Assembly (NCBI GenBank): GCA_947650875.1
Contig: CANSXE010000004.1
Location: 1-59,578 of the forward strand
DNA length: 59,578 nt
Origin: an uncultured Bacillota bacterium
GTDB taxonomy: Bacteria > Bacillota > Clostridia > Oscillospirales > Oscillospiraceae
Direction: 5' to 3'
Shown here: positions 1 through 59,578 of the stretch, piece after piece
Layout: each line of letters begins with the position of its first letter
Position numbering within the stretch: position 1 is the first letter of the stretch
The notes under the pieces: generated by a model
What the model was told of the DNA's origin: nothing
Seen by the model: only the letters and a program-made list of their open reading frames with translations
Database searches by the model: none
Made by a program: the position numbers and the translations under genes

Positions 1-89
1 GTTGGTAGCACTTTTTTTGCTTCTTTTCCCTGTATGCCCTTGTCAAGTGATGTTTACCATAGTATAAAAAACTTAAAAAAGCAAGCGAT

Positions 90-1538
90 TTATCTGCTGC
101 GTCTCAGCAGCTCACAGGTCATCTCATACACCCGCCGGACAGAGGACACGTTCAGCCGCTCCTGGTGGGAGTGGATGTCCCGAAGCTCCGGGCCGGCGGA
201 GACCACATCCAGGCCGGGGATTTTCTCCACAAACAGGCCGCACTCCAAGCCGCCATGGGTGCCCTGGATCACGCCATCTCTTCCGCTGACCGTCTTATAG
301 GCCGCCAGAACGTCCTCCCGCAGGGCGGACTGCCGGTTGTACTGCCAGCCGGGGTAGTCCCCCCGCTGGGTGACAGTCCCCCTCGCACTGCCCACAATGG
401 CCCGCACCTTCTGTACCGCCATAGCCTTCTGGGAAGCGATGGAGGAGCGGACAGAGACACTGAAATGGAGCCCGTCCTCCTCCATTCCCATCACGCCCAG
501 ATTCATGGAGGTCTGCACCAGTCCCGGAAAATCCACGCTCATGGCCTGGACCCCCTGAGGCAGGGCCAGCAGGGTGCGCAGCATCCGAAACGTGACTTTG
601 CCGGACAGAGCGCTGTTCAGCTCGGTCTTTTCGCACCTCAGCGCGATACCGCTGTCGCAGCCGGCGTACTCATTTTTCAAAATGCCGCCGAACGCCCGGA
701 TAAATTCCTCAAAATCCCCCGCCCGGTCCGCCGGAACGGCCACCTCAGCCCGGTTTTTGGGGCAGATCACATTGTCAAACCTGCCGCCCCGGATGTCGCC
801 CAGTCTCAAACCCTGAATGCGCTCCATCGCGCTGTACAGCACACGGACCATCGTCTGGTTGGCGGACGCCCGTCCCCTGTGAATCTCCGTCCCCGAGTGA
901 CCGCCCAGCAGACCGTCCAGGATAACGGCATAGCCGGTCTCCCCGTTCAGCCCGCTCCGGCTCCCCGCCAGAAAACAGTCCAGCCGTACCCCTCCGGCAC
1001 AGGAGACGGTAAATACTCCCTCCTCCTCTGAATCCAAATTGAGCAGCTTTCTCCCCTTCAGGTCGGCGCAGTCCAGGGCGCGGGCGCCGTCCATGCCGGT
1101 CTCCTCGTCCACGGTAAACACCGCCTCCAGCGGAGGGTGGGGCAGGGTATTGTCGGCCAAAATGGCCAGGATCATGGCCACGGCAATCCCGTCGTCCCCG
1201 CCCAGAGAGGTCCGGTCCGCCCAGACCCACTCCCCGTCGGTAACCAGGTCCAGCCCCTCTGAGGACATGTCCTTGGGGCAGTCCTCCGTTTTCACACACA
1301 CCATGTCGATATGGCCCTGAAGAATAACCGGTTCAGCCCCCTCGTAACCGGGGGTGCCCTCCTTCCAAATGACCACATTGTTTACCGCGTCCTGCCGCCA
1401 GCGCAGGCCCAGCTCCCGGGCAAAACGGACACACAGGTCACTGATCTGCCTGGTGTTGCCGCTGCCGTGGGGGACAGAGCAGAGCATTTCAAAGTATGCA
1501 AACACATTTTGGGGCTCCAGCCCGGATAACACCGCCAT
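90..1538 (-). CDS. pepD: aminoacyl-histidine dipeptidase (M20 peptidase, PepD-like)
   Basis: A 482-residue cytosolic M20 metallopeptidase, predicted to cleave Xaa-His and other dipeptides (carnosinase-type). Metal-site motifs appear in order: GHIDMV near residue 85, LGGDDGIAVA near 115, the catalytic acidic pair in DEETGMDGA near 145, LDSEEEG near 170, and the late histidine in DIHSHQERL near 460. The length fits the PepD family (about 480 aa). The ATG at 1538 is chosen because GAGGAG lies 9 nt upstream; the frame stays open 12 codons further, but that extension has no homology-like character. It is last in a minus-strand run after the nucleoside kinase. The family is clear; exact dipeptide preference is inferred. 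Confidence 0.9.
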   Translation of the reverse strand: MAVLSGLEPQNVFAYFEMLCSVPHGSGNTRQISDLCVRFARELGLRWRQDAVNNVVIWKEGTPGYEGAEPVILQGHIDMVCVKTEDCPKDMSSEGLDLVTDGEWVWADRTSLGGDDGIAVAMILAILADNTLPHPPLEAVFTVDEETGMDGARALDCADLKGRKLLNLDSEEEGVFTVSCAGGVRLDCFLAGSRSGLNGETGYAVILDGLLGGHSGTEIHRGRASANQTMVRVLYSAMERIQGLRLGDIRGGRFDNVICPKNRAEVAVPADRAGDFEEFIRAFGGILKNEYAGCDSGIALRCEKTELNSALSGKVTFRMLRTLLALPQGVQAMSVDFPGLVQTSMNLGVMGMEEDGLHFSVSVRSSIASQKAMAVQKVRAIVGSARGTVTQRGDYPGWQYNRQSALREDVLAAYKTVSGRDGVIQGTHGGLECGLFVEKIPGLDVVSAGPELRDIHSHQERLNVSSVRRVYEMTCELLRRSR

Positions 1539-1597
1539 ATCACTGTTCTCCTCGCACCAAAATAACCGTCCCATTCCTCCGGCAGGACAGCCGCCGC

Positions 1598-3268
1598 CTA
1601 TACGTGGTAGCAGCCCCCGCCGATAAACTCCCGCATCAGGGAGGTCTTGGGTACGTTGTCCGCCGGAATGGGCAGGAAGTAGTTCAGGAATTTCAGCAGC
1701 CGCTTGGCTTCCACATACTCCTCGCTGTCCCGGGGGACGCCGAAGAGCAGGGGCTGAACATAGGGCTTCAGCAGGGCTGTCTCGTAAATCAGGGCCGAGT
1801 TAAAGATCACATCCGCACTGTCCTGGAAGGGGAAAATGTTGTTTTCCTCCCCCCGCCGGACCGAGGGCCACATCCGGATGGTTGCCTGGGCGCTGTGTCC
1901 CCGGGTCCGGGCATCCCGCTCGATCCGCCGGAGAAGGCGGGCATCGGTGGTGGGGATGCGGTTATGGTCGTCAACGTTCAGGGTGGAAAGACAGCTGATA
2001 TAGATTTTATACTTGCTCTCCTTGGGCAGCGAGTGGGCAAACTGATCGTTGAGACAGTGGATGCCCTCAATGACCAGCACATCCCCCTCTCCCAGGGAGA
2101 GAAACGTGCCGTTGTACTCCCGGACGCCCTTCTTGAAGTTGTAGGTGGGCAGCTCCACCGTCTCGCCGTTCAGCAGCCGGACCATATCCTTGTTAAACTG
2201 CTCCACGTCCATGGCGCCCAGGCCCTCAAAGTCGTACTGTCCGTTCTCATCCCGCGGGGTATCCGCCCGGTTTTTAAAGTAGTTGTCCGTGGCGATGGCG
2301 TGGGGCCGCAGGCCGCAGGCCCGCATCTGGGTAGACAGCCGGTGGGAAAATGTGGTCTTGCCGGAGGAGGACGGCCCCGCAATCATCACAAACCGGACCT
2401 CTTTCCGGGCGGCAATTTCAGCGGCGATATCTCCGATCTTCTTCTCCATCAGGGCCTCATAGGCCAGAATAAGGGGGGTGGCATTGCCCTGGGAGACGGT
2501 GGTGTTCAGCTCTCCCACATTGGACGCGTTCAGTCCCTCGGCACGCAGGTTGGACTCATACAGCTCCCGGAAAACCTTTCTTGAGGGGCGGAAATCCCCC
2601 AGCTGATTGGGGTCTTTCTGTGCAGGCAGGCGCAGAACAAAGCCGTTTTCAAACGGCTCCAGGGCAAAACAGCGGACATAGCCGGTATCGGGCACCATGT
2701 AGCCGTAAAAGTAGTCCACAAAGCCGTCCAGAGAGTAGACATTGACATGGGAGTTGACCCGGAAGCTGAGCAGCCGGGCCTTGTCGTCCATGCCGGCCTG
2801 ACGGAACAGCTCCACGGCGTCGTCTGTACTGAGGGTCCGCTTCTCAATGGGCAGCGCCTGGGCGGACAGCTCCCGCATCCGCTCCTCCACCCGCTCCAGC
2901 AGAGCCTTGTCCAGAGAGAATCTGCCCCGGGCCAGGATAAAGAGTGCGCTGCTGAGGGAGAACTCCACAGACAGCCGCTCCACATTCTCCCGTCCCGCCA
3001 CATCATAAAAGGCCTTCAGCATCAGAAATACCGCGCTGCGCTCATAGGTCTGGATGCCGGGCTTTTCTTGGGCCGTGACCATTTTCAGCGAGCAGTCCCG
3101 GTCCAGAACCTTATGGAGCTCGCAGAGCTTCCCCTCCCGGTTGACCAGCAGAATGTCGCAGGGGAACCGATCCTGAAAGTCCGCCGCGACGGTACGGTAG
3201 GTCGTCCCATAGGGATAAGTATATTCCTTTCCGTCCACAGTAACCTTTACCATTCTCTTTTCTTCCAT
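1598..3268 (-). CDS. nucleoside kinase (TGS + ThrRS-like + uridine kinase domains)
   Basis: A 556-residue protein with an N-terminal TGS-like segment (VTVDGKEYTYPYGTTYRTVA), a middle region resembling the second additional domain of threonyl-tRNA synthetase (HVNVYSLDGFVDYFYGYMVPDTG) and a C-terminal P-loop kinase with GPSSSGKTTFSHRL near residue 290. This architecture is typical of the clostridial nucleoside kinases related to uridine kinase/phosphoribulokinase, which phosphorylate a nucleoside with ATP or GTP. ATG 3268 is preceded by AGGAGG at ideal spacing. It lies 81 nt after the aminotransferase on the same strand. The nucleoside used is not readable from the sequence. Confidence 0.88.
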   Translation of the reverse strand: MEEKRMVKVTVDGKEYTYPYGTTYRTVAADFQDRFPCDILLVNREGKLCELHKVLDRDCSLKMVTAQEKPGIQTYERSAVFLMLKAFYDVAGRENVERLSVEFSLSSALFILARGRFSLDKALLERVEERMRELSAQALPIEKRTLSTDDAVELFRQAGMDDKARLLSFRVNSHVNVYSLDGFVDYFYGYMVPDTGYVRCFALEPFENGFVLRLPAQKDPNQLGDFRPSRKVFRELYESNLRAEGLNASNVGELNTTVSQGNATPLILAYEALMEKKIGDIAAEIAARKEVRFVMIAGPSSSGKTTFSHRLSTQMRACGLRPHAIATDNYFKNRADTPRDENGQYDFEGLGAMDVEQFNKDMVRLLNGETVELPTYNFKKGVREYNGTFLSLGEGDVLVIEGIHCLNDQFAHSLPKESKYKIYISCLSTLNVDDHNRIPTTDARLLRRIERDARTRGHSAQATIRMWPSVRRGEENNIFPFQDSADVIFNSALIYETALLKPYVQPLLFGVPRDSEEYVEAKRLLKFLNYFLPIPADNVPKTSLMREFIGGGCYHV

Positions 3269-3349
3269 CGGATAGCCTCCTCTATAACATAATCGTCCAA
3301 TCAGAGACGGGTGCTGCACTTCCAGCGTCCTCTGCGCTCTCCCATCCGC

Positions 3350-4201
3350 TTATTTGGCGGTCTCCCGCTGGAACTTGGCCAGATAGGCGTTCTGGAGCAG
3401 CTTTATGCGCTCCGGGTCCCTGCCGCCCACAGGGATATTGTCGATGGACTCCACCTTCATACACAGGGCGCTGGAGCTGGTGACGATCACTTCGTCTGCG
3501 TTCATCAGCTCCACCATGGAGAAGGGCTCCTCCCGCACCGGGATACCGTGCTCCCCGGCCAGGGCCAGCAGGTGCTTGCGGGTGATGCCGGGGAGGATCA
3601 GCTCGTCGGTGGGAGCGGTGCGCAGCACGCCGTCCTTTAAAATGGAGATGTTGCTGTGGGCGCACTCGGTCACCCGGCTGCCCCGGTGGAGCACCGCCTC
3701 GTCACAGCCAGCCTCTGCCGCCCGCTGGTTGGCCAGCACGCTGGGAATCAGGTTCAGCGTTTTGATATTGCACAGCTTGAAGCGGTTGTCCTCCAGGGAG
3801 ATGAGCTTATAGGGCTTCTCCATGGACTTCATGGTGTGGGGCTTCACATAGGCCATCAGAGCGGGCTCCACCTCCGCACCGGGGAACACATGGTTCCGGG
3901 GGGCCACCCCCCGGGAAACCTGCCAGTACAGGAAGTGGATGGGGGACTCCTCCGCCGCGTCGATCACCTTCTGAAGCTCCGCCTTCACCTGCTCCCGCTC
4001 CATCTTGAAGGGGATTTCCAGCAGACGCAGGCTGTTGTACATCCGGTCCAGGTGGTCCTCAATGGCGAAGGGGATGCGGTTGGCCACACAGGTGGCCTCG
4101 TAGATGCCGTCGCCAAAGTAGAGGGCCCGGTCGTTCATGGGCACCTTCATCTCCTCCAGAGGGCCGATCTCGCCGTTGTAATAACCAACATTTTTCCACA
4201 T
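3350..4201 (-). CDS. class IV PLP aminotransferase (D-amino acid transaminase-like)
   Basis: A 283-residue class IV aminotransferase. Family features include the early MNDRALYFGDGIYEAT segment, YWQVSRGVAPRNH (arginine region), the presumed PLP lysine in LCNIKTLNLIPSVLANQRA near residue 145, and EAVLHRGSRVTECAHSNISI. This most resembles D-alanine aminotransferase (dat), which would supply D-glutamate or D-alanine for cell wall. Branched-chain aminotransferase or aminodeoxychorismate lyase are less likely alternatives. The start is ATG 4201 with GGAGG 8 nt upstream. Predicted cytosolic; same orientation as the PAP2 gene upstream. Confidence 0.8.
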   Translation of the reverse strand: MWKNVGYYNGEIGPLEEMKVPMNDRALYFGDGIYEATCVANRIPFAIEDHLDRMYNSLRLLEIPFKMEREQVKAELQKVIDAAEESPIHFLYWQVSRGVAPRNHVFPGAEVEPALMAYVKPHTMKSMEKPYKLISLEDNRFKLCNIKTLNLIPSVLANQRAAEAGCDEAVLHRGSRVTECAHSNISILKDGVLRTAPTDELILPGITRKHLLALAGEHGIPVREEPFSMVELMNADEVIVTSSSALCMKVESIDNIPVGGRDPERIKLLQNAYLAKFQRETAK

Positions 4202-4229
4202 AAGTCTTTCCTCCATATTCTATATTGTC

Positions 4230-4778
4230 TCAATAGACGCTGTTTCTTCTCTCCTCATAGACCTGGCAGGCTTTCCGGATCACCCAGGCGCACAGGGCGC
4301 CGATGACCGCACCCACCAGCACATCGCTGGGGTAGTGAACGCCTACATACAGCCGGGACAGCCCCATCAGCACAGCCAGCACCGGAGCGGCGACCCGCCC
4401 CCATTTCCAGGGCAGAGCCCGCAGCCAGACCATTCCGGCAGCAAAGGCGGCGCAGGTGTGTCCCGAGGGAAAGGAATTGGGGTCCTTCTCCGTCACCAGC
4501 GGGTCAATGGGCCAGACTGTCCAGGGCCGGGCCCGTTCCACCAGGGGCTTAATGGTAACATTGGTCACCAGCAGCCCCAAAATCATGGCGCCCAGAGCCA
4601 GCGCCCCCGCCTTTCTGGTCGGTTTATAGACCAGCATCGCCAGAGACAAGGCAATCCACAAAATGCCCGCGTCACCCAGCTTGGTATACACCGACACAAT
4701 GGGGTCCAGCCAGGCCATATGTATCCCCTGAATGGCCACCAGCAGCTGCCCGTCCATCTGAAGCAAGCTCTCCAACAT
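4230..4778 (-). CDS. PAP2-family membrane phosphatase
   Basis: A 182-residue polytopic membrane protein with the three phosphatidic acid phosphatase type 2 motifs: KPLVERARPW, PSGHTCAAF and SRLYVGVHYPSDVLVG. About five hydrophobic segments separate them. The family dephosphorylates lipid phosphates such as undecaprenyl diphosphate or phosphatidate at the outer membrane face. GGGAGG precedes the ATG. It is the first gene of the minus-strand run ending with pepD, and the class IV aminotransferase follows after 28 nt. A role in carrier-lipid recycling (BcrC-like) is plausible but inferred. Confidence 0.85.
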   Translation of the reverse strand: MLESLLQMDGQLLVAIQGIHMAWLDPIVSVYTKLGDAGILWIALSLAMLVYKPTRKAGALALGAMILGLLVTNVTIKPLVERARPWTVWPIDPLVTEKDPNSFPSGHTCAAFAAGMVWLRALPWKWGRVAAPVLAVLMGLSRLYVGVHYPSDVLVGAVIGALCAWVIRKACQVYEERRNSVY

Positions 4779-4791
4779 GAAAAAACCTCCC

Positions 4792-4820
4792 TTGACCCTT
4801 CTTACAAACTATACTATAAT
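4792..4820 (+). promoter_or_regulatory. promoter candidate for the glycosyltransferase
   Basis: TTGACC (4792-4797), 17-nt spacer and TATAAT (4815-4820) form a near-consensus housekeeping promoter about 50 nt before the TTG start at 4872. Confidence 0.6.
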
Positions 4821-4846
4821 AATAGAGCTTTTTTCCAGCAAGTCAA
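4819..4846 (-). promoter_or_regulatory. promoter candidate for the PAP2 gene run
   Basis: On the minus strand TTGACT (4841-4846) and TATTAT (4819-4824) are separated by 16 nt, upstream of the PAP2 start at 4778. It overlaps the oppositely directed promoter candidate at 4792-4820, so the two may compete for polymerase. Confidence 0.5.
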
Positions 4847-4871
4847 CATTTATTTTCGGAGGTCTCTCTTT

Positions 4872-5960
4872 TTGAAACAAATCCTCTGTCTCGCCAACGA
4901 GCCTTGGTCCAACCGGCTCCCGGGGCGTACTCAGCAGATTGTCTCCCGCCTGCGTGACGCCCAAATCTTATACTTTTTTCCCGCTCAAACCCCGTGGGAC
5001 AAGTCCTTTCTGCACAAGGGCCGGCAGGTACGGCCCAACGTGATTGCCCGCGCCCTGCCCCCTATCCGCTTCCCCATCCCGGAGCGAAGCCGCCGCCTGT
5101 TCCGTATGGCCTGGAATAAAATCAGCCGCTTTATAGAGGAGGAGACCGCCCGCAGGCACTTCAACCAGCCGCTGCTGTGGACTGCGCACCCCCACCACAT
5201 CCACCTTGTAGACCGGCTGGAGTACAGCGCCCTGGTCTACGACTGCGACCGGGTGTGGGACGGTCTTCCCGTCCACTGGGAGGGCAGTCTGGCCCAGGCG
5301 GCGGATGTGGTTTTTGCCGCTTCTCCCCTGCTGTGTGACCGGCTGTCCCCATGCAGCTCCAACATTGCCCTGCTGCCCAACGGGATCAATCTGCCCCTGT
5401 TCAGCGCCGGCACCCGCCGTCCCGACCCCATGCCGGGGGTAACCGCCCCCATTTTCGGCTGGGCGGGGGCCATTCGGGCGGGTCTGGACCTGTCCCCCGT
5501 GCTCTATGCCGCCCAGGCCCGGCCTGACTGGGGTTTCCTCCTGCTGGGATCGGTGGACAAAAACAATCCTTTTCTGCGCCATCTGAACAAGCTGTCCAAC
5601 GTGTTCCTTACCGGGCCCAGGCCGGCGCCGGAGGTGCCCGACTGGCTCTTCCGCTGCCAGGCACTGCTGGACCTGCCCCGTACCGACCTGACCTTTGACG
5701 AGGTAGTCTCCCCCCGGCTGTACGAGTACCTGGCCACCGGCAAGCCGGTGGTATCCATGCTCTGGCCCGACCAGGTGGAGCAGTTCCCCGACGTGGTCTA
5801 CGCCGCCCACGACCTGGAGGAGTTCGTCACCCTCTGCGCCCACGCCCTGGAGGAGGCCCCCGGCCTGGCCCACCGGAGGATGGAACGGGCCGCTTCTGCC
5901 GCCTGGCCCGTCCGGGTAGCCGAGGTAGAGCGTATCCTGACCACCGCCGGACTGCTTTAA
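4872..5960 (+). CDS. glycosyltransferase, TuaH-like
   Basis: A 362-residue GT-B-type glycosyltransferase resembling teichuronic acid TuaH and related GT4/GT1 proteins. The N-terminus (LANEPWSNRLPGRTQQIVSR) matches the family's 'W..RPQQ' start. The middle has SPLLCDRL and LLPNGINLPLF, and the C-terminal nucleotide-sugar region has SPRLYEYLATGKPVVS. The open frame extends far upstream into sequence opposite the PAP2 gene. The TTG at 4872 is chosen because GGAGG lies 9 nt before it and the protein-like sequence begins there. It probably adds a sugar to a cell-surface polymer or lipid. It is monocistronic, facing away from the PAP2 gene. Confidence 0.8.
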   Translation: MKQILCLANEPWSNRLPGRTQQIVSRLRDAQILYFFPAQTPWDKSFLHKGRQVRPNVIARALPPIRFPIPERSRRLFRMAWNKISRFIEEETARRHFNQPLLWTAHPHHIHLVDRLEYSALVYDCDRVWDGLPVHWEGSLAQAADVVFAASPLLCDRLSPCSSNIALLPNGINLPLFSAGTRRPDPMPGVTAPIFGWAGAIRAGLDLSPVLYAAQARPDWGFLLLGSVDKNNPFLRHLNKLSNVFLTGPRPAPEVPDWLFRCQALLDLPRTDLTFDEVVSPRLYEYLATGKPVVSMLWPDQVEQFPDVVYAAHDLEEFVTLCAHALEEAPGLAHRRMERAASAAWPVRVAEVERILTTAGLL

Positions 5961-6034
5961 CTCCCTCTCTTGCTTCACTTTTGTGTCGTTTTTTGCCTTT
6001 TTCTTGTACAAACATACGAAAATATTTCTTCCTC

Positions 6035-6063
6035 TTGCCAAACCCGGTTTCTTCCTATAAAAT
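6035..6063 (+). promoter_or_regulatory. promoter candidate of the purine operon
   Basis: TTGCCA (6035-6040), 17 nt and TAAAAT (6058-6063) lie 160 nt before purE. The distance leaves room for the leader features at 6096-6208. Confidence 0.5.
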
Positions 6064-6095
6064 GGGATTCAGGACAACAGAAGGGGGTCTCCGCT

Positions 6096-6164
6096 ATGCC
6101 TTTTTTCTCCGGCTTCCGCTTTCAGGATTTTCACGGCCCCGCTCTGTCCAAAATCCCCCTCTAA
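6096..6164 (+). CDS. possible 22-residue leader peptide ahead of purE
   Basis: A short open frame with ATG at 6096, AAGGGGG 8 nt upstream and stop at 6162-6164. The peptide starts MPFFSGFRFQDF and holds five phenylalanines in its first twelve residues. It ends 7 nt before a strong terminator-like hairpin (6172-6208). A translated leader could couple ribosome position to termination, but no regulatory codon run for purines is obvious. It may also be a chance frame. Confidence 0.35.
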   Translation: MPFFSGFRFQDFHGPALSKIPL

Positions 6165-6171
6165 CCATCTA

Positions 6172-6208
6172 TCAGGCTGTCTGTACCGCAGATAGCCTGA
6201 AACTTTTT
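6172..6208 (+). terminator. attenuator-like hairpin in the purE leader
   Basis: A 12-bp stem (6172-6183 with 6189-6200, one G.U pair) closes a 5-nt loop and is followed by AACTTTTT. It sits directly before the purE ribosome site (AAAGGAG at 6212-6218). A rho-independent terminator between promoter and first gene is the classical place for attenuation. No known purine or PRPP aptamer was recognised upstream. Confidence 0.6.
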
Positions 6209-6225
6209 CTCAAAGGAGTGCTTTA

Positions 6226-6720
6226 ATGAAAAAAGTAGCCGTTATCATGGGTTCCGACAGCGACTGGCCGGTAGTCAAAGGGGCCTGTGCCCAGCTGGAG
6301 GAGTTCGGCATCCCCTACGAGGCCCACATTCTCAGCGCCCACCGCACCCCCTCCGCCGCCGCGGAATTTGCAAAAACTGCCCGGGCCAACGGCTTCGGTG
6401 TGCTCATCTGCGCCGCCGGCATGGCCGCCCATCTGGCCGGGGCCTTCGCCGGCAATTCCACCCTGCCGGTAATCGGCATCCCCATGAAGGGGGGCGCCAT
6501 GGACGGCCTGGATGCCCTGCTGGCCACTGTCCAGATGCCCAGCGGCATCCCCGTGGCCACCGTGGCCATCAACGGGGCCAAAAACGCCGCCGTGCTGGCC
6601 GCCCAGATTCTGGCCGTCTCCGACGACGCCCTGGCCGTCAGGCTGGACCAGGCCCGGGAGAAAATGGCGGAGCAGATTGCTGAAAAAGAGACCAAGCTCC
6701 AGGCGGAGCTGAAGGGCTGA
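6226..6720 (+). CDS. purE: N5-carboxyaminoimidazole ribonucleotide mutase / AIR carboxylase PurE
   Basis: A 164-residue PurE with the family signature SDSDWPVV near the N-terminus, the conserved ILSAHRTP loop, [11 protein letters not shown] and the [14 protein letters not shown] core. It carries the carboxylation step of IMP synthesis. Class I enzymes act on N5-CAIR made by PurK. No purK lies in this operon, so PurK is elsewhere or this enzyme uses AIR and CO2 directly. It is the first gene of the purine operon, with AAAGGAG upstream and purC 49 nt downstream. Confidence 0.93.
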
Positions 6721-6769
6721 AATTACCGTATCAATCCACAATTTAATTAATTTTTTGGAGGAATTTATC

Positions 6770-7456
6770 ATGGAAAAGAATCTCGTTTATACCGGCAAGA
6801 CCAAGAACGTCTACGCGCTGGACAACAGCAACTATCTGCTCAAGTTTAAGGACGACTGCACCGGCAAGGACGGCGTGTTTGATCCCGGCGAGAACTCCGT
6901 GGGCCTGACCATCGAGGGCGTGGGCGACGTGAACCTGCGCATGTCCATCTACTTCTTTGAGAAGATCAACGCCGCCGGCATCAAAACCCACTTCGTCTCC
7001 GCCGACCTGGAGAACACCACCATGGAGGTCCTGCCCGCCAAGGTCTTCGGCCACGGCCTGGAGGTCATCTGCCGCCACAAGGCGGTGGGCTCCTTCATCC
7101 GCCGGTACGGCGAGTATATTGAGGAGGGCGCCGACCTGCCCGCCTATGTGGAGACCACCTTCAAGAACGACGACAAGGGCGACCCCCTGGTCACCAAGGA
7201 CGCCCTGGTGGCCCTGGGCGTGATGACCGAGGCCCAGTACGACGACATTAAGGACATGACCCAGAAGATCACCAAGATCGTGGCCGACGACCTGAAGGAG
7301 AAGGGCCTGGTCCTCTACGACATCAAATTTGAGTACGGCTACGACCCCGACGGCAAGGTGATGCTCATTGATGAGATCGCCTCCGGCAACATGCGGGTGT
7401 ACAAGGATGGACAGTATATCGACCCCATGACCCTGTCCAAGCTGTTTTTCGCGTAA
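6770..7456 (+). CDS. purC: SAICAR synthetase PurC
   Basis: A 228-residue phosphoribosylaminoimidazole-succinocarboxamide synthase. It joins CAIR and aspartate using ATP. Family segments include [36 protein letters not shown], and the Mg/ATP region [24 protein letters not shown] 6770 is chosen because GGAGG sits 8 nt upstream; five in-frame codons before it are not needed. Length is standard for short bacterial PurC. Confidence 0.95.
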
Positions 7457-7462
7457 GTTTAC

Positions 7463-7546
7463 CCCAATTCTTTGCCGTGTTCCCGCCCCCCGCGGGGGGC
7501 GGGAATCACAAAAAAATTTTCCGCTTGAGAAAAACAGCGAATTGGG
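7463..7546. repeat. nested palindrome between purC and purF
   Basis: A perfect 26-nt GC-rich palindrome (7480-7505, halves TTCCCGCCCCCCG and its complement) lies inside an outer 8-bp inverted repeat, CCCAATTC (7463-7470) with GAATTGGG (7539-7546). A further GAATTG/CAATTC pair follows at 7539-7554. It resembles a short non-autonomous palindromic element or an mRNA-processing/stability structure. It ends just before the purF ribosome site. Confidence 0.6.
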
Positions 7547-7572
7547 ATCAATTCTAAGGAGGACAAGCATAC

Positions 7573-8997
7573 ATGGGTGGCTTTTTCGGAGCCGTCTCCA
7601 CACAGGACGTCTCCCTTGACATCTTTTTTGGAGTGGATTACCACTCCCACCTGGGCACACGCCGGGGCGGCATGATTATCCACGACGCCAGGGACGGCTT
7701 CCAGCGCCAGATTCACTCCATCGAAAACACCCCCTTCCGCACCAAGTTTGAAAAGGACCTGGCAAAATTCCACGGCTGCGCCGGCATCGGCTGCATCAGC
7801 GACACCGACCCCCAGCCCCTGCTGGTCCGCTCCCACCTGGGACTGTACGCCATCACCACCGTGGGCATCATCAACAACGCCGAGGAACTGGTGGACCAGT
7901 ACTTTTCCGACCACGGCCACCAGTTTATGGCCATGAGCTCGGGCAAAGTCAATTCCACCGAGCTGGCCGCCGCCCTGATCAACCAGAAGGACAACCTGGT
8001 TGACGGCATCCTCCACGCCCAGCAGGCGGTGGCGGGCTCCCTCACCCTGCTCATCCTCACCGCCGACGGGGAGATTATCGCCGCCCGGGACCGGGTGGGC
8101 CGTCTGCCCGTCCTCATCGGCAGGGGGGAAAAGGGCCACTGCGTCTCCTTCGAGTCCTTCGCCTACCACAAGCTGGGCTACGAGGACGCCTACGAGCTGG
8201 GCCCCCGGGAGATTGTCCGCATCCGGGCCGACGGCTTCGACGTCCTCTCCCCCCCCGGCGAGGAGATGAAAATCTGCGCCTTCCTCTGGAGCTACTACGG
8301 CTACCCCAACTCCAACTACGAGGGGATCAACGTGGAGGTCATGCGCTACCGCAACGGCGCCATCATGGCCCGGAGCGAGCGGGAGCGGGGTGTCCTGCCC
8401 CAGGTGGACTATGTGGCCGGTGTCCCCGACTCGGGCATCCCCCACGCCATCGGCTACGCCAACGAGAGCGGCAGCCACTTTGCCCGGCCCTTTGTAAAAT
8501 ACACCCCCACCTGGCCCCGTTCCTTCATGCCCGCCAATCAGAACGTGCGCAATCAGGTGGCAAAAATGAAGCAAATCCCCGTCCCGGAGCTGATCGAGGG
8601 CAAAAAGCTGCTCTTTGTGGACGACTCCATCGTCCGGGGCACCCAGCTGCAGGAGACGGTGGACTTCCTCTACGAGTCCGGGGCCAAGGAGGTCCACATG
8701 CGCTCCGCCTGCCCCCCCATCATGTACAGCTGCAAGTACCTGAACTTTTCCCGGGGAAACTCCGACATGGACCTCCTTGCCCGGCGGACCATCCAGGAGC
8801 TGGAGGGCGACGAGGGCCAGAAGCATGTGGCGGAGTACGCCGACGCCTCCACCCAGCGGGGCGGCTGTATGCTGAAGGCCATCTGTGAGAAATTCGGCTT
8901 CGACTCCCTGGGCTACCAGTCCCTGGACGGCCTTCTGGAGGCCATCGGCATCGACAAGGACCGGGTGTGCACCTACTGCTGGTCGGGGAAGGAATAA
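7573..8997 (+). CDS. purF: PurF-like amidophosphoribosyltransferase lacking the glutaminase nucleophile
   Basis: A 474-residue PurF homologue. The phosphoribosyltransferase half is intact, with the PRPP loop LFVDDSIVRGTQ at residues 347-358. Cysteines aligned with the B. subtilis [4Fe-4S] ligands are visible in KICAFLW, IMYSCKYL and the C-terminal CTYC. The glutaminase half is abnormal. Active PurF exposes an N-terminal Cys, whereas here the start reads MGGFFGAVS and the first Cys is residue 69. The usual HVRYSTTG and HNGN motifs are replaced by GIGCISDTDPQP and VGIINN. It may use free ammonia or a partner glutaminase, or be a regulatory paralogue. The start follows AAGGAGG at 7557-7563; no upstream Cys-containing start is apparent. 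Confidence 0.85.
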   Translation: MGGFFGAVSTQDVSLDIFFGVDYHSHLGTRRGGMIIHDARDGFQRQIHSIENTPFRTKFEKDLAKFHGCAGIGCISDTDPQPLLVRSHLGLYAITTVGIINNAEELVDQYFSDHGHQFMAMSSGKVNSTELAAALINQKDNLVDGILHAQQAVAGSLTLLILTADGEIIAARDRVGRLPVLIGRGEKGHCVSFESFAYHKLGYEDAYELGPREIVRIRADGFDVLSPPGEEMKICAFLWSYYGYPNSNYEGINVEVMRYRNGAIMARSERERGVLPQVDYVAGVPDSGIPHAIGYANESGSHFARPFVKYTPTWPRSFMPANQNVRNQVAKMKQIPVPELIEGKKLLFVDDSIVRGTQLQETVDFLYESGAKEVHMRSACPPIMYSCKYLNFSRGNSDMDLLARRTIQELEGDEGQKHVAEYADASTQRGGCMLKAICEKFGFDSLGYQSLDGLLEAIGIDKDRVCTYCWSGKE

Positions 8998-9002
8998 TTT
9001 CT

Positions 9003-9149
9003 GTAGGGACGCTTCATGAAGCGTCCGCAGAGCAGCCACAAAAGGGCGGACACATCGTGAAGTCCGCAGAGCAGCTACAAAAGGGCGGACGCATCGTGAA
9101 GTCCGTAGAGCAGCCACAAAAGGGCGGACGCATCGTGATGCGTCCCTAC
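9003..9149. repeat. 147-bp element with 39-bp tandem repeats between purF and purM
   Basis: Bounded by GTAGGGACG at 9003 and its complement CGTCCCTAC at 9141-9149. Inside are three near-identical units of about 39 bp, each containing AGAGCAGC(C/T)ACAAAAGGGC followed by GGAC.CATCGTG. End sequences match other palindromic repeats in the window. 39 bp is 13 codons, but no start or ribosome site suggests a peptide. Not a CRISPR, because the units abut without unique spacers. Confidence 0.75.
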
Positions 9150-9172
9150 TATAATGATCGGAGGATCTTTCC

Positions 9173-10237
9173 ATGGAAAATTCCCATTCCGCTTCCTACG
9201 CCGCCGCCGGTGTGGACATTGAGGCCGGCTACAAGGGCGTACAGCTGATGAAAAAGCACGTGGCCCGCACCATGATTCCCGGCGTGGTCAGCGGCATCGG
9301 CGGCTTCGGCGGCCTGTTTGCCCCCGACCTGTCCGGGATGAAGGAGCCGGTGCTGGTCTCCGGCACCGACGGCGTGGGCACCAAGATTCGTCTGGCCCAG
9401 CTGCTGGACAGGCACGACACCATTGGCATCGACTGCGTGGCCATGTGCGTCAACGACATTATTTGCTGCGGTGCTAAGCCCCTGTTCTTCCTGGACTACA
9501 TCGCCATCGGCAAAAACGAGCCCGAGAAGGTGGCCGCCATCGTCTCCGGCGTGGCCGAGGGCTGCGTTCAGTCGGGCTGCGCCCTCATCGGCGGCGAGAC
9601 CGCCGAGCACCCCGGCCTGATGGCCCCCGAGGACTACGACCTGGCCGGCTTCGCCGTGGGCGTGGTGGACCGTGAGAAGATCATCGACGGCTCCAAGGTG
9701 GCCGAGGGCGATGTCCTCATCGGACTGACCTCCTCCGGGGTCCACTCCAACGGCTTTTCTCTGGTGCGCAAGGTCTTTGACATCGAACACGCCGACCTGA
9801 CCACCCCCATGGATGAGCTGGAGGGAAAATCCCTGGGCGAGGCCCTGCTGGCCCCCACCAAGCTCTATGTAAAGCCCGTTCTGGCCCTCATCGATGGCGG
9901 GATTGACCTCCACGGTGCCAGCCACATCACCGGCGGCGGCTTCTACGAGAATATTCCCCGGATGCTGCCCGAAGGGCTGTCCGCTTTCCTGATGGGGGAC
10001 AAGCTGCCCCATCTGCCCATCTTTGAGTTGATTCAAAGTCGGGGAGATATCCCCGAACGGGACATGTACAACACCTTCAACATGGGCCTGGGCATGGTGC
10101 TGGCCGTCCCCGAGGACCAGGAGCAAAAGGCGCTGGACATCCTCCGCGCCGCCGGAGAGGACGCCAATACCATCGGCGTGGTGGGCAAGGGCCGCCACGG
10201 CGTAGTAATCGGAGCTAATATAGGTACAATCGAATGA
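9173..10237 (+). CDS. purM: phosphoribosylformylglycinamidine cyclo-ligase PurM
   Basis: A 354-residue AIR synthetase, closing the imidazole ring of FGAM with ATP. Family features: [11 protein letters not shown] near the N-terminus, the glycine-rich [77 protein letters not shown] and [16 protein letters not shown] and the other pur genes lie downstream. GGAGG lies about 7 nt before the ATG, right after the tandem repeat element. Its stop overlaps the purN start by 4 nt (ATGA), suggesting translational coupling. Confidence 0.96.
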
Positions 10238-10875
10238 AAAAAATCGCTGTGTTAGTATCCGGGGGCGGGACCAATTTACAGGCCCTCATCGACGCCCAAA
10301 ACCGGAGAGAGATCAACGGCGGGGAAATTGGCATGGTGGTCTCCTCCAGCCCGGAGGCCTACGCCCTGGAGCGAGCCAAACAGGCCAATATTCCGGGTTA
10401 CATCCTGCCCAGGAAGAATTGGCCCTCCAATCAGGCCTATACCAAGGCCCTGGTGAGTCTTCTTCAGGAGATGGGGGCAGACATGGTGGTGCTGGCGGGC
10501 TTTATGACTATCCTCACCGAGGAGATTGTCCAGGCCTACCCCAACAAAATTCTCAACGTCCACCCCGCCCTCATCCCCTCTTTCTGCGGGAAAGGGGCCT
10601 ATGGTCTCCACGTCCATGAACAGGCCCTGGCCTACGGCGTGAAGGTCACCGGAGCCACCGTCCACCTGGTCACCGCCGAACCGGACGGCGGGCCTATCGT
10701 TCTGCAAAAGGCCATTGACATCCTGCCCTGGGACACCCCGGAGACCCTCCAGCGCCGGGTAATGGAGGAGTGTGAGTGGAAGCTCCTCCCCAAGGCGGTG
10801 GACCTGTTGTGCCGGGATAATCTGAAGGTAGAAGGACGCACCGTAAGAATCATAGGAGGACGTGTGATTGTATGA
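10234..10875 (+). CDS. purN: GAR transformylase PurN
   Basis: A 213-residue phosphoribosylglycinamide formyltransferase using 10-formyl-THF. Visible motifs: [15 protein letters not shown] (phosphate loop), [15 protein letters not shown] and [25 protein letters not shown] containing the catalytic Asn-His pair. The late [17 protein letters not shown] segment carries the conserved D. The start overlaps purM by 4 nt and the stop overlaps purO by 4 nt, so the three are tightly coupled. Length is normal. Confidence 0.95.
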
Positions 10876-11579
10876 TTGATCTGATGAAATACCTCTCGGA
10901 AAATTCCTACCCCGGCCGGGGCATCGTCCTGGGCCGCACCGCCGACAACAAAAAGGCGGCTATCGCCTACTTCATTATGGGCCGCAGCGAAAACAGCCGT
11001 AACCGGGTCTTCGAGAGCACTGAGGACGGCATCCGTACCAAGGCCTTTGACGAGAGCAAAATGACCGATCCCTCGCTGATTATCTACCACCCCGTCCGGC
11101 TGCTGCCCAACGGCCTGCTGGTGGTGACCAACGGCGACCAGACCGACACAATCGCTGACCACATCGCCCAGGGCCACTGCTACCGCCACGCCCTGAACAC
11201 CCGGAAATTTGAGCCCGACGGCCCCAACTGGACCCCCCGCATCTCCGGCGTGATGAAGCCCGACGGGAGCTATAACCTGTCTATCCTCAAGAGCCTGGAC
11301 GGCGACCCCTTCTGCTGCTGCCGGTACTTCTTCGAGTACGACAACCCCGTCCCCGGAACAGGACACTTCATCCACACCTATCAGGAAAATCTGGACCCTC
11401 TGCCCTCCTTCCAGGGCGAGCCCCGGCGGGTGGAAATCACCACCCTCACCAAGGCCCGCGAACTGGCCGACGCGTTGTGGGACAGCCTGAACGAGGACAA
11501 CAAGGTGTCTCTTTACGTCCGTCTTATCGACCTGGCAGGCGGCGGAACGGACAGCTGTATCATCAATAAGAACCGTTGA
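10872..11579 (+). CDS. purO: IMP cyclohydrolase, PurO type
   Basis: A 235-residue protein of the IMP_cyclohyd family (PurO, first known from archaea). It begins MKYLSENSYPGRGIVLGRTADNKKAAIAYFIMGRS and contains RTKAFDESKMTDPSLIIYHP, all typical of the family. It would close FAICAR to IMP, the step done by the N-terminal half of PurH in most bacteria. The separate transformylase at 13511 lacks that half, so the two complement each other. The start overlaps purN by 4 nt. Confidence 0.85.
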   Translation: MIDLMKYLSENSYPGRGIVLGRTADNKKAAIAYFIMGRSENSRNRVFESTEDGIRTKAFDESKMTDPSLIIYHPVRLLPNGLLVVTNGDQTDTIADHIAQGHCYRHALNTRKFEPDGPNWTPRISGVMKPDGSYNLSILKSLDGDPFCCCRYFFEYDNPVPGTGHFIHTYQENLDPLPSFQGEPRRVEITTLTKARELADALWDSLNEDNKVSLYVRLIDLAGGGTDSCIINKNR

Positions 11580-11594
11580 AAGAAGGGTATTGCA

Positions 11595-12791
11595 ATGGGT
11601 CTCTTTGACCGCTTCAAGAAACAGGACAAGCCCTCTGAGCCCAAGGTGGAAACCCCCGCCGCCCCGGAGACGGGGCTGATTGACTTCCACCCCTACGACA
11701 CCGGCCTGGCCGAGTCTGTCCGGGCGCTGGAGGCGGACCTGCGAAAGCTGAACACCAACGGACGCCGGCCCTGCGGCCGGGACGAGTTCATCGCCCTGCT
11801 GGCGGGCATCGCCGCCCTGCGGAAGACCCCCGGCATCCCCGGGCCCAACGAATCGGGCCCCAACTACTTTATCACCCTGCCCAAATGCGCCGACCGCACG
11901 GCAGAAATGGCGTGCAAAGCCCACCTGAAGGAGATCTTCGGCATTACGGACCAGGCGTCCATGGTGGACTTCTGCAACCGGGAGCTCCGCTGCCACAGCC
12001 AGTATCTGGACTTCGAGGGCTTCTGGGAGGGCCGTCCTCCCTTCGACCTGTCTCAGCTCAACGGGGGCGCCCTGGAATTTTTCAAAGTAGCCCGGGACTT
12101 CTCCGCCCAGTTCTACCCCATCGTGGGCCACAAGGGCTACCTGGCCTGGGACATCTCCGAGTGCGTGGGTCACCTGCGGGCGGGGTACGCCTGCGGTCTG
12201 CTCTCCCGGGAGGAATTTGACGAGATGGCGGAGCACTGGATTGTCCAGGCCCAGATTTTCCGGGACTGGACTGACTTTGCCGTCAGCCTGGTGTGCGGCG
12301 AGCTGTACTGGGATTTCCGGGGCGGCTCCAAGCTGCCCGAGCTGAACAAGGGCCTGGAACTGTGGACCAAGCTGGTAAGCATGCTTTTGAACGACGGTGC
12401 CGCCTGGGCCAGCGGCCTGTGGTATGTCCCGCCCCGCAAGAAGGAGTTCGGGCTTTGGGCCCCGGAGTTTAAGCTGTATCTCACCGACTGGGAGGGCCCC
12501 AGCGGCTGCTTCGCCACCGACCACATCACCGTCCTGGGCAAAAAGGTGGGCTGGTGCTACCGGGAACAGCCCACCGAGGGCCGCCCCGACAGCGGCTGGC
12601 GGTTCTTCTCCGGGGAGGAGAGCGAGGATTATGTCAACGACGCCAAAAATACCGAGGTCTACGACCTGAACACCATCTGCAACTACGACCCGGATGTTCT
12701 GCCCCTGCTCAGCGCCCCTGTGGGCACCGCCTACATGCGGGGACCGGACGGGAAATTCCACGCGGAACAGTACACACCATCGGAGGACTGA
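11595..12791 (+). CDS. DUF1266-domain protein in the purine operon
   Basis: A 398-residue protein of unknown function. The region around residues 180-240 (GYLAWDISECVGHLRAGYAC, then FRDWTDFAVSLVCGELYWDF) matches the DUF1266 pattern, found in bacterial proteins often near contact-dependent toxin or immunity genes. The N-terminus MGLFDRFKKQDK followed by a Pro/Ala/Glu linker is nearly the same as in the DUF6630 protein at 15019. No signal peptide or membrane span. It lies 15 nt after purO with its own ribosome site (AAGAAGGG). The function in this operon is unknown; the immunity-like label is an inference from family context. Confidence 0.7.
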   Translation: MGLFDRFKKQDKPSEPKVETPAAPETGLIDFHPYDTGLAESVRALEADLRKLNTNGRRPCGRDEFIALLAGIAALRKTPGIPGPNESGPNYFITLPKCADRTAEMACKAHLKEIFGITDQASMVDFCNRELRCHSQYLDFEGFWEGRPPFDLSQLNGGALEFFKVARDFSAQFYPIVGHKGYLAWDISECVGHLRAGYACGLLSREEFDEMAEHWIVQAQIFRDWTDFAVSLVCGELYWDFRGGSKLPELNKGLELWTKLVSMLLNDGAAWASGLWYVPPRKKEFGLWAPEFKLYLTDWEGPSGCFATDHITVLGKKVGWCYREQPTEGRPDSGWRFFSGEESEDYVNDAKNTEVYDLNTICNYDPDVLPLLSAPVGTAYMRGPDGKFHAEQYTPSED

Positions 12792-12795
12792 CATT

Positions 12796-13413
12796 ATGTT
12801 AACCGGAAAGGAATTGGCCCGCACCTACTTCGACGGCCTGAAGGAGGCCTATCTTCGAGAGGGCGGCCAGGAGATGTGGGACCATTTCACCTCTGTCGCC
12901 CACGGGGCGGACCAGCGGGACCTGGACCGTCTCACCGCCCTCTACCCCGATATCCCGGAGAGCCTGGTAGAACTGCTCAAGCTGGCAGACGGCACCTATT
13001 ACCGGGAGTACCCGGCGGACAAGGTGCTTCTCTACTTCCTGGGCTCCGACTACGAGGGCTACCCCTACTACCTGCTGTCCGCCCGGCAGATGGTTCAGAG
13101 CCGCCACGAAGCCAAAGAGTTCTTCGACTACTTCGTCACCCGGGAATATGACGACATCCCGGTGGACGAAGGTATCTGCGACGACCTGGACAAGCTGCAC
13201 TGGCTCCACTTCTCCGACTGCTGCAACAACGGCGGAACCTCTCAGCTGTTCATCGACTTCTCCCCCTCCGCCAAGGGCAAAAAGGGCCAGGTGCTGCGGT
13301 TCCTCCACGACCCGGACGAGATGGTCATTGCGGCGGACAGCTTTGACGAGTATCTGCAAATGCTCATGGATAACGAATACGACTTCATCAATGAGGACAC
13401 GGTGGAGGAATGA
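12796..13413 (+). CDS. SMI1/KNR4-family protein
   Basis: A 205-residue protein with SMI1/KNR4 features: LDRLTALYPDIPESLVELLKLADGTYY near the N-terminus, then an acidic middle and LHFSDCCNNGGTSQLFIDFSPSAKGKKGQVLRF, matching the 'g..D.g.....ld' core of the superfamily. Members include many polymorphic-toxin immunity proteins and some cell-wall regulators. The ATG at 12796 follows a CGGAGGAC ribosome site that overlaps the end of the DUF1266 gene. It is followed by a palindromic repeat. No cognate toxin is seen nearby. Confidence 0.75.
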   Translation: MLTGKELARTYFDGLKEAYLREGGQEMWDHFTSVAHGADQRDLDRLTALYPDIPESLVELLKLADGTYYREYPADKVLLYFLGSDYEGYPYYLLSARQMVQSRHEAKEFFDYFVTREYDDIPVDEGICDDLDKLHWLHFSDCCNNGGTSQLFIDFSPSAKGKKGQVLRFLHDPDEMVIAADSFDEYLQMLMDNEYDFINEDTVEE

Positions 13414-13416
13414 CCT

Positions 13417-13486
13417 GTAGGGGCGGACATTGTCCGCCCGCCGGAACCCGGGCATTTATGAACGGGCGCACAATGTGCGCCCCTAC
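13417..13486. repeat. palindromic repeat before the AICAR transformylase gene
   Basis: Seventy bases bounded by GTAGGGGCG and CGCCCCTAC, with two internal palindromes (GGGCGGACATTGTCCGCCC and GGGCGCACAATGTGCGCCC). It shares a CATTTATG spacer with the element at 59133-59242. It lies inside the purine operon. Confidence 0.75.
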
Positions 13487-13510
13487 ACACGACCGAAAGG
13501 AGCGCGCAAC

Positions 13511-14623
13511 ATGACCGAACTGGAACTGAAATACGGCTGCAACCCCAACCAGAAGCCCGCCCGCATCTTTATGGAGCAGGGCGAGCTGCCCCTGGAGGTA
13601 CTCAACGGCCGGCCGGGATATATCAACTTTATGGACGCGCTGAACTCCTGGCAGCTGGTAAAGGCCCTGAAGCAGGCCACCGGCCTGCCCGCGGCGGCTT
13701 CCTTCAAGCACGTCTCCCCCGCCGGCGCTGCCCTGGGCCTGCCCCTGAACGACACCGAGCGGCTGATGTACCTGGCCCCCGAGGGGGACCTCTCCCCCAT
13801 CGCCTGCGCCTACATCCGGGCCCGGGGGGCCGACCGGCTGTGCTCCTTCGGGGACTGGGCGGCGCTGTCCGACCCCTGCGACGGCGACACCGCCCGCTTC
13901 CTGGCCGGTGAGGTGTCCGACGGTGTGATCGCCCCCGACTACACCCCGGAGGCCCTGGAAATTCTGCGGGAGAAGCGCAAGGGCGGCTACAACGTGGTAA
14001 AAATCGACCCGGATTACACCCCCGCCCCCATCGAGCGGCGGAACATTTTCGGCATCACCTTCGAGCAGGGGTACAACGACCTCACCATTGACGAGAGTAT
14101 GCTGGAGAATGTGGTCACACAGGCCAAGCGCCTGCCCCAGAGCGCCAAAAATGACATGCTCCTGGCTCTCATTACCCTAAAATACACCCAGTCCAATTCG
14201 GTGTGCTACGTCAAGGACGGGCAGACCATCGGCGTGGGGGCCGGTCAGCAGAGCCGCATCCACTGCACCCGGCTGGCAGGGAACAAGGCGGATATCTGGT
14301 GGCTGCGGCAGCATCCCAAGACGCTGGCTCTCCCCTTCCCGGAGAATGTCCGCCGTCCCGACCGGGACAACGCCATTGACGCCTTTATCGCCGACGTCCT
14401 CACCCAGAAGGAAAAGGCCGACTGGATCGCGAAGCTGTCCGGCGTGACTTTGGGCTCCGACGCTTTCTTCCCCTTCGGTGACAATGTGGAGCGGGCCCAC
14501 CAGTCGGGAGTGCAGTATATCGCCCAGCCCGGCGGCTCCATCCGGGACGACCAGGTCATCGAGACCGCTGACAAATACGGCATGGTCATGGCCTTTACCG
14601 GGATGCGGCTGTTCCATCATTAA
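13511..14623 (+). CDS. stand-alone AICAR transformylase (PurH C-terminal type)
   Basis: A 370-residue protein equal to the transformylase half of PurH, without the IMP cyclohydrolase half. Signs are LKYGCNPNQKPA at the start, SFKHVSPAGAALG with the catalytic Lys-His pair, AYIRARGADRLCSFGDWAAL, IGVGAGQQSRIHCTRLAG and FFPFGDNVERAHQSGVQYI. It formylates AICAR with 10-formyl-THF; PurO encoded upstream would close the ring. The ATG at 13511 is used because the upstream in-frame codons lie inside a palindromic repeat. An AAAGGAG ribosome site precedes it. Such separate enzymes are called PurV or PurH2 by some authors. Confidence 0.88.
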   Translation: MTELELKYGCNPNQKPARIFMEQGELPLEVLNGRPGYINFMDALNSWQLVKALKQATGLPAAASFKHVSPAGAALGLPLNDTERLMYLAPEGDLSPIACAYIRARGADRLCSFGDWAALSDPCDGDTARFLAGEVSDGVIAPDYTPEALEILREKRKGGYNVVKIDPDYTPAPIERRNIFGITFEQGYNDLTIDESMLENVVTQAKRLPQSAKNDMLLALITLKYTQSNSVCYVKDGQTIGVGAGQQSRIHCTRLAGNKADIWWLRQHPKTLALPFPENVRRPDRDNAIDAFIADVLTQKEKADWIAKLSGVTLGSDAFFPFGDNVERAHQSGVQYIAQPGGSIRDDQVIETADKYGMVMAFTGMRLFHH

Positions 14624-14635
14624 GGAGGGAAAATC

Positions 14636-15004
14636 ATGTTTATCAGCAGTAACACCGGCTCTTTTTCCCACGATTCCTTTGAAGAATACAAGGCCGCTTT
14701 AGAGACCTGCTTTCAGCCGGAAAATGAAATCTGGTGCTCCCGTACGGAAGAAGACAAGTATCCCTGCCTGTCCATCCTTGTAAAAGGTGACCAGGCTGTG
14801 GTCAACTATTTTGAGGAGGAGAACGGCGGTAAGATGCTGGTCTCCTTCGGCGACGAGGATGCGGAAGACATTGTGACGTTTTGTGACGGCCAATATGAAA
14901 TCGCCGCCTGGCAGGTGATACCGGCCGCCGACGCCATGGCCTGTGCGCTGGAATTTTTCCACACTCAGCACGCACCCGACTGTATTGACTGGGGCGAGTT
15001 ATAG
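14636..15004 (+). CDS. small protein resembling Imm1-family immunity proteins
   Basis: A 122-residue acidic protein. The C-terminus ACALEFFHTQHAPDCIDWGEL fits the end of Imm1-type immunity proteins ('...f..tG..p..i.W'), and the VVNYFEEENGGKMLVSFGD stretch fits their beta-rich core. The match is by eye and weak, so 'unknown function' is the safe label. It is 12 nt after the AICAR transformylase with AAGGAGG upstream of the ATG, and is followed by the DUF6630 gene. No toxin partner is nearby. Confidence 0.6.
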   Translation: MFISSNTGSFSHDSFEEYKAALETCFQPENEIWCSRTEEDKYPCLSILVKGDQAVVNYFEEENGGKMLVSFGDEDAEDIVTFCDGQYEIAAWQVIPAADAMACALEFFHTQHAPDCIDWGEL

Positions 15005-15018
15005 AAAGGCTGTTTATC

Positions 15019-15588
15019 ATGGGAATTTTTGACCGTTTTAAGAAGCAGGACCCGGCTCCGGAGACCTCATCTGCCCCGGAAACGGAGTGTAAGCCCTTCG
15101 GACCTAACGTGTTGGAAATTGCGAAGCTGATCTCATCCGGGGACGAGACAGTCTTAAAGGACGTCACCGCCTGTACTGAGGACCCCGCCGGCTGGTTTAC
15201 GGCCCACCAGAACCGGTACGGGGAGCGGGGCGTTGACTCCGCCAGCGACCCGGATTTGATCCAGTGGCTGGGGCTGGTAGATATTCTGGAGGAGCACGGC
15301 TGGGTCTGCGAACGGGACTGGAAGGACGAGCTGGAGGATTTTTCCTATTTTGTCCAGAACCTCCACGGCTTCCAAAAGCTGGGGCTGGAGCTGAACCCGG
15401 ACTGGCTTGACGAGGACGAGGACATCTCCGCCTGGTGTGATGTCCTGACGGAAAAGTGGGCCGCTCAGGGGGTACGCATAGCCACCATTGGTATTGACAG
15501 TGACAGCTACGTTCTCTTCCCCGTCTCCGTTCCCCAGTTTGACGAGCTGCAAAGACTGGCCGGAGAAATCGGCCAATGTATCGACTAG
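15019..15588 (+). CDS. DUF6630-type protein with MGIFDRFKKQ N-terminus
   Basis: A 189-residue acidic protein. The WLGLVDILEEHGWVCERDWK segment, LDEDEDISAWCDVL and the terminal IGIDSDSYVLFPV match DUF6630, a family of unknown function often seen beside SMI1/KNR4-like and immunity-like genes. The first 20 residues (MGIFDRFKKQD, then a Pro/Ser/Glu linker) mirror the DUF1266 protein at 11595 and resemble the FtsY N-terminus MGFFDKLKK, a membrane-binding helix in some Gram-positives. It is just upstream of purD, in the same operon. Confidence 0.65.
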   Translation: MGIFDRFKKQDPAPETSSAPETECKPFGPNVLEIAKLISSGDETVLKDVTACTEDPAGWFTAHQNRYGERGVDSASDPDLIQWLGLVDILEEHGWVCERDWKDELEDFSYFVQNLHGFQKLGLELNPDWLDEDEDISAWCDVLTEKWAAQGVRIATIGIDSDSYVLFPVSVPQFDELQRLAGEIGQCID

Positions 15589-15617
15589 GTTGAACCAATG
15601 TAAAGGAGGAACCCCTT

Positions 15618-16874
15618 ATGAAAGTTTTAGTGGTAGGCGGCGGCGGCCGGGAACACGCCATCTGCTGGAAGCTGGCCCAGAGCCCCAAGGTGACCCAGCT
15701 CTACTGCGCCCCAGGAAACGGGGGCATCGCCCAGGTGGCAACCTGTGTGCCTATCAAGGCCACCGATGTGGACGGGATGGTGCAGTGGGCCAAGGAGAAC
15801 GCCATGGACTTCGTCATGGTGGCCCCCGACGACCCCCTGGCCCTGGGCATGGTGGACGCCCTGGAAAAAGTGGGCATCCCCGCCTTCGGCCCCCGGGCCA
15901 ACGCCGCCATCATCGAGGCCAGCAAGGCCTTTTCCAAGGAACTGATGAAAAAATACCACATCCCCACCGCAAAGTATGAAACCTTTACAGACCTTGAAAA
16001 AGCCCTGGCCTACATCCGGGCCCAGGGCGCGCCCATCGTGGTCAAGGCGGACGGACTGGCCCTGGGCAAGGGCGTGGTGGTGGCTTCCACGGTGGAGGAG
16101 GCGGAAACCGCCGTCCGGGAGATGATGGAGGACAAGAAGTTCGGAGAAAGCGGCTCCACCGTGGTTATTGAGGAGTGCATGGTGGGCCCCGAGGTGACAG
16201 TGCTGGCCTTCTGCGACGGGGAGCACCTAGTCCCCATGCTGTCCAGCCAGGACCACAAGCGGGCCTATGACGGCAACCAGGGCCCCAACACCGGCGGCAT
16301 GGGCGCCTTCTGTCCCTCCCCCAAGTACACCCCGGAAATCGCGGACCGCTGCATGAAGGAAATTTTCCTGCCCACGGTCGCTGCTTTGAAGGCGGAAGGC
16401 CGGCCCTTCAAGGGGGTCATCTACTTCGGGCTGATGCTGACCAAAGACGGCCCCAGGGTGGTGGAGTACAACGCCCGCTTCGGCGACCCCGAGACCCAGC
16501 CTATCCTGTCCATGCTGGACACTGACCTGCTGGACATCTTCCAGGCATGTATGGACGGCACCCTGGACAAGGTGGATATCAAGTGGAAGTCGGGGGCGGC
16601 CTGCTGCCTGGTTCTGGCTTCCGGAGGGTATCCCGTCAGCTACAAGAGCGGCTATCCTATCTCCGGGCTGGAGGAAGCCGAAAAGCTGGGCGCCACTGTC
16701 TTCCACGCCGGGACTAAGGCGGAGGACGGCGCGGTCCTCACCGCCGGCGGTCGGGTGCTGGGAGTCACCGCCACCGCCTCCTCCCTGGAGGAAGCCATTC
16801 ACAAGGCATACGCCGCCGCACAGCCCATTCATTTCCAGGATATGCACTTCCGCTCCGATATCGGGAAGGTTTAA
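15618..16874 (+). CDS. purD: phosphoribosylamine-glycine ligase PurD
   Basis: A 418-residue GAR synthetase with ATP-grasp fold. Motifs: VLVVGGGGREHAICWKL at the start, PIVVKADGLALGKGVVVA (ATP site), VVIEECMVGPEVTVLAF, MLSSQDHKRAYDGNQGPNTG and VVEYNARFGDPETQ. It joins phosphoribosylamine, the PurF product, to glycine. It ends the purine operon; a terminator follows 8 nt after the stop. AAAGGAGG precedes the ATG. Normal length. Confidence 0.97.
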   Translation: MKVLVVGGGGREHAICWKLAQSPKVTQLYCAPGNGGIAQVATCVPIKATDVDGMVQWAKENAMDFVMVAPDDPLALGMVDALEKVGIPAFGPRANAAIIEASKAFSKELMKKYHIPTAKYETFTDLEKALAYIRAQGAPIVVKADGLALGKGVVVASTVEEAETAVREMMEDKKFGESGSTVVIEECMVGPEVTVLAFCDGEHLVPMLSSQDHKRAYDGNQGPNTGGMGAFCPSPKYTPEIADRCMKEIFLPTVAALKAEGRPFKGVIYFGLMLTKDGPRVVEYNARFGDPETQPILSMLDTDLLDIFQACMDGTLDKVDIKWKSGAACCLVLASGGYPVSYKSGYPISGLEEAEKLGATVFHAGTKAEDGAVLTAGGRVLGVTATASSLEEAIHKAYAAAQPIHFQDMHFRSDIGKV

Positions 16875-16882
16875 ACATATCT

Positions 16883-16913
16883 CATCCCCCGGCTTTCAGC
16901 CGGGGGATGTTTT
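16883..16913 (+). terminator. rho-independent terminator of the purine operon
   Basis: A 12-bp stem CATCCCCCGGCT / AGCCGGGGGATG with a 3-nt loop, followed by TTTT, right after purD. Confidence 0.85.
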
Positions 16914-17053
16914 ACTCGATATAAAACTGAACCGCCCCAGTAAAAATAGAAAATGACGCTGTTCAGTGATTGGGTATGCCGGACTACGCTTCCACTCCAG
17001 TCCGGCGGTTGTGCGCATCACCATGGGCAACGTCCGTCTCCTGACCGATATCT

Positions 17054-18013
17054 CTATAGCTGATTGACCGGATAGATTGGCTTTTCGCCCCGTAAAACCG
17101 CTGCAACGTTTCGCGCGGACTTGATCTTCAACTCCTCAACCGCCTCCTTGGTGCTGTATGCGGTATGGTCAGTAAGTACAACATTGTCCAATTCCCGATA
17201 GGGCGAGTCTCCGGGCAGAGGTTCAGTCCAATGGGTATCCAAGCCCGCATACAGCAGTCTGTGATTTTTCAGCGCTTCCGTCAGGGCCTCGTCGTCCACC
17301 AGAGGGCCTCGGCCAGTATTCACCAGGATGGCTGTAGGTTTCATCAGCGCCAATGTCTCCCGGTTAATCAATTTAGTCGTGTCAGGGGTAACAGGCATGT
17401 GCAGAGACAGGAAGTCACACTGGCGGAGGACATCCTCCAGCCCCGCCTTTTTGGCCCCTTGGGTCTCGCAAACCTCCGCGGACACATAGGGGTCATAGAC
17501 CAGCACTTGGGAAAAACCAAATCCGGAGGTCTTCTTGACCAGCGCCCGGGCAATACGTCCAAAGCCCAGCACCCCCAACACCTTCCCCCGAAGCCGGAAG
17601 CTGGTGCATTGGATGTTCCACTCCCCCTGCCGCACCAGCCGATCCCGCAGGGCGGTCTGCCGCAGGCAGGTCATTATAAGAGCCAGGGCGTGGTCAGACA
17701 CATCCTCGGCACAGTAGTCCGGCACGTTGGTCACCTGAATTTCCTTAACTGTACAGGCCTCGATATCCACATTGTCATAACCCACACCGTAGCGGTTAAT
17801 GACCTTGCATCGCTTCAGGCCCTGAACCGCCTTTGCCGTCATTGGTGCCATGTCCAGCAGAACAGCGTCCGCCTCGGCGCACTCCTGTACAACATCCTCC
17901 TCCGTCACACAGTCGCACAGTCTCAATTCAGCGTCCGCCTGGCTCAGGATTTCCTTCTCGATTTCATAGGAAGCATGCCGGGTATCCGATACACATACCA
18001 AATATTTACTCAT
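17054..18013 (-). CDS. D-isomer 2-hydroxyacid dehydrogenase, CtBP-like
   Basis: A 319-residue NAD-dependent D-2-hydroxyacid dehydrogenase. The Rossmann motif is VLGFGRIARALVKK. Catalytic residues are Arg in VNTGRGPLVDDEAL, Glu in THWTEPLPG and His in LTDHTAYSTKEAVEE. The INRYGVGYDNVDIEACT segment is typical of the CtBP-like group, whose substrates range from glyoxylate to sugar-acid products. ATG 18013 has GGCGGTG 8 nt upstream; a GTG three codons earlier is less likely. It is the last gene of the sugar operon, 12 nt after the SDR. Confidence 0.85.
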   Translation of the reverse strand: MSKYLVCVSDTRHASYEIEKEILSQADAELRLCDCVTEEDVVQECAEADAVLLDMAPMTAKAVQGLKRCKVINRYGVGYDNVDIEACTVKEIQVTNVPDYCAEDVSDHALALIMTCLRQTALRDRLVRQGEWNIQCTSFRLRGKVLGVLGFGRIARALVKKTSGFGFSQVLVYDPYVSAEVCETQGAKKAGLEDVLRQCDFLSLHMPVTPDTTKLINRETLALMKPTAILVNTGRGPLVDDEALTEALKNHRLLYAGLDTHWTEPLPGDSPYRELDNVVLTDHTAYSTKEAVEELKIKSARNVAAVLRGEKPIYPVNQL

Positions 18014-18025
18014 TGACTTCACCGC

Positions 18026-18790
18026 CTATTTCACAAGATACCCGCCGTCGCAGGGAATGACTGCCCCATTAATGTAGTCAGAGGCTGGGGAAGCCAGGAA
18101 GATGGCCAGACCCTTCATATCCTCCGACGTTCCCCAGCGCTTGGCGGGGATACGGTTCGTGATCTCTCGGAACCGCGGGTTGTCCAGGTCAGTCAGCGCC
18201 GCATTCATGGGGGTATCCATATAGCCAGGAGCAATAGCGTTGATGGTGATGCCGTACTGTGCCCACTCGTTGCACAGCGCTTTGGTCAGTTGGGCCACCC
18301 CGCCTTTGGAGGCCGCGTAGGCCGGCACTGTAAATCCGCCAAAGAAACTGAGCATGGATGCGATATTGATGATCTTGCCGCCCCGTCCCTGGCGAAGCAT
18401 TTGCCTGCCCGCCATTTGACACAGAAGAAAGGTCACCGTCAGGTTGACATTCATCACGTCCTCCCAGTCTTGAAGAGGAAATTCCTCACTCTTGCTGCGG
18501 CGCTGGATACCAGCCGCGTTGACCAACACGTCTATCTCTCCGTCCAGCAGCTCCAGGGCCCGGTTAAAACCCCGGGCCAGCTCATCATGGTCGCCCAGGT
18601 CGCACTGCAAACCCCAGGCCTTCCAGCCTTTCTCCTGATACTGGGCAGCCAGAGCTGATGATTTGGACGAAGCCCCCACCATCACCACATGAGCGCCAGC
18701 CTCCAGCATCCCTTCTACCATGCCCTGACCCAAGCCGCCGCTGGCCCCGGTAAAGACCACTTTCTTCTCACTGATATCAAATAAATTCAT
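18026..18790 (-). CDS. SDR oxidoreductase (KduD/gluconate 5-dehydrogenase type)
   Basis: A 254-residue short-chain dehydrogenase. It shows TGASGGLGQGM (cofactor loop), VNAAGIQRRSKSEEF, INIASMLSFFGG and the catalytic Tyr-Lys in YAASKGGVAQL, then the NAIAPGYMDTPMNAAL segment typical of 2-deoxy-D-gluconate 3-dehydrogenase/gluconate 5-dehydrogenase. The frame is open far upstream, but ATG 18790 (MNLFDISEKK) is preceded by AGGAAG and begins the homologous region. It probably interconverts a keto group and an alcohol of a sugar or sugar acid. The substrate is not readable. Confidence 0.85.
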   Translation of the reverse strand: MNLFDISEKKVVFTGASGGLGQGMVEGMLEAGAHVVMVGASSKSSALAAQYQEKGWKAWGLQCDLGDHDELARGFNRALELLDGEIDVLVNAAGIQRRSKSEEFPLQDWEDVMNVNLTVTFLLCQMAGRQMLRQGRGGKIINIASMLSFFGGFTVPAYAASKGGVAQLTKALCNEWAQYGITINAIAPGYMDTPMNAALTDLDNPRFREITNRIPAKRWGTSEDMKGLAIFLASPASDYINGAVIPCDGGYLVK

Positions 18791-18894
18791 AATTGCGCTT
18801 CCTTTTTTGATTATCCAACCTGCTTTCACAGTCCCTCTCTCTGACGGAGGGCGGAAACACAGGGTAAAAATTGGGTATTGTGATTCCGTACCGG

Positions 18895-19776
18895 CTACTC
18901 CGTGCTGAGATTCAGCGTATGAAGCAACTCCTTGAGGTAAGACACCGAGCGGATCAGGTCCTCGTCGACACCATCCTTCACATACTCCCGCCACAGGCGG
19001 TGGCCATTGCTCCATACACCGAAGGGCCTGGAGAAACACTCCATTGCCAAGGCATCCTGGTAGCCCACTCCGTGGAGAGCCATCAACACCTCACGCCAGT
19101 TGATATGCCCCATGCCGGGCAGCTTGCGGTTGTTGTCACAGGCGTGGACGTTGACAATATGACTGCCCGCCTTCAGAATAGCCGCTGCCAGATCATCCTC
19201 CTCAATATTCATGTGGTAGGTATCCAAGTGGAGCCCCACAGCGGGGCTATCTACCAGCTTCAGAAACTCCAGCCCCTGATCCACCGTGTTGAGCATGGTG
19301 TTCTCATACCGGTTGCACATCTCCAGGCCTATCCGAACCCCACACGCCTGGGCAGTACTGGCCATCTCCTGAACAGCCCGGGCGCTGTTCTCCATACGCC
19401 GCTGCCGGGTAGCGTTGTCCACCGGAACACCGGGCTTCAGGGTAGAGCCATGGATCATTCCGCCCACAACACCCCCCCCCATTTCGGCCACCAGCTCGAT
19501 ATTCTGACGCATGGCGTCGATCCCCCTGGCACATTGGCCCGGGTCGCCGGAGGCAACATCGCCGTCCTGGGGGAGGGAGGTACAGAAGGTATAGGTCAGT
19601 CCCAGCTCTTTGGCCGTTTTCACCGTCTCCCGCCGGATCTCCCCACTCTGTTTCACCAGGCGCATGGAGGACAGCTCCACATGGTCTGCGCCGTCCTGTT
19701 TGGCCCGGCGGAGTACCGCCGGCCAGTCCACTGTGTCCTGATAGGGAAAATACGCATAAAATACGCCTACCCGCAT
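18895..19776 (-). CDS. TIM-barrel sugar isomerase/epimerase (xylose isomerase-like)
   Basis: A 293-residue AP-endonuclease-2/xylose-isomerase-like protein. Metal and catalytic features include LEMCNRYENTMLN (metal-binding Glu), GLHLDTYHMNIEE (Asp-His pair), IVNVHACDNNRKLPGMGHINW (His) and ALAMECFSRP (final Glu). This is the D-tagatose 3-epimerase/hydroxypyruvate isomerase/IolE-type fold, acting on free or phosphorylated ketoses. ATG 19776 has GGAGGAG upstream. It sits 20 nt downstream of the broken transketolase fragment. The exact reaction is unknown. Confidence 0.85.
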   Translation of the reverse strand: MRVGVFYAYFPYQDTVDWPAVLRRAKQDGADHVELSSMRLVKQSGEIRRETVKTAKELGLTYTFCTSLPQDGDVASGDPGQCARGIDAMRQNIELVAEMGGGVVGGMIHGSTLKPGVPVDNATRQRRMENSARAVQEMASTAQACGVRIGLEMCNRYENTMLNTVDQGLEFLKLVDSPAVGLHLDTYHMNIEEDDLAAAILKAGSHIVNVHACDNNRKLPGMGHINWREVLMALHGVGYQDALAMECFSRPFGVWSNGHRLWREYVKDGVDEDLIRSVSYLKELLHTLNLSTE

Positions 19777-19796
19777 AACCACATCTCCTCCGTTTC

Positions 19797-20020
19797 TTAG
19801 CGGCCCAGCAGACACATGGCGCTGTCCGCAATGGGCTGGGAATCAATGCCGTACAGCTTGGCCAGCTCCTCTGGGTTGCCAGAGCGGCCAAAGCGATACT
19901 GAGCCCCCACCATCGCCATGAGGGTGGGCAGCACCGGGCCAGCACCTCGCTCACTGCACTGCCCAGACCTTCCTGGACGTTGTGGTCCTCCACCGTGAGG
20001 ACATGGCCAGTCTTTTTTCT
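19797..20020 (-). pseudogene. transketolase C-terminal fragment with frameshift
   Basis: Reading the minus strand from 20020 gives KKTGHVLTVEDHNVQEGL followed by GSAVSEVLA, the transketolase C-terminal-domain signature. Homology then moves to another frame as MVGAQYRFGRSGNPEELAKL and ends at a normal stop (19797-19799). So at least one indel lies near 19938-19955, and the rest of the gene is missing. Upstream it abuts the DctM stop with only about a dozen unrelated bases. It is the remnant of a split-transketolase C subunit and implies this operon once included transketolase chemistry. Confidence 0.85.
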
Positions 20021-20033
20021 ATATACTCTCTCT

Positions 20034-21335
20034 TTACAGAAGGGCAACCTCAAAACCGCACAGCGCGGGGATAAAAGTGACGATAGCGGGGGCAAAGGTG
20101 ACGACGACCAAGGCCAGATAGGCAATAATGATGAAGGGGACAAAGGCCTTCACCACCGCTCCGAAGGGCCGCTTTCCCACATTGACCGCAGTAAACAGTA
20201 CCAGCCCCACAGGCGGAGTCAGCAGACCAATGGTCAGGTTCATAATGGTGACCATGGCCAGATGGATGGGGTTGACGCCCACGCCGGTCAGCACCGGGCC
20301 GATGATGGGAGCAAAGAGGATGATGGCCGCGCCAGTGTCCATAATCATCCCCACAAAGATATAAAAGACATTAACAATCATCAGTAGCACATACTTGTTG
20401 GTAGAAATGCTGATGAGCAAAGCGGCGATGGCATCAGGCACCTTTTCAATGGCAGCCACCCAGGAGAAAGCATTGGCAAAGGCCACAATGAGCATCAAGT
20501 TGCCCACTGTCTTGCAGGCGTTCCACAGACAGTCCCGCAGGTCCTTCAACGTCATATTGCGGTAGAACACAAAGCCTAGAAACAGGGCATAGAGCACAGC
20601 CAGGGCGGCCGCCTCGGTGGCAGTGACATAGCCGCCCAGAATACCGCCGATGATGATAAGGGGCAGCATCATGGTGACAATTCCATCGGTTACAATCCGG
20701 CGGATTTCCGTGCCGGTATACTTTCTCTCGTCCCGGGGGAAATTGCGTTTTTTCCGGATGGCGAGAACATAGATAATCTGCGTCAGCGCGATAAGCAGCC
20801 CGGGACCTACCCCCCCCATGAGCAGCGCACCGGCAGAGACATTCATCACGCCCGCGTACACCATCACGGTGGTGGACGGGGGAATCATTGGGGACTGAAG
20901 GGACGAGCCGGCGCTGATGGCGATGGCAAAATCTTTGTCATAACCCTGCTCTTCCATAGCTTCAATCTCGATGACACCCAGGCCGGACACATCAGCAATA
21001 GCAGAACCGGATACAGAGCCGAAAATTGTGCTGGCCACGATATTCACAAAGGCCAAACCGCCCCGAAACCGGCCCACAAACAGGCGGGCAAAGGCGAACA
21101 GTTTGGTGGTCAGACCAGTGCGGCCCATAATCTCAGCGGCCAGCACAAAGAACGGGATTGCCAGCAGCAGAAAGTTGTTGACGCCGGTGATGGACCGGTT
21201 GGGCAGTACCTCCAGATATTTTGGGTTGACCAACAGGATATAGAACACAGAGGACAGACCCATAGAATAGGCAACAGGGATACCGATACAGACCAAAACG
21301 ATCAGTACCAAAACAGCGATACCAAAATTAATCAT
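20034..21335 (-). CDS. dctM: TRAP transporter large permease DctM
   Basis: A 433-residue polytopic membrane protein with about 12 hydrophobic segments. It shows the DctM features NFLLLAIPFFVLAAEIMGRTGLT, SGSAIADVSGLG, SPMIPPSTTVMVYA and GATEAAALAVLYALFLG-like sequence (VTATEAAALAVLYALFLGFV). It is the transport channel of a TRAP system that imports sugar acids or other carboxylates with Na+. It overlaps dctQ by 4 nt (ATGA) and is followed by the transketolase remnant. Confidence 0.93.
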   Translation of the reverse strand: MINFGIAVLVLIVLVCIGIPVAYSMGLSSVFYILLVNPKYLEVLPNRSITGVNNFLLLAIPFFVLAAEIMGRTGLTTKLFAFARLFVGRFRGGLAFVNIVASTIFGSVSGSAIADVSGLGVIEIEAMEEQGYDKDFAIAISAGSSLQSPMIPPSTTVMVYAGVMNVSAGALLMGGVGPGLLIALTQIIYVLAIRKKRNFPRDERKYTGTEIRRIVTDGIVTMMLPLIIIGGILGGYVTATEAAALAVLYALFLGFVFYRNMTLKDLRDCLWNACKTVGNLMLIVAFANAFSWVAAIEKVPDAIAALLISISTNKYVLLMIVNVFYIFVGMIMDTGAAIILFAPIIGPVLTGVGVNPIHLAMVTIMNLTIGLLTPPVGLVLFTAVNVGKRPFGAVVKAFVPFIIIAYLALVVVTFAPAIVTFIPALCGFEVALL

Positions 21336-21844
21336 ACAGACTCACTCTCCTCTTCAGGATCGAGCAGCAAAATGCCGCCAGCGGAGATCATTTGCAGGAA
21401 AGTGATCGTCATACCGGTAAACACAGCGGAGCGTACCAGCAACATAGGCAGCTGGGTAGTAGGCCCAACCTCGTGGGTGGACACAGTGGTAAACACGATC
21501 AAAGATTTATAGGCAAAATAGCCGCTGAAGCCCAGCATACACAGCTTGTTAAAAATCCCCAGGTACTTCCGGCCATTGGGGGAAAGCTTGTTATAAAAAT
21601 AGTCCACGCGAGTGTAGGAAGATGTCTTCGCGATATGGCTCGCGCCCAGGAAGGTGAGCCACACCAGCAACCAGCGGGCGATTTCTTCTGTCCAGGACAG
21701 GCCCTTGATAAAGGGAAGATAGCGCCCCAGTATCTGGAGCAGTACACAGATAACCACACAGGCCATCATAAAAATCAGGAGACTTTTTGCCAGGGAATCC
21801 ACAAAGTCCATAAACTCCTGAAAGCCATTTCGTTTTTTGTCCAT
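21332..21844 (-). CDS. dctQ: TRAP transporter small permease DctQ
   Basis: A 170-residue protein with four hydrophobic segments. The conserved DctQ stretch is GLSWTEEIARWLLVWLTFLGA. It is the small membrane subunit partnering DctM. GGAGG lies upstream of the ATG, and the stop overlaps dctM. The spacing to dctP is 158 nt, with a GC-rich inverted sequence in between that could modulate relative expression. Confidence 0.9.
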   Translation of the reverse strand: MDKKRNGFQEFMDFVDSLAKSLLIFMMACVVICVLLQILGRYLPFIKGLSWTEEIARWLLVWLTFLGASHIAKTSSYTRVDYFYNKLSPNGRKYLGIFNKLCMLGFSGYFAYKSLIVFTTVSTHEVGPTTQLPMLLVRSAVFTGMTITFLQMISAGGILLLDPEEESESV

Positions 21845-21904
21845 AAATACCTCCAGTCATATACAGAGCCTTTGCCTGTATCTCGACCCCCCTCTCAGGG
21901 ACCG

Positions 21905-21960
21905 GTTTGGGGTAAAAAGGGGCACGGCGGAATATCCTTTTTATTCCGCCGTGCAGTCGA
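21905..21960 (-). terminator. hairpin between dctP and dctQ
   Basis: An imperfect inverted repeat (GGCACGGCGGAATA... with TATTCCGCCGTGC; stems at about 21922-21935 and 21943-21955) sits between dctP and dctQ. Such hairpins in TRAP operons commonly protect the highly expressed SBP message or act as a partial terminator. The T-run is weak. Confidence 0.5.
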
Positions 21961-22002
21961 TTTCTCTCAATTACACCGCTTTTTCTATTTTGCGGGGCAG
22001 GC

Positions 22003-23202
22003 TTAGTCCTTCTTCTTGTTCTTGCTCATAGTATAGCCGGCAAAGAGCACAGCTACAACGGCCACAGCAATAGCCACATAGGTAACGGTATTCATACCGC
22101 CAGCCGTGCCGCCGTCAGTGCCGATGGTGGTGGACGCACCGGTCTCGGCCCCTGTCTTGACTGTCTCAACAGCGGCCATAAACTCATCTACGGTCTCGGC
22201 ACCGATCTGCTCCTTCAGCCACTCAATTACTGGCTCCTGGCAGACGCGGAAAGTCTCTTTCTCCTCAGCGGTGGGGGCATAGACCTCCATGCCATTGGCC
22301 GCCAGGCTCTCCAGAGCTAGGGCCTCATTGGCGCAGTTCCCGCCGCGCAGGGCGTATTGGGCGGTCTTGCCGGCATCAACCACGACCTTCTGCAGGTCGG
22401 CGGGCAGCTTGTTGTAGAAGTTGACGTCCATATACAGGAACACAGAGGAAATTGCGTGGCCATCCAGGACATAGTACTTGTTCACTTCATGCACACTGGC
22501 GTTGAGGGTGGTACCGGGTGAGTTCTCCTGGCCGTCCACCACACCGGTCTGAAGAGCACTGTACAGCTCAGTGAAGGCCAGAGGCGTGGCGGTAGCGCCG
22601 AAGGATTCCAGCATCTTGGCGTAGATGGGGGACTCCATGGTGCGAATCTTCATGTTGGCCATGTCGGCGGCGCTGTGGATTGGTCGGACGTTGTTGGAAA
22701 AGTTCCGGAAACCACCGTTGTCAGAAGCGGCCAGGGTTTTCAGACCCAGCTTGGCCTCAATATCGGCATACATGGACTTCATATATTCGCTGTCCTGCAT
22801 GGCATAAAACTCATCCCGGTTATTGAACAGGTAAGGGATGGACATGGCTTGGATATTAGGGTACAGCGTGGCGGTCTCGCCGTCGCCACCCATGACACAT
22901 TCCAGTGTGCCCTGCATACATTGCTGAAGGGCCTCCTGGGTGCTGCCCAGCTGGGCAGAGGGGTAAATCTCCACGGTGATGCGGCCGCCTGAGTTGCTCT
23001 CGCAATAATTCTTAAAGGCCAGAGCGCCTGAGAAGATAAAGTCCAACGCGTTGTAGCTGCCCAGGCTGATCTCAGGGGCATTGCCGCAGTATACCTTGAT
23101 GGTATAGGTCTCGTTTGAGACAGCCATAGCAGTGGTGGACAGACATCCTGTCATCAGGGTCAGCACTGCCAGTATAGCCAATAATTTTTTTATCTTTTTC
23201 AT
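22003..23202 (-). CDS. dctP: TRAP substrate-binding protein DctP with a C-terminal membrane anchor
   Basis: A 399-residue secreted solute-binding protein. The N-terminus is a signal peptide with LMTGC, a possible lipobox, and a second possible cleavage after TAMA. DctP features: IYPSAQLGSTQEALQQ, IRTMESPIYAKMLESFGA and TPLAFTELYSALQTGVVDGQ with the carboxylate-binding Arg in the first of these. An added Gly/Thr-rich linker precedes a C-terminal hydrophobic helix (YVAIAVAVVAVLFAGYTM) and a lysine tail, unusual for DctP. The second ATG (23202) is best placed from GGAGG. The ligand is likely a sugar acid, by family. Confidence 0.88.
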   Translation of the reverse strand: MKKIKKLLAILAVLTLMTGCLSTTAMAVSNETYTIKVYCGNAPEISLGSYNALDFIFSGALAFKNYCESNSGGRITVEIYPSAQLGSTQEALQQCMQGTLECVMGGDGETATLYPNIQAMSIPYLFNNRDEFYAMQDSEYMKSMYADIEAKLGLKTLAASDNGGFRNFSNNVRPIHSAADMANMKIRTMESPIYAKMLESFGATATPLAFTELYSALQTGVVDGQENSPGTTLNASVHEVNKYYVLDGHAISSVFLYMDVNFYNKLPADLQKVVVDAGKTAQYALRGGNCANEALALESLAANGMEVYAPTAEEKETFRVCQEPVIEWLKEQIGAETVDEFMAAVETVKTGAETGASTTIGTDGGTAGGMNTVTYVAIAVAVVAVLFAGYTMSKNKKKD

Positions 23203-23213
23203 CATTTTCCTCC

Positions 23214-24416
23214 TTATTCTCTTATTAAAGCGTCTTTGACACTAAAATAAGCTCTCCTGTTTTTGTCCCATTTCCAATATTCGGTTTCGAGTCCCTCTAT
23301 TTTCTGTTTCTCCCACCCGCTTTCCACTCGCTCTAAAACGGATTGCTTTCCACAGATTCCCTCAGCCCCCTGCGAGGATTCGATACGGCAGGCCGCTGCG
23401 CCGGAGGCCAGATGCAGGCATTGCTCCGGGCACGCTCCCTCCATCAACCCCGTGAGAAAGCCCGCAATGGCGGTATCGCCTGCCCCATTTGTAGAGCAGA
23501 TCCGTGTCACGAGAAAGGGCGGCTCCAATATCTCCCGGCCCCACCATTCTTCTGTAATCCCGTCCTTCAGTGCGCCAAAGCCCTGAAACGTTTCCGCGCC
23601 TGCGGTTCGAAGATACATTCCTTTTTTACCCAGCTTCAGGACAAACACTTTTACCCCCAGCTCCAGCACCTCATCACCCAGTTCCCGCAGAATGTCAAGG
23701 CTGATATAGTCGATGGCATCCCCGTTTCCCGCACGCTCCAGTATCTTCAAATAGCTGTCCTTGCGCAGCAGGAACAGCGTCTCCTCCAGACTGGGCAGAA
23801 ATATATCCACATAGGGCAGCGTTCTGCCCAGGATTCCTTTCCAGTCCGCCTGTCCCGACTCGCTGGTCAGGCCTGGCAGGCTCAAATCCAGAGAGGTAGT
23901 CAACCCCAGCTCCTTTACCTCCCGGTACAGTGCGCGCAGGTTCTCTCCGCCGTCGGCATACATGCACCGCATCCCGGTAGGGTACCCGAAGTGAAACAGG
24001 TCTGACTGTTCCAGGACTTCCCGTTCCAGAGTGGCAAAGGAATACTCCTGGGACACTCCCCGCTGGTGCCAGAAGATCCGGTCACTTCCCTTTGGTACAG
24101 TCACAATGGTGGCGGAGGTTCTTCCGTCTGGAACGGATGTCAGCTTATACGGGACGTCCGTCTGTTTCAGCAGGGCGCTTACCACCTCTCCCAGGGGATC
24201 GCCGCCCACCTTGCTGGTCAGCACTACGTCGGAACCCAGCCGGTGCATCGCCAGTCCAGTGTTGGCCACCAGCCCCCCCAGTGTCAGGTCGATTCCCTCA
24301 ATATAGATAGTCTTGCCCTCCGCCAGCAGTTCATCCCGGCAGCAGGCTTCGTCCGGAAACCGGGGACACAGGTCTAACGCCATGGTTCCAGCCACCATAG
24401 CTCTGTGTCTGCTCAT
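23214..24416 (-). CDS. PfkB-family carbohydrate kinase
   Basis: A 400-residue ribokinase-like sugar kinase. It has GGLVANTGLAMHRLGSDV near the N-terminus and the anion-hole motif CSTNGAGDTAIAGFL, with catalytic Asp, near residue 305. It probably phosphorylates a ketose, sugar acid or sugar phosphate, feeding the class II aldolase encoded upstream. ATG 24416 is used because it overlaps the aldolase stop (ATGA) and has GGAG upstream. It is longer than typical ribokinase (about 310 aa), with a C-terminal extension ending in FSVKDALIRE. Confidence 0.85.
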   Translation of the reverse strand: MSRHRAMVAGTMALDLCPRFPDEACCRDELLAEGKTIYIEGIDLTLGGLVANTGLAMHRLGSDVVLTSKVGGDPLGEVVSALLKQTDVPYKLTSVPDGRTSATIVTVPKGSDRIFWHQRGVSQEYSFATLEREVLEQSDLFHFGYPTGMRCMYADGGENLRALYREVKELGLTTSLDLSLPGLTSESGQADWKGILGRTLPYVDIFLPSLEETLFLLRKDSYLKILERAGNGDAIDYISLDILRELGDEVLELGVKVFVLKLGKKGMYLRTAGAETFQGFGALKDGITEEWWGREILEPPFLVTRICSTNGAGDTAIAGFLTGLMEGACPEQCLHLASGAAACRIESSQGAEGICGKQSVLERVESGWEKQKIEGLETEYWKWDKNRRAYFSVKDALIRE

Positions 24417-25273
24417 GACTTGCTCCACGCCTTTCCAGAGGAACCAAGGGCCTGCATATAGCCGCGCAGTGTATGGACTACCGCGTCTTTACCATGCTTC
24501 AACAGGATAGAATAATCAATCCTGGGATTTTCCTCCAGTTCCCGGCGTACCTGCTCCCGGGCCTCAATGAGAAGCTCAGTGTTGATATTCAACTTTCGGA
24601 TTCCCAACCGGGATGCCTTAATCAGGTTTTCCATTCCAGTCCCTGAGCCGCCGTGGAGCACCAGAGGAATATTTACCATCTTGTGAATTTCCTCCAACCG
24701 TTCAAAGTCCAGCTTAGGCGTCCCCTTGTACACACCATGAGCGGTACCTACCGCCACCGCCAGAGCGTCTACATGGGTCTCCTCAGCAAAGCGCTTCGCC
24801 ACTTCCGGCTCTGTAAGCCCATCCTTCACACCGTTTTCAGTGTAGTCCTCCCCCATCCCCACATGGCCAATCTCCGCCTCTACGGAGATACCCAGCTCAT
24901 GGGCAATTTTGACAATCTCCCGGGTCCGGGCCACGTTCTCCTCGTAAGAACACATGGACGCGTCGATCATCACAGAGCTGAACTCTTTCTGAATCGCCAG
25001 TACCAGCTCGTGGTAGCTCTTGCCGTGGTCCAGGTTGATCCCCACTGGCACAGCTGTCTCTCTGGCTATCTGTCTGGCTATCACCGGCAGATATTTTTGC
25101 AGTCGCTCATCTTTCAGCCGGGATTCACCAATAGCGATAATCACAGGAGCCCGTTCTGCTTCGGCGGCCTCTACTACCGCAATCAGCGACTCCAGATTAA
25201 ACACATTTGGTGCCAGAACCGTGTAACCTTCCTGCTCAGCATGTCCCAGCAATTCCTTCAGCGTTACATACAT
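24413..25273 (-). CDS. class II ketose-bisphosphate aldolase (GatY/FbaA-like)
   Basis: A 286-residue zinc aldolase. Metal-site features: the His in INLDHGKSYHE (near residue 80), the Glu in VEAEIGHVG, the His in VGTAHGVYKG and the His in LVLHGGSGTG; NINTELL lies in the phosphate-binding region. It splits fructose-1,6- or tagatose-1,6-bisphosphate, or a related ketose phosphate, into DHAP and an aldehyde. AAAGAGGAG precedes the ATG. It lies between the isomerase and the kinase. Confidence 0.9.
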   Translation of the reverse strand: MYVTLKELLGHAEQEGYTVLAPNVFNLESLIAVVEAAEAERAPVIIAIGESRLKDERLQKYLPVIARQIARETAVPVGINLDHGKSYHELVLAIQKEFSSVMIDASMCSYEENVARTREIVKIAHELGISVEAEIGHVGMGEDYTENGVKDGLTEPEVAKRFAEETHVDALAVAVGTAHGVYKGTPKLDFERLEEIHKMVNIPLVLHGGSGTGMENLIKASRLGIRKLNINTELLIEAREQVRRELEENPRIDYSILLKHGKDAVVHTLRGYMQALGSSGKAWSKS

Positions 25274-25294
25274 TCTACCCAGCTCCTCTTTCTT

Positions 25295-25936
25295 TTACAG
25301 CCCCAACACACCACGGATGTAGGCGGCAATTTCCCCGTTCTGGCAGTTAGCAAAGAACATGTTAGGAAAGCTTTCCTCGGCAACAGTCTCCTTCAGGAAG
25401 TCCTGGTCAATATTTTTCAGCACGTCCATAAAGTTGGCATGGGTAATGGTCTTTACCTGTTTGAGAATCTCCCGGTTTCTCTTCTCCGCCGCGGCCCACT
25501 CCGGAGGATAGCCGCCACCGGGTTCGGAGCCAAACAGCTTTTCAAACACATATTCCAAATTGACCTCGGCGCCCCAGCCGAAGTTCATGGCAAAGGGCAT
25601 AGACAGGGCATTGCCAGCATTTACCTGAGAAAACAGATAGGCGTCACAGGGGTCGTTGGCCCGCCCGCACGTTACACCGGGAAAAGCATTACAGGCCACC
25701 AGGGCGCCTATGCCGGTTCCACAGCCGGTGATGACAAAGTCCGCTGCCCCAGAATTGAGCAGCAGAGCGGTCATCAGGCCAGCCTGTACATAGCTCCGCT
25801 CATGGGGATCCTCCGCAGAATAGCGGCCGTAGTTAAAGCAGGTATGCCCCATCGGTGTAACAGCTTTTTGCAACGTCTCAAAAATCAATGAATTCTTCGG
25901 TGCCTGACTGTTTTCATTTACTAGAGCGATCTTCAT
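25295..25936 (-). CDS. RpiB/LacA/LacB-family sugar-phosphate isomerase
   Basis: A 213-residue isomerase, longer than RpiB (about 145-150 aa). The shared core is DFVITGCGTGIGALVACNAFPGV with the catalytic Cys, then a family-specific extension (MNFGWGAEVNLEYVFEKLFG and a helical tail). This subgroup occurs in clostridial sugar operons with class II aldolases and split transketolases. It is the first gene of the long operon, about 90 nt after a strong promoter with operator. The aldose/ketose pair is not readable. Confidence 0.85.
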   Translation of the reverse strand: MKIALVNENSQAPKNSLIFETLQKAVTPMGHTCFNYGRYSAEDPHERSYVQAGLMTALLLNSGAADFVITGCGTGIGALVACNAFPGVTCGRANDPCDAYLFSQVNAGNALSMPFAMNFGWGAEVNLEYVFEKLFGSEPGGGYPPEWAAAEKRNREILKQVKTITHANFMDVLKNIDQDFLKETVAEESFPNMFFANCQNGEIAAYIRGVLGL

Positions 25937-26004
25937 TGCGTTTCTCTCCTAAACTGTTATCAATAGACTATTAATTCGCCTGATTACGCCCTCCCCTATC
26001 AATT

Positions 26005-26018
26005 TGAAAGCGCTTTCA
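26005..26018. promoter_or_regulatory. operator: perfect 14-bp LacI/cre-type palindrome (operon)
   Basis: TGAAAGCGCTTTCA, a perfect palindrome that fits the LacI-family and cre (CcpA) consensus. It lies about 10-25 nt downstream of the expected +1 of the sugar operon, a repressing position. An identical copy lies at 26956-26969. Confidence 0.8.
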
Positions 26019-26035
26019 TTATTTTGACCGTTTTT

Positions 26036-26064
26036 AGTATAGCACAAATAAAATGTCACGTCAA
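26036..26064 (-). promoter_or_regulatory. promoter of the sugar operon
   Basis: On the minus strand, TTGACG (26059-26064), 17 nt, TATACT (26036-26041). The sequence matches the FSA gene promoter at 26974-27002 except at three positions. Confidence 0.8.
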
Positions 26065-26148
26065 TTTAGCAAGAGCACCATATATTTCGACATATTATTG
26101 TGCAAATTGTCCACTTATATCTGCCGCACAGGTTATTTATCGTTCATA

Positions 26149-26175
26149 AAAACCACCCATAAAATGAGTGGTTTT
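26149..26175 (-). terminator. terminator after the FSA-like gene
   Basis: Minus-strand hairpin: 12-bp stem (AAAACCACTCAT paired with ATGGGTGGTTTT, one G.U) followed by a T-run. It lies 30 nt after the FSA stop, separating that gene from the operon promoter. Confidence 0.75.
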
Positions 26176-26204
26176 CATAAAAATATTAAGCAGAGTGAAA
26201 GTTT

Positions 26205-26891
26205 TCAGTCTTTTAACTCACATAAGCCAGTGGTTCCGTGAAGTTCCTGCCATGCATCATCAAAAAATTTGACAGCCTTTTCAATCTGCGGCATTTGCAG
26301 TGTCTCCTCCAATAGCTGAGGGTTCAATGTAACAGCCTGGCTGCCGGCGGCACAGACCTGGCGCAACTGAGCCATATTCTTGATGTTGGCGGCCAAAATT
26401 TTTGTCTTTTTCCCCTCTTTCTCAATGGTGTCAGCCAACATCCGAATCAACTCTCCCCCGTCAATCCCAATGTCACACATCTGGTCGTAATAAGGAGCAA
26501 TAAAATCTACGTTCAGCGCTAACGCCAAAAGAGCCTGCATCTGGGTCACCACTGCGGTAGCGGTAATGCGCACTCCCTTTTGTTTCAACTCCTTCATAGC
26601 CCGCATTCCGTCCGGCGTAACCGGCACCTTAATACATACCCCGTTATCCACCTTTTCCAGCATCGTTATGGCTTCCCGGACCATCTCATCAGCCTGGTGA
26701 GACACCACCTGCATGTGTAGCGTGCGGTCTGGGCCAATAATCTGCCGCAGTTCCCGGAAATGAGCAAAGGTATGCTCCATAATCCCTGCTTTTCGGATTA
26801 GGGCCGGGTTGGTGGTCACGCCAGTGTAGGCAAACATGTCCTTGTATCGGTTAATCAGGCCGATTTCAGCGGTATCAAATAAGAACTCCAT
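26205..26891 (-). CDS. fructose-6-phosphate aldolase/transaldolase-like protein
   Basis: A 228-residue class I aldolase of the short transaldolase (FSA) subfamily. The Schiff-base Lys is K88 in CIKVPVTPDG; other signs are FLFDTAEIGLI at the N-terminus, TGVTTNPALIRKAG and the ITATAVVTQMQALLAL segment, with AAGSQAVTLNP near the end. It likely cleaves or forms ketoses without cofactors. It is monocistronic under a promoter/operator twin to that of the operon, so it is part of the same regulon. The exact substrate is unknown. Confidence 0.88.
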   Translation of the reverse strand: MEFLFDTAEIGLINRYKDMFAYTGVTTNPALIRKAGIMEHTFAHFRELRQIIGPDRTLHMQVVSHQADEMVREAITMLEKVDNGVCIKVPVTPDGMRAMKELKQKGVRITATAVVTQMQALLALALNVDFIAPYYDQMCDIGIDGGELIRMLADTIEKEGKKTKILAANIKNMAQLRQVCAAGSQAVTLNPQLLEETLQMPQIEKAVKFFDDAWQELHGTTGLCELKD

Positions 26892-26955
26892 AATTTTCCT
26901 CCACCTTTATTTATTTTTTGCTTCTTCCTGCGCGTGAATAGAAATCTCCCCATTT

Positions 26956-26969
26956 TGAAAGCGCTTTCA
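26956..26969. promoter_or_regulatory. operator: perfect 14-bp LacI/cre-type palindrome (FSA gene)
   Basis: The same TGAAAGCGCTTTCA as at 26005, just downstream of the -10 at 26974-26979. Likely bound by the adjacent LacI protein or by CcpA. Confidence 0.8.
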
Positions 26970-26973
26970 TCTG

Positions 26974-27002
26974 AGTATATCACAAATAAAATATCACGTC
27001 AA
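26974..27002 (-). promoter_or_regulatory. promoter of the FSA-like gene
   Basis: Minus strand: TTGACG (26997-27002), 17 nt, TATACT (26974-26979). Confidence 0.8.
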
Positions 27003-27044
27003 TCAGGCATGAAAACAATATTTTGCAATTCTTTTTATACCCAA

Positions 27045-27073
27045 AAAAACCACTTGCATAGCAAGTGGTTTTT
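27045..27073 (-). terminator. terminator after the LacI regulator gene
   Basis: A perfect 13-bp stem AAAAACCACTTGC / GCAAGTGGTTTTT with a 3-nt loop; on the minus strand it ends in a run of T. It lies about 145 nt after the LacI stop. The stretch 27079-27216 between them holds no convincing gene. Confidence 0.8.
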
Positions 27074-27216
27074 GAAAATTCAGAAAATAATGATTAAATT
27101 TTTGATTTGTTGAATCACACAAATCACGGTCTCTATGAAATACAGGCCATCCCAAGACCAAAAATGCAGCCCAAACTTTATTGCCGAATCTCCCTTTATC
27201 AATCCCGGTGCTCCTC

Positions 27217-28233
27217 CTATTCCTCTGGAGGTGCCGCACAAGATTCCCGGTACATGATGATACAGTTGAGCTCCTCCCGCTTTCGCGGCATGGATCCCTG
27301 CTTTAAGCAGTCAATCAGAAGATGCATAGCCCGCTCCCCTTTTTCGTAGCTGGGCTGCCACACGCTGGTCAGGGGAGGCGACATATAAGCGGCCACCTTG
27401 GTGTCGTCAAACCCGATAACAGACACCTGACCGGGAATCTCCAGCCCGCAATCCTTTGCTGCCTTGTAGACGGCCATGGCCGTTGAATCGTTAAAGGCCA
27501 CTACGGCGGTCACCCGGGGATTTTGATAAAACAGGTGCTTGGCCAACTGCTCTGCCATCACCTCGGTCAGGTTTTCGCACACCTGCACCCACTCCTCCTG
27601 AATCGGGATGTTAGCTCCCTCCATCGCCTGGCGGTATCCCGCCAAGCGGTCGCTGCAGGAGGCATACTCTGTCGATCCGACAATGATGCCGATGCGCCGG
27701 TGACCCAGACCGATCAGATAGTTGGTTACGCTGCACACCGCCTTCCGGTCGTTGATATCTACCTGACAGACCCCCTCCTCATCTCCATGGAAGCTGCCAA
27801 CCAGGACAAAGGGCATATCATTATCCCATAAAACACTAAGAAGATTGCTGCTCTCCTTTACCCCCATCAGAATAAACCCGTCCACCTTTTTCTCATAAAA
27901 CAAGTTGCTGGCACCTGTCTCATCTTCGCTAATATCCAACAGCAGCCTGTATCCACTCTCCTTTGCCGCCACACTGATTCCCAGCAGTGCGTTAATGTAG
28001 GTCTCATTCAGAAAAAAGTATTCTGGCCGATGGTTAATCAGTACGCCGATTGTTTTGGTCTGCTTTGACTGAAGCTCTCTGGCGGAAGCCACAGGCCGAT
28101 AATCCACACAGGCAGCCTCCACCCTTTTCTTGGTAGATTCCTTCACCTTGGAACTGCCGTTGAGCACTCTGGAAACCGTGGAAATGCTGACCCCCGCTTC
28201 ACGCGCCACATCGTAAATCGTTTTTTTCTGCAT
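27217..28233 (-). CDS. LacI-family transcriptional regulator
   Basis: A 338-residue repressor. The helix-turn-helix is TIYDVAREAGVSISTVSRVL, then the hinge region SARELQSKQTKTIGVLI and a periplasmic-binding-protein-like sugar domain (GHRRIGIIVGS, VTAVVAFNDSTAMAVYKAA, PGQVSVIGFDDTKVAAYMSPPLTSV). The start at 28233 begins the canonical HTH; an ATG nine codons upstream is possible. It most likely controls the two identical operators at 26005 and 26956. No such operator is seen ahead of its own gene, so autoregulation is not indicated. Confidence 0.9.
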   Translation of the reverse strand: MQKKTIYDVAREAGVSISTVSRVLNGSSKVKESTKKRVEAACVDYRPVASARELQSKQTKTIGVLINHRPEYFFLNETYINALLGISVAAKESGYRLLLDISEDETGASNLFYEKKVDGFILMGVKESSNLLSVLWDNDMPFVLVGSFHGDEEGVCQVDINDRKAVCSVTNYLIGLGHRRIGIIVGSTEYASCSDRLAGYRQAMEGANIPIQEEWVQVCENLTEVMAEQLAKHLFYQNPRVTAVVAFNDSTAMAVYKAAKDCGLEIPGQVSVIGFDDTKVAAYMSPPLTSVWQPSYEKGERAMHLLIDCLKQGSMPRKREELNCIIMYRESCAAPPEE

Positions 28234-28261
28234 ATTCCCATCTCTTTTCGATCCAGACATT

Positions 28262-28650
28262 TGGTTGCGGCCTTTTCCCGCTTGTTATAGTTCTTAATAT
28301 ACATATTATACTTCCCTCCGCCAAAATGCAAGAAACAAATGAAAAAACTTTCTTAATTGCTGTCTCTTTAAAATAGGCTCTCAACCTGCCAAGGGTTGTC
28401 AAGGTCTGAAAGAAGAATAATTCAAGGAAAATTTAGACCACAAAAAGCATACATAGGCTCATCTCTACCAGTTAAAACAAGCTGTTCACAAAAATACATA
28501 AGCAAACCTGTAATTTGGATATTTCTGTGACATTTTGGTTTTGCGATGGCTCCAGCAGCCAATTCAGCCAGACCATTGTGATTATTACCACCAACAACGA
28601 AATTGCCCTGCTTGTCGGCCGCATTGTGCGGATCGAAGACGGCCAGACAG
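28262..28650. other. intergenic region upstream of lacI, probable island edge
   Basis: About 390 bp. The first 240 bp (28262-28510) are AT-rich and contain a possible minus-strand -10 (TATAAT at 28305-28310) for the LacI gene. The rest (28515-28680) is more GC-rich and reads in the plus direction as ISVTFWFCDGSSSQFSQ... without a start of quality; it may be a decayed gene end. No RNA gene or intact element was recognised. Confidence 0.4.
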
Positions 28651-29391
28651 TCACTCTAAACCTGGAAGCTGGCGATATGAAATTGCGATGCCCTCCCCCA
28701 TTGCCGGGATGGTCACGGGGAGACCCCGGCAGCGGGACAGGGTGGTCTCTACCGCCTGCCACAGGCCCTCCGGGTCGTTGTCCCGGACGGGCAGGTGGAG
28801 GAGCACCAGCTGCTCAGGGGCCAGGCGCTCCACAATCCGCCATGCGGCGGGGGTGGCGGCATAGGCAAAGGGGGCAAAGAGTACATCCGGCCGGATGGGG
28901 CTACCCTCCCACTGGGTGGGGGCGGCGTCCCCCGCAAAGAGGAGCCGCCGGGAACCCTCAATGAGCAGGCTGCTGTGCTCCAGCGTCCGATAGGCCGCCC
29001 CGATGTGCCGGGACGGGATGGGGGTCACGGTAACGCCCCCAGAGGACACACTCTCTCCCACTGTCACCGGCCAGGGGGACAGGGTCTCCGCCACCGCCCG
29101 GGTGCCCAGCACCGGGGAACCGCCCCAAGCGTAGAGACACTCCGCCGCTCCGTCGGGGTCCAGATGGTCGGGGTGGGCGTGGGTGAAGGCCGCCAGGTCC
29201 ACCCGGCGGCCCGCCAGCTCCTCCAGCAGAGCGGGTGGGGTGGGCAGATAGGGGCCTACCCCGCCGCAAACCCCGTCCAGCAGGACGGCAATCCCGTCCA
29301 GCTCCAGCAGGCCGCCGGCGTTGGCCGTCCGGGTAAATCGAAGCTGTGCTCCCACCCCTTGAGGGGGTGGGAGCACCACACTTTTACACAC
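28651..29391 (-). CDS. MBL-fold metallo-hydrolase (UlaG-like)
   Basis: A 246-residue (maximum) metallo-beta-lactamase-fold protein. The zinc motif is FTHAHPDHLDPDG, with later ligands in IPSRHIGAAY and LFAGDAAPTQW. The C-terminus has VLLHLPVRDNDP. It probably hydrolyses a phosphodiester, lactone or similar small molecule; the substrate is unknown. The start is uncertain: the GTG at 29391 overlaps the E1 stop and its first codons lie in a strong hairpin (29346-29376). Homology-like sequence begins only near LRFTRTANAGG, so a GTG near 29355 is possible. Confidence 0.75.
   Translation of the reverse strand: MCKSVVLPPPQGVGAQLRFTRTANAGGLLELDGIAVLLDGVCGGVGPYLPTPPALLEELAGRRVDLAAFTHAHPDHLDPDGAAECLYAWGGSPVLGTRAVAETLSPWPVTVGESVSSGGVTVTPIPSRHIGAAYRTLEHSSLLIEGSRRLLFAGDAAPTQWEGSPIRPDVLFAPFAYAATPAAWRIVERLAPEQLVLLHLPVRDNDPEGLWQAVETTLSRCRGLPVTIPAMGEGIAISYRQLPGLE
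29346..29376 (-). terminator. hairpin after the 2-oxoacid dehydrogenase operon
   Basis: A perfect 13-bp stem GTGCTCCCACCCC / GGGGTGGGAGCAC with a 5-nt loop, 8 nt after the E1 stop. It has no T-run on the minus strand, so it may stabilise the mRNA 3' end or attenuate read-through into the MBL gene rather than end transcription fully. Confidence 0.5.
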
Positions 29392-31858
29392 CTGCCTTGG
29401 CCTTTCTCAGCTGCTCGGCATCGGTAAAGCTCTGCTGGGGCACATAGCCGGGGATGGGTACGATTCTCTCGTGGATGGCGTCGATAATCCAGGAGGGCTG
29501 GGGGAAGAAGTAGTGGTCGAACTCATAGGGCGGGGTGATCCAGTTCTTGGCTCCCACTACCACGGGAGGCGCATCCAGGTCGTCGAAGCACAGCTCGGTG
29601 ATGTTCCGGGCCACGTCGTCCAGGAAGGAGCCCCGGGCACAGGCGTCGCTCACCAGCACCACCCGGCCGGTCTTCTTCACGCTCTCCAAAATTCTGGTGT
29701 AGTCCAGGGGCACCAGGGAGTGGAGGTTGATAATTTCGGCCTCCATGCCGTATTTCTCCTTCAGCTCCTTGGCGGCCTCCACCGCCCGGTAGAGCACCGC
29801 GCCGATGGTGAGGATGGTCACGTCCTTGCCGGTTTGAATCACGTTCACGTCTCCGAAGGGAATCTCATACCGGCCGGCGGGCACACCGCCCTCGTGGAAC
29901 TGCTCGCCCACGTCGTAGATGCGTTGGCTCTCGAAGAAGATCACCGGGTCGGTGCCGTTGAGGGCGGTCTCCATCAGGCCCTTGGCCTCCCAGGGGGTGG
30001 CGGGGAAGCACACCTTCAGGCCGGGGATGTGGGCGCACAGGGCGGTCCAGTCCTGGCTGTGCTGGGCGCCGTACTTGGAGCCCACCGACACCCGGACCAC
30101 CACAGGCATCTTCAAAATGCCGGCGGACATGGACTGCCACTTGGACAGCTGGTTGAAGATCTCGTCGCCGGCGCAGCCGATGAAGTCGGCGTACATCAGC
30201 TCCACCACAGCCCGGCCGCCGCACATGCCGTAGCCCACGGCGGTGCCCACAATGGCGGCCTCAGAGATGGGGGAGTTGAACAGGCGGCTGTGGGGAAGGG
30301 CGTCGGCCATGCCCCGGTAGATGGCGAAGGCTCCGCCCCAGTCCCGGACATCCTCGCCGTAGGAGATCATGGTGGGGTCCTCATAGAACTTATCCAGCAG
30401 CACCTCGCTGATGCCGTCCCGCAGGTTGAACAGCTTCATCTTGCTCACGGGCTTGCCGTCCTTGGTGAAGGGGGCCCGCTCCTTACCCTGAATCTTCTGC
30501 CACAGGGGACACTCCTCCTTGGGGGTGAGGGCATCGGGGGTGCGCTCGGTGTCGAAGGAGGGCACCTTCCCGTTGGAGTACATCAGCCGCTCCACATAGG
30601 CCGGGTCGTTGTCAAAGTCGGCGTAGGGGGACACGGCGGGGTCGGCGGCGTGGCGGCAGATCATGGTCATGCGCTCCACCGTCTCGGCCATGATCTCCTC
30701 GAACCTGCTGTCGGGGGCCACGCCAGCTTCCACCAGGTTCTGGCGGTAGGTGACGATGGGGTCGATGGCCCGCCAGGCCTCGATCTCCTCCTTGGTGCGG
30801 TAGGCGTTCTGGTCGGAGGTGGAATGGCCGGACAGGCGGTAGGTGATGGTGTCCAGCAGGACGGGGCCCTTGCCCGCCCGGAGCAGCTCCAGCTTGCGCT
30901 CCATGGCGTCGATGACGGCCAGGGGGTTGTAGCCGTCCACCCGTTCGGCGTAGAGCTGGGTGGGGGACACGCCGGAGCCCATGCGGGCCAGCATGTCATA
31001 GGCCATGGTCTCGCCCCGGGTCTGGCCGCCCATGCCGTAGGAGTTGTTGAAGATGTTGTACAGGATGGGCATGCCCTGGTCCTGGCCCTTCTCCCACAGG
31101 GTGCGGAACTGGTCCATGCAGGCAAAGTTCATGGCCTCCCACACGGGGCCGCGGCCCAGGGAGCCGTCGCCGATGTTGCACACCACGATGCCGGGCTTCT
31201 CGTTGCACTTCTTAAACAGGGCCGCGCCGGTGGCGATGGTGGCGGAGCCGCCCACGATGGCGTTGTTGGGGTAGACGCCGAAGGGCAGGAAGAAGGCGTG
31301 CATAGAGCCGCCCATGCCGTGGTGGAAGCCGTTTTCACGGGCGAAGACCTCGGCCAGAGCGCCGTAGACCACAAAGCGGATGGCCAGCTCCTTGGTGTCC
31401 TTCACCGGCCCCAGCTTCTCCACCGCCCGAAGGGTGCGGCCGCCCAGGAAGCCCTCCATGACCTCCATCAGCTCCTGGTCGGTGAGCTTCTCAATGCAGC
31501 TCAGGCTCTTAGCCAGAATCTCGCTGTGGCTGCGGTGGCTGCCAAAGTTGAAGTCGTTGCGGTCCAGCAGGTAGGACTGGCCCACGGCGGCGGCCTCCTG
31601 GCCCAGGGACAGGTGGGCGGGGCCGGGGTAGGTGGTCTCGATGCCGTTGTACACCCCCTGGGTCTTGATCTGGTTCAGCATGGACTCAAATTCCCGCAGG
31701 ATGGTGATGTCCCGCCAGATGCGCACCAGGTCGTCGTCGCTGAACTTCTTGCGCTCCTCGGCGATGGTCTTGTTGTAGGCGTTTACGGGGATATCCTCAA
31801 AGGTAATCTTGCCCGGGGCCCGGGTGGCGGCGGGATCAACAAAAATGCTCTTAGGCAT
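29384..31858 (-). CDS. 2-oxoacid dehydrogenase E1, alpha and beta fused
   Basis: An 824-residue thiamine-diphosphate dehydrogenase in which E1 alpha (about 1-440) and E1 beta (about 470-824) are one chain. Alpha: SLGQEAAAVGQSYLL, GMGGSMHAFFLP, and the ThDP motif IGDGSLGRGPVWEAMNFA then FNNSYGMGGQTRGE. Beta: ISYGEDVRDWGGAFAI, FNSPISEAAIVGTAVG, VELMYADFIGCAGDEIFNQ and the VLVSDACARGSF region. It decarboxylates pyruvate, acetoin or a branched 2-oxoacid and transfers the acyl group to lipoyl-E2. ATG 31858 has AGGAGG upstream. The substrate class is not settled by sequence. Confidence 0.88.
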   Translation of the reverse strand: MPKSIFVDPAATRAPGKITFEDIPVNAYNKTIAEERKKFSDDDLVRIWRDITILREFESMLNQIKTQGVYNGIETTYPGPAHLSLGQEAAAVGQSYLLDRNDFNFGSHRSHSEILAKSLSCIEKLTDQELMEVMEGFLGGRTLRAVEKLGPVKDTKELAIRFVVYGALAEVFARENGFHHGMGGSMHAFFLPFGVYPNNAIVGGSATIATGAALFKKCNEKPGIVVCNIGDGSLGRGPVWEAMNFACMDQFRTLWEKGQDQGMPILYNIFNNSYGMGGQTRGETMAYDMLARMGSGVSPTQLYAERVDGYNPLAVIDAMERKLELLRAGKGPVLLDTITYRLSGHSTSDQNAYRTKEEIEAWRAIDPIVTYRQNLVEAGVAPDSRFEEIMAETVERMTMICRHAADPAVSPYADFDNDPAYVERLMYSNGKVPSFDTERTPDALTPKEECPLWQKIQGKERAPFTKDGKPVSKMKLFNLRDGISEVLLDKFYEDPTMISYGEDVRDWGGAFAIYRGMADALPHSRLFNSPISEAAIVGTAVGYGMCGGRAVVELMYADFIGCAGDEIFNQLSKWQSMSAGILKMPVVVRVSVGSKYGAQHSQDWTALCAHIPGLKVCFPATPWEAKGLMETALNGTDPVIFFESQRIYDVGEQFHEGGVPAGRYEIPFGDVNVIQTGKDVTILTIGAVLYRAVEAAKELKEKYGMEAEIINLHSLVPLDYTRILESVKKTGRVVLVSDACARGSFLDDVARNITELCFDDLDAPPVVVGAKNWITPPYEFDHYFFPQPSWIIDAIHERIVPIPGYVPQQSFTDAEQLRKAKAGV

Positions 31859-31889
31859 GGTGATTTCCTCCTTATAATTTTGCATCGTC

Positions 31890-32035
31890 AAGCCCCCCTT
31901 GCCAAAGGGGGGAGGGCCGACAGGCGAAGCCTGTTGGCGGGGGGATTTCGTCTACAGAACGTGTCCTTTCATCGGAATCCCCCAGTCACCGCCTGCGGCG
32001 GTGCCAGCCCCCTTTCGCAAGGGGGCCTTCGCTTC
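31890..32035. repeat. 146-bp nested palindromic element between E3 and E1 genes
   Basis: Starts with AAGCCCCCCTTGCCAAAGGG and ends with CCCCCTTTCGCAAGGGGGCC, with internal palindromes AACAGGCTTCGCCTGT-type (31919-31936) and CACCGCCTGCGGCGGTG (31987-32003). This CCCCCTTG..GGGG repeat is a different family from the GTAGGGACG elements and resembles short palindromic repeats of clostridial genomes. It fills the gap between genes of one operon. Confidence 0.7.
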
Positions 32036-32037
32036 CC

Positions 32038-33405
32038 TTAAATCTTAAACATGGCTTCCCGGATAATCTCGCCCACGGTGGGGTGGGGGAAGACCAGCTT
32101 CTTCAGCCGCTGGGGGGGCAGCTCGGTGTCCACCATCATGGCGGCGGTCATGATGATCTCGGAGGCGTAGCTGCCCACCATATGGCAGCCGATGAGACAG
32201 TTCTTGTTGGTGTCCACCACCAGCTTGATAAAGCCCTTGCCGTTCTCGTTCTCCGCCACATACCGGCCGGAGTAGAGCATGGGCAGCTCCACCTCTTTCA
32301 CGTCCAGGCCCTTGGCCTTGGCGCTCTCGGCGGTCTCGCCCACGCTGGCCACCTCGGGGTCGGTGTAGATGACGGAGGGGATCACGTTGTAGCGCATCTC
32401 GTCCTTCACGCCCAGCATGTGGTTCACGGCCACCTCGGCCTCCCGGTAGGCGGTGTGGGCCAGCATCAGCTTGCCATTGCAGTCGCCGATGGCGTACACC
32501 CCGGCCACGTTGGTGCACATGTGGCTGTCGGTGACGATGGCGGCCCGGTTCATCTCCAGGCCCAGCTTCTCCACACCCAGCCCCTGGGTGAAGGGCTTGC
32601 GGCCGGCGGACAGCAGCACCAGGTCGCACTTGACCTCCTTCTTCTCCCCGGCCTCCTCGTAGAGGACGGAGTCTTTGGTGACTTCCAGCACCTTGCAGGA
32701 CAGCTTAAACTCCATCCCCCGCTTGCCGTACTCGTCCATAAGCACCTTGCAGATGGCGGGGTCGGTGGGGCCGGCGATTTTGGGCATCATCTCGATCACG
32801 GTGACGTGGACACCCACGCTGGCGAAGTAGCAGGCCATCTCCAGGCCAATCACGCCGCCGCCGATGACCACCAGCTCACGGGGAAGCTCCTTCCGGTCCA
32901 GCACCTCCCGGTTGGTGACCACGAAGCCGGAGGAGATGCCCTCCTTCAGGCCGGGGATGGGGGGCACCACCGTCTCGGAGCCGGAGGCGAGCACCAGCCG
33001 CTTGGCGGTGTATGTATCGTCGCCCGCCTTGACGGCGAAGCCGCCCTCGGCCCGCCCCTCGATGGCCGCTCTCTTGTCGATGACGGTGACCTTGCAGCCC
33101 TTCATGGTGCCCTTCACGCCGGACACCAGGGTGTGCACCACCTTATTTTTCCGCTCCACCACCTTGGCGTGGTCCAGGGTCACCTTCTCGGCGGTAACGC
33201 CGAAGGCCTCGCTCTCGGTGGCGTGGCGGTAGAGCTTGGCGGAGTTGAGCAGGGTCTTGGTGGGGACGCAGCCCTCGTTGAGACAGGTGCCGCCCAGGGC
33301 GCGCTCCTCAAACAGGGCCACCTTCATGCCGCCCTGGGCAGCCCGCTCGGCGCACAGATAGCCGCCGGGGCCTCCGCCGATGACGATTAAGTCGAATACT
33401 TCCAT
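32038..33405 (-). CDS. lpdA: dihydrolipoyl dehydrogenase (E3)
   Basis: A 455-residue flavoprotein. FAD loop: DLIVIGGGPGGYLCAERAA. The redox disulfide is GGTCLNEGCVPTKTLL. The NAD loop is ELVVIGGGVIGLEMACYFAS. GVYAIGDCNGKLMLAHTA is the second FAD motif, and the C-terminal active-site His region is FPHPTVGEI. It reoxidises dihydrolipoamide on E2. ATG 33405 follows AAGGAGG; seven in-frame codons upstream are not used. Normal length. Confidence 0.95.
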   Translation of the reverse strand: MEVFDLIVIGGGPGGYLCAERAAQGGMKVALFEERALGGTCLNEGCVPTKTLLNSAKLYRHATESEAFGVTAEKVTLDHAKVVERKNKVVHTLVSGVKGTMKGCKVTVIDKRAAIEGRAEGGFAVKAGDDTYTAKRLVLASGSETVVPPIPGLKEGISSGFVVTNREVLDRKELPRELVVIGGGVIGLEMACYFASVGVHVTVIEMMPKIAGPTDPAICKVLMDEYGKRGMEFKLSCKVLEVTKDSVLYEEAGEKKEVKCDLVLLSAGRKPFTQGLGVEKLGLEMNRAAIVTDSHMCTNVAGVYAIGDCNGKLMLAHTAYREAEVAVNHMLGVKDEMRYNVIPSVIYTDPEVASVGETAESAKAKGLDVKEVELPMLYSGRYVAENENGKGFIKLVVDTNKNCLIGCHMVGSYASEIIMTAAMMVDTELPPQRLKKLVFPHPTVGEIIREAMFKI

Positions 33406-33449
33406 ATTGCAACCTCCTTGACACAATCTATTTCACGGGAACATCCACT

Positions 33450-33515
33450 GTAGGGACGCATCACGATGCGTCCTCAAGGGGGAATCCCGGCGGACGCTTC
33501 ATGAAGCGTCCCTAC
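33450..33515. repeat. GTAGGGACG palindromic repeat overlapping the E2 stop codon
   Basis: Sixty-six bases bounded by GTAGGGACG and CGTCCCTAC with two internal palindromes (GACGCATCACGATGCGTC and GGACGCTTCATGAAGCGTCC). The E2 stop (33512-33514 on the minus strand) lies inside its end. Confidence 0.8.
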
Positions 33516-34765
33516 TTGGCCAACAGTACGGTGAAATGCTCCAGCTGCTTGCACAGCTCCTGCACAAAGCGGGAGACGGGAGCGCCGTCGATGGCCCGGT
33601 GGTCGTAGGTGAGGGACAGGGCCATGGCGGGGTAGAGCTGGATGGAGCCGTCGGCTCCCTTCCGGGGCCGCTGAACGGTGGTGCATACGCCCAGGATACC
33701 GGTCTGGGGCGGGTTGATAACGGGGGTGAAGCTCTCCACGCCGAAGCCGCCCAGGTTGGACACGGTGAAGCTGGCCCCGGTGAGCTTGTCCGGGCTGATG
33801 GCCCCGTCCCGGGCCTCGGCGGCCAGCACCTTCAGCTCGTTGGAAATCTCCAGAAGGCTCTTTTCGTCGGCGTGCATAATGGTGGGCACAATCAGGCCCC
33901 GGGGGGTGTCCACCGCCACGCCCAGGTTCACATGGTTAAACTTGCGGATGCTCACGTCGTCCAGCATGTGGGCGTTGAGGTCGGGCCAGCCGGGCAGCAC
34001 CCGGGAGACGGCGTAGAGAATCAGATCGCCGATGGTGATGCCGGCGCACTCGCCGCCCGACTCCTTGAGCATCTTCCGGTAGGCCAGGATGGCGGAGGCG
34101 TCGAAGGAGAAGTTGTGGGTCAGCTGGGCCATGGAGGTGAGGGAGTTGTGCATGGACTTGCTGATGGCCCGGCGGATGCCGCTGAACTTCACATCCTCAT
34201 ACTCGGGACCGGCAGCCACAGCGGCGGCAGGGGCGGCTGCGGGGGCGGCGGCCTGAGCGGGGGCGCCCTCGGCCATCAGCTTGCGCACATCCCGCTCGAT
34301 AATCCGGCCGTCGGGGCCGGTGGGGGTGGCCAGGGAGCCGTCCACCCCGGCGCGCTCGGCCAGGTTCCGGGCCCGGGGCGAAATTTTTCCCGTGCCCGCA
34401 GCGGCGGTGGTCTCAACGGCCGGAGCAGCCACAGGAGCGGCGGCAGCAGGGGCGGCGGGGGTCTCCTCTGCGGCGGGAGCGGCGGCAGGGGCCGCGCCGT
34501 CGGGCCGCAGGGCGGACACGTCCTCCCCCTTGGCGCCGATGGCGCACACGTTCACCAGGCAGGGGACCTCCTCGCCGTCGCTGAAAAAGATCTCCAGCAG
34601 CTCGCCGGCGGCGGTGGACTCACACTCGAAGGCGGCCTTGTCGGTCTCATAAGTAAACAGGATGTCGCCCTCAGCGATCTGGTCGCCCACCTTCTTCTCC
34701 CACTTGCCGATGATACAGGATTCCACTGTGATGCCCGCTTTGGGCATCAGGACTGCGTTTGCCAT
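33512..34765 (-). CDS. dihydrolipoamide acyltransferase (E2)
   Basis: A 417-residue E2. The lipoyl domain has the target Lys43 in FTYETDKAAFE. A long Ala/Pro linker (about residues 85-120) follows, then the E1/E3-binding domain (ISPRARNLAERAGVDGSL) and another Ala-rich linker. The catalytic acyltransferase domain ends with the His-Asp motif TYDHRAIDGAPVSRF. It accepts the acyl group from E1 and passes it to CoA. ATG 34765 has AGGAGG 8 nt upstream. The divergent lplA at 35798 can supply the lipoyl group. Confidence 0.93.
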   Translation of the reverse strand: MANAVLMPKAGITVESCIIGKWEKKVGDQIAEGDILFTYETDKAAFECESTAAGELLEIFFSDGEEVPCLVNVCAIGAKGEDVSALRPDGAAPAAAPAAEETPAAPAAAAPVAAPAVETTAAAGTGKISPRARNLAERAGVDGSLATPTGPDGRIIERDVRKLMAEGAPAQAAAPAAAPAAAVAAGPEYEDVKFSGIRRAISKSMHNSLTSMAQLTHNFSFDASAILAYRKMLKESGGECAGITIGDLILYAVSRVLPGWPDLNAHMLDDVSIRKFNHVNLGVAVDTPRGLIVPTIMHADEKSLLEISNELKVLAAEARDGAISPDKLTGASFTVSNLGGFGVESFTPVINPPQTGILGVCTTVQRPRKGADGSIQLYPAMALSLTYDHRAIDGAPVSRFVQELCKQLEHFTVLLAK

Positions 34766-34802
34766 GACCATTCCTCCTAAATAAAATATTTATATGGAAA
34801 CA

Positions 34803-35582
34803 TTAAGATTGCGCCTGTTCACTGCGGCAGAGGAGCTTGACTCCGCTGTCCTCCAGCCGCTTTTTCCACTCCTCCGGGGGCGGTCGGTCGGTGATGATCT
34901 GGTCGATCTCCTCCAGCCGGCCCAGGGAGACGAAGCCCGCCCGGTCAAACTTCCGGTGGTCGGCCAGCAGGACGGTGCGGTCTGCCGCCGCCATCATGGC
35001 CCGCTTCACCTCCACTACCTCGTCGGAGGAGTCCGCGATGCCCAGCTGGGTGTTCACCCCCCGGGCGGACAGAACGGCATACCCCACATGGTAGCCCAGA
35101 ATGGTGCTCAGGGCCTTGGGGCCCACCAGAGCCATGATGTCCGGCTTGAGCCGGCCGCCGGTGGAGATGATGTGCCAAGAGTCCTGGCTGCTCACCTCCT
35201 GCAATATGTTCAGCGAGTTGGTAATGAGGGTGAGCTCCTTCAGGTGCCGCACCGCCCGGACGGCAAAGAGGGCGGTGGAGCTCTCGTCCACCATGAGGGT
35301 GTCGCCGTTCTGGAGCATCCCGGCCAGCAGCCGGGCGATGGCCACCTTGCCCTCCACGTTGGTATTTTTTCGGGTGGCATAGGGGGGCGGGGCCTGGTCG
35401 CTGTGCTTGAGCACCGCGCCGCCGTAGGTGCGCATGGCCACGCCCTCCTGCTCCAGCCACTCCAGGTCCCGGCGGATGGTCTCCTCCGACACGCCGAACT
35501 CGGCACTCAGCTCTCCCACCACCACCCGGGAGGTGGCAAGTACCCGGTCCATAATCGCCTGGCGCCGCTCTGCCAACAGCAC
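34803..35582 (-). CDS. DeoR/GlpR-family regulator, first gene of the dehydrogenase operon
   Basis: A 259-residue DeoR-family repressor. The winged helix is VVVGELSAEFGVSEETIRRDLEWLE, followed by GGAVLKH and the C-terminal sugar-phosphate-isomerase-like effector domain (VDESSTALFAVRAV, ISTGGRLKPDIMALVGPKA, SDEVVEVKRAMMAAADRTVLLADHRKFDRAGFV). Effectors of the family are usually phosphorylated sugars. The start is GTG 35582 with GGAGG upstream. It heads the E2-E3-E1 operon and likely binds the CCACA sites in the adjacent intergenic region. Confidence 0.9.
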   Translation of the reverse strand: MLLAERRQAIMDRVLATSRVVVGELSAEFGVSEETIRRDLEWLEQEGVAMRTYGGAVLKHSDQAPPPYATRKNTNVEGKVAIARLLAGMLQNGDTLMVDESSTALFAVRAVRHLKELTLITNSLNILQEVSSQDSWHIISTGGRLKPDIMALVGPKALSTILGYHVGYAVLSARGVNTQLGIADSSDEVVEVKRAMMAAADRTVLLADHRKFDRAGFVSLGRLEEIDQIITDRPPPEEWKKRLEDSGVKLLCRSEQAQS

Positions 35583-35622
35583 AGGCCTTCCCTCCTTTCC
35601 AGTAATCCGGTTTTACCCTCCT

Positions 35623-35651
35623 AGCCTACCACAAACCCACAAATTTGTCAA
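35623..35651 (-). promoter_or_regulatory. promoter of the DeoR-E2-E3-E1 operon
   Basis: On the minus strand TTGACA (35646-35651), 17 nt, TAGGCT (35623-35628). CCACAAA sequences overlap the spacer. Confidence 0.6.
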
Positions 35652-35736
35652 CCAAAATCCCACATAAACACAAGTATTTTTTTTGGTTATGTGGTTTCTT
35701 GTGGATAAAGCTATTGACAACCGGCCCACAAATCCA
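35629..35736. promoter_or_regulatory. array of CCACA half sites, candidate DeoR operators
   Basis: CCACAAA or variants occur at about 35629, 35638, 35661 and 35725, and inverted (TGTGG) at about 35686 and 35697. The outer ones overlap the promoters on both strands. Direct and inverted CCACA-type units are typical DeoR-family binding sites. Confidence 0.6.
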
Positions 35737-35743
35737 CTATACT
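35714..35743 (+). promoter_or_regulatory. promoter of the lipoate-protein ligase gene
   Basis: TTGACA (35714-35719), 18 nt, TATACT (35738-35743), 55 nt before the lplA start. Confidence 0.7.
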
Positions 35744-35797
35744 GGTTAAAAAGATGGAGCATCCACCTGCTCCGCCTGGAAAAGTGAGGTTTTCTTT

Positions 35798-36793
35798 ATG
35801 CCCTGGTCCTTTATCGACGTAAAAAGCACTGACCCCGCCTTCAACCTGGCCCTGGAGCAGTACGCCTTCGACGCCCTGCCCCGGGACCGGAGCTGGTTCC
35901 TCCTCTGGCGCAACCACAACGCCATTGTCATCGGCCGGCACCAGAACACCCTGGCCGAGATCAACGAGGAGGCCGTCCGGGAGCGCGGCGTCACGGTGGT
36001 TCGCCGCCTGTCCGGCGGCGGCGCTGTGTACCACGACCTGGGCAATCTGAACTTCACCTTTATCCAGGACGCCGGCCAGGCCGGCCAGCTGGACATGGAA
36101 CTGTTCTGCCGTCCGGTGGCCCAGGCCCTCCAGAGCATGGGAGTGGATGCCCAGGTCAACGGCCGCAACGACATTACCATCGACGGCCGGAAGTTCTCCG
36201 GCAACTCCCAGTATGTCCGGGAGGGCCGGGTGATGCACCACGGGACCATCCTGTACAACTCCGACCTGGAGACGGTGGGACAGGTCCTCCGGGTGGACCC
36301 GGAGAAGATTCAGGCCAAGGGGGTGCGCTCCGTCCGGGCCCGGGTGACCACCGTCCGCGCCCACATGGCCCGGCCCGTCCCCCTGGCCCAGTTCAAGGCC
36401 CGCCTGCTGGAGGAGATCGCCCGGGAGCGGCCCATGGAGCCCTACACCCTCACCGAGACGGACATCGCCGCCGTGGAGGCCATCAAACGGGACCGGTACG
36501 ACCGCTGGGAGTGGAACTACGGCGTCTCCCCTCCCTGCGACCTGCTGCGCCGCCGGCGGGTGGAGGGCTGCGGCCTGATAGAGGCCCACATCCACCTGGA
36601 GGAGGGGCGCATCGCCGGCCTTGCCTTCTTTGGCGACTTCTTCTCCGCCGTGGAGCCGGAGGAGCTGGCCCGCCGCCTTCTGGGCTGCCCCCTGCGGCGG
36701 GAGGACCTGCTGGCCCGGCTGGAGGGGACGGACGTCTCCCGGTATTTCTCCGCCCTCACCGCCGAAGGGCTGGCGGATATCCTGTCCACATAA
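35798..36793 (+). CDS. lplA: lipoate-protein ligase
   Basis: A 331-residue LplA-type enzyme that activates lipoate with ATP and attaches it to E2 lysines. Motifs: TDPAFNLALEQYAF, IGRHQNTLAEIN, VVRRLSGGGAVYHDLGNLNF and the nucleotide-site Lys in ITIDGRKFSGNSQY. A C-terminal accessory domain is present (about residues 240-331). Divergently placed next to the DeoR-E2-E3-E1 operon, it would lipoylate that complex. A terminator follows it. Confidence 0.93.
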   Translation: MPWSFIDVKSTDPAFNLALEQYAFDALPRDRSWFLLWRNHNAIVIGRHQNTLAEINEEAVRERGVTVVRRLSGGGAVYHDLGNLNFTFIQDAGQAGQLDMELFCRPVAQALQSMGVDAQVNGRNDITIDGRKFSGNSQYVREGRVMHHGTILYNSDLETVGQVLRVDPEKIQAKGVRSVRARVTTVRAHMARPVPLAQFKARLLEEIARERPMEPYTLTETDIAAVEAIKRDRYDRWEWNYGVSPPCDLLRRRRVEGCGLIEAHIHLEEGRIAGLAFFGDFFSAVEPEELARRLLGCPLRREDLLARLEGTDVSRYFSALTAEGLADILST

Positions 36794-36799
36794 ACAACG

Positions 36800-36834
36800 G
36801 AGACCCGGAGCTACAGCTCCGGGTCTCGTCTTTT
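36800..36834 (+). terminator. terminator after lplA
   Basis: A 13-bp stem GAGACCCGGAGCT / AGCTCCGGGTCTC with short loop, then GTCTTTT. Confidence 0.85.
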
Positions 36835-36859
36835 CAAATGTGGAAATTTTCGCCAAAGG

Positions 36860-37072
36860 TCAGCGGCGCTCCTCCACGGGGTCTCGGTCGCGGAACAACA
36901 GGGAGACGCACCACACGGCGGACAGACCCACCAGGGTATAGATCACCCGGCTGATCATGCTGCCGGACCCGCCGCAGGCAAAGGCCACCAGGTCAAACTG
37001 GAACAGGCCCACGCTACCCCAGTTCAGACCGCCGATAATCAGCAGTGTCAGGGCGATTTTGTCCATCATCAC
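36860..37072 (-). CDS. DUF378 small membrane protein
   Basis: A 70-residue protein with two transmembrane helices. The first carries the DUF378 signature IIGGLNWGSVGLF, and the second VIYTLVGLSAVWCV. Function is unknown across the family, which is common in Firmicutes. The start is at 37072 or the Met two codons later; AGGAGG lies about 11 nt upstream. Probably monocistronic, oriented opposite to lplA. Confidence 0.85.
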   Translation of the reverse strand: MMMDKIALTLLIIGGLNWGSVGLFQFDLVAFACGGSGSMISRVIYTLVGLSAVWCVSLLFRDRDPVEERR

Positions 37073-37147
37073 GTCAAACCACCTCCTTGTTTCGGGTTCC
37101 GGGGGTAGTTTATACGGTTTTCGCCGGTTTATGCGGCTGGAAAAATT

Positions 37148-37543
37148 TTATTCCAGCGATTTGGGTCCAAAGCCGCAGGGGAGCAGCTCCGAAAGGGTGA
37201 CCGCCTTATATTCCCCGTCCCCTCTGGCGGCCAGCACCCGCAGGCCGGGAGCGAACTCGTAGAGCATCTGCCGGCAGGCCCCGCAGGGCCAGCAGAAGTC
37301 CTCCCCACGCCCGGCGATGGCGATAGCGGTCCAGCCCTCCCGGCAGCCCTCGCTTACCGCCTTCACAATGGCGGTGCGCTCGGCGCAGATGGTGGAGCCG
37401 TAGGCGGCGTTTTCCACGTTGCAGCCGGTGAACACCCGGCCGTCCTCGGTGAGGAGCGCCGCCCCCACGGGAAAATGGGAGTAGGGCACATAGGAAAATT
37501 GGTGCATGTCAAAGGCTTTTTTTACCAGCTCCTGGTCGGTCAT
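37148..37543 (-). CDS. cdd: cytidine deaminase
   Basis: A 131-residue zinc enzyme converting cytidine to uridine. Zinc motifs: TICAERTAIVKA (Cys and catalytic Glu) and CWPCGACRQML (two Cys). The nucleoside-binding start YVPYSHFPVGAAL matches the family, and the length is normal. TAAGGAGG precedes the ATG. It may be transcribed from the minus-strand promoter at 37601-37629, which overlaps a divergent promoter for the HAD gene. Confidence 0.95.
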   Translation of the reverse strand: MTDQELVKKAFDMHQFSYVPYSHFPVGAALLTEDGRVFTGCNVENAAYGSTICAERTAIVKAVSEGCREGWTAIAIAGRGEDFCWPCGACRQMLYEFAPGLRVLAARGDGEYKAVTLSELLPCGFGPKSLE

Positions 37544-37579
37544 GGGGCATACCTCCTTATTTTATCATCCACAAAAAGC

Positions 37580-37608
37580 TTGCGCATTATGCCTGTATCC
37601 ATTATAAT
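37580..37608 (+). promoter_or_regulatory. promoter of the HAD hydrolase gene
   Basis: TTGCGC (37580-37585), 17 nt, TATAAT (37603-37608). The -10 lies in ATTATAAT, which is shared with the opposite promoter. Confidence 0.65.
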
Positions 37609-37629
37609 ACCTTTGACTATTTCACGCAA
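37601..37629 (-). promoter_or_regulatory. promoter of cytidine deaminase
   Basis: Minus strand: TTGCGT (37624-37629), 17 nt, TATAAT (37601-37606). It overlaps the HAD gene promoter at the -10 palindrome. Confidence 0.6.
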
Positions 37630-37643
37630 GGACGGGATAACAT

Positions 37644-38306
37644 ATGGACAAAAAATTTGCGATTTTCGACATGGATGGCACCCTGGTGGACTCCATGGGC
37701 TACTGGAACCGGCTGGCCGACGAGTATCTGGCCAGCTTCGGCCTGCCCGGACTGTCCCCCGCCCTGAAGGAGGAGTCCATCGCCCTGACCATGCTGGAGT
37801 CTGCCCAGCTGTTTATCCGGGAGTTCGGCCTGCCCGGCACCTCGGAGCAGATCGCCGGGGAGATCAATGCCCTGATGGAGGAGCACTACCGGGCCGACGT
37901 GCCCCTGAAGCCGGGGGCCGCGGAGCTGCTGGCCCGGCTGAAGGCGGCGGGGGTGAAGATGTGCGTGGCCTCCTCCACCCACCCGGCCCTCATCGACCTC
38001 TGCCTGCGCCGGCTGGAGGTGCGGGACCATTTTGAGTTCCTCCTGTCCTGCGAGGAGGTGGGCGAGGGGAAAAACAAGCCCACCGTCTACCTGGAAGCCG
38101 CCCGGCGGCTGGGGAGCACGCCAGAGAATACCGTCATCTTTGAGGACATCCTGGTGGCCGCCCAGACTGCCAAACAGGCCGGCTTCTCCCTGGGGGTCAT
38201 CTACGACGTCAATTCCGACGACGAGCAGCCCCAGCTCAAGGCCCTGGCCGACTGCTACATCACCCGCTGGGATGACCCGGCGCTGGCAGAGTGGCTGGGC
38301 CTATAA
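37644..38306 (+). CDS. HAD-family phosphatase (beta-phosphoglucomutase/PGP-like)
   Basis: A 220-residue haloacid-dehalogenase-like hydrolase. Catalytic Asp motif I: IFDMDGTLVDSMGYW; motif II: VASSTHP; motif III Lys in GEGKNKPTVYLEAA; motif IV: ENTVIFEDILVAAQTA. A helical cap sits between motifs I and II. This arrangement is shared by phosphoglycolate phosphatases, beta-phosphoglucomutases and small sugar-phosphate phosphatases. The natural substrate is not clear. Confidence 0.88.
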   Translation: MDKKFAIFDMDGTLVDSMGYWNRLADEYLASFGLPGLSPALKEESIALTMLESAQLFIREFGLPGTSEQIAGEINALMEEHYRADVPLKPGAAELLARLKAAGVKMCVASSTHPALIDLCLRRLEVRDHFEFLLSCEEVGEGKNKPTVYLEAARRLGSTPENTVIFEDILVAAQTAKQAGFSLGVIYDVNSDDEQPQLKALADCYITRWDDPALAEWLGL

Positions 38307-38427
38307 AGGCCCCCGGCGCTGCGGCTGGCAGGGGCGCGGAGAAGGGCGCCGCCGGTTCATTGGAGCAAACTGTGTACAAGGTGTAAAAGGGACTGTCCAA
38401 AAGCCCCGGAATGGTGTAAAATGTCTC

Positions 38428-38456
38428 TTGACAGAGCGTTGTCCCCGGAGTAGAAT
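38428..38456 (+). promoter_or_regulatory. promoter of the [FeFe] hydrogenase gene
   Basis: TTGACA (38428-38433), 17 nt, TAGAAT (38451-38456). A small hairpin (TCCTGCA..TGCAGGA, 38477-38493) lies in the leader. Confidence 0.75.
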
Positions 38457-38553
38457 GGGGGGCGAAATGAAAGAAATCCTGCATTTTGCAGGAAAAAACT
38501 CCATAAACTGCAAGAAATACCGCCGTAACGGATATTGAGGAAGGAGCGTACCC

Positions 38554-40026
38554 ATGCACACTTTTGAAACAAAAATTCAAGAGCTGAAGACCTCTGTTCT
38601 CACCGAGGTGGCCCGTCTGACCTGGGAGGACCGGCTTCAGACCGGCATTCTGGACGTGCCCGAGAAGATTATCCCCGGCCCCGAGGCCAGCCTGCGCTGC
38701 TGCATCTATAAAGAGCGGGCCATCATTAACAGCCGGGTGAAGATGGCCATGGGGGGCGACAAGACCAATCCCAATGTGGTGGAGGTACTGCCCATCGCCT
38801 GCGACGAGTGCCCCGTCACCGAGATGACGGTGGGCGACGCCTGCCGGGGCTGTCTGGCCACCCGCTGCGTCCACGCCTGCCCCAAGGACGCCATCACCAT
38901 CGTCAACCACCGGGCCAGCATCGACCACAGCAAATGTATCACCTGCGGCAAGTGTGTCAGCGCCTGCCAGTACAGCGCCATCGTGAAGAACCAGCGCCCC
39001 TGCGAGAAGGGCTGCCCCGCCAAGGCCATCTCCATGGGCCCGGACAAGAAGGCGTCCATCGACATCAACGAGTGCATCTCCTGCGGCAACTGCGTGTACC
39101 AGTGCCCCTTCGGCGCCATTCAGGACAAGTCCTGGATTGTGGACGCCATCCAGATGATTCAGGGCGGGGCCCACTGGGGTTACAAGACCTATGCGGTAAT
39201 CGCCCCCTCTATCGCCGGCCAGTTCGCCCCCGCTACCTACGGCCAGGTGGTGGCCGGCATCAAGCAGCTGGGCTTCTCCGGCGTGGCCGAGGTGGCCCTG
39301 GGCGCCGATATGGTGGCCGACCGGGAGTCTGAGGAGCTGGTGGAGAAGGGCGTGCTCACCTCCTCCTGCTGCCCGGGCTTTGTGGGCTATGTGAAGAAGA
39401 AGCATCCCGAGCTGAATCAGTACGTCTCCCACACACCTTCCCCCATGGTCATGATCGGCCTGCATCTCAAGGAGAAGGAGCCCGACGCCAAGGTGGTCTT
39501 TATCGGCCCCTGCGTGGCCAAGAAGAAGGAGTTCCAGCTGGGCCGCACCATGAACGCCATCGACTGCGTGCTCACCTATGAGGAGCTGTTCGCCCTGTTC
39601 CAGTCCCGGGACATCGACCTGGAGAAGCTGGAGGAGACCACTTTGGACGAGGCCAGCGGCTATGGCCGGAACTTTGCCCGCAGCGGCGGCGTGGCCGAGG
39701 CCGTGGTCCAGACGCTGAAGGAGAAGGGCAGCGACTTCCAGGTTAAGGCCGTCCCCTGCAGCGGCACTGCCGCCTGCGAGATTGCCCTGATGAAACTGAA
39801 GGTGGGCCGGCTCGAAGGCAACTTTATTGAGGGCATGGCCTGCGAGGGCGGCTGTGTCCAGGGCGCCGGCTGTCTGGTGCGCAGTCCCAAGAACAAGATA
39901 GACGTGGAGAAGCACGCCAAGGAAGCCAAAGACCGGGGCGTGGTCCAGGCCGTCAACACCGCCAAGGGGGTAGAGCCCCCCGCCAAGGCCGCGGCAAAGG
40001 CCGAGAGCAAGGCCGGGAAGGCGTAA
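38554..40026 (+). CDS. monomeric [FeFe] hydrogenase
   Basis: A 490-residue [FeFe] hydrogenase. After an N-terminal extension come ferredoxin-like clusters (CRGCLATRCVHACPKDAI, CITCGKCVSACQYSAI, CISCGNCVYQCPFGAI). The H-cluster motifs follow: SSCCPGF (Cys272/273), GPCVAKKKE (Cys320) and MACEGGC (Cys430/434). All cluster cysteines are present, so it is predicted active in H2 production or uptake with ferredoxin. The motif style (F after CCPG, QGAG after the last Cys) fits group B monomeric enzymes. The tail after residue 455 is Lys/Ala-rich and dispensable-looking. No maturation genes are adjacent. Confidence 0.9.
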   Translation: MHTFETKIQELKTSVLTEVARLTWEDRLQTGILDVPEKIIPGPEASLRCCIYKERAIINSRVKMAMGGDKTNPNVVEVLPIACDECPVTEMTVGDACRGCLATRCVHACPKDAITIVNHRASIDHSKCITCGKCVSACQYSAIVKNQRPCEKGCPAKAISMGPDKKASIDINECISCGNCVYQCPFGAIQDKSWIVDAIQMIQGGAHWGYKTYAVIAPSIAGQFAPATYGQVVAGIKQLGFSGVAEVALGADMVADRESEELVEKGVLTSSCCPGFVGYVKKKHPELNQYVSHTPSPMVMIGLHLKEKEPDAKVVFIGPCVAKKKEFQLGRTMNAIDCVLTYEELFALFQSRDIDLEKLEETTLDEASGYGRNFARSGGVAEAVVQTLKEKGSDFQVKAVPCSGTAACEIALMKLKVGRLEGNFIEGMACEGGCVQGAGCLVRSPKNKIDVEKHAKEAKDRGVVQAVNTAKGVEPPAKAAAKAESKAGKA

Positions 40027-40038
40027 CGGAAATAAGAG

Positions 40039-40075
40039 CGAAACCTCTGGTGAAAACCGGAGGTTTCGTTTTTTT
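40039..40075 (+). terminator. terminator after the hydrogenase gene
   Basis: A 13-bp stem CGAAACCTCTGGT / ACCGGAGGTTTCG (one mismatch/wobble) with a short A-rich loop and seven T. Confidence 0.85.
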
Positions 40076-40096
40076 ACGCCAAAGGTGAAATGACAA

Positions 40097-40125
40097 TTGC
40101 ATTTTTTTCAGGCTTTTGGTATAAT
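40097..40125 (+). promoter_or_regulatory. promoter of smc
   Basis: TTGCAT (40097-40102), 17 nt, TATAAT (40120-40125), upstream of the TTG start of smc. Confidence 0.65.
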
Positions 40126-40193
40126 GTAACAACTATTGGTATGCTTATGTGGGGGCGGCCGACTCGCCCCATAACAGATATGAGGTGTCCTGA

Positions 40194-43100
40194 TTGTATT
40201 TAAAAGCATTAGAAATCCAGGGTTTCAAGTCCTTCCCGGACAAGACGGTGCTCACCTTTGGCGAGGACATCACCGCCATTGTGGGCCCCAACGGGTCGGG
40301 CAAGTCCAATATCTCCGACGCCATCCGCTGGGTGATGGGGGAGCAGTCCACCCGGGCCCTGCGTGGGGGGAAGATGGAGGACGTCATCTTCGGCGGCACC
40401 GCCAAGCGCAAGCAGACGGGCTACGCCGAGGTCTCCCTGGTGCTGGACAACACCACCCACCTCTTCGACCGGGAGGAGTCCGAGGTGATGGTCACCCGGC
40501 GGTATTACCGCTCCGGCGAGAGCGAGTACTACATCAACCGCCGGTCCGTCCGTCTCAAGGACGTGAACGAGCTGTTTATGGACACCGGCCTGGGCCGGGA
40601 GGGCTACTCCATCATCGGCCAGGGCCGCATCGACGAGATTCTGTCAGTGAAGTCCGCCGACCGCCGGGAGGTCTTTGAGGAGGCCGCCGGCATCTCCCGC
40701 TTCCGCCACCGGAAGGAGGAAGCCGAGCGCAAGCTGGAGCGCACCGACGAGAACCTGGTCCGAATCAACGATAAAATATCAGAGCTTGAATTGCAGGTAG
40801 AGCCCCTGCGGGAGCAGAGTGAGAAGGCGAAAAAATTTCTGGTCCTCCGGGACGAGCTGCGGGGGCTGGAGATCTCCGTCTGGCTGGACACCCTGGAGCG
40901 CATCCGGGCCAACAACATCAAGCTGGAGACCGACTACCAGGAAGCCGTCCGCCGGAAGGAGGAGGTCAAGGTCGCCCAGGAGAAGGCCTACGCCGCCGCC
41001 GAGCAGTTTTCTGAGGAGATGCGGAACAAAGACCTGGAGACAGACCGCCTGCGCTTTGAGATGCAGGGCCGTCAGGCCCAGGCCAACGAGCTGGAGTCGG
41101 CCATCGCGGTGTTGAAGAGCAGCATCCAGCACAACCTGGAGTCCGCCCAGCGCATCCGGGCCGACCTGGAGCAGCAGGAGGGCCGGGAGGGCTCCCTGTC
41201 GGAGCAGATCATCCAGCGGAAAGCCCGCCTGGCCGAGATCGAGACCCAGCTGGAGGAGGGCCGGTCCGCCCTGGCCGACAAGGGCCGGGAGGCGGAGGAG
41301 ACCGCCCGCTCGGCGGGAACCCTGGCCAAAGAGCTGGAGGAGCTGCGCAGTCAGGCCGACCTGGGCACCGCCGGGGCCGCCGAAGCCAAGGCCCTGCTGT
41401 CCGCCCTGGCCGCCGCCGCCCAGGAGGTCATGGACCGGGACGGCGCGGTCCGCAGGGAGAGCAACGAACTGGAGGACCGTCTCACAGAAGCCCAAAAGGA
41501 GACCCGCGCCGCCCAGCGCCGGTATGACGACGCCGTAGAGGAGCGGGACGCGGTAAAAAACGTGATTCAGGGCTACCAGCTGCGGATGGACGCCCGCAAA
41601 AAGAAGTGGGATCAGACCCGGGACGCCCACATGAAGCTGCAAATGGAGGAGAACGCCCTCACTTCCAGAATCAGGCTCCTCACCGAGATGGAGAAGGAGC
41701 ACGAGGGTTACACCAAGGCGGTCAAGCTGGTGATGGGCGAAGCCCAGCGGGGCGCCCTCCACAACATTCACGGCCCGGTAGCCGATCTGTTAAAGGTGCC
41801 TGACCGGTACACCGTGGCCATCGAGACCGCCCTGGGCGGGGCCATGCAGAACATCGTGGTGGACCGGGAGGAGGACGGCAAGGCCGTCATCCAGTACCTG
41901 AAGCGCCGGGACGGGGGCCGGGCCACCATCCTGCCCCTCAGCTCCATCCGCCCGGGCTTCCTCCGGGAGGGGGACGCCCTGGAAAAGGAGCCCGGCTTCG
42001 TGGGAGTGGGCGACCGGCTCATCTCCTTCGACCCGAAATATCAAAACGTCTTTTCCAACCTGCTGGGCCGGGTGGCCGTCATGGAAAATATCGACCATGC
42101 CATCGCCGCCGCCCGGAAATACGGCTATAAGTTCCGCATCGTCACCCTAGACGGCCAGGTCCTCAACCCAGGCGGGTCCATGACGGGCGGCTCGGCCAGC
42201 CGCAGCGCGGGAATTTTGAGCCGGGCCAACGAGCTGGAGCGGCTGAACAGCCAGCTGGGGGACATCCGCACCCGGGTGGCCGAGGGGACAAAGGCCCTGG
42301 CCGAAGCGGAACGGGAGTCCACCGCCGCCGCCTATGAGCTGGAGACCGCCCAGGCCCAGCTGCGCCAATGGGAGGACGCCATCCTCAAGGCGGAGGGCGA
42401 GCTGTCCCAGCGGCGTACCGTGGCCGCCGAGCTGGAGCGCCAGGGAGAGAGCCATCGGGAGGAGCTGGAACAGCTCAAGCGCCGCTCCGCCCAGATCGAG
42501 ACAGACACCCAGGCGGCCCGGGCCCGCATCCAGACCCTGGAGGGGGAGACCGCCGCCCTGCGCAGCGAGGCCGAGGGCAAGGCCCGGGGCCAGAGCGAGG
42601 TGCAGGAGCGGTCCGCCCGCATCGCCCAGGAGGTTGCCGCCCTCACTGCGGCCCAGGCCGCTCTGGAAGCGGAGCGGGACGCCACCCGCTCCGGCCTGTC
42701 CGAGCTGGAACATCTCAAGGCCAGCATGGCCGGCGACCGGGACCAGAACCGGGCTCTCATGGCTGATTATGAGGAGAAAAACGCCGGTCTCACCCAGGAA
42801 ATTGCCCAAAAGGAGGAAGCCCTGTCCGCCCTGAAGGGGGAGAACGAACTTCAGAACGAGTCCATCTCCCGACTGAACCAGGAGAAGCTCGACCTGGAGG
42901 GCCAGCGGGTGAAGGCCACCCGGGAGAGCCAGTCCCTGAACGAGGAGCTGCTGCGCACCGAGGGGGAGGTCTCCCGGCTGGACCAGCGGCGGGTGTCCGC
43001 CTCCATGGAGGAGAAACAGCTCCTGGATAAGCTGTGGGAGACCTACGAGCTCAGCCACGAGGCCGCCCGCCAGCAGCGGGTGGAGATCGAGTCGGTCCAG

Positions 43101-43766
43101 AAGGCCAGCCGCCGCATTGCCGAGCTGAAGCGGTCCATCTCCGGACTGGGCAATGTGAACGTGGGGGCCATTGAGGAGTTCCAGCGGGTGAACGAGCGGT
43201 ACACCTACCTCACCGACCAGCGGGACGACGTGGACAAGGCGAAAAAGGAGCTGGAGGAGATCATCGCCGGCATCACCAACGAGATGAAGTCCATCTTCCA
43301 GCGGGAGTTTGCCACCATCAACGAGGCCTTCGGCCAGACCTTCCTGGAGCTGTTCGGGGGCGGCAAGGCCACCCTGGAGCTGGAGGACCCCGACGACATC
43401 CTCAACTGCGGCATCGAGATCAAGGTCCAGCCCCCGGGCAAGGCGCTGAAAATCATCACCCTGCTCTCCGGCGGCGAAAAGGCCTTCGTGGCCATCGCCC
43501 TGTACTTTGCCATCTTAAAGGTGCGCCCCACCCCCTTCGTGGTGATGGACGAGATCGAGGCCGCCCTGGACGACAGCAACGTGGTGCGCTTTGCCCACTA
43601 TATGCGCAATATGTCGGCCAAGACACAATTTATTGTCATCACCCACCGCCGGGGCACCATGGAGGAGGCCGACGTTCTCTACGGCGTCACCATGCAGGAG
43701 CAGGGGGTGAGCCGTATGCTGACCATCAACCTGAACGACGTAGAGAAAGAGCTGAATATCCGATGA
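40194..43766 (+). CDS. smc: chromosome segregation protein SMC
   Basis: A 1190-residue SMC ATPase, the core of condensin. Walker A: VGPNGSGKSNISDAI near residue 30. Two long coiled coils flank a hinge (about 515-640, with LLKVPDRYTVAIETALGGAM and NPGGSMTGGS). The C-terminal head has LLSGGEKAFVAIAL and Walker B PFVVMDEIEAALDD. The start is TTG at 40194 with GAGGTG 7 nt upstream. Its stop overlaps the next small gene (ATGA). No scpAB genes are nearby. Confidence 0.96.
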   Translation: MYLKALEIQGFKSFPDKTVLTFGEDITAIVGPNGSGKSNISDAIRWVMGEQSTRALRGGKMEDVIFGGTAKRKQTGYAEVSLVLDNTTHLFDREESEVMVTRRYYRSGESEYYINRRSVRLKDVNELFMDTGLGREGYSIIGQGRIDEILSVKSADRREVFEEAAGISRFRHRKEEAERKLERTDENLVRINDKISELELQVEPLREQSEKAKKFLVLRDELRGLEISVWLDTLERIRANNIKLETDYQEAVRRKEEVKVAQEKAYAAAEQFSEEMRNKDLETDRLRFEMQGRQAQANELESAIAVLKSSIQHNLESAQRIRADLEQQEGREGSLSEQIIQRKARLAEIETQLEEGRSALADKGREAEETARSAGTLAKELEELRSQADLGTAGAAEAKALLSALAAAAQEVMDRDGAVRRESNELEDRLTEAQKETRAAQRRYDDAVEERDAVKNVIQGYQLRMDARKKKWDQTRDAHMKLQMEENALTSRIRLLTEMEKEHEGYTKAVKLVMGEAQRGALHNIHGPVADLLKVPDRYTVAIETALGGAMQNIVVDREEDGKAVIQYLKRRDGGRATILPLSSIRPGFLREGDALEKEPGFVGVGDRLISFDPKYQNVFSNLLGRVAVMENIDHAIAAARKYGYKFRIVTLDGQVLNPGGSMTGGSASRSAGILSRANELERLNSQLGDIRTRVAEGTKALAEAERESTAAAYELETAQAQLRQWEDAILKAEGELSQRRTVAAELERQGESHREELEQLKRRSAQIETDTQAARARIQTLEGETAALRSEAEGKARGQSEVQERSARIAQEVAALTAAQAALEAERDATRSGLSELEHLKASMAGDRDQNRALMADYEEKNAGLTQEIAQKEEALSALKGENELQNESISRLNQEKLDLEGQRVKATRESQSLNEELLRTEGEVSRLDQRRVSASMEEKQLLDKLWETYELSHEAARQQRVEIESVQKASRRIAELKRSISGLGNVNVGAIEEFQRVNERYTYLTDQRDDVDKAKKELEEIIAGITNEMKSIFQREFATINEAFGQTFLELFGGGKATLELEDPDDILNCGIEIKVQPPGKALKIITLLSGGEKAFVAIALYFAILKVRPTPFVVMDEIEAALDDSNVVRFAHYMRNMSAKTQFIVITHRRGTMEEADVLYGVTMQEQGVSRMLTINLNDVEKELNIR

Positions 43767-44044
43767 ACGAAAACGAGAAAAAATCCGGTGACTGGAAAAT
43801 GATTGTCGGGGGGATTGCCCTGATCGTCGTGCTGTTCATCGGCATCAAGTTTGTATTCTGGGGATTGGGTCAGGTCATCCCCAAGCCCCTGGCGGACCTG
43901 TCGCAGAGCGTCCAGAGCAGCCAGAGCGTGCCCTCCGGCGGTGACGCGGACGCCCCCAGCTTCTGCGTCCACTGTGGCAAGGGGCTGCCCGAGAGCTTTG
44001 AATGGGGGCAGTTCTGCCCATACTGTGGGAAGAAGGTGGAATAG
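43763..44044 (+). CDS. small membrane protein with zinc ribbon
   Basis: A 93-residue protein. It has one transmembrane helix (IVGGIALIVVLFIGIKFVFW), a short linker and a C-terminal zinc ribbon with two CxxC pairs: CVHCGKGL and CPYCGKKVE. Its start overlaps the smc stop (ATGA), so the two are co-translated. The function is unknown. The ribbon presumably faces the cytosol or acts as a binding knob. Confidence 0.8.
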   Translation: MNENEKKSGDWKMIVGGIALIVVLFIGIKFVFWGLGQVIPKPLADLSQSVQSSQSVPSGGDADAPSFCVHCGKGLPESFEWGQFCPYCGKKVE

Positions 44045-44349
44045 TGGATAAATTGAAGTGTCTGCGCTGCGGCGTGGAGATGGAATTTGTCGCACGGGAA
44101 AAGCTGCAGCTGGGGCAAACCGGCTGGCTGCTGGGTGACCTGCCCAATCTGGTGGCCGGGGCGCTGGAGACGGCCATCTTTACCTGCCCCAAATGTGGAA
44201 AACTGGAGTTTTTCCGTGGGGACTTCTTTGACGATGAGGGAGAGGAGTCCGGAAACATTGCCCGGACCCGCTGCCCCGGCTGCGGGTCCCTGTACGAGAT
44301 GGACTACCCCAAGTGCCCCCGATGCGGGGCGAAAAATGAGAACTGGTAA
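44044..44349 (+). CDS. small soluble double zinc-ribbon protein
   Basis: A 101-residue protein with four CxxC pairs: CLRCGVEM, CPKCGKLEF, CPGCGSLYE and CPRCGAKN, enough for two zinc ribbons. The start is GTG at 44044, overlapping the previous stop (TAGTG), with AAGGTGG upstream. It has no membrane span. It is placed between smc/the membrane zinc-ribbon gene and ftsY. The function is unknown; zinc-ribbon proteins often bind nucleic acid or partner proteins. Confidence 0.75.
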   Translation: MDKLKCLRCGVEMEFVAREKLQLGQTGWLLGDLPNLVAGALETAIFTCPKCGKLEFFRGDFFDDEGEESGNIARTRCPGCGSLYEMDYPKCPRCGAKNENW

Positions 44350-44364
44350 GAGAGGGAGCAAACC

Positions 44365-45234
44365 ATGGGCTTTTTTGACAAGCTGAAAAAGATCAACATT
44401 TTCGCCGGCTTCGGCTCGGAGCTCACCGACGACTTCTACGACGAGCTGGAGGAGTCCCTGATTCTGGCCGACACCGGCATGGACGTGACCCTGGAGCTGG
44501 TGGAGGAGCTGCGCCGCCGGGTACGTTCGGAGGGGGTCAAGACGGTGGAGGGAGCCCGGGAGGTGATGGTCCGGGTGATTGCCGACGCCCTCAGTGCCGG
44601 GGACCTGTCCCTGAACCTGTCCACCAAACCCGCCGTGGTGCTGTTCATCGGCGTGAACGGCGTGGGCAAGACCACCACCATCGGCAAAATCGGCCACCAG
44701 CTCCGGGACCAGCGGAAAAAGGTCCTGTTCTGCGCCGCCGACACCTTCCGGGCCGCCGCCGCCGACCAGCTCACCATCTGGGCCGACCGGGCGGGGGTGG
44801 ACATCATCAAGCAGCAGGAGGGGGCCGACCCCGCCGCCGTGGTCTTCGACGCCATGTCCGCCGCCAAGGCCCGCAATTCCGACGTGGTCCTGGTGGACAC
44901 CGCCGGCCGGCTCCACAACAAGCAGAATCTCATGAACGAGCTGAACAAAATTTCCCGGGTAATCGACCGGGAACTGCCCGGCTGCGCCCGGGAGACCCTC
45001 CTCGTCCTGGATGCCACCACCGGCCAGAACGGTCTGATCCAGGCCAAGCAGTTCAAGGAAGCGGCGGGCATCACCGGCATCGTCCTCACCAAGCTGGACG
45101 GCACCGCCAAGGGCGGCATCGCCATCGCCATCGCCAAAGAGCTGGGGGTGCCGGTAAAATACGCCGGCGTGGGCGAGGGCATCGACGATTTAAAGCCCTT
45201 CGACGCCCAGGAATTTGCCCAGGCGCTGATCTGA
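44365..45234 (+). CDS. ftsY: signal recognition particle receptor FtsY
   Basis: A 289-residue SRP GTPase. It has an N-terminal amphipathic helix (MGFFDKLKKIN), the N domain, then G-domain motifs: GVNGVGKTTTIGKIG, LVDTAGRLHNKQNL, TKLDGTAKGGIAIAI and GVGEGIDDLKPFD. It docks the ribosome-SRP complex at the membrane. The acidic A domain seen in enterics is absent, as in many Firmicutes. AGAGAGGGAGC lies before the ATG. Confidence 0.96.
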   Translation: MGFFDKLKKINIFAGFGSELTDDFYDELEESLILADTGMDVTLELVEELRRRVRSEGVKTVEGAREVMVRVIADALSAGDLSLNLSTKPAVVLFIGVNGVGKTTTIGKIGHQLRDQRKKVLFCAADTFRAAAADQLTIWADRAGVDIIKQQEGADPAAVVFDAMSAAKARNSDVVLVDTAGRLHNKQNLMNELNKISRVIDRELPGCARETLLVLDATTGQNGLIQAKQFKEAAGITGIVLTKLDGTAKGGIAIAIAKELGVPVKYAGVGEGIDDLKPFDAQEFAQALI

Positions 45235-45250
45235 CCCCGGAGTTCCGCTC

Positions 45251-45277
45251 GTAAGGGCAGCCACAGGCCGCCCTTAC
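45251..45277. repeat. short palindromic repeat after ftsY
   Basis: A 27-bp inverted repeat (GTAAGGGC.G...C.GCCCTTAC), related to the GTAGGGACG family, between ftsY and rdgB. Confidence 0.6.
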
Positions 45278-45310
45278 AAAGACCTTCCGAAAAAATTAAT
45301 AGATTATCAA

Positions 45311-45338
45311 TAGACAGAAAGAGAAAATATGGTAGAAT
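45311..45338 (+). promoter_or_regulatory. promoter candidate for rdgB
   Basis: TAGACA (45311-45316), 16 nt, TAGAAT (45333-45338), just before the rdgB ribosome site. Confidence 0.45.
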
Positions 45339-45353
45339 AAGGGGGAAGCCTGT

Positions 45354-45941
45354 ATGAAGCTGGTACTGGCAAGCAAGAACCAGAAGAAGCTGGTGGAGAT
45401 GAACGACATCCTGTCCCATCTGGGGATTGAGGTCTGTTCCGAGACGGAAGCCGGGGTGGATCTGGAGGTGGAGGAGACGGGCACCACCTTTGAGGAGAAC
45501 TCTCTGCTCAAGGCCAAGGCGGTGATGGAGGCCAGCGGCCTGCCCGCCATCGCTGACGACTCGGGGCTGTGCGTGGACTGTCTCAACGGAGCCCCGGGGG
45601 TGTACTCCGCCCGGTACGGCGGCGAGGGTCTGAGCGACGAGGACCGCTATCGGATGCTGCTGGAGAACATGCGGGGCCAGATGACCCGGACGGCGAAATT
45701 TGTCAGCGTAATCACCTGCTGCTTCCCCAACGGCGACGTGCTGTCTGCCCGGGGGGAGTGCCCCGGCACCATCGCCTACGCCCCTATGGGGGAGGGCGGC
45801 TTCGGCTACGACCCGGTGTTCTTCGTCCCGGAGCTGAAAAAGACCTTCTCCCAGCTCACCGCCGACGAGAAAAACGCCATTTCCCACCGGGGCAAGGCAC
45901 TGGAGGCCTTCAAGGTCAAGCTGGAGGGGTATCTGAAATGA
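45354..45941 (+). CDS. rdgB: XTP/dITP pyrophosphatase (RdgB/HAM1)
   Basis: A 195-residue nucleotide sanitising enzyme that converts dITP, ITP and XTP to monophosphates. Signature segments: LASKNQKKLVEM, TFEENSLLKAKA, ADDSGLCVDCLNGAPGVYSARY and GFGYDPVF, with SHRGKAL near the end. Length is standard. The next gene overlaps its stop by 4 nt (ATGA). Confidence 0.95.
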   Translation: MKLVLASKNQKKLVEMNDILSHLGIEVCSETEAGVDLEVEETGTTFEENSLLKAKAVMEASGLPAIADDSGLCVDCLNGAPGVYSARYGGEGLSDEDRYRMLLENMRGQMTRTAKFVSVITCCFPNGDVLSARGECPGTIAYAPMGEGGFGYDPVFFVPELKKTFSQLTADEKNAISHRGKALEAFKVKLEGYLK

Positions 45942-46273
45942 TGCGGGTCATACAGTGGGTGCTTCTGGCGGCGGTATTTCCGCTTCTGATTATGTCTTGG
46001 ATACAAATCAACCGGATACAGAAAAAAATCCGGGAAAAAGACGGCGAAGCGGTCCTGCGGGAAAACAAACGGCTTGCCGCTGCAAATGCTGTACTGTTGA
46101 TCTGCTTTGTAAGTTCGCAGGTTCTTGGAGAATGTCTAAACTATCCGGATATTCCATTGTGGGCGATCATACTAAAAACGGGTTGGGCTGTTATTGCCTA
46201 TCTGATTGTGGATTTTTTTCTGCTCCGAACATTTGAACGAAAAGGGAACGAACTAAAAAAGGACGGCCAATAA
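45938..46273 (+). CDS. small membrane protein of unknown function
   Basis: A 111-residue protein with three hydrophobic segments (VIQWVLLAAVFPLLIM, NAVLLICFVSSQVL, AIILKTGWAVIAYLIVDFFLL) and charged ends. The start, ATG 45938, overlaps the rdgB stop. The last two thirds use AT-richer codons than the flanking genes. No family was recognised. Confidence 0.65.
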   Translation: MMRVIQWVLLAAVFPLLIMSWIQINRIQKKIREKDGEAVLRENKRLAAANAVLLICFVSSQVLGECLNYPDIPLWAIILKTGWAVIAYLIVDFFLLRTFERKGNELKKDGQ

Positions 46274-46292
46274 CCGTTTAGGAGAAGTAACC

Positions 46293-46619
46293 ATGGATTT
46301 AACAAGCAAACAGCGGGCCCAGCTGCGGGGTCTGGCAAATAATATCGACACCATTCTGATCGTGGGCAAGGACGGCATCGGGGACAACCTGGTGAAGCAG
46401 GCCAACGACGCCCTGGAGGCCCGGGAGCTCATCAAGGGGAAGGTGCTGGAAAACTCCCTCCTCTCCCCCCGGGAGGCGGCGGAGGAGCTGGCCCCCCTGA
46501 CCCGGAGCGAAATTGTTCAGGTAATTGGAACAAAATTCGTGTTATATCGTCCAAGTCATAAGAAGGACAAAAAGGATAAGATTGTGCTGGTACAGGAGAA
46601 GAAGCGGCCCCGGATTTAG
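46293..46619 (+). CDS. yhbY: ribosome assembly RNA-binding protein YhbY
   Basis: A 108-residue CRM-domain protein that binds pre-50S particles. The family start LTSKQRAQLRGLANNI and the loop IVGKDGIGDNLVKQ (GxxG-type RNA loop) are clear. It lies upstream of nadD-yqeK and rsfS, the usual gene order in Firmicutes. AGGAGAAG lies upstream of the ATG. Confidence 0.93.
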   Translation: MDLTSKQRAQLRGLANNIDTILIVGKDGIGDNLVKQANDALEARELIKGKVLENSLLSPREAAEELAPLTRSEIVQVIGTKFVLYRPSHKKDKKDKIVLVQEKKRPRI

Positions 46620-46696
46620 GAAAAAGACCTCTCCCTCCAGGGAGGAGTCTTTGGAGAAAGTCAAAACCTTTCAACAATAAAAAGGCGGTGTTCACG

Positions 46697-47908
46697 TTGA
46701 AAATCGGTATTTTTGGCGGAACCTTCAACCCGCCCCATCTGGGGCATCTGGCGGCGGCCCGGACAGCCATCGACGTTCTGGGTCTGGATAAGCTGCTTAT
46801 CATCCCGGCGGCCATCCCCCCCCACAAGGAGCTGCCGGAGGGCACCCCGGCCCCCGAGCACCGGCTGGCCATGGCGGCCAAGCTGGCCGACGCCCTGCTG
46901 CTGCCTGAGAAAGTGGAGGTGTCCAGCCTGGAGCTGGACCGGGCGGGCAAGAGCTACACCAGCGACACCCTGGCCCAGCTGAAAGAGACGTATCCCGATG
47001 CGGAGCTGTGGCTGCTCATGGGGACGGACATGTTCCTCACCCTCCACCTCTGGCACGAGCCGGAGCGCATCCTGGAGCTGGCCGGCGTGTGCGCCTTCGG
47101 CCGCACGGAACAGGACGGGGAATCGGTCTTTGCCCCCCAGCGGGAGCACCTGCAAAAGGCCTTCCCCAGGGCGAGGGTTACCACCATCACCCTGCCCGGC
47201 CTGGTGGATATCTCCTCCACCCGCCTGCGGGAGCTGCTGGCCAGAGGGGAGGGGGCGGAGTATCTCCAGCCCTCGGTCTACGGCCACATTCTGATGAACG
47301 GTCTCTACGGTACCCGTGCCGATTTAAAGCATCTGGACATCCCCGAGCTGCGGGCCTGCTCCTACTCCATGGTGATGGAGAAGCGGGTGCGGCACATCCG
47401 GGGTACCGAGGAGGAGACGGTCCGTCTGGCCCGCCGCTGGGGGGCTGACGAGGACATGGCCCGCCGGGCGGGCATCCTCCACGACTGCACCAAATACCGC
47501 ACCGGCGAGGAGCACATCGCTATCTGCGAACAGTACGGGGTACCTCTGGACGACCTGGAGCGCACCGCCCCCAAGCTGCTCCACTCCAAGACGGGGGCGT
47601 GCATGGCCCGGCACGTTTTTGGAGAACCTGATGAGGTGTATGAGGCCATTTTCTGGCACACCACCGCCAGGGCGGACATGACCACCCTGGAAAAAATCCT
47701 CTACGTGGCCGATTATATGGAGCCAAACCGGGACTTTGACGGGGTGGAGCGCCTGCGGGAGTTGGCCTACAGCGATCTGGACAGGGCTCTGCTCCTGGGG
47801 GTGGAGACCACCATCCAGGAGATGAAGGAGCGAAACCTGCCCGTACACAAAAATACCCTCCAGGCCCAGGCCTGGCTGCGGGAGCACGGCGTTACAACAG
47901 AAGGGTGA
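46697..47908 (+). CDS. fused NadD and YqeK (NaMN adenylyltransferase + HD hydrolase)
   Basis: A 403-residue fusion. Residues 1-200 are NadD: GGTFNPPHLGHLAAA (nucleotidyl-transfer His-x-Gly-His) and ISSTRLRELL. Residues from about 215 are a YqeK-type HD domain (RHIRGTEEETVRLARRWG, AGILHDCTKY, WHTTARADMTTLEKILYVADY), the family that hydrolyses diadenosine tetraphosphate. The two are separate neighbouring genes in many Firmicutes. TTG 46697 gives the canonical MKIGIFGGTF start; a GTG three codons upstream is less well spaced from GGCGGTG. Confidence 0.92.
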   Translation: MKIGIFGGTFNPPHLGHLAAARTAIDVLGLDKLLIIPAAIPPHKELPEGTPAPEHRLAMAAKLADALLLPEKVEVSSLELDRAGKSYTSDTLAQLKETYPDAELWLLMGTDMFLTLHLWHEPERILELAGVCAFGRTEQDGESVFAPQREHLQKAFPRARVTTITLPGLVDISSTRLRELLARGEGAEYLQPSVYGHILMNGLYGTRADLKHLDIPELRACSYSMVMEKRVRHIRGTEEETVRLARRWGADEDMARRAGILHDCTKYRTGEEHIAICEQYGVPLDDLERTAPKLLHSKTGACMARHVFGEPDEVYEAIFWHTTARADMTTLEKILYVADYMEPNRDFDGVERLRELAYSDLDRALLLGVETTIQEMKERNLPVHKNTLQAQAWLREHGVTTEG

Positions 47909-47912
47909 TACT

Positions 47913-49469
47913 ATGAGCGAAAATCAGAACCGTCGGGGCCGGAGGGAGGCCCCGGGCAATACCTTCCCGCTGGTCCTCTGGTGGCGGCAGCACCGGGCCT
48001 GGGTAGCCGGCCTGGACCGGAAAGGAAAACTTCGCTACCGCCTGTTCCAGGCGCTGGTGATCCTGTCCATTCTTATCATCGCCGTCACCCTGTTCCTCCG
48101 CTCCTGGATCAGACTGCCCGAGGTGCCCACTCCGCCGGGAGGCGGCATCAATCCCGGCGGCAATACATCCCAGCTCCAGCCGGGTCAGGTGGGGGATGTA
48201 TCCTACGAGGGGGCGGAACTGCCCGACGTGGCCAAAAGCGGCCGGAAGCCGGGGTACTACACCTTCCTGCTGGTGGGCAAGGACACCAGCAGCGGCCTGA
48301 CAGACACCATGATGCTCATTTCCTACGATACCAAGGGCAAGAAGATCAACGCCATCAGCCTGCTGCGGGACACCATGGTGAATACCTCCGGCAAGACCGG
48401 CGGCCAGAAGCGGCTGAACGTGGTCTATAACCGCAACCGGGGCGATAAGAATCTCAGTGAGAAGGAGCGCATTGAAACCGGCATGACCGCCCTGAAGAAG
48501 GAGGTCAGCCGTCTCACCGGTATCTACCCCGACTTCTACGTCATGGTGGAGTGGGAGGCCATCGGCCGCCTGGTGGACGCCGTGGATGGGGTGGAATTTG
48601 AGGTCCCCTTCGACATGGACTACGACGACCCCTATCAGGACCTGCACATCCACCAGAAGAAGGGCCTGCGGGTGCTGAACGGTCTGGACGCCATGGAGGT
48701 CATCCGTTTCCGGAAGAGCAACGACGACGCTCCCTATAAAATTAAGATGGGGGACCTGGAGCGCACCCAGATTCAGCGGGATTTTCTCACTGCCGTGATG
48801 AAAAAGTGTCTCACCCCGGAGATTCTGCTGAAGGCGCCCGCTCTGGCCCAGATTTTTACGCAGAACGTGGTCACCGACCTGACGGTGGGCAACCTGCTGG
48901 CCTTTGCCCAGCTGGCGGTGGGGATGGACCCGGAGCGGGACGTGAAATTTGTCTCCATGCCCTGCTACATGGTGATGTATGACAAGGCCTCTCTGGTGTG
49001 TGCCCAGGAGAAGGAGCTGCTGGAGCTGCTCAACGACGGCATCAACCCCTATCTGGACGAGATTAAATCCAGCGATTTGCAGCTGATGTATAAAAAGAGT
49101 GGGGGCGGCTTCGGCGTGACCAACGGCACCCTGGCCGACCCGGCGGTGGCCAATCCCCCCGTCTCCAAGCCAGTGGAGCCGGACGATCCGGACAACTCCG
49201 ATGACCCCGACAATCCCGACGACCCTGCGGTGACTGACCCGGAAAACCCCGGAACCACCACCGACCCGGGCACGACAACGGATCCTGGAACTACTACCGA
49301 TCCCGGAAACACCACCGACCCCGGCACTGCAACCGACCCGGGAAACACCACCGATCCCGGCACTGACACCAACCCGGGAAATATCGGGGATATCGACCCG
49401 GGCGTTGTTTTCCCCGACCCCTCTCCGGATATTCAGGGGGGAACGGTATCAGAACAGGCGGTGGCCTGA
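47913..49469 (+). CDS. LytR-CpsA-Psr (LCP) protein with repeat tail
   Basis: A 518-residue membrane protein attaching cell-wall polymers to peptidoglycan. A signal-anchor helix (ALVILSILIIAVTLFLRSW) is at about residues 46-64. The extracellular LCP domain has YTFLLVGKDTSSGLTDTMML, RDTMVNTSG..RLNVVYN, and GLDAMEVIRFRKSNDDAPY, with typical phosphate-binding Arg. After about residue 415 comes a low-complexity tail: Pro/Asp-rich, then about 8 TDPG(T/N)T units. It follows nadD-yqeK by 4 nt and precedes rsfS. Confidence 0.9.
   Translation: MSENQNRRGRREAPGNTFPLVLWWRQHRAWVAGLDRKGKLRYRLFQALVILSILIIAVTLFLRSWIRLPEVPTPPGGGINPGGNTSQLQPGQVGDVSYEGAELPDVAKSGRKPGYYTFLLVGKDTSSGLTDTMMLISYDTKGKKINAISLLRDTMVNTSGKTGGQKRLNVVYNRNRGDKNLSEKERIETGMTALKKEVSRLTGIYPDFYVMVEWEAIGRLVDAVDGVEFEVPFDMDYDDPYQDLHIHQKKGLRVLNGLDAMEVIRFRKSNDDAPYKIKMGDLERTQIQRDFLTAVMKKCLTPEILLKAPALAQIFTQNVVTDLTVGNLLAFAQLAVGMDPERDVKFVSMPCYMVMYDKASLVCAQEKELLELLNDGINPYLDEIKSSDLQLMYKKSGGGFGVTNGTLADPAVANPPVSKPVEPDDPDNSDDPDNPDDPAVTDPENPGTTTDPGTTTDPGTTTDPGNTTDPGTATDPGNTTDPGTDTNPGNIGDIDPGVVFPDPSPDIQGGTVSEQAVA
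49240..49385. repeat. short coding repeats (TDPGTT units) in the LCP gene
   Basis: About eight direct copies of an 18-bp unit encoding TDPG(T/N)T, with synonymous changes between copies. A likely cause of length variation between strains. Confidence 0.75.
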
Positions 49470-49492
49470 GAGAATAGAAAGGAGAAAACTGG

Positions 49493-49882
49493 ATGGAATC
49501 CTATGATCTTGCAATCCTGCTGGCCAGAGCGCTGGACAGCAAAAAGGGCGGCGACATCAAGGTGCTGAAGACGGAGGGACTCACCACCCTGGCCGACTAC
49601 TTCGTCATCTGCACCGCCACCTCCAACACCCAGGTAAAGGCCATGTCCGACGCCTGCGAGGAGACCGCGGAGAAAAACGGCGAGCGGGCCCACCACATCG
49701 AGGGCCACCGGGGGGGCACCTGGCTGCTGATGGACTTTTCGGCGGTGGTGGTCCACGTCTTCACCGACGAGGCCCGGAAGTTCTACGACCTGGAGCGGCT
49801 GTGGAGCGACGCCGAGGAAGTGGATATTGCCAAAGCGCTGGACGAGATGCCCAAGCACCAGAATTGGCAGAATGACCGGTAA
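49493..49882 (+). CDS. rsfS: ribosome silencing factor RsfS
   Basis: A 129-residue Iojap/RsfS protein that binds L14 and blocks 70S assembly in starvation. It has DIKVLKTEGLTTLADYFVICTA, EGHRGGTWLLMDFSAVVVHVF and FYDLERLW, all family landmarks. AAGGAG precedes the ATG. It follows the LCP gene, in the common nadD-yqeK-lcp-rsfS order. A terminator follows. Confidence 0.94.
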   Translation: MESYDLAILLARALDSKKGGDIKVLKTEGLTTLADYFVICTATSNTQVKAMSDACEETAEKNGERAHHIEGHRGGTWLLMDFSAVVVHVFTDEARKFYDLERLWSDAEEVDIAKALDEMPKHQNWQNDR

Positions 49883-49890
49883 TATACAAA

Positions 49891-49925
49891 CCCCGGCGCC
49901 CTATTGGGACGCCGGGGCTGTTTTA
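49891..49925 (+). terminator. terminator after rsfS
   Basis: Stem CCCCGGCG / CGCCGGGG with an 11-nt loop, then CTGTTTTATT; it also overlaps the end of the convergent gene at 49923. Confidence 0.85.
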
Positions 49926-50816
49926 TTCTCCTCGAATAATGTTCAGGGCCTTTTGGCAGTTCTCTGCCCGGCTGACGGTCTGGCTGCCGCCGAACTCGCC
50001 GTCCACCGTCCAGGGAATGGGCTGCTCACAGGTAAAGGTGAGCTGGCTGGCCTGGAACTGGACCAGAGCTCCGGAACGCTCGGCAGACGGGTTGGCCAGA
50101 GCCTGGACCCCGTCGGTAAAGTCGGCCAGATTGAGGGGCTTTTTCACCAGCAGAACCTCAAACAGTCCGTCGTCCAGCACCACCCGGTTGGCGGTGGGAG
50201 GGCGGATGCCGCCGATGGACTGGGAGTTGCTCACCATGCCGAAGTAGAACTCGTCCTCCAGGGTCTTGCCGTCATATGCCACCTTCATGCGGTAGGGGGC
50301 GATGGTGGGCAGGGATGCGATACCGGCAAAGATATAAGCCAGGTGGCCAAAGGTGTTTTTTAAATCCTGGGGGGTGTCATAGGCCACTTTGGTAAAGGCG
50401 CCGAAGGCGGCCACATAGATAAAGGGCTTGCCGTTGAGACGGCCAATGTCGATGGGCACAGACACACCGGTACCGGCGGCTACCAGGGCAGCCTCCCGGG
50501 GCTTTCGGGGCAGGTGGAGGGTGGTGGCGCAGTCGTTGGTGGAGCCAAAGGGGATGTATCCCAAAGGGGGCGGGTCCTTTACCTCCGTCAGGCCGGAGAC
50601 CACCTCGCTGAGGGTGCCGTCCCCGCCGGCGCAGATGACCCGGTCGAACTGAGGGGACAGCTCCCGGGCCACCCGGGTGGCGTCCCCCTTGCACTGGGTT
50701 GGATAGGAGGTTGTGATCCACCCCGCCTTGGTAAACACATCCAGTACCGGAGCCAGAGCGGCCTTGACCTGGCCGGTGCCGGAGGTGGGATTGAAGATAA
50801 AAAGAAGCCTGTTCAT
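49923..50816 (-). CDS. diacylglycerol kinase/YegS-family lipid kinase
   Basis: A 297-residue lipid kinase. ATP-site motifs: FIFNPTSGTG at the start and CAGGDGTLSEVVSGL; IPFGSTNDCATTL corresponds to the GTxNDFA loop, with Ser-Thr-Asn-Asp-Cys in place of the usual residues. The late DDGLFEVLLVKKP segment also fits. It may phosphorylate diacylglycerol in phospholipid recycling (DgkB-like), and probably sits at the membrane face. Convergent with rsfS. Confidence 0.85.
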   Translation of the reverse strand: MNRLLFIFNPTSGTGQVKAALAPVLDVFTKAGWITTSYPTQCKGDATRVARELSPQFDRVICAGGDGTLSEVVSGLTEVKDPPPLGYIPFGSTNDCATTLHLPRKPREAALVAAGTGVSVPIDIGRLNGKPFIYVAAFGAFTKVAYDTPQDLKNTFGHLAYIFAGIASLPTIAPYRMKVAYDGKTLEDEFYFGMVSNSQSIGGIRPPTANRVVLDDGLFEVLLVKKPLNLADFTDGVQALANPSAERSGALVQFQASQLTFTCEQPIPWTVDGEFGGSQTVSRAENCQKALNIIRGE

Positions 50817-50930
50817 GGCAGAGTCCTCCGAAAACGGTGAGATACGAGTACCATTATAGGGGTCTGAAACAAAAAATCAAGATGGACGGTAAAACTTTAT
50901 CTCTTCTTAACAGTCAGGTTGGATAAGGGC

Positions 50931-50959
50931 TTGCGCCGGGAGAAAAAAGCGAGTAAAAT
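50931..50959 (+). promoter_or_regulatory. promoter candidate for azlCD
   Basis: TTGCGC (50931-50936), 17 nt, TAAAAT (50954-50959), 36 nt before the azlC ATG. Confidence 0.5.
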
Positions 50960-50994
50960 AGGGGAAAACTGTTTTGTCGAGGTGTACGTCTGCT

Positions 50995-51708
50995 ATGAAT
51001 CGAAAGACCCTGGCCGCAGCCTTTCCTCTGACCGTCCCCGTACTGATGGGGTATCTGGCCATTGGAATCGCCTTCGGCCTGATGCTCCAGTCCATCGGCT
51101 ACGGGGTGGGCTGGGCCCTGCTGATGAGCGCCACCATCTACGCCGGCTCCGGCCAGTACCTGGGGGTGTCCCTCCTGGCGGCGGGGGCTCCACTGACCCA
51201 GGTGGCCTTCCTCACCCTGATGGTCAACTTCCGCCACCTGGTCTACGGCCTGTCCATGCTGGAGAAATTCCGGGGCATGGGCCTGCGCAAGTTCTATATG
51301 ATCTTTTCCCTTACCGACGAAACCTATGCCCTCCTCTCCTCGGCCCAGGCTCCCGAGGGGGTGGACGAGCACGACTTTTTCTTCACCGTGGCCCTGCTGG
51401 ACCAGAGCTACTGGGTGCTGGGGTCGGCGATCGGCTCTCTGCTGGGCTCCGCCCTGGGCTTCGACACCACGGGGGTGGACTTTGCCATGACTGCTCTGTT
51501 CCTGGTCATCGCCGTGGGCCAGTGGAAGGCCGCCGGCAGCCACCTGCCCGCCCTGCTGGGGGGCGCGGCCACTCTGGTCAGCCTACTGCTGGTGGGGGCG
51601 GATGACATGCTCCTTCCCGCCCTGGCCATTATTGTGATTGCGTTGACTTTGCTCCGGCCCCGGCTGGAGGACAGACATGAGAGAGAGGAGGAAAAAACAT
51701 GCCCCTGA
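50995..51708 (+). CDS. azlC: AzlC-family branched-chain amino acid exporter subunit
   Basis: A 237-residue membrane protein. The early PLTVPVLMGYLAIGIAFGLML and SATIYAGSGQYLGVSLLAAG segments are characteristic of AzlC, as is MVNFRHLVYGLSM. AzlC and AzlD together export branched-chain amino acids and analogues. ATG 50995 is preferred; a TTG frame extends 7 codons upstream. Its end overlaps azlD by 10 nt. Confidence 0.92.
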   Translation: MNRKTLAAAFPLTVPVLMGYLAIGIAFGLMLQSIGYGVGWALLMSATIYAGSGQYLGVSLLAAGAPLTQVAFLTLMVNFRHLVYGLSMLEKFRGMGLRKFYMIFSLTDETYALLSSAQAPEGVDEHDFFFTVALLDQSYWVLGSAIGSLLGSALGFDTTGVDFAMTALFLVIAVGQWKAAGSHLPALLGGAATLVSLLLVGADDMLLPALAIIVIALTLLRPRLEDRHEREEEKTCP

Positions 51709-52034
51709 CACCGATGCAGACCCTGGCTTCCATCGCCGTGATGGCGGCCGTCACCTTTCTGACCCGGGCCCTGCCCTTTCTCCTTTTCGACCGGGGGGAC
51801 CACCCCCCGAAGCTTGTCCTCTACCTGGGCCGTGTCCTGCCCCCGGCGGTGATTGCCATGCTTATCGTCTACTGCCTGAAGGGAGTCACCTTCACCGCCC
51901 TGGGGGGCTGGGTTCCGCCCCTCATCGCCGGCCTGGCCGCCGTCCTCCTCCACCTGTGGAAGGGCAACGACCTAATCTCCATCTTCGGGGCCACCGTCCT
52001 CTATATGGTGCTGGTCCAGGGGGTGTTCGGCTGA
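51699..52034 (+). CDS. azlD: AzlD-family exporter subunit
   Basis: A 111-residue, four-helix membrane protein. VTFLTRALPFLLF and LPPAVIAMLIVYCLKG are AzlD landmarks. It pairs with AzlC. Its start overlaps azlC, and the SDR gene starts directly after its stop. Confidence 0.9.
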   Translation: MPLTPMQTLASIAVMAAVTFLTRALPFLLFDRGDHPPKLVLYLGRVLPPAVIAMLIVYCLKGVTFTALGGWVPPLIAGLAAVLLHLWKGNDLISIFGATVLYMVLVQGVFG

Positions 52035-52772
52035 ATGTCCAACCATGTTTTGATCACCGGCGCCTCCCGGGGCATCGGCGCGGCCGCGGCCCGGCTGTTT
52101 GCACAGGAGGGCTGGAGTGTAGCGGTCCACTACAACGCCAGCCGGGCAGCGGCGGAGCAGCTGGCCGTCGAGCTGTCCGGGCTGGGGGTGAAGGCCGTTC
52201 CCATCCAGGCGGACGTTGCTGACCCGGAGCAGGCGGAGCGGCTGGTCCGGGAGACGGAGGGGGCTCTGGGGCCGCTGGACGCCGTAATCTGCAACGCGGG
52301 GGTGGCCCTGCCCCAGCAGCTCCTCACCGACACGACGGCGGACCAGTGGCGGCGGCTGATGTCGGTGGACCTGGACGGCATGTTTCACACCATCCGGGCC
52401 GCCGTTCCCGGCCTGGTGCGCCAAAAGCGGGGGGCCATCGTGACGGTGTCCTCCATGTGGGGGATTACCGGAGGCTCCTGCGAGACCCCCTACTCCGCCG
52501 CCAAGGCAGGCGTGATTGGGCTGACCCGCGCCCTGGCCAAGGAGCTGGGTCCGTCCGGTATCCGGGTGAACTGCGTAGCCCCCGGGGTCATCGACACGGC
52601 GATGAACGGCCATCTTACTCCCAAGGACCTGGCCGCTCTGGGGGAGGAGACCCCTTTGTGCCGCATCGGACAGCCCGTAGAGGTGGCCCAGGCCATTTAC
52701 TTTCTGGCATCGGAACGGGCTTCCTTTATCACCGGCCAGGTGCTGCGTGTGGACGGCGGTATGGTAATTTAG
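52035..52772 (+). CDS. SDR oxidoreductase (FabG-like)
   Basis: A 245-residue short-chain dehydrogenase. The NADPH loop is ITGASRGIGAAAARLF, then VICNAGVALPQ, VTVSSMWGITGG with the catalytic Ser, YSAAKAGVIGL with Tyr-Lys, and NCVAPGVIDTAMNGHL. It resembles 3-oxoacyl-ACP reductases. It has no other fatty-acid genes nearby and is translated directly after azlD (ATG abuts the stop), so its real substrate may differ. Predicted cytosolic. Confidence 0.85.
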   Translation: MSNHVLITGASRGIGAAAARLFAQEGWSVAVHYNASRAAAEQLAVELSGLGVKAVPIQADVADPEQAERLVRETEGALGPLDAVICNAGVALPQQLLTDTTADQWRRLMSVDLDGMFHTIRAAVPGLVRQKRGAIVTVSSMWGITGGSCETPYSAAKAGVIGLTRALAKELGPSGIRVNCVAPGVIDTAMNGHLTPKDLAALGEETPLCRIGQPVEVAQAIYFLASERASFITGQVLRVDGGMVI

Positions 52773-52816
52773 CAAAAAATTCGTCGAAATTTAAGGTTTT
52801 AGGGTCTGATTTGCGG

Positions 52817-52845
52817 TTGTAAAATGGACGTAAACTTGGTATAAT
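52817..52845 (+). promoter_or_regulatory. promoter of the DUF4015 gene
   Basis: TTGTAA (52817-52822), 17 nt, TATAAT (52840-52845). Confidence 0.6.
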
Positions 52846-52903
52846 AAATCACTTGCAGAATTATGTTGACCAAATTTTTCCAAAAAACGACAGGAGGGGA
52901 GTC

Positions 52904-54007
52904 ATGGGCCGCTCCAATAAAGACGTCGGCGGCTATCGGGGCCGCAGGACAATCACTGATATTTTGCGCTTCATCGCCATTGCCCTGGCAGTGGCGGTGG
53001 TTCTGGTGGTGGCCGGAGCGTTTTACTTTCAGAAGTACCTTGTCTATACCGATGACGGGGTGCGTCTGGACCTGCCGCCCTTTCTACAGATATTTCGGCA
53101 GGAAAAACCTGAGGACCCGCCGGGCTCATCCCCCCCTCCCGACCCTGGCAATGTCAGCGTGGTAGTAGAGCCGGACGGCAGTGTCTCTGAGCCCCCGCCG
53201 GAGCCAGAGCCGGAGAAGGCGGATTTTGCTCTTCAGCTTCCGGTGGATGACGTTCTGAACGGCACCGCCGCCGCCCAGCTGGAACAGGCGGGAGCCGAAA
53301 CCCTGATCCTGGTGATGAAGGGCTCTGACGGCAAGCTTGCCTGGCGTTCTGACGAGCGCACAGCGGACCAGGCAGAGGTAAACGCGCCCCAGTCCAATAA
53401 CGACGCTTTGAAGCAGTGGAACGACGGAACGGTATACACCGTAGCCCGGGTGTGCTGCTTCCGGGACGACAGCGCCCCCTACTTCCGCAACAAGCTGGCT
53501 CTGCGCCGGGGACAGTACAACTGGCGGGACGAGCTGGGTTTGCGCTGGCTCAGCCCCGCCCATGAGGACGCTCAGGCCTATATCGCCGGGCTGTGCGGCG
53601 AGCTGGCCGCCCTGGGCTTTGACGAGATTGTGCTGGAGGACTTCTACTTCCCCATTCAGGGAAATACCACCAATATCAACCGGGGAGACAGCTACGACCC
53701 TGCCGCCTTCACTGCGGAGCTGGAGTCCTTCCTCTCCCAGGTTCAGACAGCGGCGGAGCCTTACGGCACAAAGATTTCTCTCCGCTTCCCGGCGGACCTT
53801 CTAACCGACGAGGGGCGTATCCTCAGCGGTGTAACAGATGGGCTGCTGGACCAGTTTGCCTACCGGCTCTGGTCAGAACAGGAGGGCCGGATCGCCCTGT
53901 CCGCCTTATCCGGCATCCGCGATGTGTCGGAGCGGACGGTGGAGATTGTTCCCCAGGTCTCGGAGGACCGTACGCTTTTCCAGGCAGTTATCCCTCTAGT
54001 GGAATAA
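52904..54007 (+). CDS. putative glycoside hydrolase (DUF4015-like), membrane-anchored
   Basis: A 367-residue protein with one N-terminal transmembrane helix (FIAIALAVAVVLVVAGAFYF), a Pro-rich spacer (residues 75-115) and a TIM-barrel-like domain. Matching family segments are VYTVARVCCFRDDSAPY, RWLSPAHEDAQAYIAGLC, LGFDEIVLEDFYFPIQG and RFPADLL. DUF4015/GH-like proteins are predicted polysaccharide hydrolases; activity is unproven. Glu in VLEDF could be catalytic. ATG 52904 has AGGAGGGG before it. Confidence 0.8.
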   Translation: MGRSNKDVGGYRGRRTITDILRFIAIALAVAVVLVVAGAFYFQKYLVYTDDGVRLDLPPFLQIFRQEKPEDPPGSSPPPDPGNVSVVVEPDGSVSEPPPEPEPEKADFALQLPVDDVLNGTAAAQLEQAGAETLILVMKGSDGKLAWRSDERTADQAEVNAPQSNNDALKQWNDGTVYTVARVCCFRDDSAPYFRNKLALRRGQYNWRDELGLRWLSPAHEDAQAYIAGLCGELAALGFDEIVLEDFYFPIQGNTTNINRGDSYDPAAFTAELESFLSQVQTAAEPYGTKISLRFPADLLTDEGRILSGVTDGLLDQFAYRLWSEQEGRIALSALSGIRDVSERTVEIVPQVSEDRTLFQAVIPLVE

Positions 54008-54018
54008 CAGAAAATGAC

Positions 54019-54051
54019 GCCGCCCAGCCGGAAACGGACGGGCGGCTTTTT
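54019..54051 (+). terminator. terminator after the DUF4015 gene
   Basis: Stem GCCGCCC / GGGCGGC (loop 14 nt) followed by TTTTT. Confidence 0.8.
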
Positions 54052-54124
54052 CATAAAACAGAAAAAGTGCGGAAAACTCAGGCAAATACAAAGAATTGAC
54101 CGGGTAAAAATGGTGAAAAAGGCC

Positions 54125-54153
54125 TTGATTTTTCGGGAAGATTTGACTACAAT
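54125..54153 (+). promoter_or_regulatory. promoter of the V/A-ATPase operon
   Basis: TTGATT (54125-54130), 17 nt, TACAAT (54148-54153), 50 nt before the first gene. Confidence 0.55.
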
Positions 54154-54202
54154 GAGAGGTAGCGAATTCCTACATTTTAGCATTGGAAAAGGTGGTGAAA
54201 AC

Positions 54203-54517
54203 ATGGCATTGGAAGCAATCCAGACGGTCACACAGGCAGAGGCCAGGGCCAAGGCGGACCGGGAAGCTGCGGCGGTCCAGGCCAAGCAGAGACTGGCCGA
54301 CGCCCAGCGGGAAGCGAAGCAGATTGTTGAGCGGGCCCGGCAGCAGGCCCGGGAGGAAGCCCATCGGATGATGGCGGAGGCCGAGTCTAAGGCGGCCCAG
54401 CTGACCCAGGAGGAACTGACCCGGGCAGCGGCGGACTGTGACACGCTGAAGCAAAATGCCCGGGGGCGGCTTGAGGAGGCCGCGCAGCTCATTGTTGGAA
54501 GGGTCGTGGAACACTAA
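54203..54517 (+). CDS. V/A-type ATPase subunit H (peripheral stalk)
   Basis: A 104-residue Ala/Glu/Arg-rich coiled coil (ADREAAAVQAKQRLADAQRE), equal to AhaH/NtpH, which forms the peripheral stalk with subunit E. ATG 54203 has GGTGGTG before it; the open frame extends upstream without support. Its stop overlaps the subunit I start (TAATG). First gene of the operon. Confidence 0.8.
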   Translation: MALEAIQTVTQAEARAKADREAAAVQAKQRLADAQREAKQIVERARQQAREEAHRMMAEAESKAAQLTQEELTRAAADCDTLKQNARGRLEEAAQLIVGRVVEH

Positions 54518-56448
54518 TGGCTATCGTAAAAATGAAGCGCCTGCGCATGATGGCCATGACGGCTGACCGGGAGGTGCTGCTCCGCCGGCTCCAGCACATG
54601 GGCTGTGTGGAGATTGTCCAGCCCGAGACGGACCCGGACGACCCCCTGTGGACCGGGCTCACCCGCCCGGAGACAGCCGGACTGGCCGCCGCCCACGAGG
54701 AGAAAAATCAGGCCGAGCGGGCGCTGGAGGTACTCAAGCGGTACAAGGCTCTGCCAAAATCGGGCCTTTTGGCCCCCAAACCCGGCGTGCAGGAGGGCGA
54801 CCTCTTTGACCAGGCCGGGGCCAAGGCGGCCCGGAGCATGGCGGAAGAGGTCAACGGCCTGGACCGGCGGCTGGCCGCCATCCGTGCGGAGGAAAACAAG
54901 CTGGACACCCAGCGGGCGGTGCTGCTCCCCTGGCAGAACCTGGACCTGCCCCTGGAGACAGGCTCCACCGGTCAGGTGACCATCCAGCTGGGCACCCTGC
55001 CCGCAGCGCTCCCCATGGGACAGGCGGAGGGAGAGGTTCAGGCCGCCAGCCAGCTGGCTGAGCTGACCGAGATATCCGCCGACCGGGATTCCCGCTACTG
55101 CACCCTGGTGTGCCACGCCAGCGAAGCTGAGACTGTGCTGGAGGTTCTCAAGGCACTGGGCTGGTCCCGGGCCAACCTCCGGGACTGGACGGGCACCGCG
55201 GCAGAAAACCTGGCCCGCCTGGACAAGGAGACCGAAGCCCTGAAGGGGGAGAGCGTCTCCATTGAGGAGAAGCTGGCCGGCATGGGAGAGAACGCCCCCG
55301 CCCTGCAGAAGCTTTCTGACCTGGCCGGGCTGGATGCCAGCCGGGAGGAGTGCCGCGGTCGGCTGATGGACACAGGACAGACCTTCCTTTTGGAGGGCTG
55401 GGTGCCGGAGGAGAGTTGGCCCGCCCTGAAGCAGGAGCTGGACAAATTCCCCTGCGCCTGCGAGGTGGGCGACCCCGCGCCGGAGGAGTATGAAAAGGTG
55501 CCGGTGAAGCTGAAAAACAACACCCTCACCAGGCCGCTGAACATGGTCACCGAGATGTACTCCCTGCCCGCCTACGGCACCCTGGACCCCAACCCCCTGA
55601 TGGCCCCCTTCTTCATCCTGTTCTACGGGATCATGATGGCGGACATGGGGTACGGCCTGCTCATGATGCTGGCCGGAGGGATTATCCTGAAAAAGAAGAA
55701 GCCCGGCGGCACCTTTGGACACCTGTGCGGCCTGCTGGTGCTGTGCGGTGTGACCACCTTTATCATGGGCGCGCTGACAGGCGGCTTCTTCGGCGATTTC
55801 CTCACCCAGGTGGTCAAGCTGACCACCGGCGGCGACTTTGCTCTGCCCGCCCTGTTCACCCCCCTGGAGGACACCATGATGATTCTGGTGGGGGCCATGT
55901 GCCTGGGCTTTGTGCAGATCATCACCGGCATGGCGGTCAGCTTTGTTTCCAAGCTGAAAAACGGCCAGGTGCTGGACGCCGTATTTGAGGAGGTTACCTG
56001 GTGGGTGGTCTTTGCCGGGCTGGGCCTGATGATTGTGGGCATCACCCCCATCGTGCTGGTGATCGGCATGGTGATGGTGGTGGCCGGACCGGTCATTCAG
56101 AACCAGGGCTTCGGCAAGGTCACCGGCATCTTTGGCTCCCTGTACAACCATGTGACGGGCTACTTTGGCGACATCCTGTCCTACTCCCGCCTCATGGCCC
56201 TGATGCTGGCCGGTTCGGTCATCGCCCAGGTGTTCAACACCCTGGGGGCCATCCCCGGCAACATCGTGATTTTCCTGATTATCTCCTTCGCGGGCAACGC
56301 TTTGAACTTCGCGCTGAACCTGCTGGGCTGCTACGTCCACGACCTGAGACTTCAGTGTCTGGAGTACTTCGGCAAGTTCTATCAGGACGGCGGAAAGCCC
56401 TTCCGCCCCCTGAATCTCAATACCAAATACTACGAGGTAGTTAAATAA
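54517..56448 (+). CDS. ntpI: V/A-type ATPase subunit I (a subunit)
   Basis: A 643-residue subunit. The N-terminal half is cytosolic, alpha-helical and charged (coiled coils around residues 60-130 and 230-300). The C-terminal half has about seven or eight transmembrane helices, beginning near PLMAPFFILFYGIMMADMGYG. The essential Arg region for ion passage is DILSYSRLMALMLAGSVIAQV. The subunit forms the half-channels beside the K ring. Length is normal. Confidence 0.94.
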   Translation: MAIVKMKRLRMMAMTADREVLLRRLQHMGCVEIVQPETDPDDPLWTGLTRPETAGLAAAHEEKNQAERALEVLKRYKALPKSGLLAPKPGVQEGDLFDQAGAKAARSMAEEVNGLDRRLAAIRAEENKLDTQRAVLLPWQNLDLPLETGSTGQVTIQLGTLPAALPMGQAEGEVQAASQLAELTEISADRDSRYCTLVCHASEAETVLEVLKALGWSRANLRDWTGTAAENLARLDKETEALKGESVSIEEKLAGMGENAPALQKLSDLAGLDASREECRGRLMDTGQTFLLEGWVPEESWPALKQELDKFPCACEVGDPAPEEYEKVPVKLKNNTLTRPLNMVTEMYSLPAYGTLDPNPLMAPFFILFYGIMMADMGYGLLMMLAGGIILKKKKPGGTFGHLCGLLVLCGVTTFIMGALTGGFFGDFLTQVVKLTTGGDFALPALFTPLEDTMMILVGAMCLGFVQIITGMAVSFVSKLKNGQVLDAVFEEVTWWVVFAGLGLMIVGITPIVLVIGMVMVVAGPVIQNQGFGKVTGIFGSLYNHVTGYFGDILSYSRLMALMLAGSVIAQVFNTLGAIPGNIVIFLIISFAGNALNFALNLLGCYVHDLRLQCLEYFGKFYQDGGKPFRPLNLNTKYYEVVK

Positions 56449-57003
<555 letters not shown>

Positions 57004-57024
57004 GACTGGAAAGAGAGACAGTTT

Positions 57025-57708
57025 ATGGAAGGAATCGAAAAAATCACCGAGAAAATCGCCCAGGACGCCCAGGCTGAAATCAATAAGCTGGTGGCGGAGA
57101 CGGACGAAAAGGTGAAGGCTATCCAGGCCAGTGCCGAGCGTCAGGCTCAGCAGGAGGCCAGCGAGATCGTGGAAAAGGGCCGCGCGGCTGCCAGTGAGCG
57201 GCTGGATCGGCTGAGCTCCGCTTCTCAGATGGAGCGGCGCAAGCTGGAGCTGGCCGCCAAGCAGGAGGTGCTGGGCGAAGCCTTCGACCTGGCCCTGGAG
57301 AAACTGTGCGCGCTGCCGGAGAAAGAGTACATCGCCCTGCTGACCAAGCTGGCCCTGGCGGCGTCCTCCTCCGGCAAGGAGCAGCTGATTTTCTCCCCGA
57401 AGGACCGCAATACCGTGGGCAAACAGGTGGTCATGGCCGCCAACGACACCCTGGTGAAGGAGCGGGCCCCCGGTCTGCCCGAGGAGATCACCAAGTCCAA
57501 GGTGGGCACCCTGATGGATAAGCTGATTCACAATACCACCGCCATCGTTACCGGCGCGGGTCTCACCCTGTCGGAGCAGACCCGGGACATCAAGGGCGGC
57601 TTCATCATGGTGGACGGCGACGTGGAGATCAACTGCGCCTTCGAGACCCTGGTGCGCCTTCAGCGGGAGCAGATGGAGAAGAAGGTCGCAGACGCGCTGT
57701 TTCAATAA
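57025..57708 (+). CDS. ntpE: V/A-type ATPase subunit E (peripheral stalk)
   Basis: A 227-residue protein with an N-terminal coiled coil (about residues 1-85; ASEIVEKGRAAASERLDRLSS-like) and a C-terminal globular domain (IKGGFIMVDGDVEINCAFETLV), the pattern of NtpE/AtpE. It links subunit I to the A3B3 head together with subunit H. Confidence 0.9.
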   Translation: MEGIEKITEKIAQDAQAEINKLVAETDEKVKAIQASAERQAQQEASEIVEKGRAAASERLDRLSSASQMERRKLELAAKQEVLGEAFDLALEKLCALPEKEYIALLTKLALAASSSGKEQLIFSPKDRNTVGKQVVMAANDTLVKERAPGLPEEITKSKVGTLMDKLIHNTTAIVTGAGLTLSEQTRDIKGGFIMVDGDVEINCAFETLVRLQREQMEKKVADALFQ

Positions 57709-57723
57709 GCTGCTTCCGTGATA

Positions 57724-57745
57724 TGCAGGGGTCTCCGCCCCTGCA
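57724..57745. repeat. short GC palindrome between ntpE and ntpC
   Basis: TGCAGGGG (57724-57731), 6-nt loop, CCCCTGCA (57738-57745). Related in style to the GTAGGGG elements; it sits inside the ATPase operon. Confidence 0.6.
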
Positions 57746-57790
57746 AGAGAGACCCAAATCAAAAGCAAGCGAAACGAGAGGAGGGATATT

Positions 57791-58777
57791 TTGTCCCACC
57801 GCAAAAAAGATACGGATTATCTGGCCATCTCCGCCCGTATCCGGGCCATGGAGAACAGGCTCCTCACCCGGGAGCGGATGGACCGGATGATCGAGGCCCG
57901 GGACGACGCCGAGGCCATGAAGAGTCTCGCCGAGTGCGGCTATAACGACGCCGCCGGTCTGGACGCGGCTCTGGCCCAGGCCCGTGCCGAGGTCTTCAAG
58001 GACATGGAGCAGGGGGCTCCCGACCCCCGTCTGGTAGAGGTCTTCCAAATCAAGTACGACTACCACAACGCCAAGACCATCCTCAAGGCCCAGGCCATGG
58101 GCTCCGACCCGGAGCGCCTGCTGCTGGCCGGTGGCCGCTACGACCCCGCCGCTCTCTGGGACGGCTGGAAGCGTGAGACCCTCAGCGGCGTCAGCGAGAC
58201 CTTTAAAAAGGCCATGGAGCAGGCAAAAACCGCTTTGGCCGAGGGGGGGGACCCCCAAAAGGCCGACTTGATTCTGGACCGGGCCTGTTACGCCGAGATG
58301 GCCCAGCTGGCCAGCGAGCTGAGCAGCCCCTTCCTCCAGGGCTATGTCCGCCTGTCGGTGGACGTGGCCAACCTGCGGGCCGCCGTCCGGGTGGCCCGGA
58401 TGGGCCGGGAGGGCGATTTCCTGCGCCAGGTGCTGCTGCCCGGGGGCAATGTGTCCGAGCAGGCCATCGCCGCCGCCCGGGGGGACGCCCTGGGCGAGGT
58501 ATTCCGCTCCGGACCTCTGGCCCAGGCCGCAAGTCTGGGGGCCAAGCTGGCCCAGCCGGGCGGAGAGTCCCTCACCGCCTTCGAGCGGGAGTGCGACAAC
58601 GCCCTCACCGCCTACCTGGCCGCCGCCCGCCGCGTCCCCTTCGGGGAGGAGACGGTGATCGGCTACCTGTACGCCAAAGAGCAGGAGTTCACCGCCATCC
58701 GGGCCATCTTCGCCGGACGTGCGGCGGGGCTGGATGGGGACACCATCCGCTCCCGGCTCCGGGAAACCTATGTGTAA
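57791..58777 (+). CDS. ntpC: V/A-type ATPase subunit C (d subunit)
   Basis: A 328-residue helical subunit that caps the rotor ring and connects it to the central stalk. LAISARIRAMENRLLTRERM at the N-terminus, DYHNAKTILKAQ and EETVIGYLYAKEQEFTAIRAIFAG near the C-terminus are family landmarks. The start is TTG 57791 with GGAGGG upstream; no in-frame ATG fits better. Confidence 0.9.
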   Translation: MSHRKKDTDYLAISARIRAMENRLLTRERMDRMIEARDDAEAMKSLAECGYNDAAGLDAALAQARAEVFKDMEQGAPDPRLVEVFQIKYDYHNAKTILKAQAMGSDPERLLLAGGRYDPAALWDGWKRETLSGVSETFKKAMEQAKTALAEGGDPQKADLILDRACYAEMAQLASELSSPFLQGYVRLSVDVANLRAAVRVARMGREGDFLRQVLLPGGNVSEQAIAAARGDALGEVFRSGPLAQAASLGAKLAQPGGESLTAFERECDNALTAYLAAARRVPFGEETVIGYLYAKEQEFTAIRAIFAGRAAGLDGDTIRSRLRETYV

Positions 58778-58789
58778 GGGGGATTGCAG

Positions 58790-59098
58790 ATGTATAAAAT
58801 CGCCGCCATGGGCGACAAGGACAGCGTCCTGGGCTTTAAGGCCCTGGGGCTGGAGGTCTGCCCGGTAGAGTCCCCCGAGACGGGCCGGGAGGCCCTCCAC
58901 CGCATGGCCAAGGAGAACTACGCCATCATCTATATGACCGAGCAGCTGGCCGCCCAGCTCCCCCAGGAGATCGCCCGGTATAAGGACGCCCTCACCCCCG
59001 CCATCATCCTGATCCCCGGCAAGGAGGGCTCCTTGGGCATCGGTATGGCCAACGTCAAGACGGCGGTCGAACGGGCCGTCGGCGCGGATATTCTGTAA
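58790..59098 (+). CDS. ntpF: V/A-type ATPase subunit F
   Basis: A 102-residue central-stalk subunit. It begins MYKIAAMGDKDSVLGFKALG and contains YAIIYMTEQLAAQL and a late PAIILIPGKEGSLGIGM segment, as in AtpF/NtpF (usually spelled NtpG in E. hirae). ATG 58790 is preferred over a TTG two codons earlier, with GGGGG about 7 nt upstream. 191 nt separate it from ntpA. Confidence 0.92.
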   Translation: MYKIAAMGDKDSVLGFKALGLEVCPVESPETGREALHRMAKENYAIIYMTEQLAAQLPQEIARYKDALTPAIILIPGKEGSLGIGMANVKTAVERAVGADIL

Positions 59099-59132
59099 CC
59101 GGAATGCAGGGCGCGACGACCTCGGCGCGCCG

Positions 59133-59242
59133 TGTGCAGGGGCGGATATCATCCGCCCGCCCCGGTCCATTTATGTGGTAGGGACGCATCACGATGCGTC
59201 CGCCCGAAAAAAGAAGACGGACGCTTCGTGAAGCGTCCCTAC
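59133..59242. repeat. compound palindromic repeat between ntpF and ntpA
   Basis: An outer GGGGCGGATATCATCCGCCC palindrome (near 59138), the CATTTATG spacer, then a GTAGGGACG...CGTCCCTAC element (59178-59242) with two palindromes, GACGCATCACGATGCGTC and GGACGCTTCGTGAAGCGTCC. It is arranged like the elements at 13417 and 33450. Confidence 0.8.
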
Positions 59243-59289
59243 GGTTCGCAAATATAAGAAATTCACCCAGAAAGAAGGTTTTAACGCCT

Positions 59290-59578
59290 ATGGGAAAAAT
59301 CGTTAAGGTCTCCGGCCCGCTGGTGGTGGCCACCGGCATGGAGGAGGCCAACATGGCCGACGTGGTCCGTGTGGGCGAGCAGCGCCTGATCGGTGAGATC
59401 CTCACCATGACCGGCGGCTCGGCCTCCATCCAGGTCTACGAGGAGACCTCCGGCCTGGGCCCCGGCGCCGACGTGGTCACCACCGGCGCCCCCCTGTCCG
59501 TGGAGCTGGGCCCCGGCCTGATCGAGAACATCTACGACGGCATCCAGCGCCCGCTGGAGGTCATCATGCAGAAGGTCA
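59290..59578 (+). CDS. ntpA: V/A-type ATPase subunit A, 5' part
   Basis: The first 96 codons of the catalytic subunit, cut by the window edge. It begins [20 protein letters not shown], then [20 protein letters not shown] and [20 protein letters not shown], the beta-barrel and following region of NtpA. The P-loop lies beyond the window. The ribosome site (AGAAAGAAGG) is about 12 nt from the ATG and lies after the repeat. Confidence 0.95.

Follow-up and report, generated by a model that had tools for sequence, protein, structure and literature searches.

An uncultured member of the Oscillospiraceae carries, in its purine operon, a purF gene whose product (PurF-v) lacks the residues that PurF uses on glutamine and keeps those that bind and convert PRPP. 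Judged by these residues, PurF-v is probably an ammonia-dependent PRA synthase. It would have lost the glutamine half-reaction and would make PRA from PRPP and free ammonia. The preliminary description of this DNA had named an ammonia-dependent enzyme among several options. This option is the best supported, because PurF-v has lost its glutamine site but retains a complete PRPP site, its gene lies in the pur operon, and genomes with the variant as their sole detected PurF (variant-only) mostly keep purL and purM; the activity itself is presumed. The window, i.e. the whole stretch of DNA analysed, comprises 59,578 nucleotides of contig CANSXE010000004.1 (assembly GCA_947650875.1), and its features are listed in Table 1.

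Table 1. Features of the window and, where a locus or genome name is given, of related DNA
Feature	Position	Strand	Remarks
purE (AIR carboxylase)	6226..6720	+	Pfam PF00731
purC (SAICAR synthetase)	6755..7456	+	Pfam PF01259
Ribosome-binding-site-like AAGGAGG	7556..7562	+	read directly, just 5' of ATG
Variant purF (PurF-v)	7573..8997	+	474 aa, glutaminase-dead PRPP amidotransferase-like protein
Former glutaminase domain (class II GATase, Ntn fold)	7573..8262	+	about aa 1-230; Gly2 replaces Cys1
GCIS (aa 73-76)	7789..7800	+	where the canonical HVRYSTTG glutamine-binding loop is deleted
Phosphoribosyltransferase (PRTase) domain	8263..8994	+	about aa 231-474; Pfam PF00156 below cut-off only
Fe-S ligand Cys235	8275..8277	+	
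Flexible loop, re-made, KYTPTWPRSF (aa 309-318)	8497..8526	+	Lys309 = E. coli Lys326, Arg316 = Arg332
PRPP loop DDSIVRGT (aa 350-357)	8620..8643	+	identical in 102/102 variant rows and 30/30 canonicals
Fe-S ligand Cys387	8731..8733	+	
Fe-S ligand Cys466	8968..8970	+	
Fe-S ligand Cys469	8977..8979	+	
purM (AIR synthetase)	9173..10237	+	Pfam PF00586/PF02769
purN (GAR transformylase)	10234..10875	+	Pfam PF00551
PurO-like IMP cyclohydrolase	10872..11579	+	Pfam PF07826
purH, AICAR transformylase part only	13508..14623	+	Pfam PF01808, profile positions 77-311
purD (GAR synthetase)	15618..16874	+	Pfam PF01071, PF02844, PF02843
Second GMP synthetase, glutaminase domain reduced or absent	L190:5861-7147	-	host contig C12; also L189, L191-L200
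Variant-only genomes of the 60-genome set			host, G016, G019, G026, G030, G035, G036, G048, G050, G052, G053

The translated reading frame begins with MGGFFGAVS, and the earlier statement that the N-terminal catalytic cysteine is missing was confirmed, with Gly2 in its place. An in-frame TAA at 7555-7557 is separated from the ATG by five codons without Cys (GGQAY), so that no cysteine is hidden by a wrong start. A start-site error, which had been proposed for three archaeal purF genes (PMC3261824), is thereby ruled out for PurF-v, and a sequencing or MAG error is ruled out by relatives with the same loss. Against TIGR01134 (PurF, EC 2.4.2.14), PurF-v scores 168.8 bits, under half of the NCBIfam equivalog cut-off of 350, which it does not reach. 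The solved structures related to it by sequence are PurFs only, in eight distinct chains. A 39-base tandem repeat (3.3 copies, window 9007-9138) occupies the gap between the variant purF and purM. Genes were called by codon-usage scoring, as longest-ORF calling had given shadow ORFs.

To compare the glutamine site, E. coli PurF (L052) and 30 canonical PurFs (loci L002-L031, none dropped) were aligned with 102 variant rows, which are all tblastn hits in the fetched loci that match the window protein at 45% identity or more, the window included, and represent 101 genes (one gene twice). Eighty of the loci had been found by the patterns G[VT]DYHSHL and [FY][VI]KYTPTW, so conservation at these two patterns partly reflects the search itself; neither pattern covers the glutamine-site columns. 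The nucleophile column holds Gly in 100 variant rows and Ser in one, the remaining row being truncated, and Cys in all 30 canonicals, which also uniformly keep Arg73, Tyr74, Thr76, Asn101, Gly102, and Asp127. We take Arg73 to bind glutamine, Asn101 to be the oxyanion residue, and Asp127 to belong to the glutamine site as well. The preliminary description was also right that the HVRYSTTG and HNGN motifs are replaced: an 8-residue deletion removes Arg73, Tyr74, and Thr76, and Asn101 is exchanged for Val, Ile, or Thr, each in 102/102 variant rows. Asp127 is missing from 100 of these rows, in a column that depends on the alignment. A cysteine elsewhere might stand in for the nucleophile, and by sequence the lone candidate is Cys74, in the column of His71 (96 C, 4 S, 1 G, and 1 V). 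Since six of the 102 rows are without it, a relocated nucleophile at this position is not supported.

The second half of the protein presents a different picture. Tyr258, Lys326, and Arg332 (E. coli numbering) are retained in 102/102 variant rows, and the flexible loop around Lys326-Arg332 has a KYTPTWPRSF-like sequence in the variants; these three residues and the PRPP loop are catalytic or PRPP-binding. Cys235 and Cys387 occur in 101/101 variants, and Cys466 and Cys469 in 100/101 (one gap), which together with the PRPP loop bears out the claim that the PRPP and Fe-S sites remain; the ligand role is assumed from B. subtilis PurF. The predicted structure of PurF-v, with pLDDT below 50 at residues 313-317, has the two-domain PurF fold. 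Its alignments to 1ao0, 1ecb, and 1gph start at residue 2 of the model and residue 1 of the chain, and identity in structural alignments to known PurFs is 23-32%. When only variant sequences were used for modelling, the PRTase half came out poorly. A Pfam scan found no further domain in PurF-v.

The gene is linked to purine genes, but not so in Coriobacteriia. purM lies within 18 of 20 fetched variant loci (exceptions L047 and L051), including every one of the 12 that were read in the host's genus (11 genomes), and within 63 of the 80 named loci. In the host's genus, PurF-v fills the purF slot of the pur operon. The 17 named loci without purM comprise 11 from Coriobacteriia, with no pur gene adjoining, and six others, some of these six being cut by contig ends. 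An RNA regulator was looked for in the window and in seven loci related to it, and no Rfam family reached the gathering score. The window also encodes the last two IMP steps separately, with a PurO-like IMP cyclohydrolase and an AICAR transformylase in place of bifunctional PurH. Immunity-like genes (Imm33/DUF1266, SUKH SMI1/KNR4, Imm1, and DUF6630 families) sit between the pur genes at window 11595-13413, 14636-15004, and 15019-15588.

PurF-v is one of a large family of paralogues that occurs in Oscillospiraceae and their kin, Lachnospiraceae, and Coriobacteriia. A scan of genome contigs yielded at least 593 confirmed relatives; the 80 loci taken further carry titles that name Oscillospiraceae, Lachnospiraceae, Coriobacteriia, and others. 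In a set of 60 genomes (the host MAG plus 59 relatives in its order, asked at ≥90% completeness), 41 carry the variant, including all 33 of the host's genus; 30 of the carriers have a canonical Cys-PurF as well and 11 have no canonical match, while 17 genomes have the canonical form only and two have neither. A sample of 249 genomes across the phylum, counting the host, contains 17 carriers of the variant at E 1e-100. All 16 carriers other than the host (14 of them outside its order) also have canonical PurF, and in these the variant may play an accessory part. Fifty genomes taken from among the 80 loci divide into 23 with a canonical match over the cut-off, 26 with none at E 1e-40, and G346, with a canonical purF fragment at a contig end. 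In the family of Adlercreutzia equolifaciens (59 genomes, itself included), 37 have both forms, 13 the canonical only, eight the variant only, and one (G403) the variant with a canonical remnant. The 50- and 59-genome sets are mostly MAGs of unstated completeness; matches of about 147-189 bits were counted as variants by score, residues being read in fetched loci only.

A quick tree (LG+G4, SH-aLRT only) placed 71 variant rows on one side of a branch and seven canonicals on the other, with 100% support. Canonical presence or absence requires 20 changes on this tree, or 9-10 if only starred branches are counted (G030 enters as two rows), and these changes may include false absences from missing contigs. 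The deepest variant branch is G053, a variant-only genome with Ser at the nucleophile place (MSGFFG; L047:7758-9164, minus strand), no pur genes beside the variant, and no purL found in the genome. G030 has two purine operons (L039 and L040), both containing a variant purF; the two products share 79% and 64% identity with the window protein.

The preliminary description had proposed a genome-wide search for a second, Cys-bearing purF. Such a gene does exist elsewhere in the genomes of most relatives in the host's order; the host MAG (77.3% complete) gave one match to the variant query and no canonical match, and was provisionally counted as variant-only. Its contig C99 (L210) holds PyrG-PurC-GuaA-AsnB-GSIII and ends inside GSIII. 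In G019 (97% complete), no purF occurs in the 20 kb read of the contig that carries ANTAR-GlnA-GSIII-AsnB-GuaA-PurC-PyrG intact; the same nitrogen cluster has a canonical purF beside ANTAR in G004 and between GuaA and PurC in G007. For the isolate A. equolifaciens DFI.6.87 (G327), a genome search found no canonical PurF, and the 18 kb around purM contain no purF, unlike the purN-purM-purF arrangement of the canonical-only G357. In G403, a near-single-contig genome with the variant, the start of PyrG (to about residue 307) runs directly into a C-terminal portion of canonical PurF that begins near residue 200, at L216:7487-9321, in another frame and with both glutaminase domains missing, which is either a deletion scar or an assembly fault.

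In the host's genus, canonical purF is displaced from the pur operon and the variant is in it. None of 22 canonical loci read there (3-4 kb each; 28 genomes have one) contains purE, purM, or purN, versus five of seven read in genomes without the variant. The two genes are about 780 kb apart in G004, 860 kb in G008, and 37 kb in G006. They are adjacent in G051, G310, G311, G314, and G316, and in loci L066 and L131. Fourteen longer canonical loci were chosen by hand. Eight of the 13 from variant carriers have glutamine synthetase genes nearby, three GlmS, and two none of the reference genes. Where the glutamine enzyme is kept in the host's genus, its gene is often found close to those for glutamine synthetase. 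The fourteenth, from the canonical-only G056, also lies in a nitrogen cluster with GlnA nearby, and this place is therefore not tied to carrying the variant. Clusters of glutamine synthetase and ANTAR genes (L133-L138, L143, L144, L146, L147, and host contig C99) look like nitrogen-assimilation clusters and vary in content (AsnB, GuaA, PyrG, GlmS, CarAB, purA, a second purC, and canonical purF). Their genes were named by Pfam (GlnA, GSIII, ANTAR, PyrG, PurC, GlmS, PurA, and CarB), NCBIfam (GuaA, AsnB, CarA, and PurB), or by eye (DapF, DapL, NrdR, and AgcS).

Later steps of the pathway are mostly present where the variant stands alone. PurL was found in nine of ten variant-only relatives (not G053) and in 13/13 further genomes (10 variant-only Coriobacteriia, G403, and two canonical-only), and not in the 77.3% complete host MAG. 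purM was found in 36/36 genomes, namely 33 variant-only (26 from the 50-genome set and seven further from the 59-genome set), G403, and two canonical-only; it is in pieces or partial in two of the 33 (G324 and G367). Where purM adjoins the variant, its presence adds little; in Coriobacteriia, it serves as an independent check. The glutaminase Cys motif of PurL is intact in all nine sequences read (eight from variant-only genomes, plus G047, which has no PurF), so the purine pathway still needs glutamine. Many genomes have a second GuaA whose glutaminase domain is either shortened, in proteins of 429-434 aa that show no nucleophile motif in any of the four read, or absent, in proteins of 291-333 aa among the five called. 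It often accompanies a full-length GuaA, and some genomes show the glutaminase-less form only. Synthetase-only matches occur in 9/10 variant-only, 9/16 both-PurF, and 7/17 canonical-only genomes, and in the host, kinship being uncorrected; reduced or absent glutaminase domains were counted in 19/27 variant carriers tested (host included) versus 7/17 non-carriers, with few read by residue. A whole purine pathway of the ammonia type was only partly borne out, as short GuaA is not specific to the variant and PurL keeps its Cys motif.

That PurF-v is a decayed, functionless relic would agree with its destroyed glutaminase site, but is scarcely credible given the number of relatives, the operon conservation, and purifying selection in both domains: dN/dS of the former glutaminase domain is 0.08-0.17 against five relatives and lower than that of the C-domain in all five comparisons. 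The same low values, with 37 N-domain positions invariant in 101 variants (Met1 by construction), could mean that the old pocket is a new site, for another nitrogen donor or for ammonium binding or entry, built of D22-Y-H-S-H-L-G28, I47-H48, and P54-F-R56. We consider this very unlikely, because 17 of the 37 positions, including His26, Gly28, and Phe55, are invariant in 15 canonicals too, structural roles explain the rest equally well, and the search patterns behind the 80 loci already include some of this signature. The domain is more probably retained as a structural, perhaps regulatory, part.

A regulatory role for the whole protein would make it a pseudoenzyme, a sensor of PRPP or purine nucleotides through which canonical PurF or the operon is controlled, and would account for the conserved dead domain and the re-made loop. 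This is improbable: the catalytic equivalents of Lys326, Arg332, and Tyr258 are kept beside the invariant PRPP loop, there is no additional domain, and variant-only genomes with purL and purM would then be without step one; the sensor suggested in the preliminary description is not supported. The same text had offered cooperation with another glutaminase. The tandem genes make a heteromer possible in those genomes, with canonical PurF (or another glutaminase) handing over ammonia, and purF and purF' are also close in Crenarchaeota (PMC3261824). As a general rule it is unlikely and finds no support, since some genomes have no canonical match, the two genes can be far apart in the host's genus, and scans found no glutaminase domain either among the window's 11 other operon proteins examined or among six proteins encoded next to the variant in three Coriobacteriia loci; neighbours in the remaining loci were compared with reference genes only. 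Ammonia-dependent synthesis of PRA also has points against it, namely the variant-only G053 without purL or adjoining pur genes, the isolated Coriobacteriia loci, the glutaminase motif of PurL, a possibly accessory role where canonical PurF is kept, and, for the host, incompleteness, the missing PurL, and a contig that stops inside GSIII.

The operon variant and the canonical gene near glutamine synthetase suggest a division of labour, with one enzyme used when ammonia is plentiful and the other when nitrogen is limiting. Tentatively, and with rather less confidence than in the ammonia-dependent enzyme, we propose a two-enzyme nitrogen switch at the purine entry of gut Clostridia and Coriobacteriia. 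An ammonia-only PurF, encoded within the pur operon in Clostridia, would serve when ammonia is abundant, and a glutamine PurF near glutamine synthetase genes would serve under nitrogen limitation; many lineages would have dropped the latter and would begin purine synthesis with free ammonium alone. Gut ammonia is a plausible reason for such a route, although any role of it is conjectural. If the ammonia-dependent reading is true, the first purine step can depend on free ammonia, and the glutamine-dependent naming of these genes, and metabolic models built thereon, may be wrong.

PurF is regarded as a glutamine enzyme that uses ammonia as a side activity or when mutated. Paired ammonia- and glutamine-type enzymes exist for AsnA/AsnB and among the NadE types. 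The ammonia-type NadE lacks the glutaminase domain whereas PurF-v keeps a dead one; in the ammonia-type enzymes free ammonia takes the place of glutamine, as is proposed for PurF-v. PurF-v shares with the PurFs of B. subtilis (1ao0/1gph) and E. coli (1ecb) the predicted fold, the PRPP loop, the catalytic-loop Lys and Arg, the operon place, and Fe-S cysteines of the B. subtilis type; it differs in lacking Cys1, the Arg73 loop, and Asn101. Titles and abstract openings searched, which largely leave subscription journals uncovered, name no bacterial Cys-less PurF family. New here are the bacterial occurrence, its scale, a canonical purF that has been displaced out of the pur operon, and genomes with the variant as the sole PurF found.

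In E. coli, laboratory replacements of the PurF Cys abolish glutamine use and leave ammonia use, as reported in PMC3261824; those are point mutants, whereas PurF-v is a natural family with further site loss. Yeast PPAT is stated to use ambient NH3 (PMC12017579). The ATPPase subunit of the archaeal two-subunit GMP synthetase can use external ammonia and has a separate glutaminase partner (PMC10526850), but no such partner lies beside PurF-v in the proteins scanned. Mlab_0150 of Methanocorpusculum labreanum, a second PurF copy with Cys changed to Ser, resembles the protein of L047; it is described as a recent duplicate of its species' own PurF (PMC3261824), whereas the PurF-v family is an old, separate branch of the tree. 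A further parallel is the Cys-less PurF' of Crenarchaeota, a paralogue tied to purine genes and suggested in 2011 to be ammonia-dependent (PMC3261824). Each crenarchaeal genome has one PurF and one PurF', whereas genomes without a canonical match are common in the PurF-v family (11/41 and 26/50, the host MAG being 77.3% complete). The PurF-v family makes the 2011 proposal testable in a bacterial isolate, A. equolifaciens DFI.6.87.
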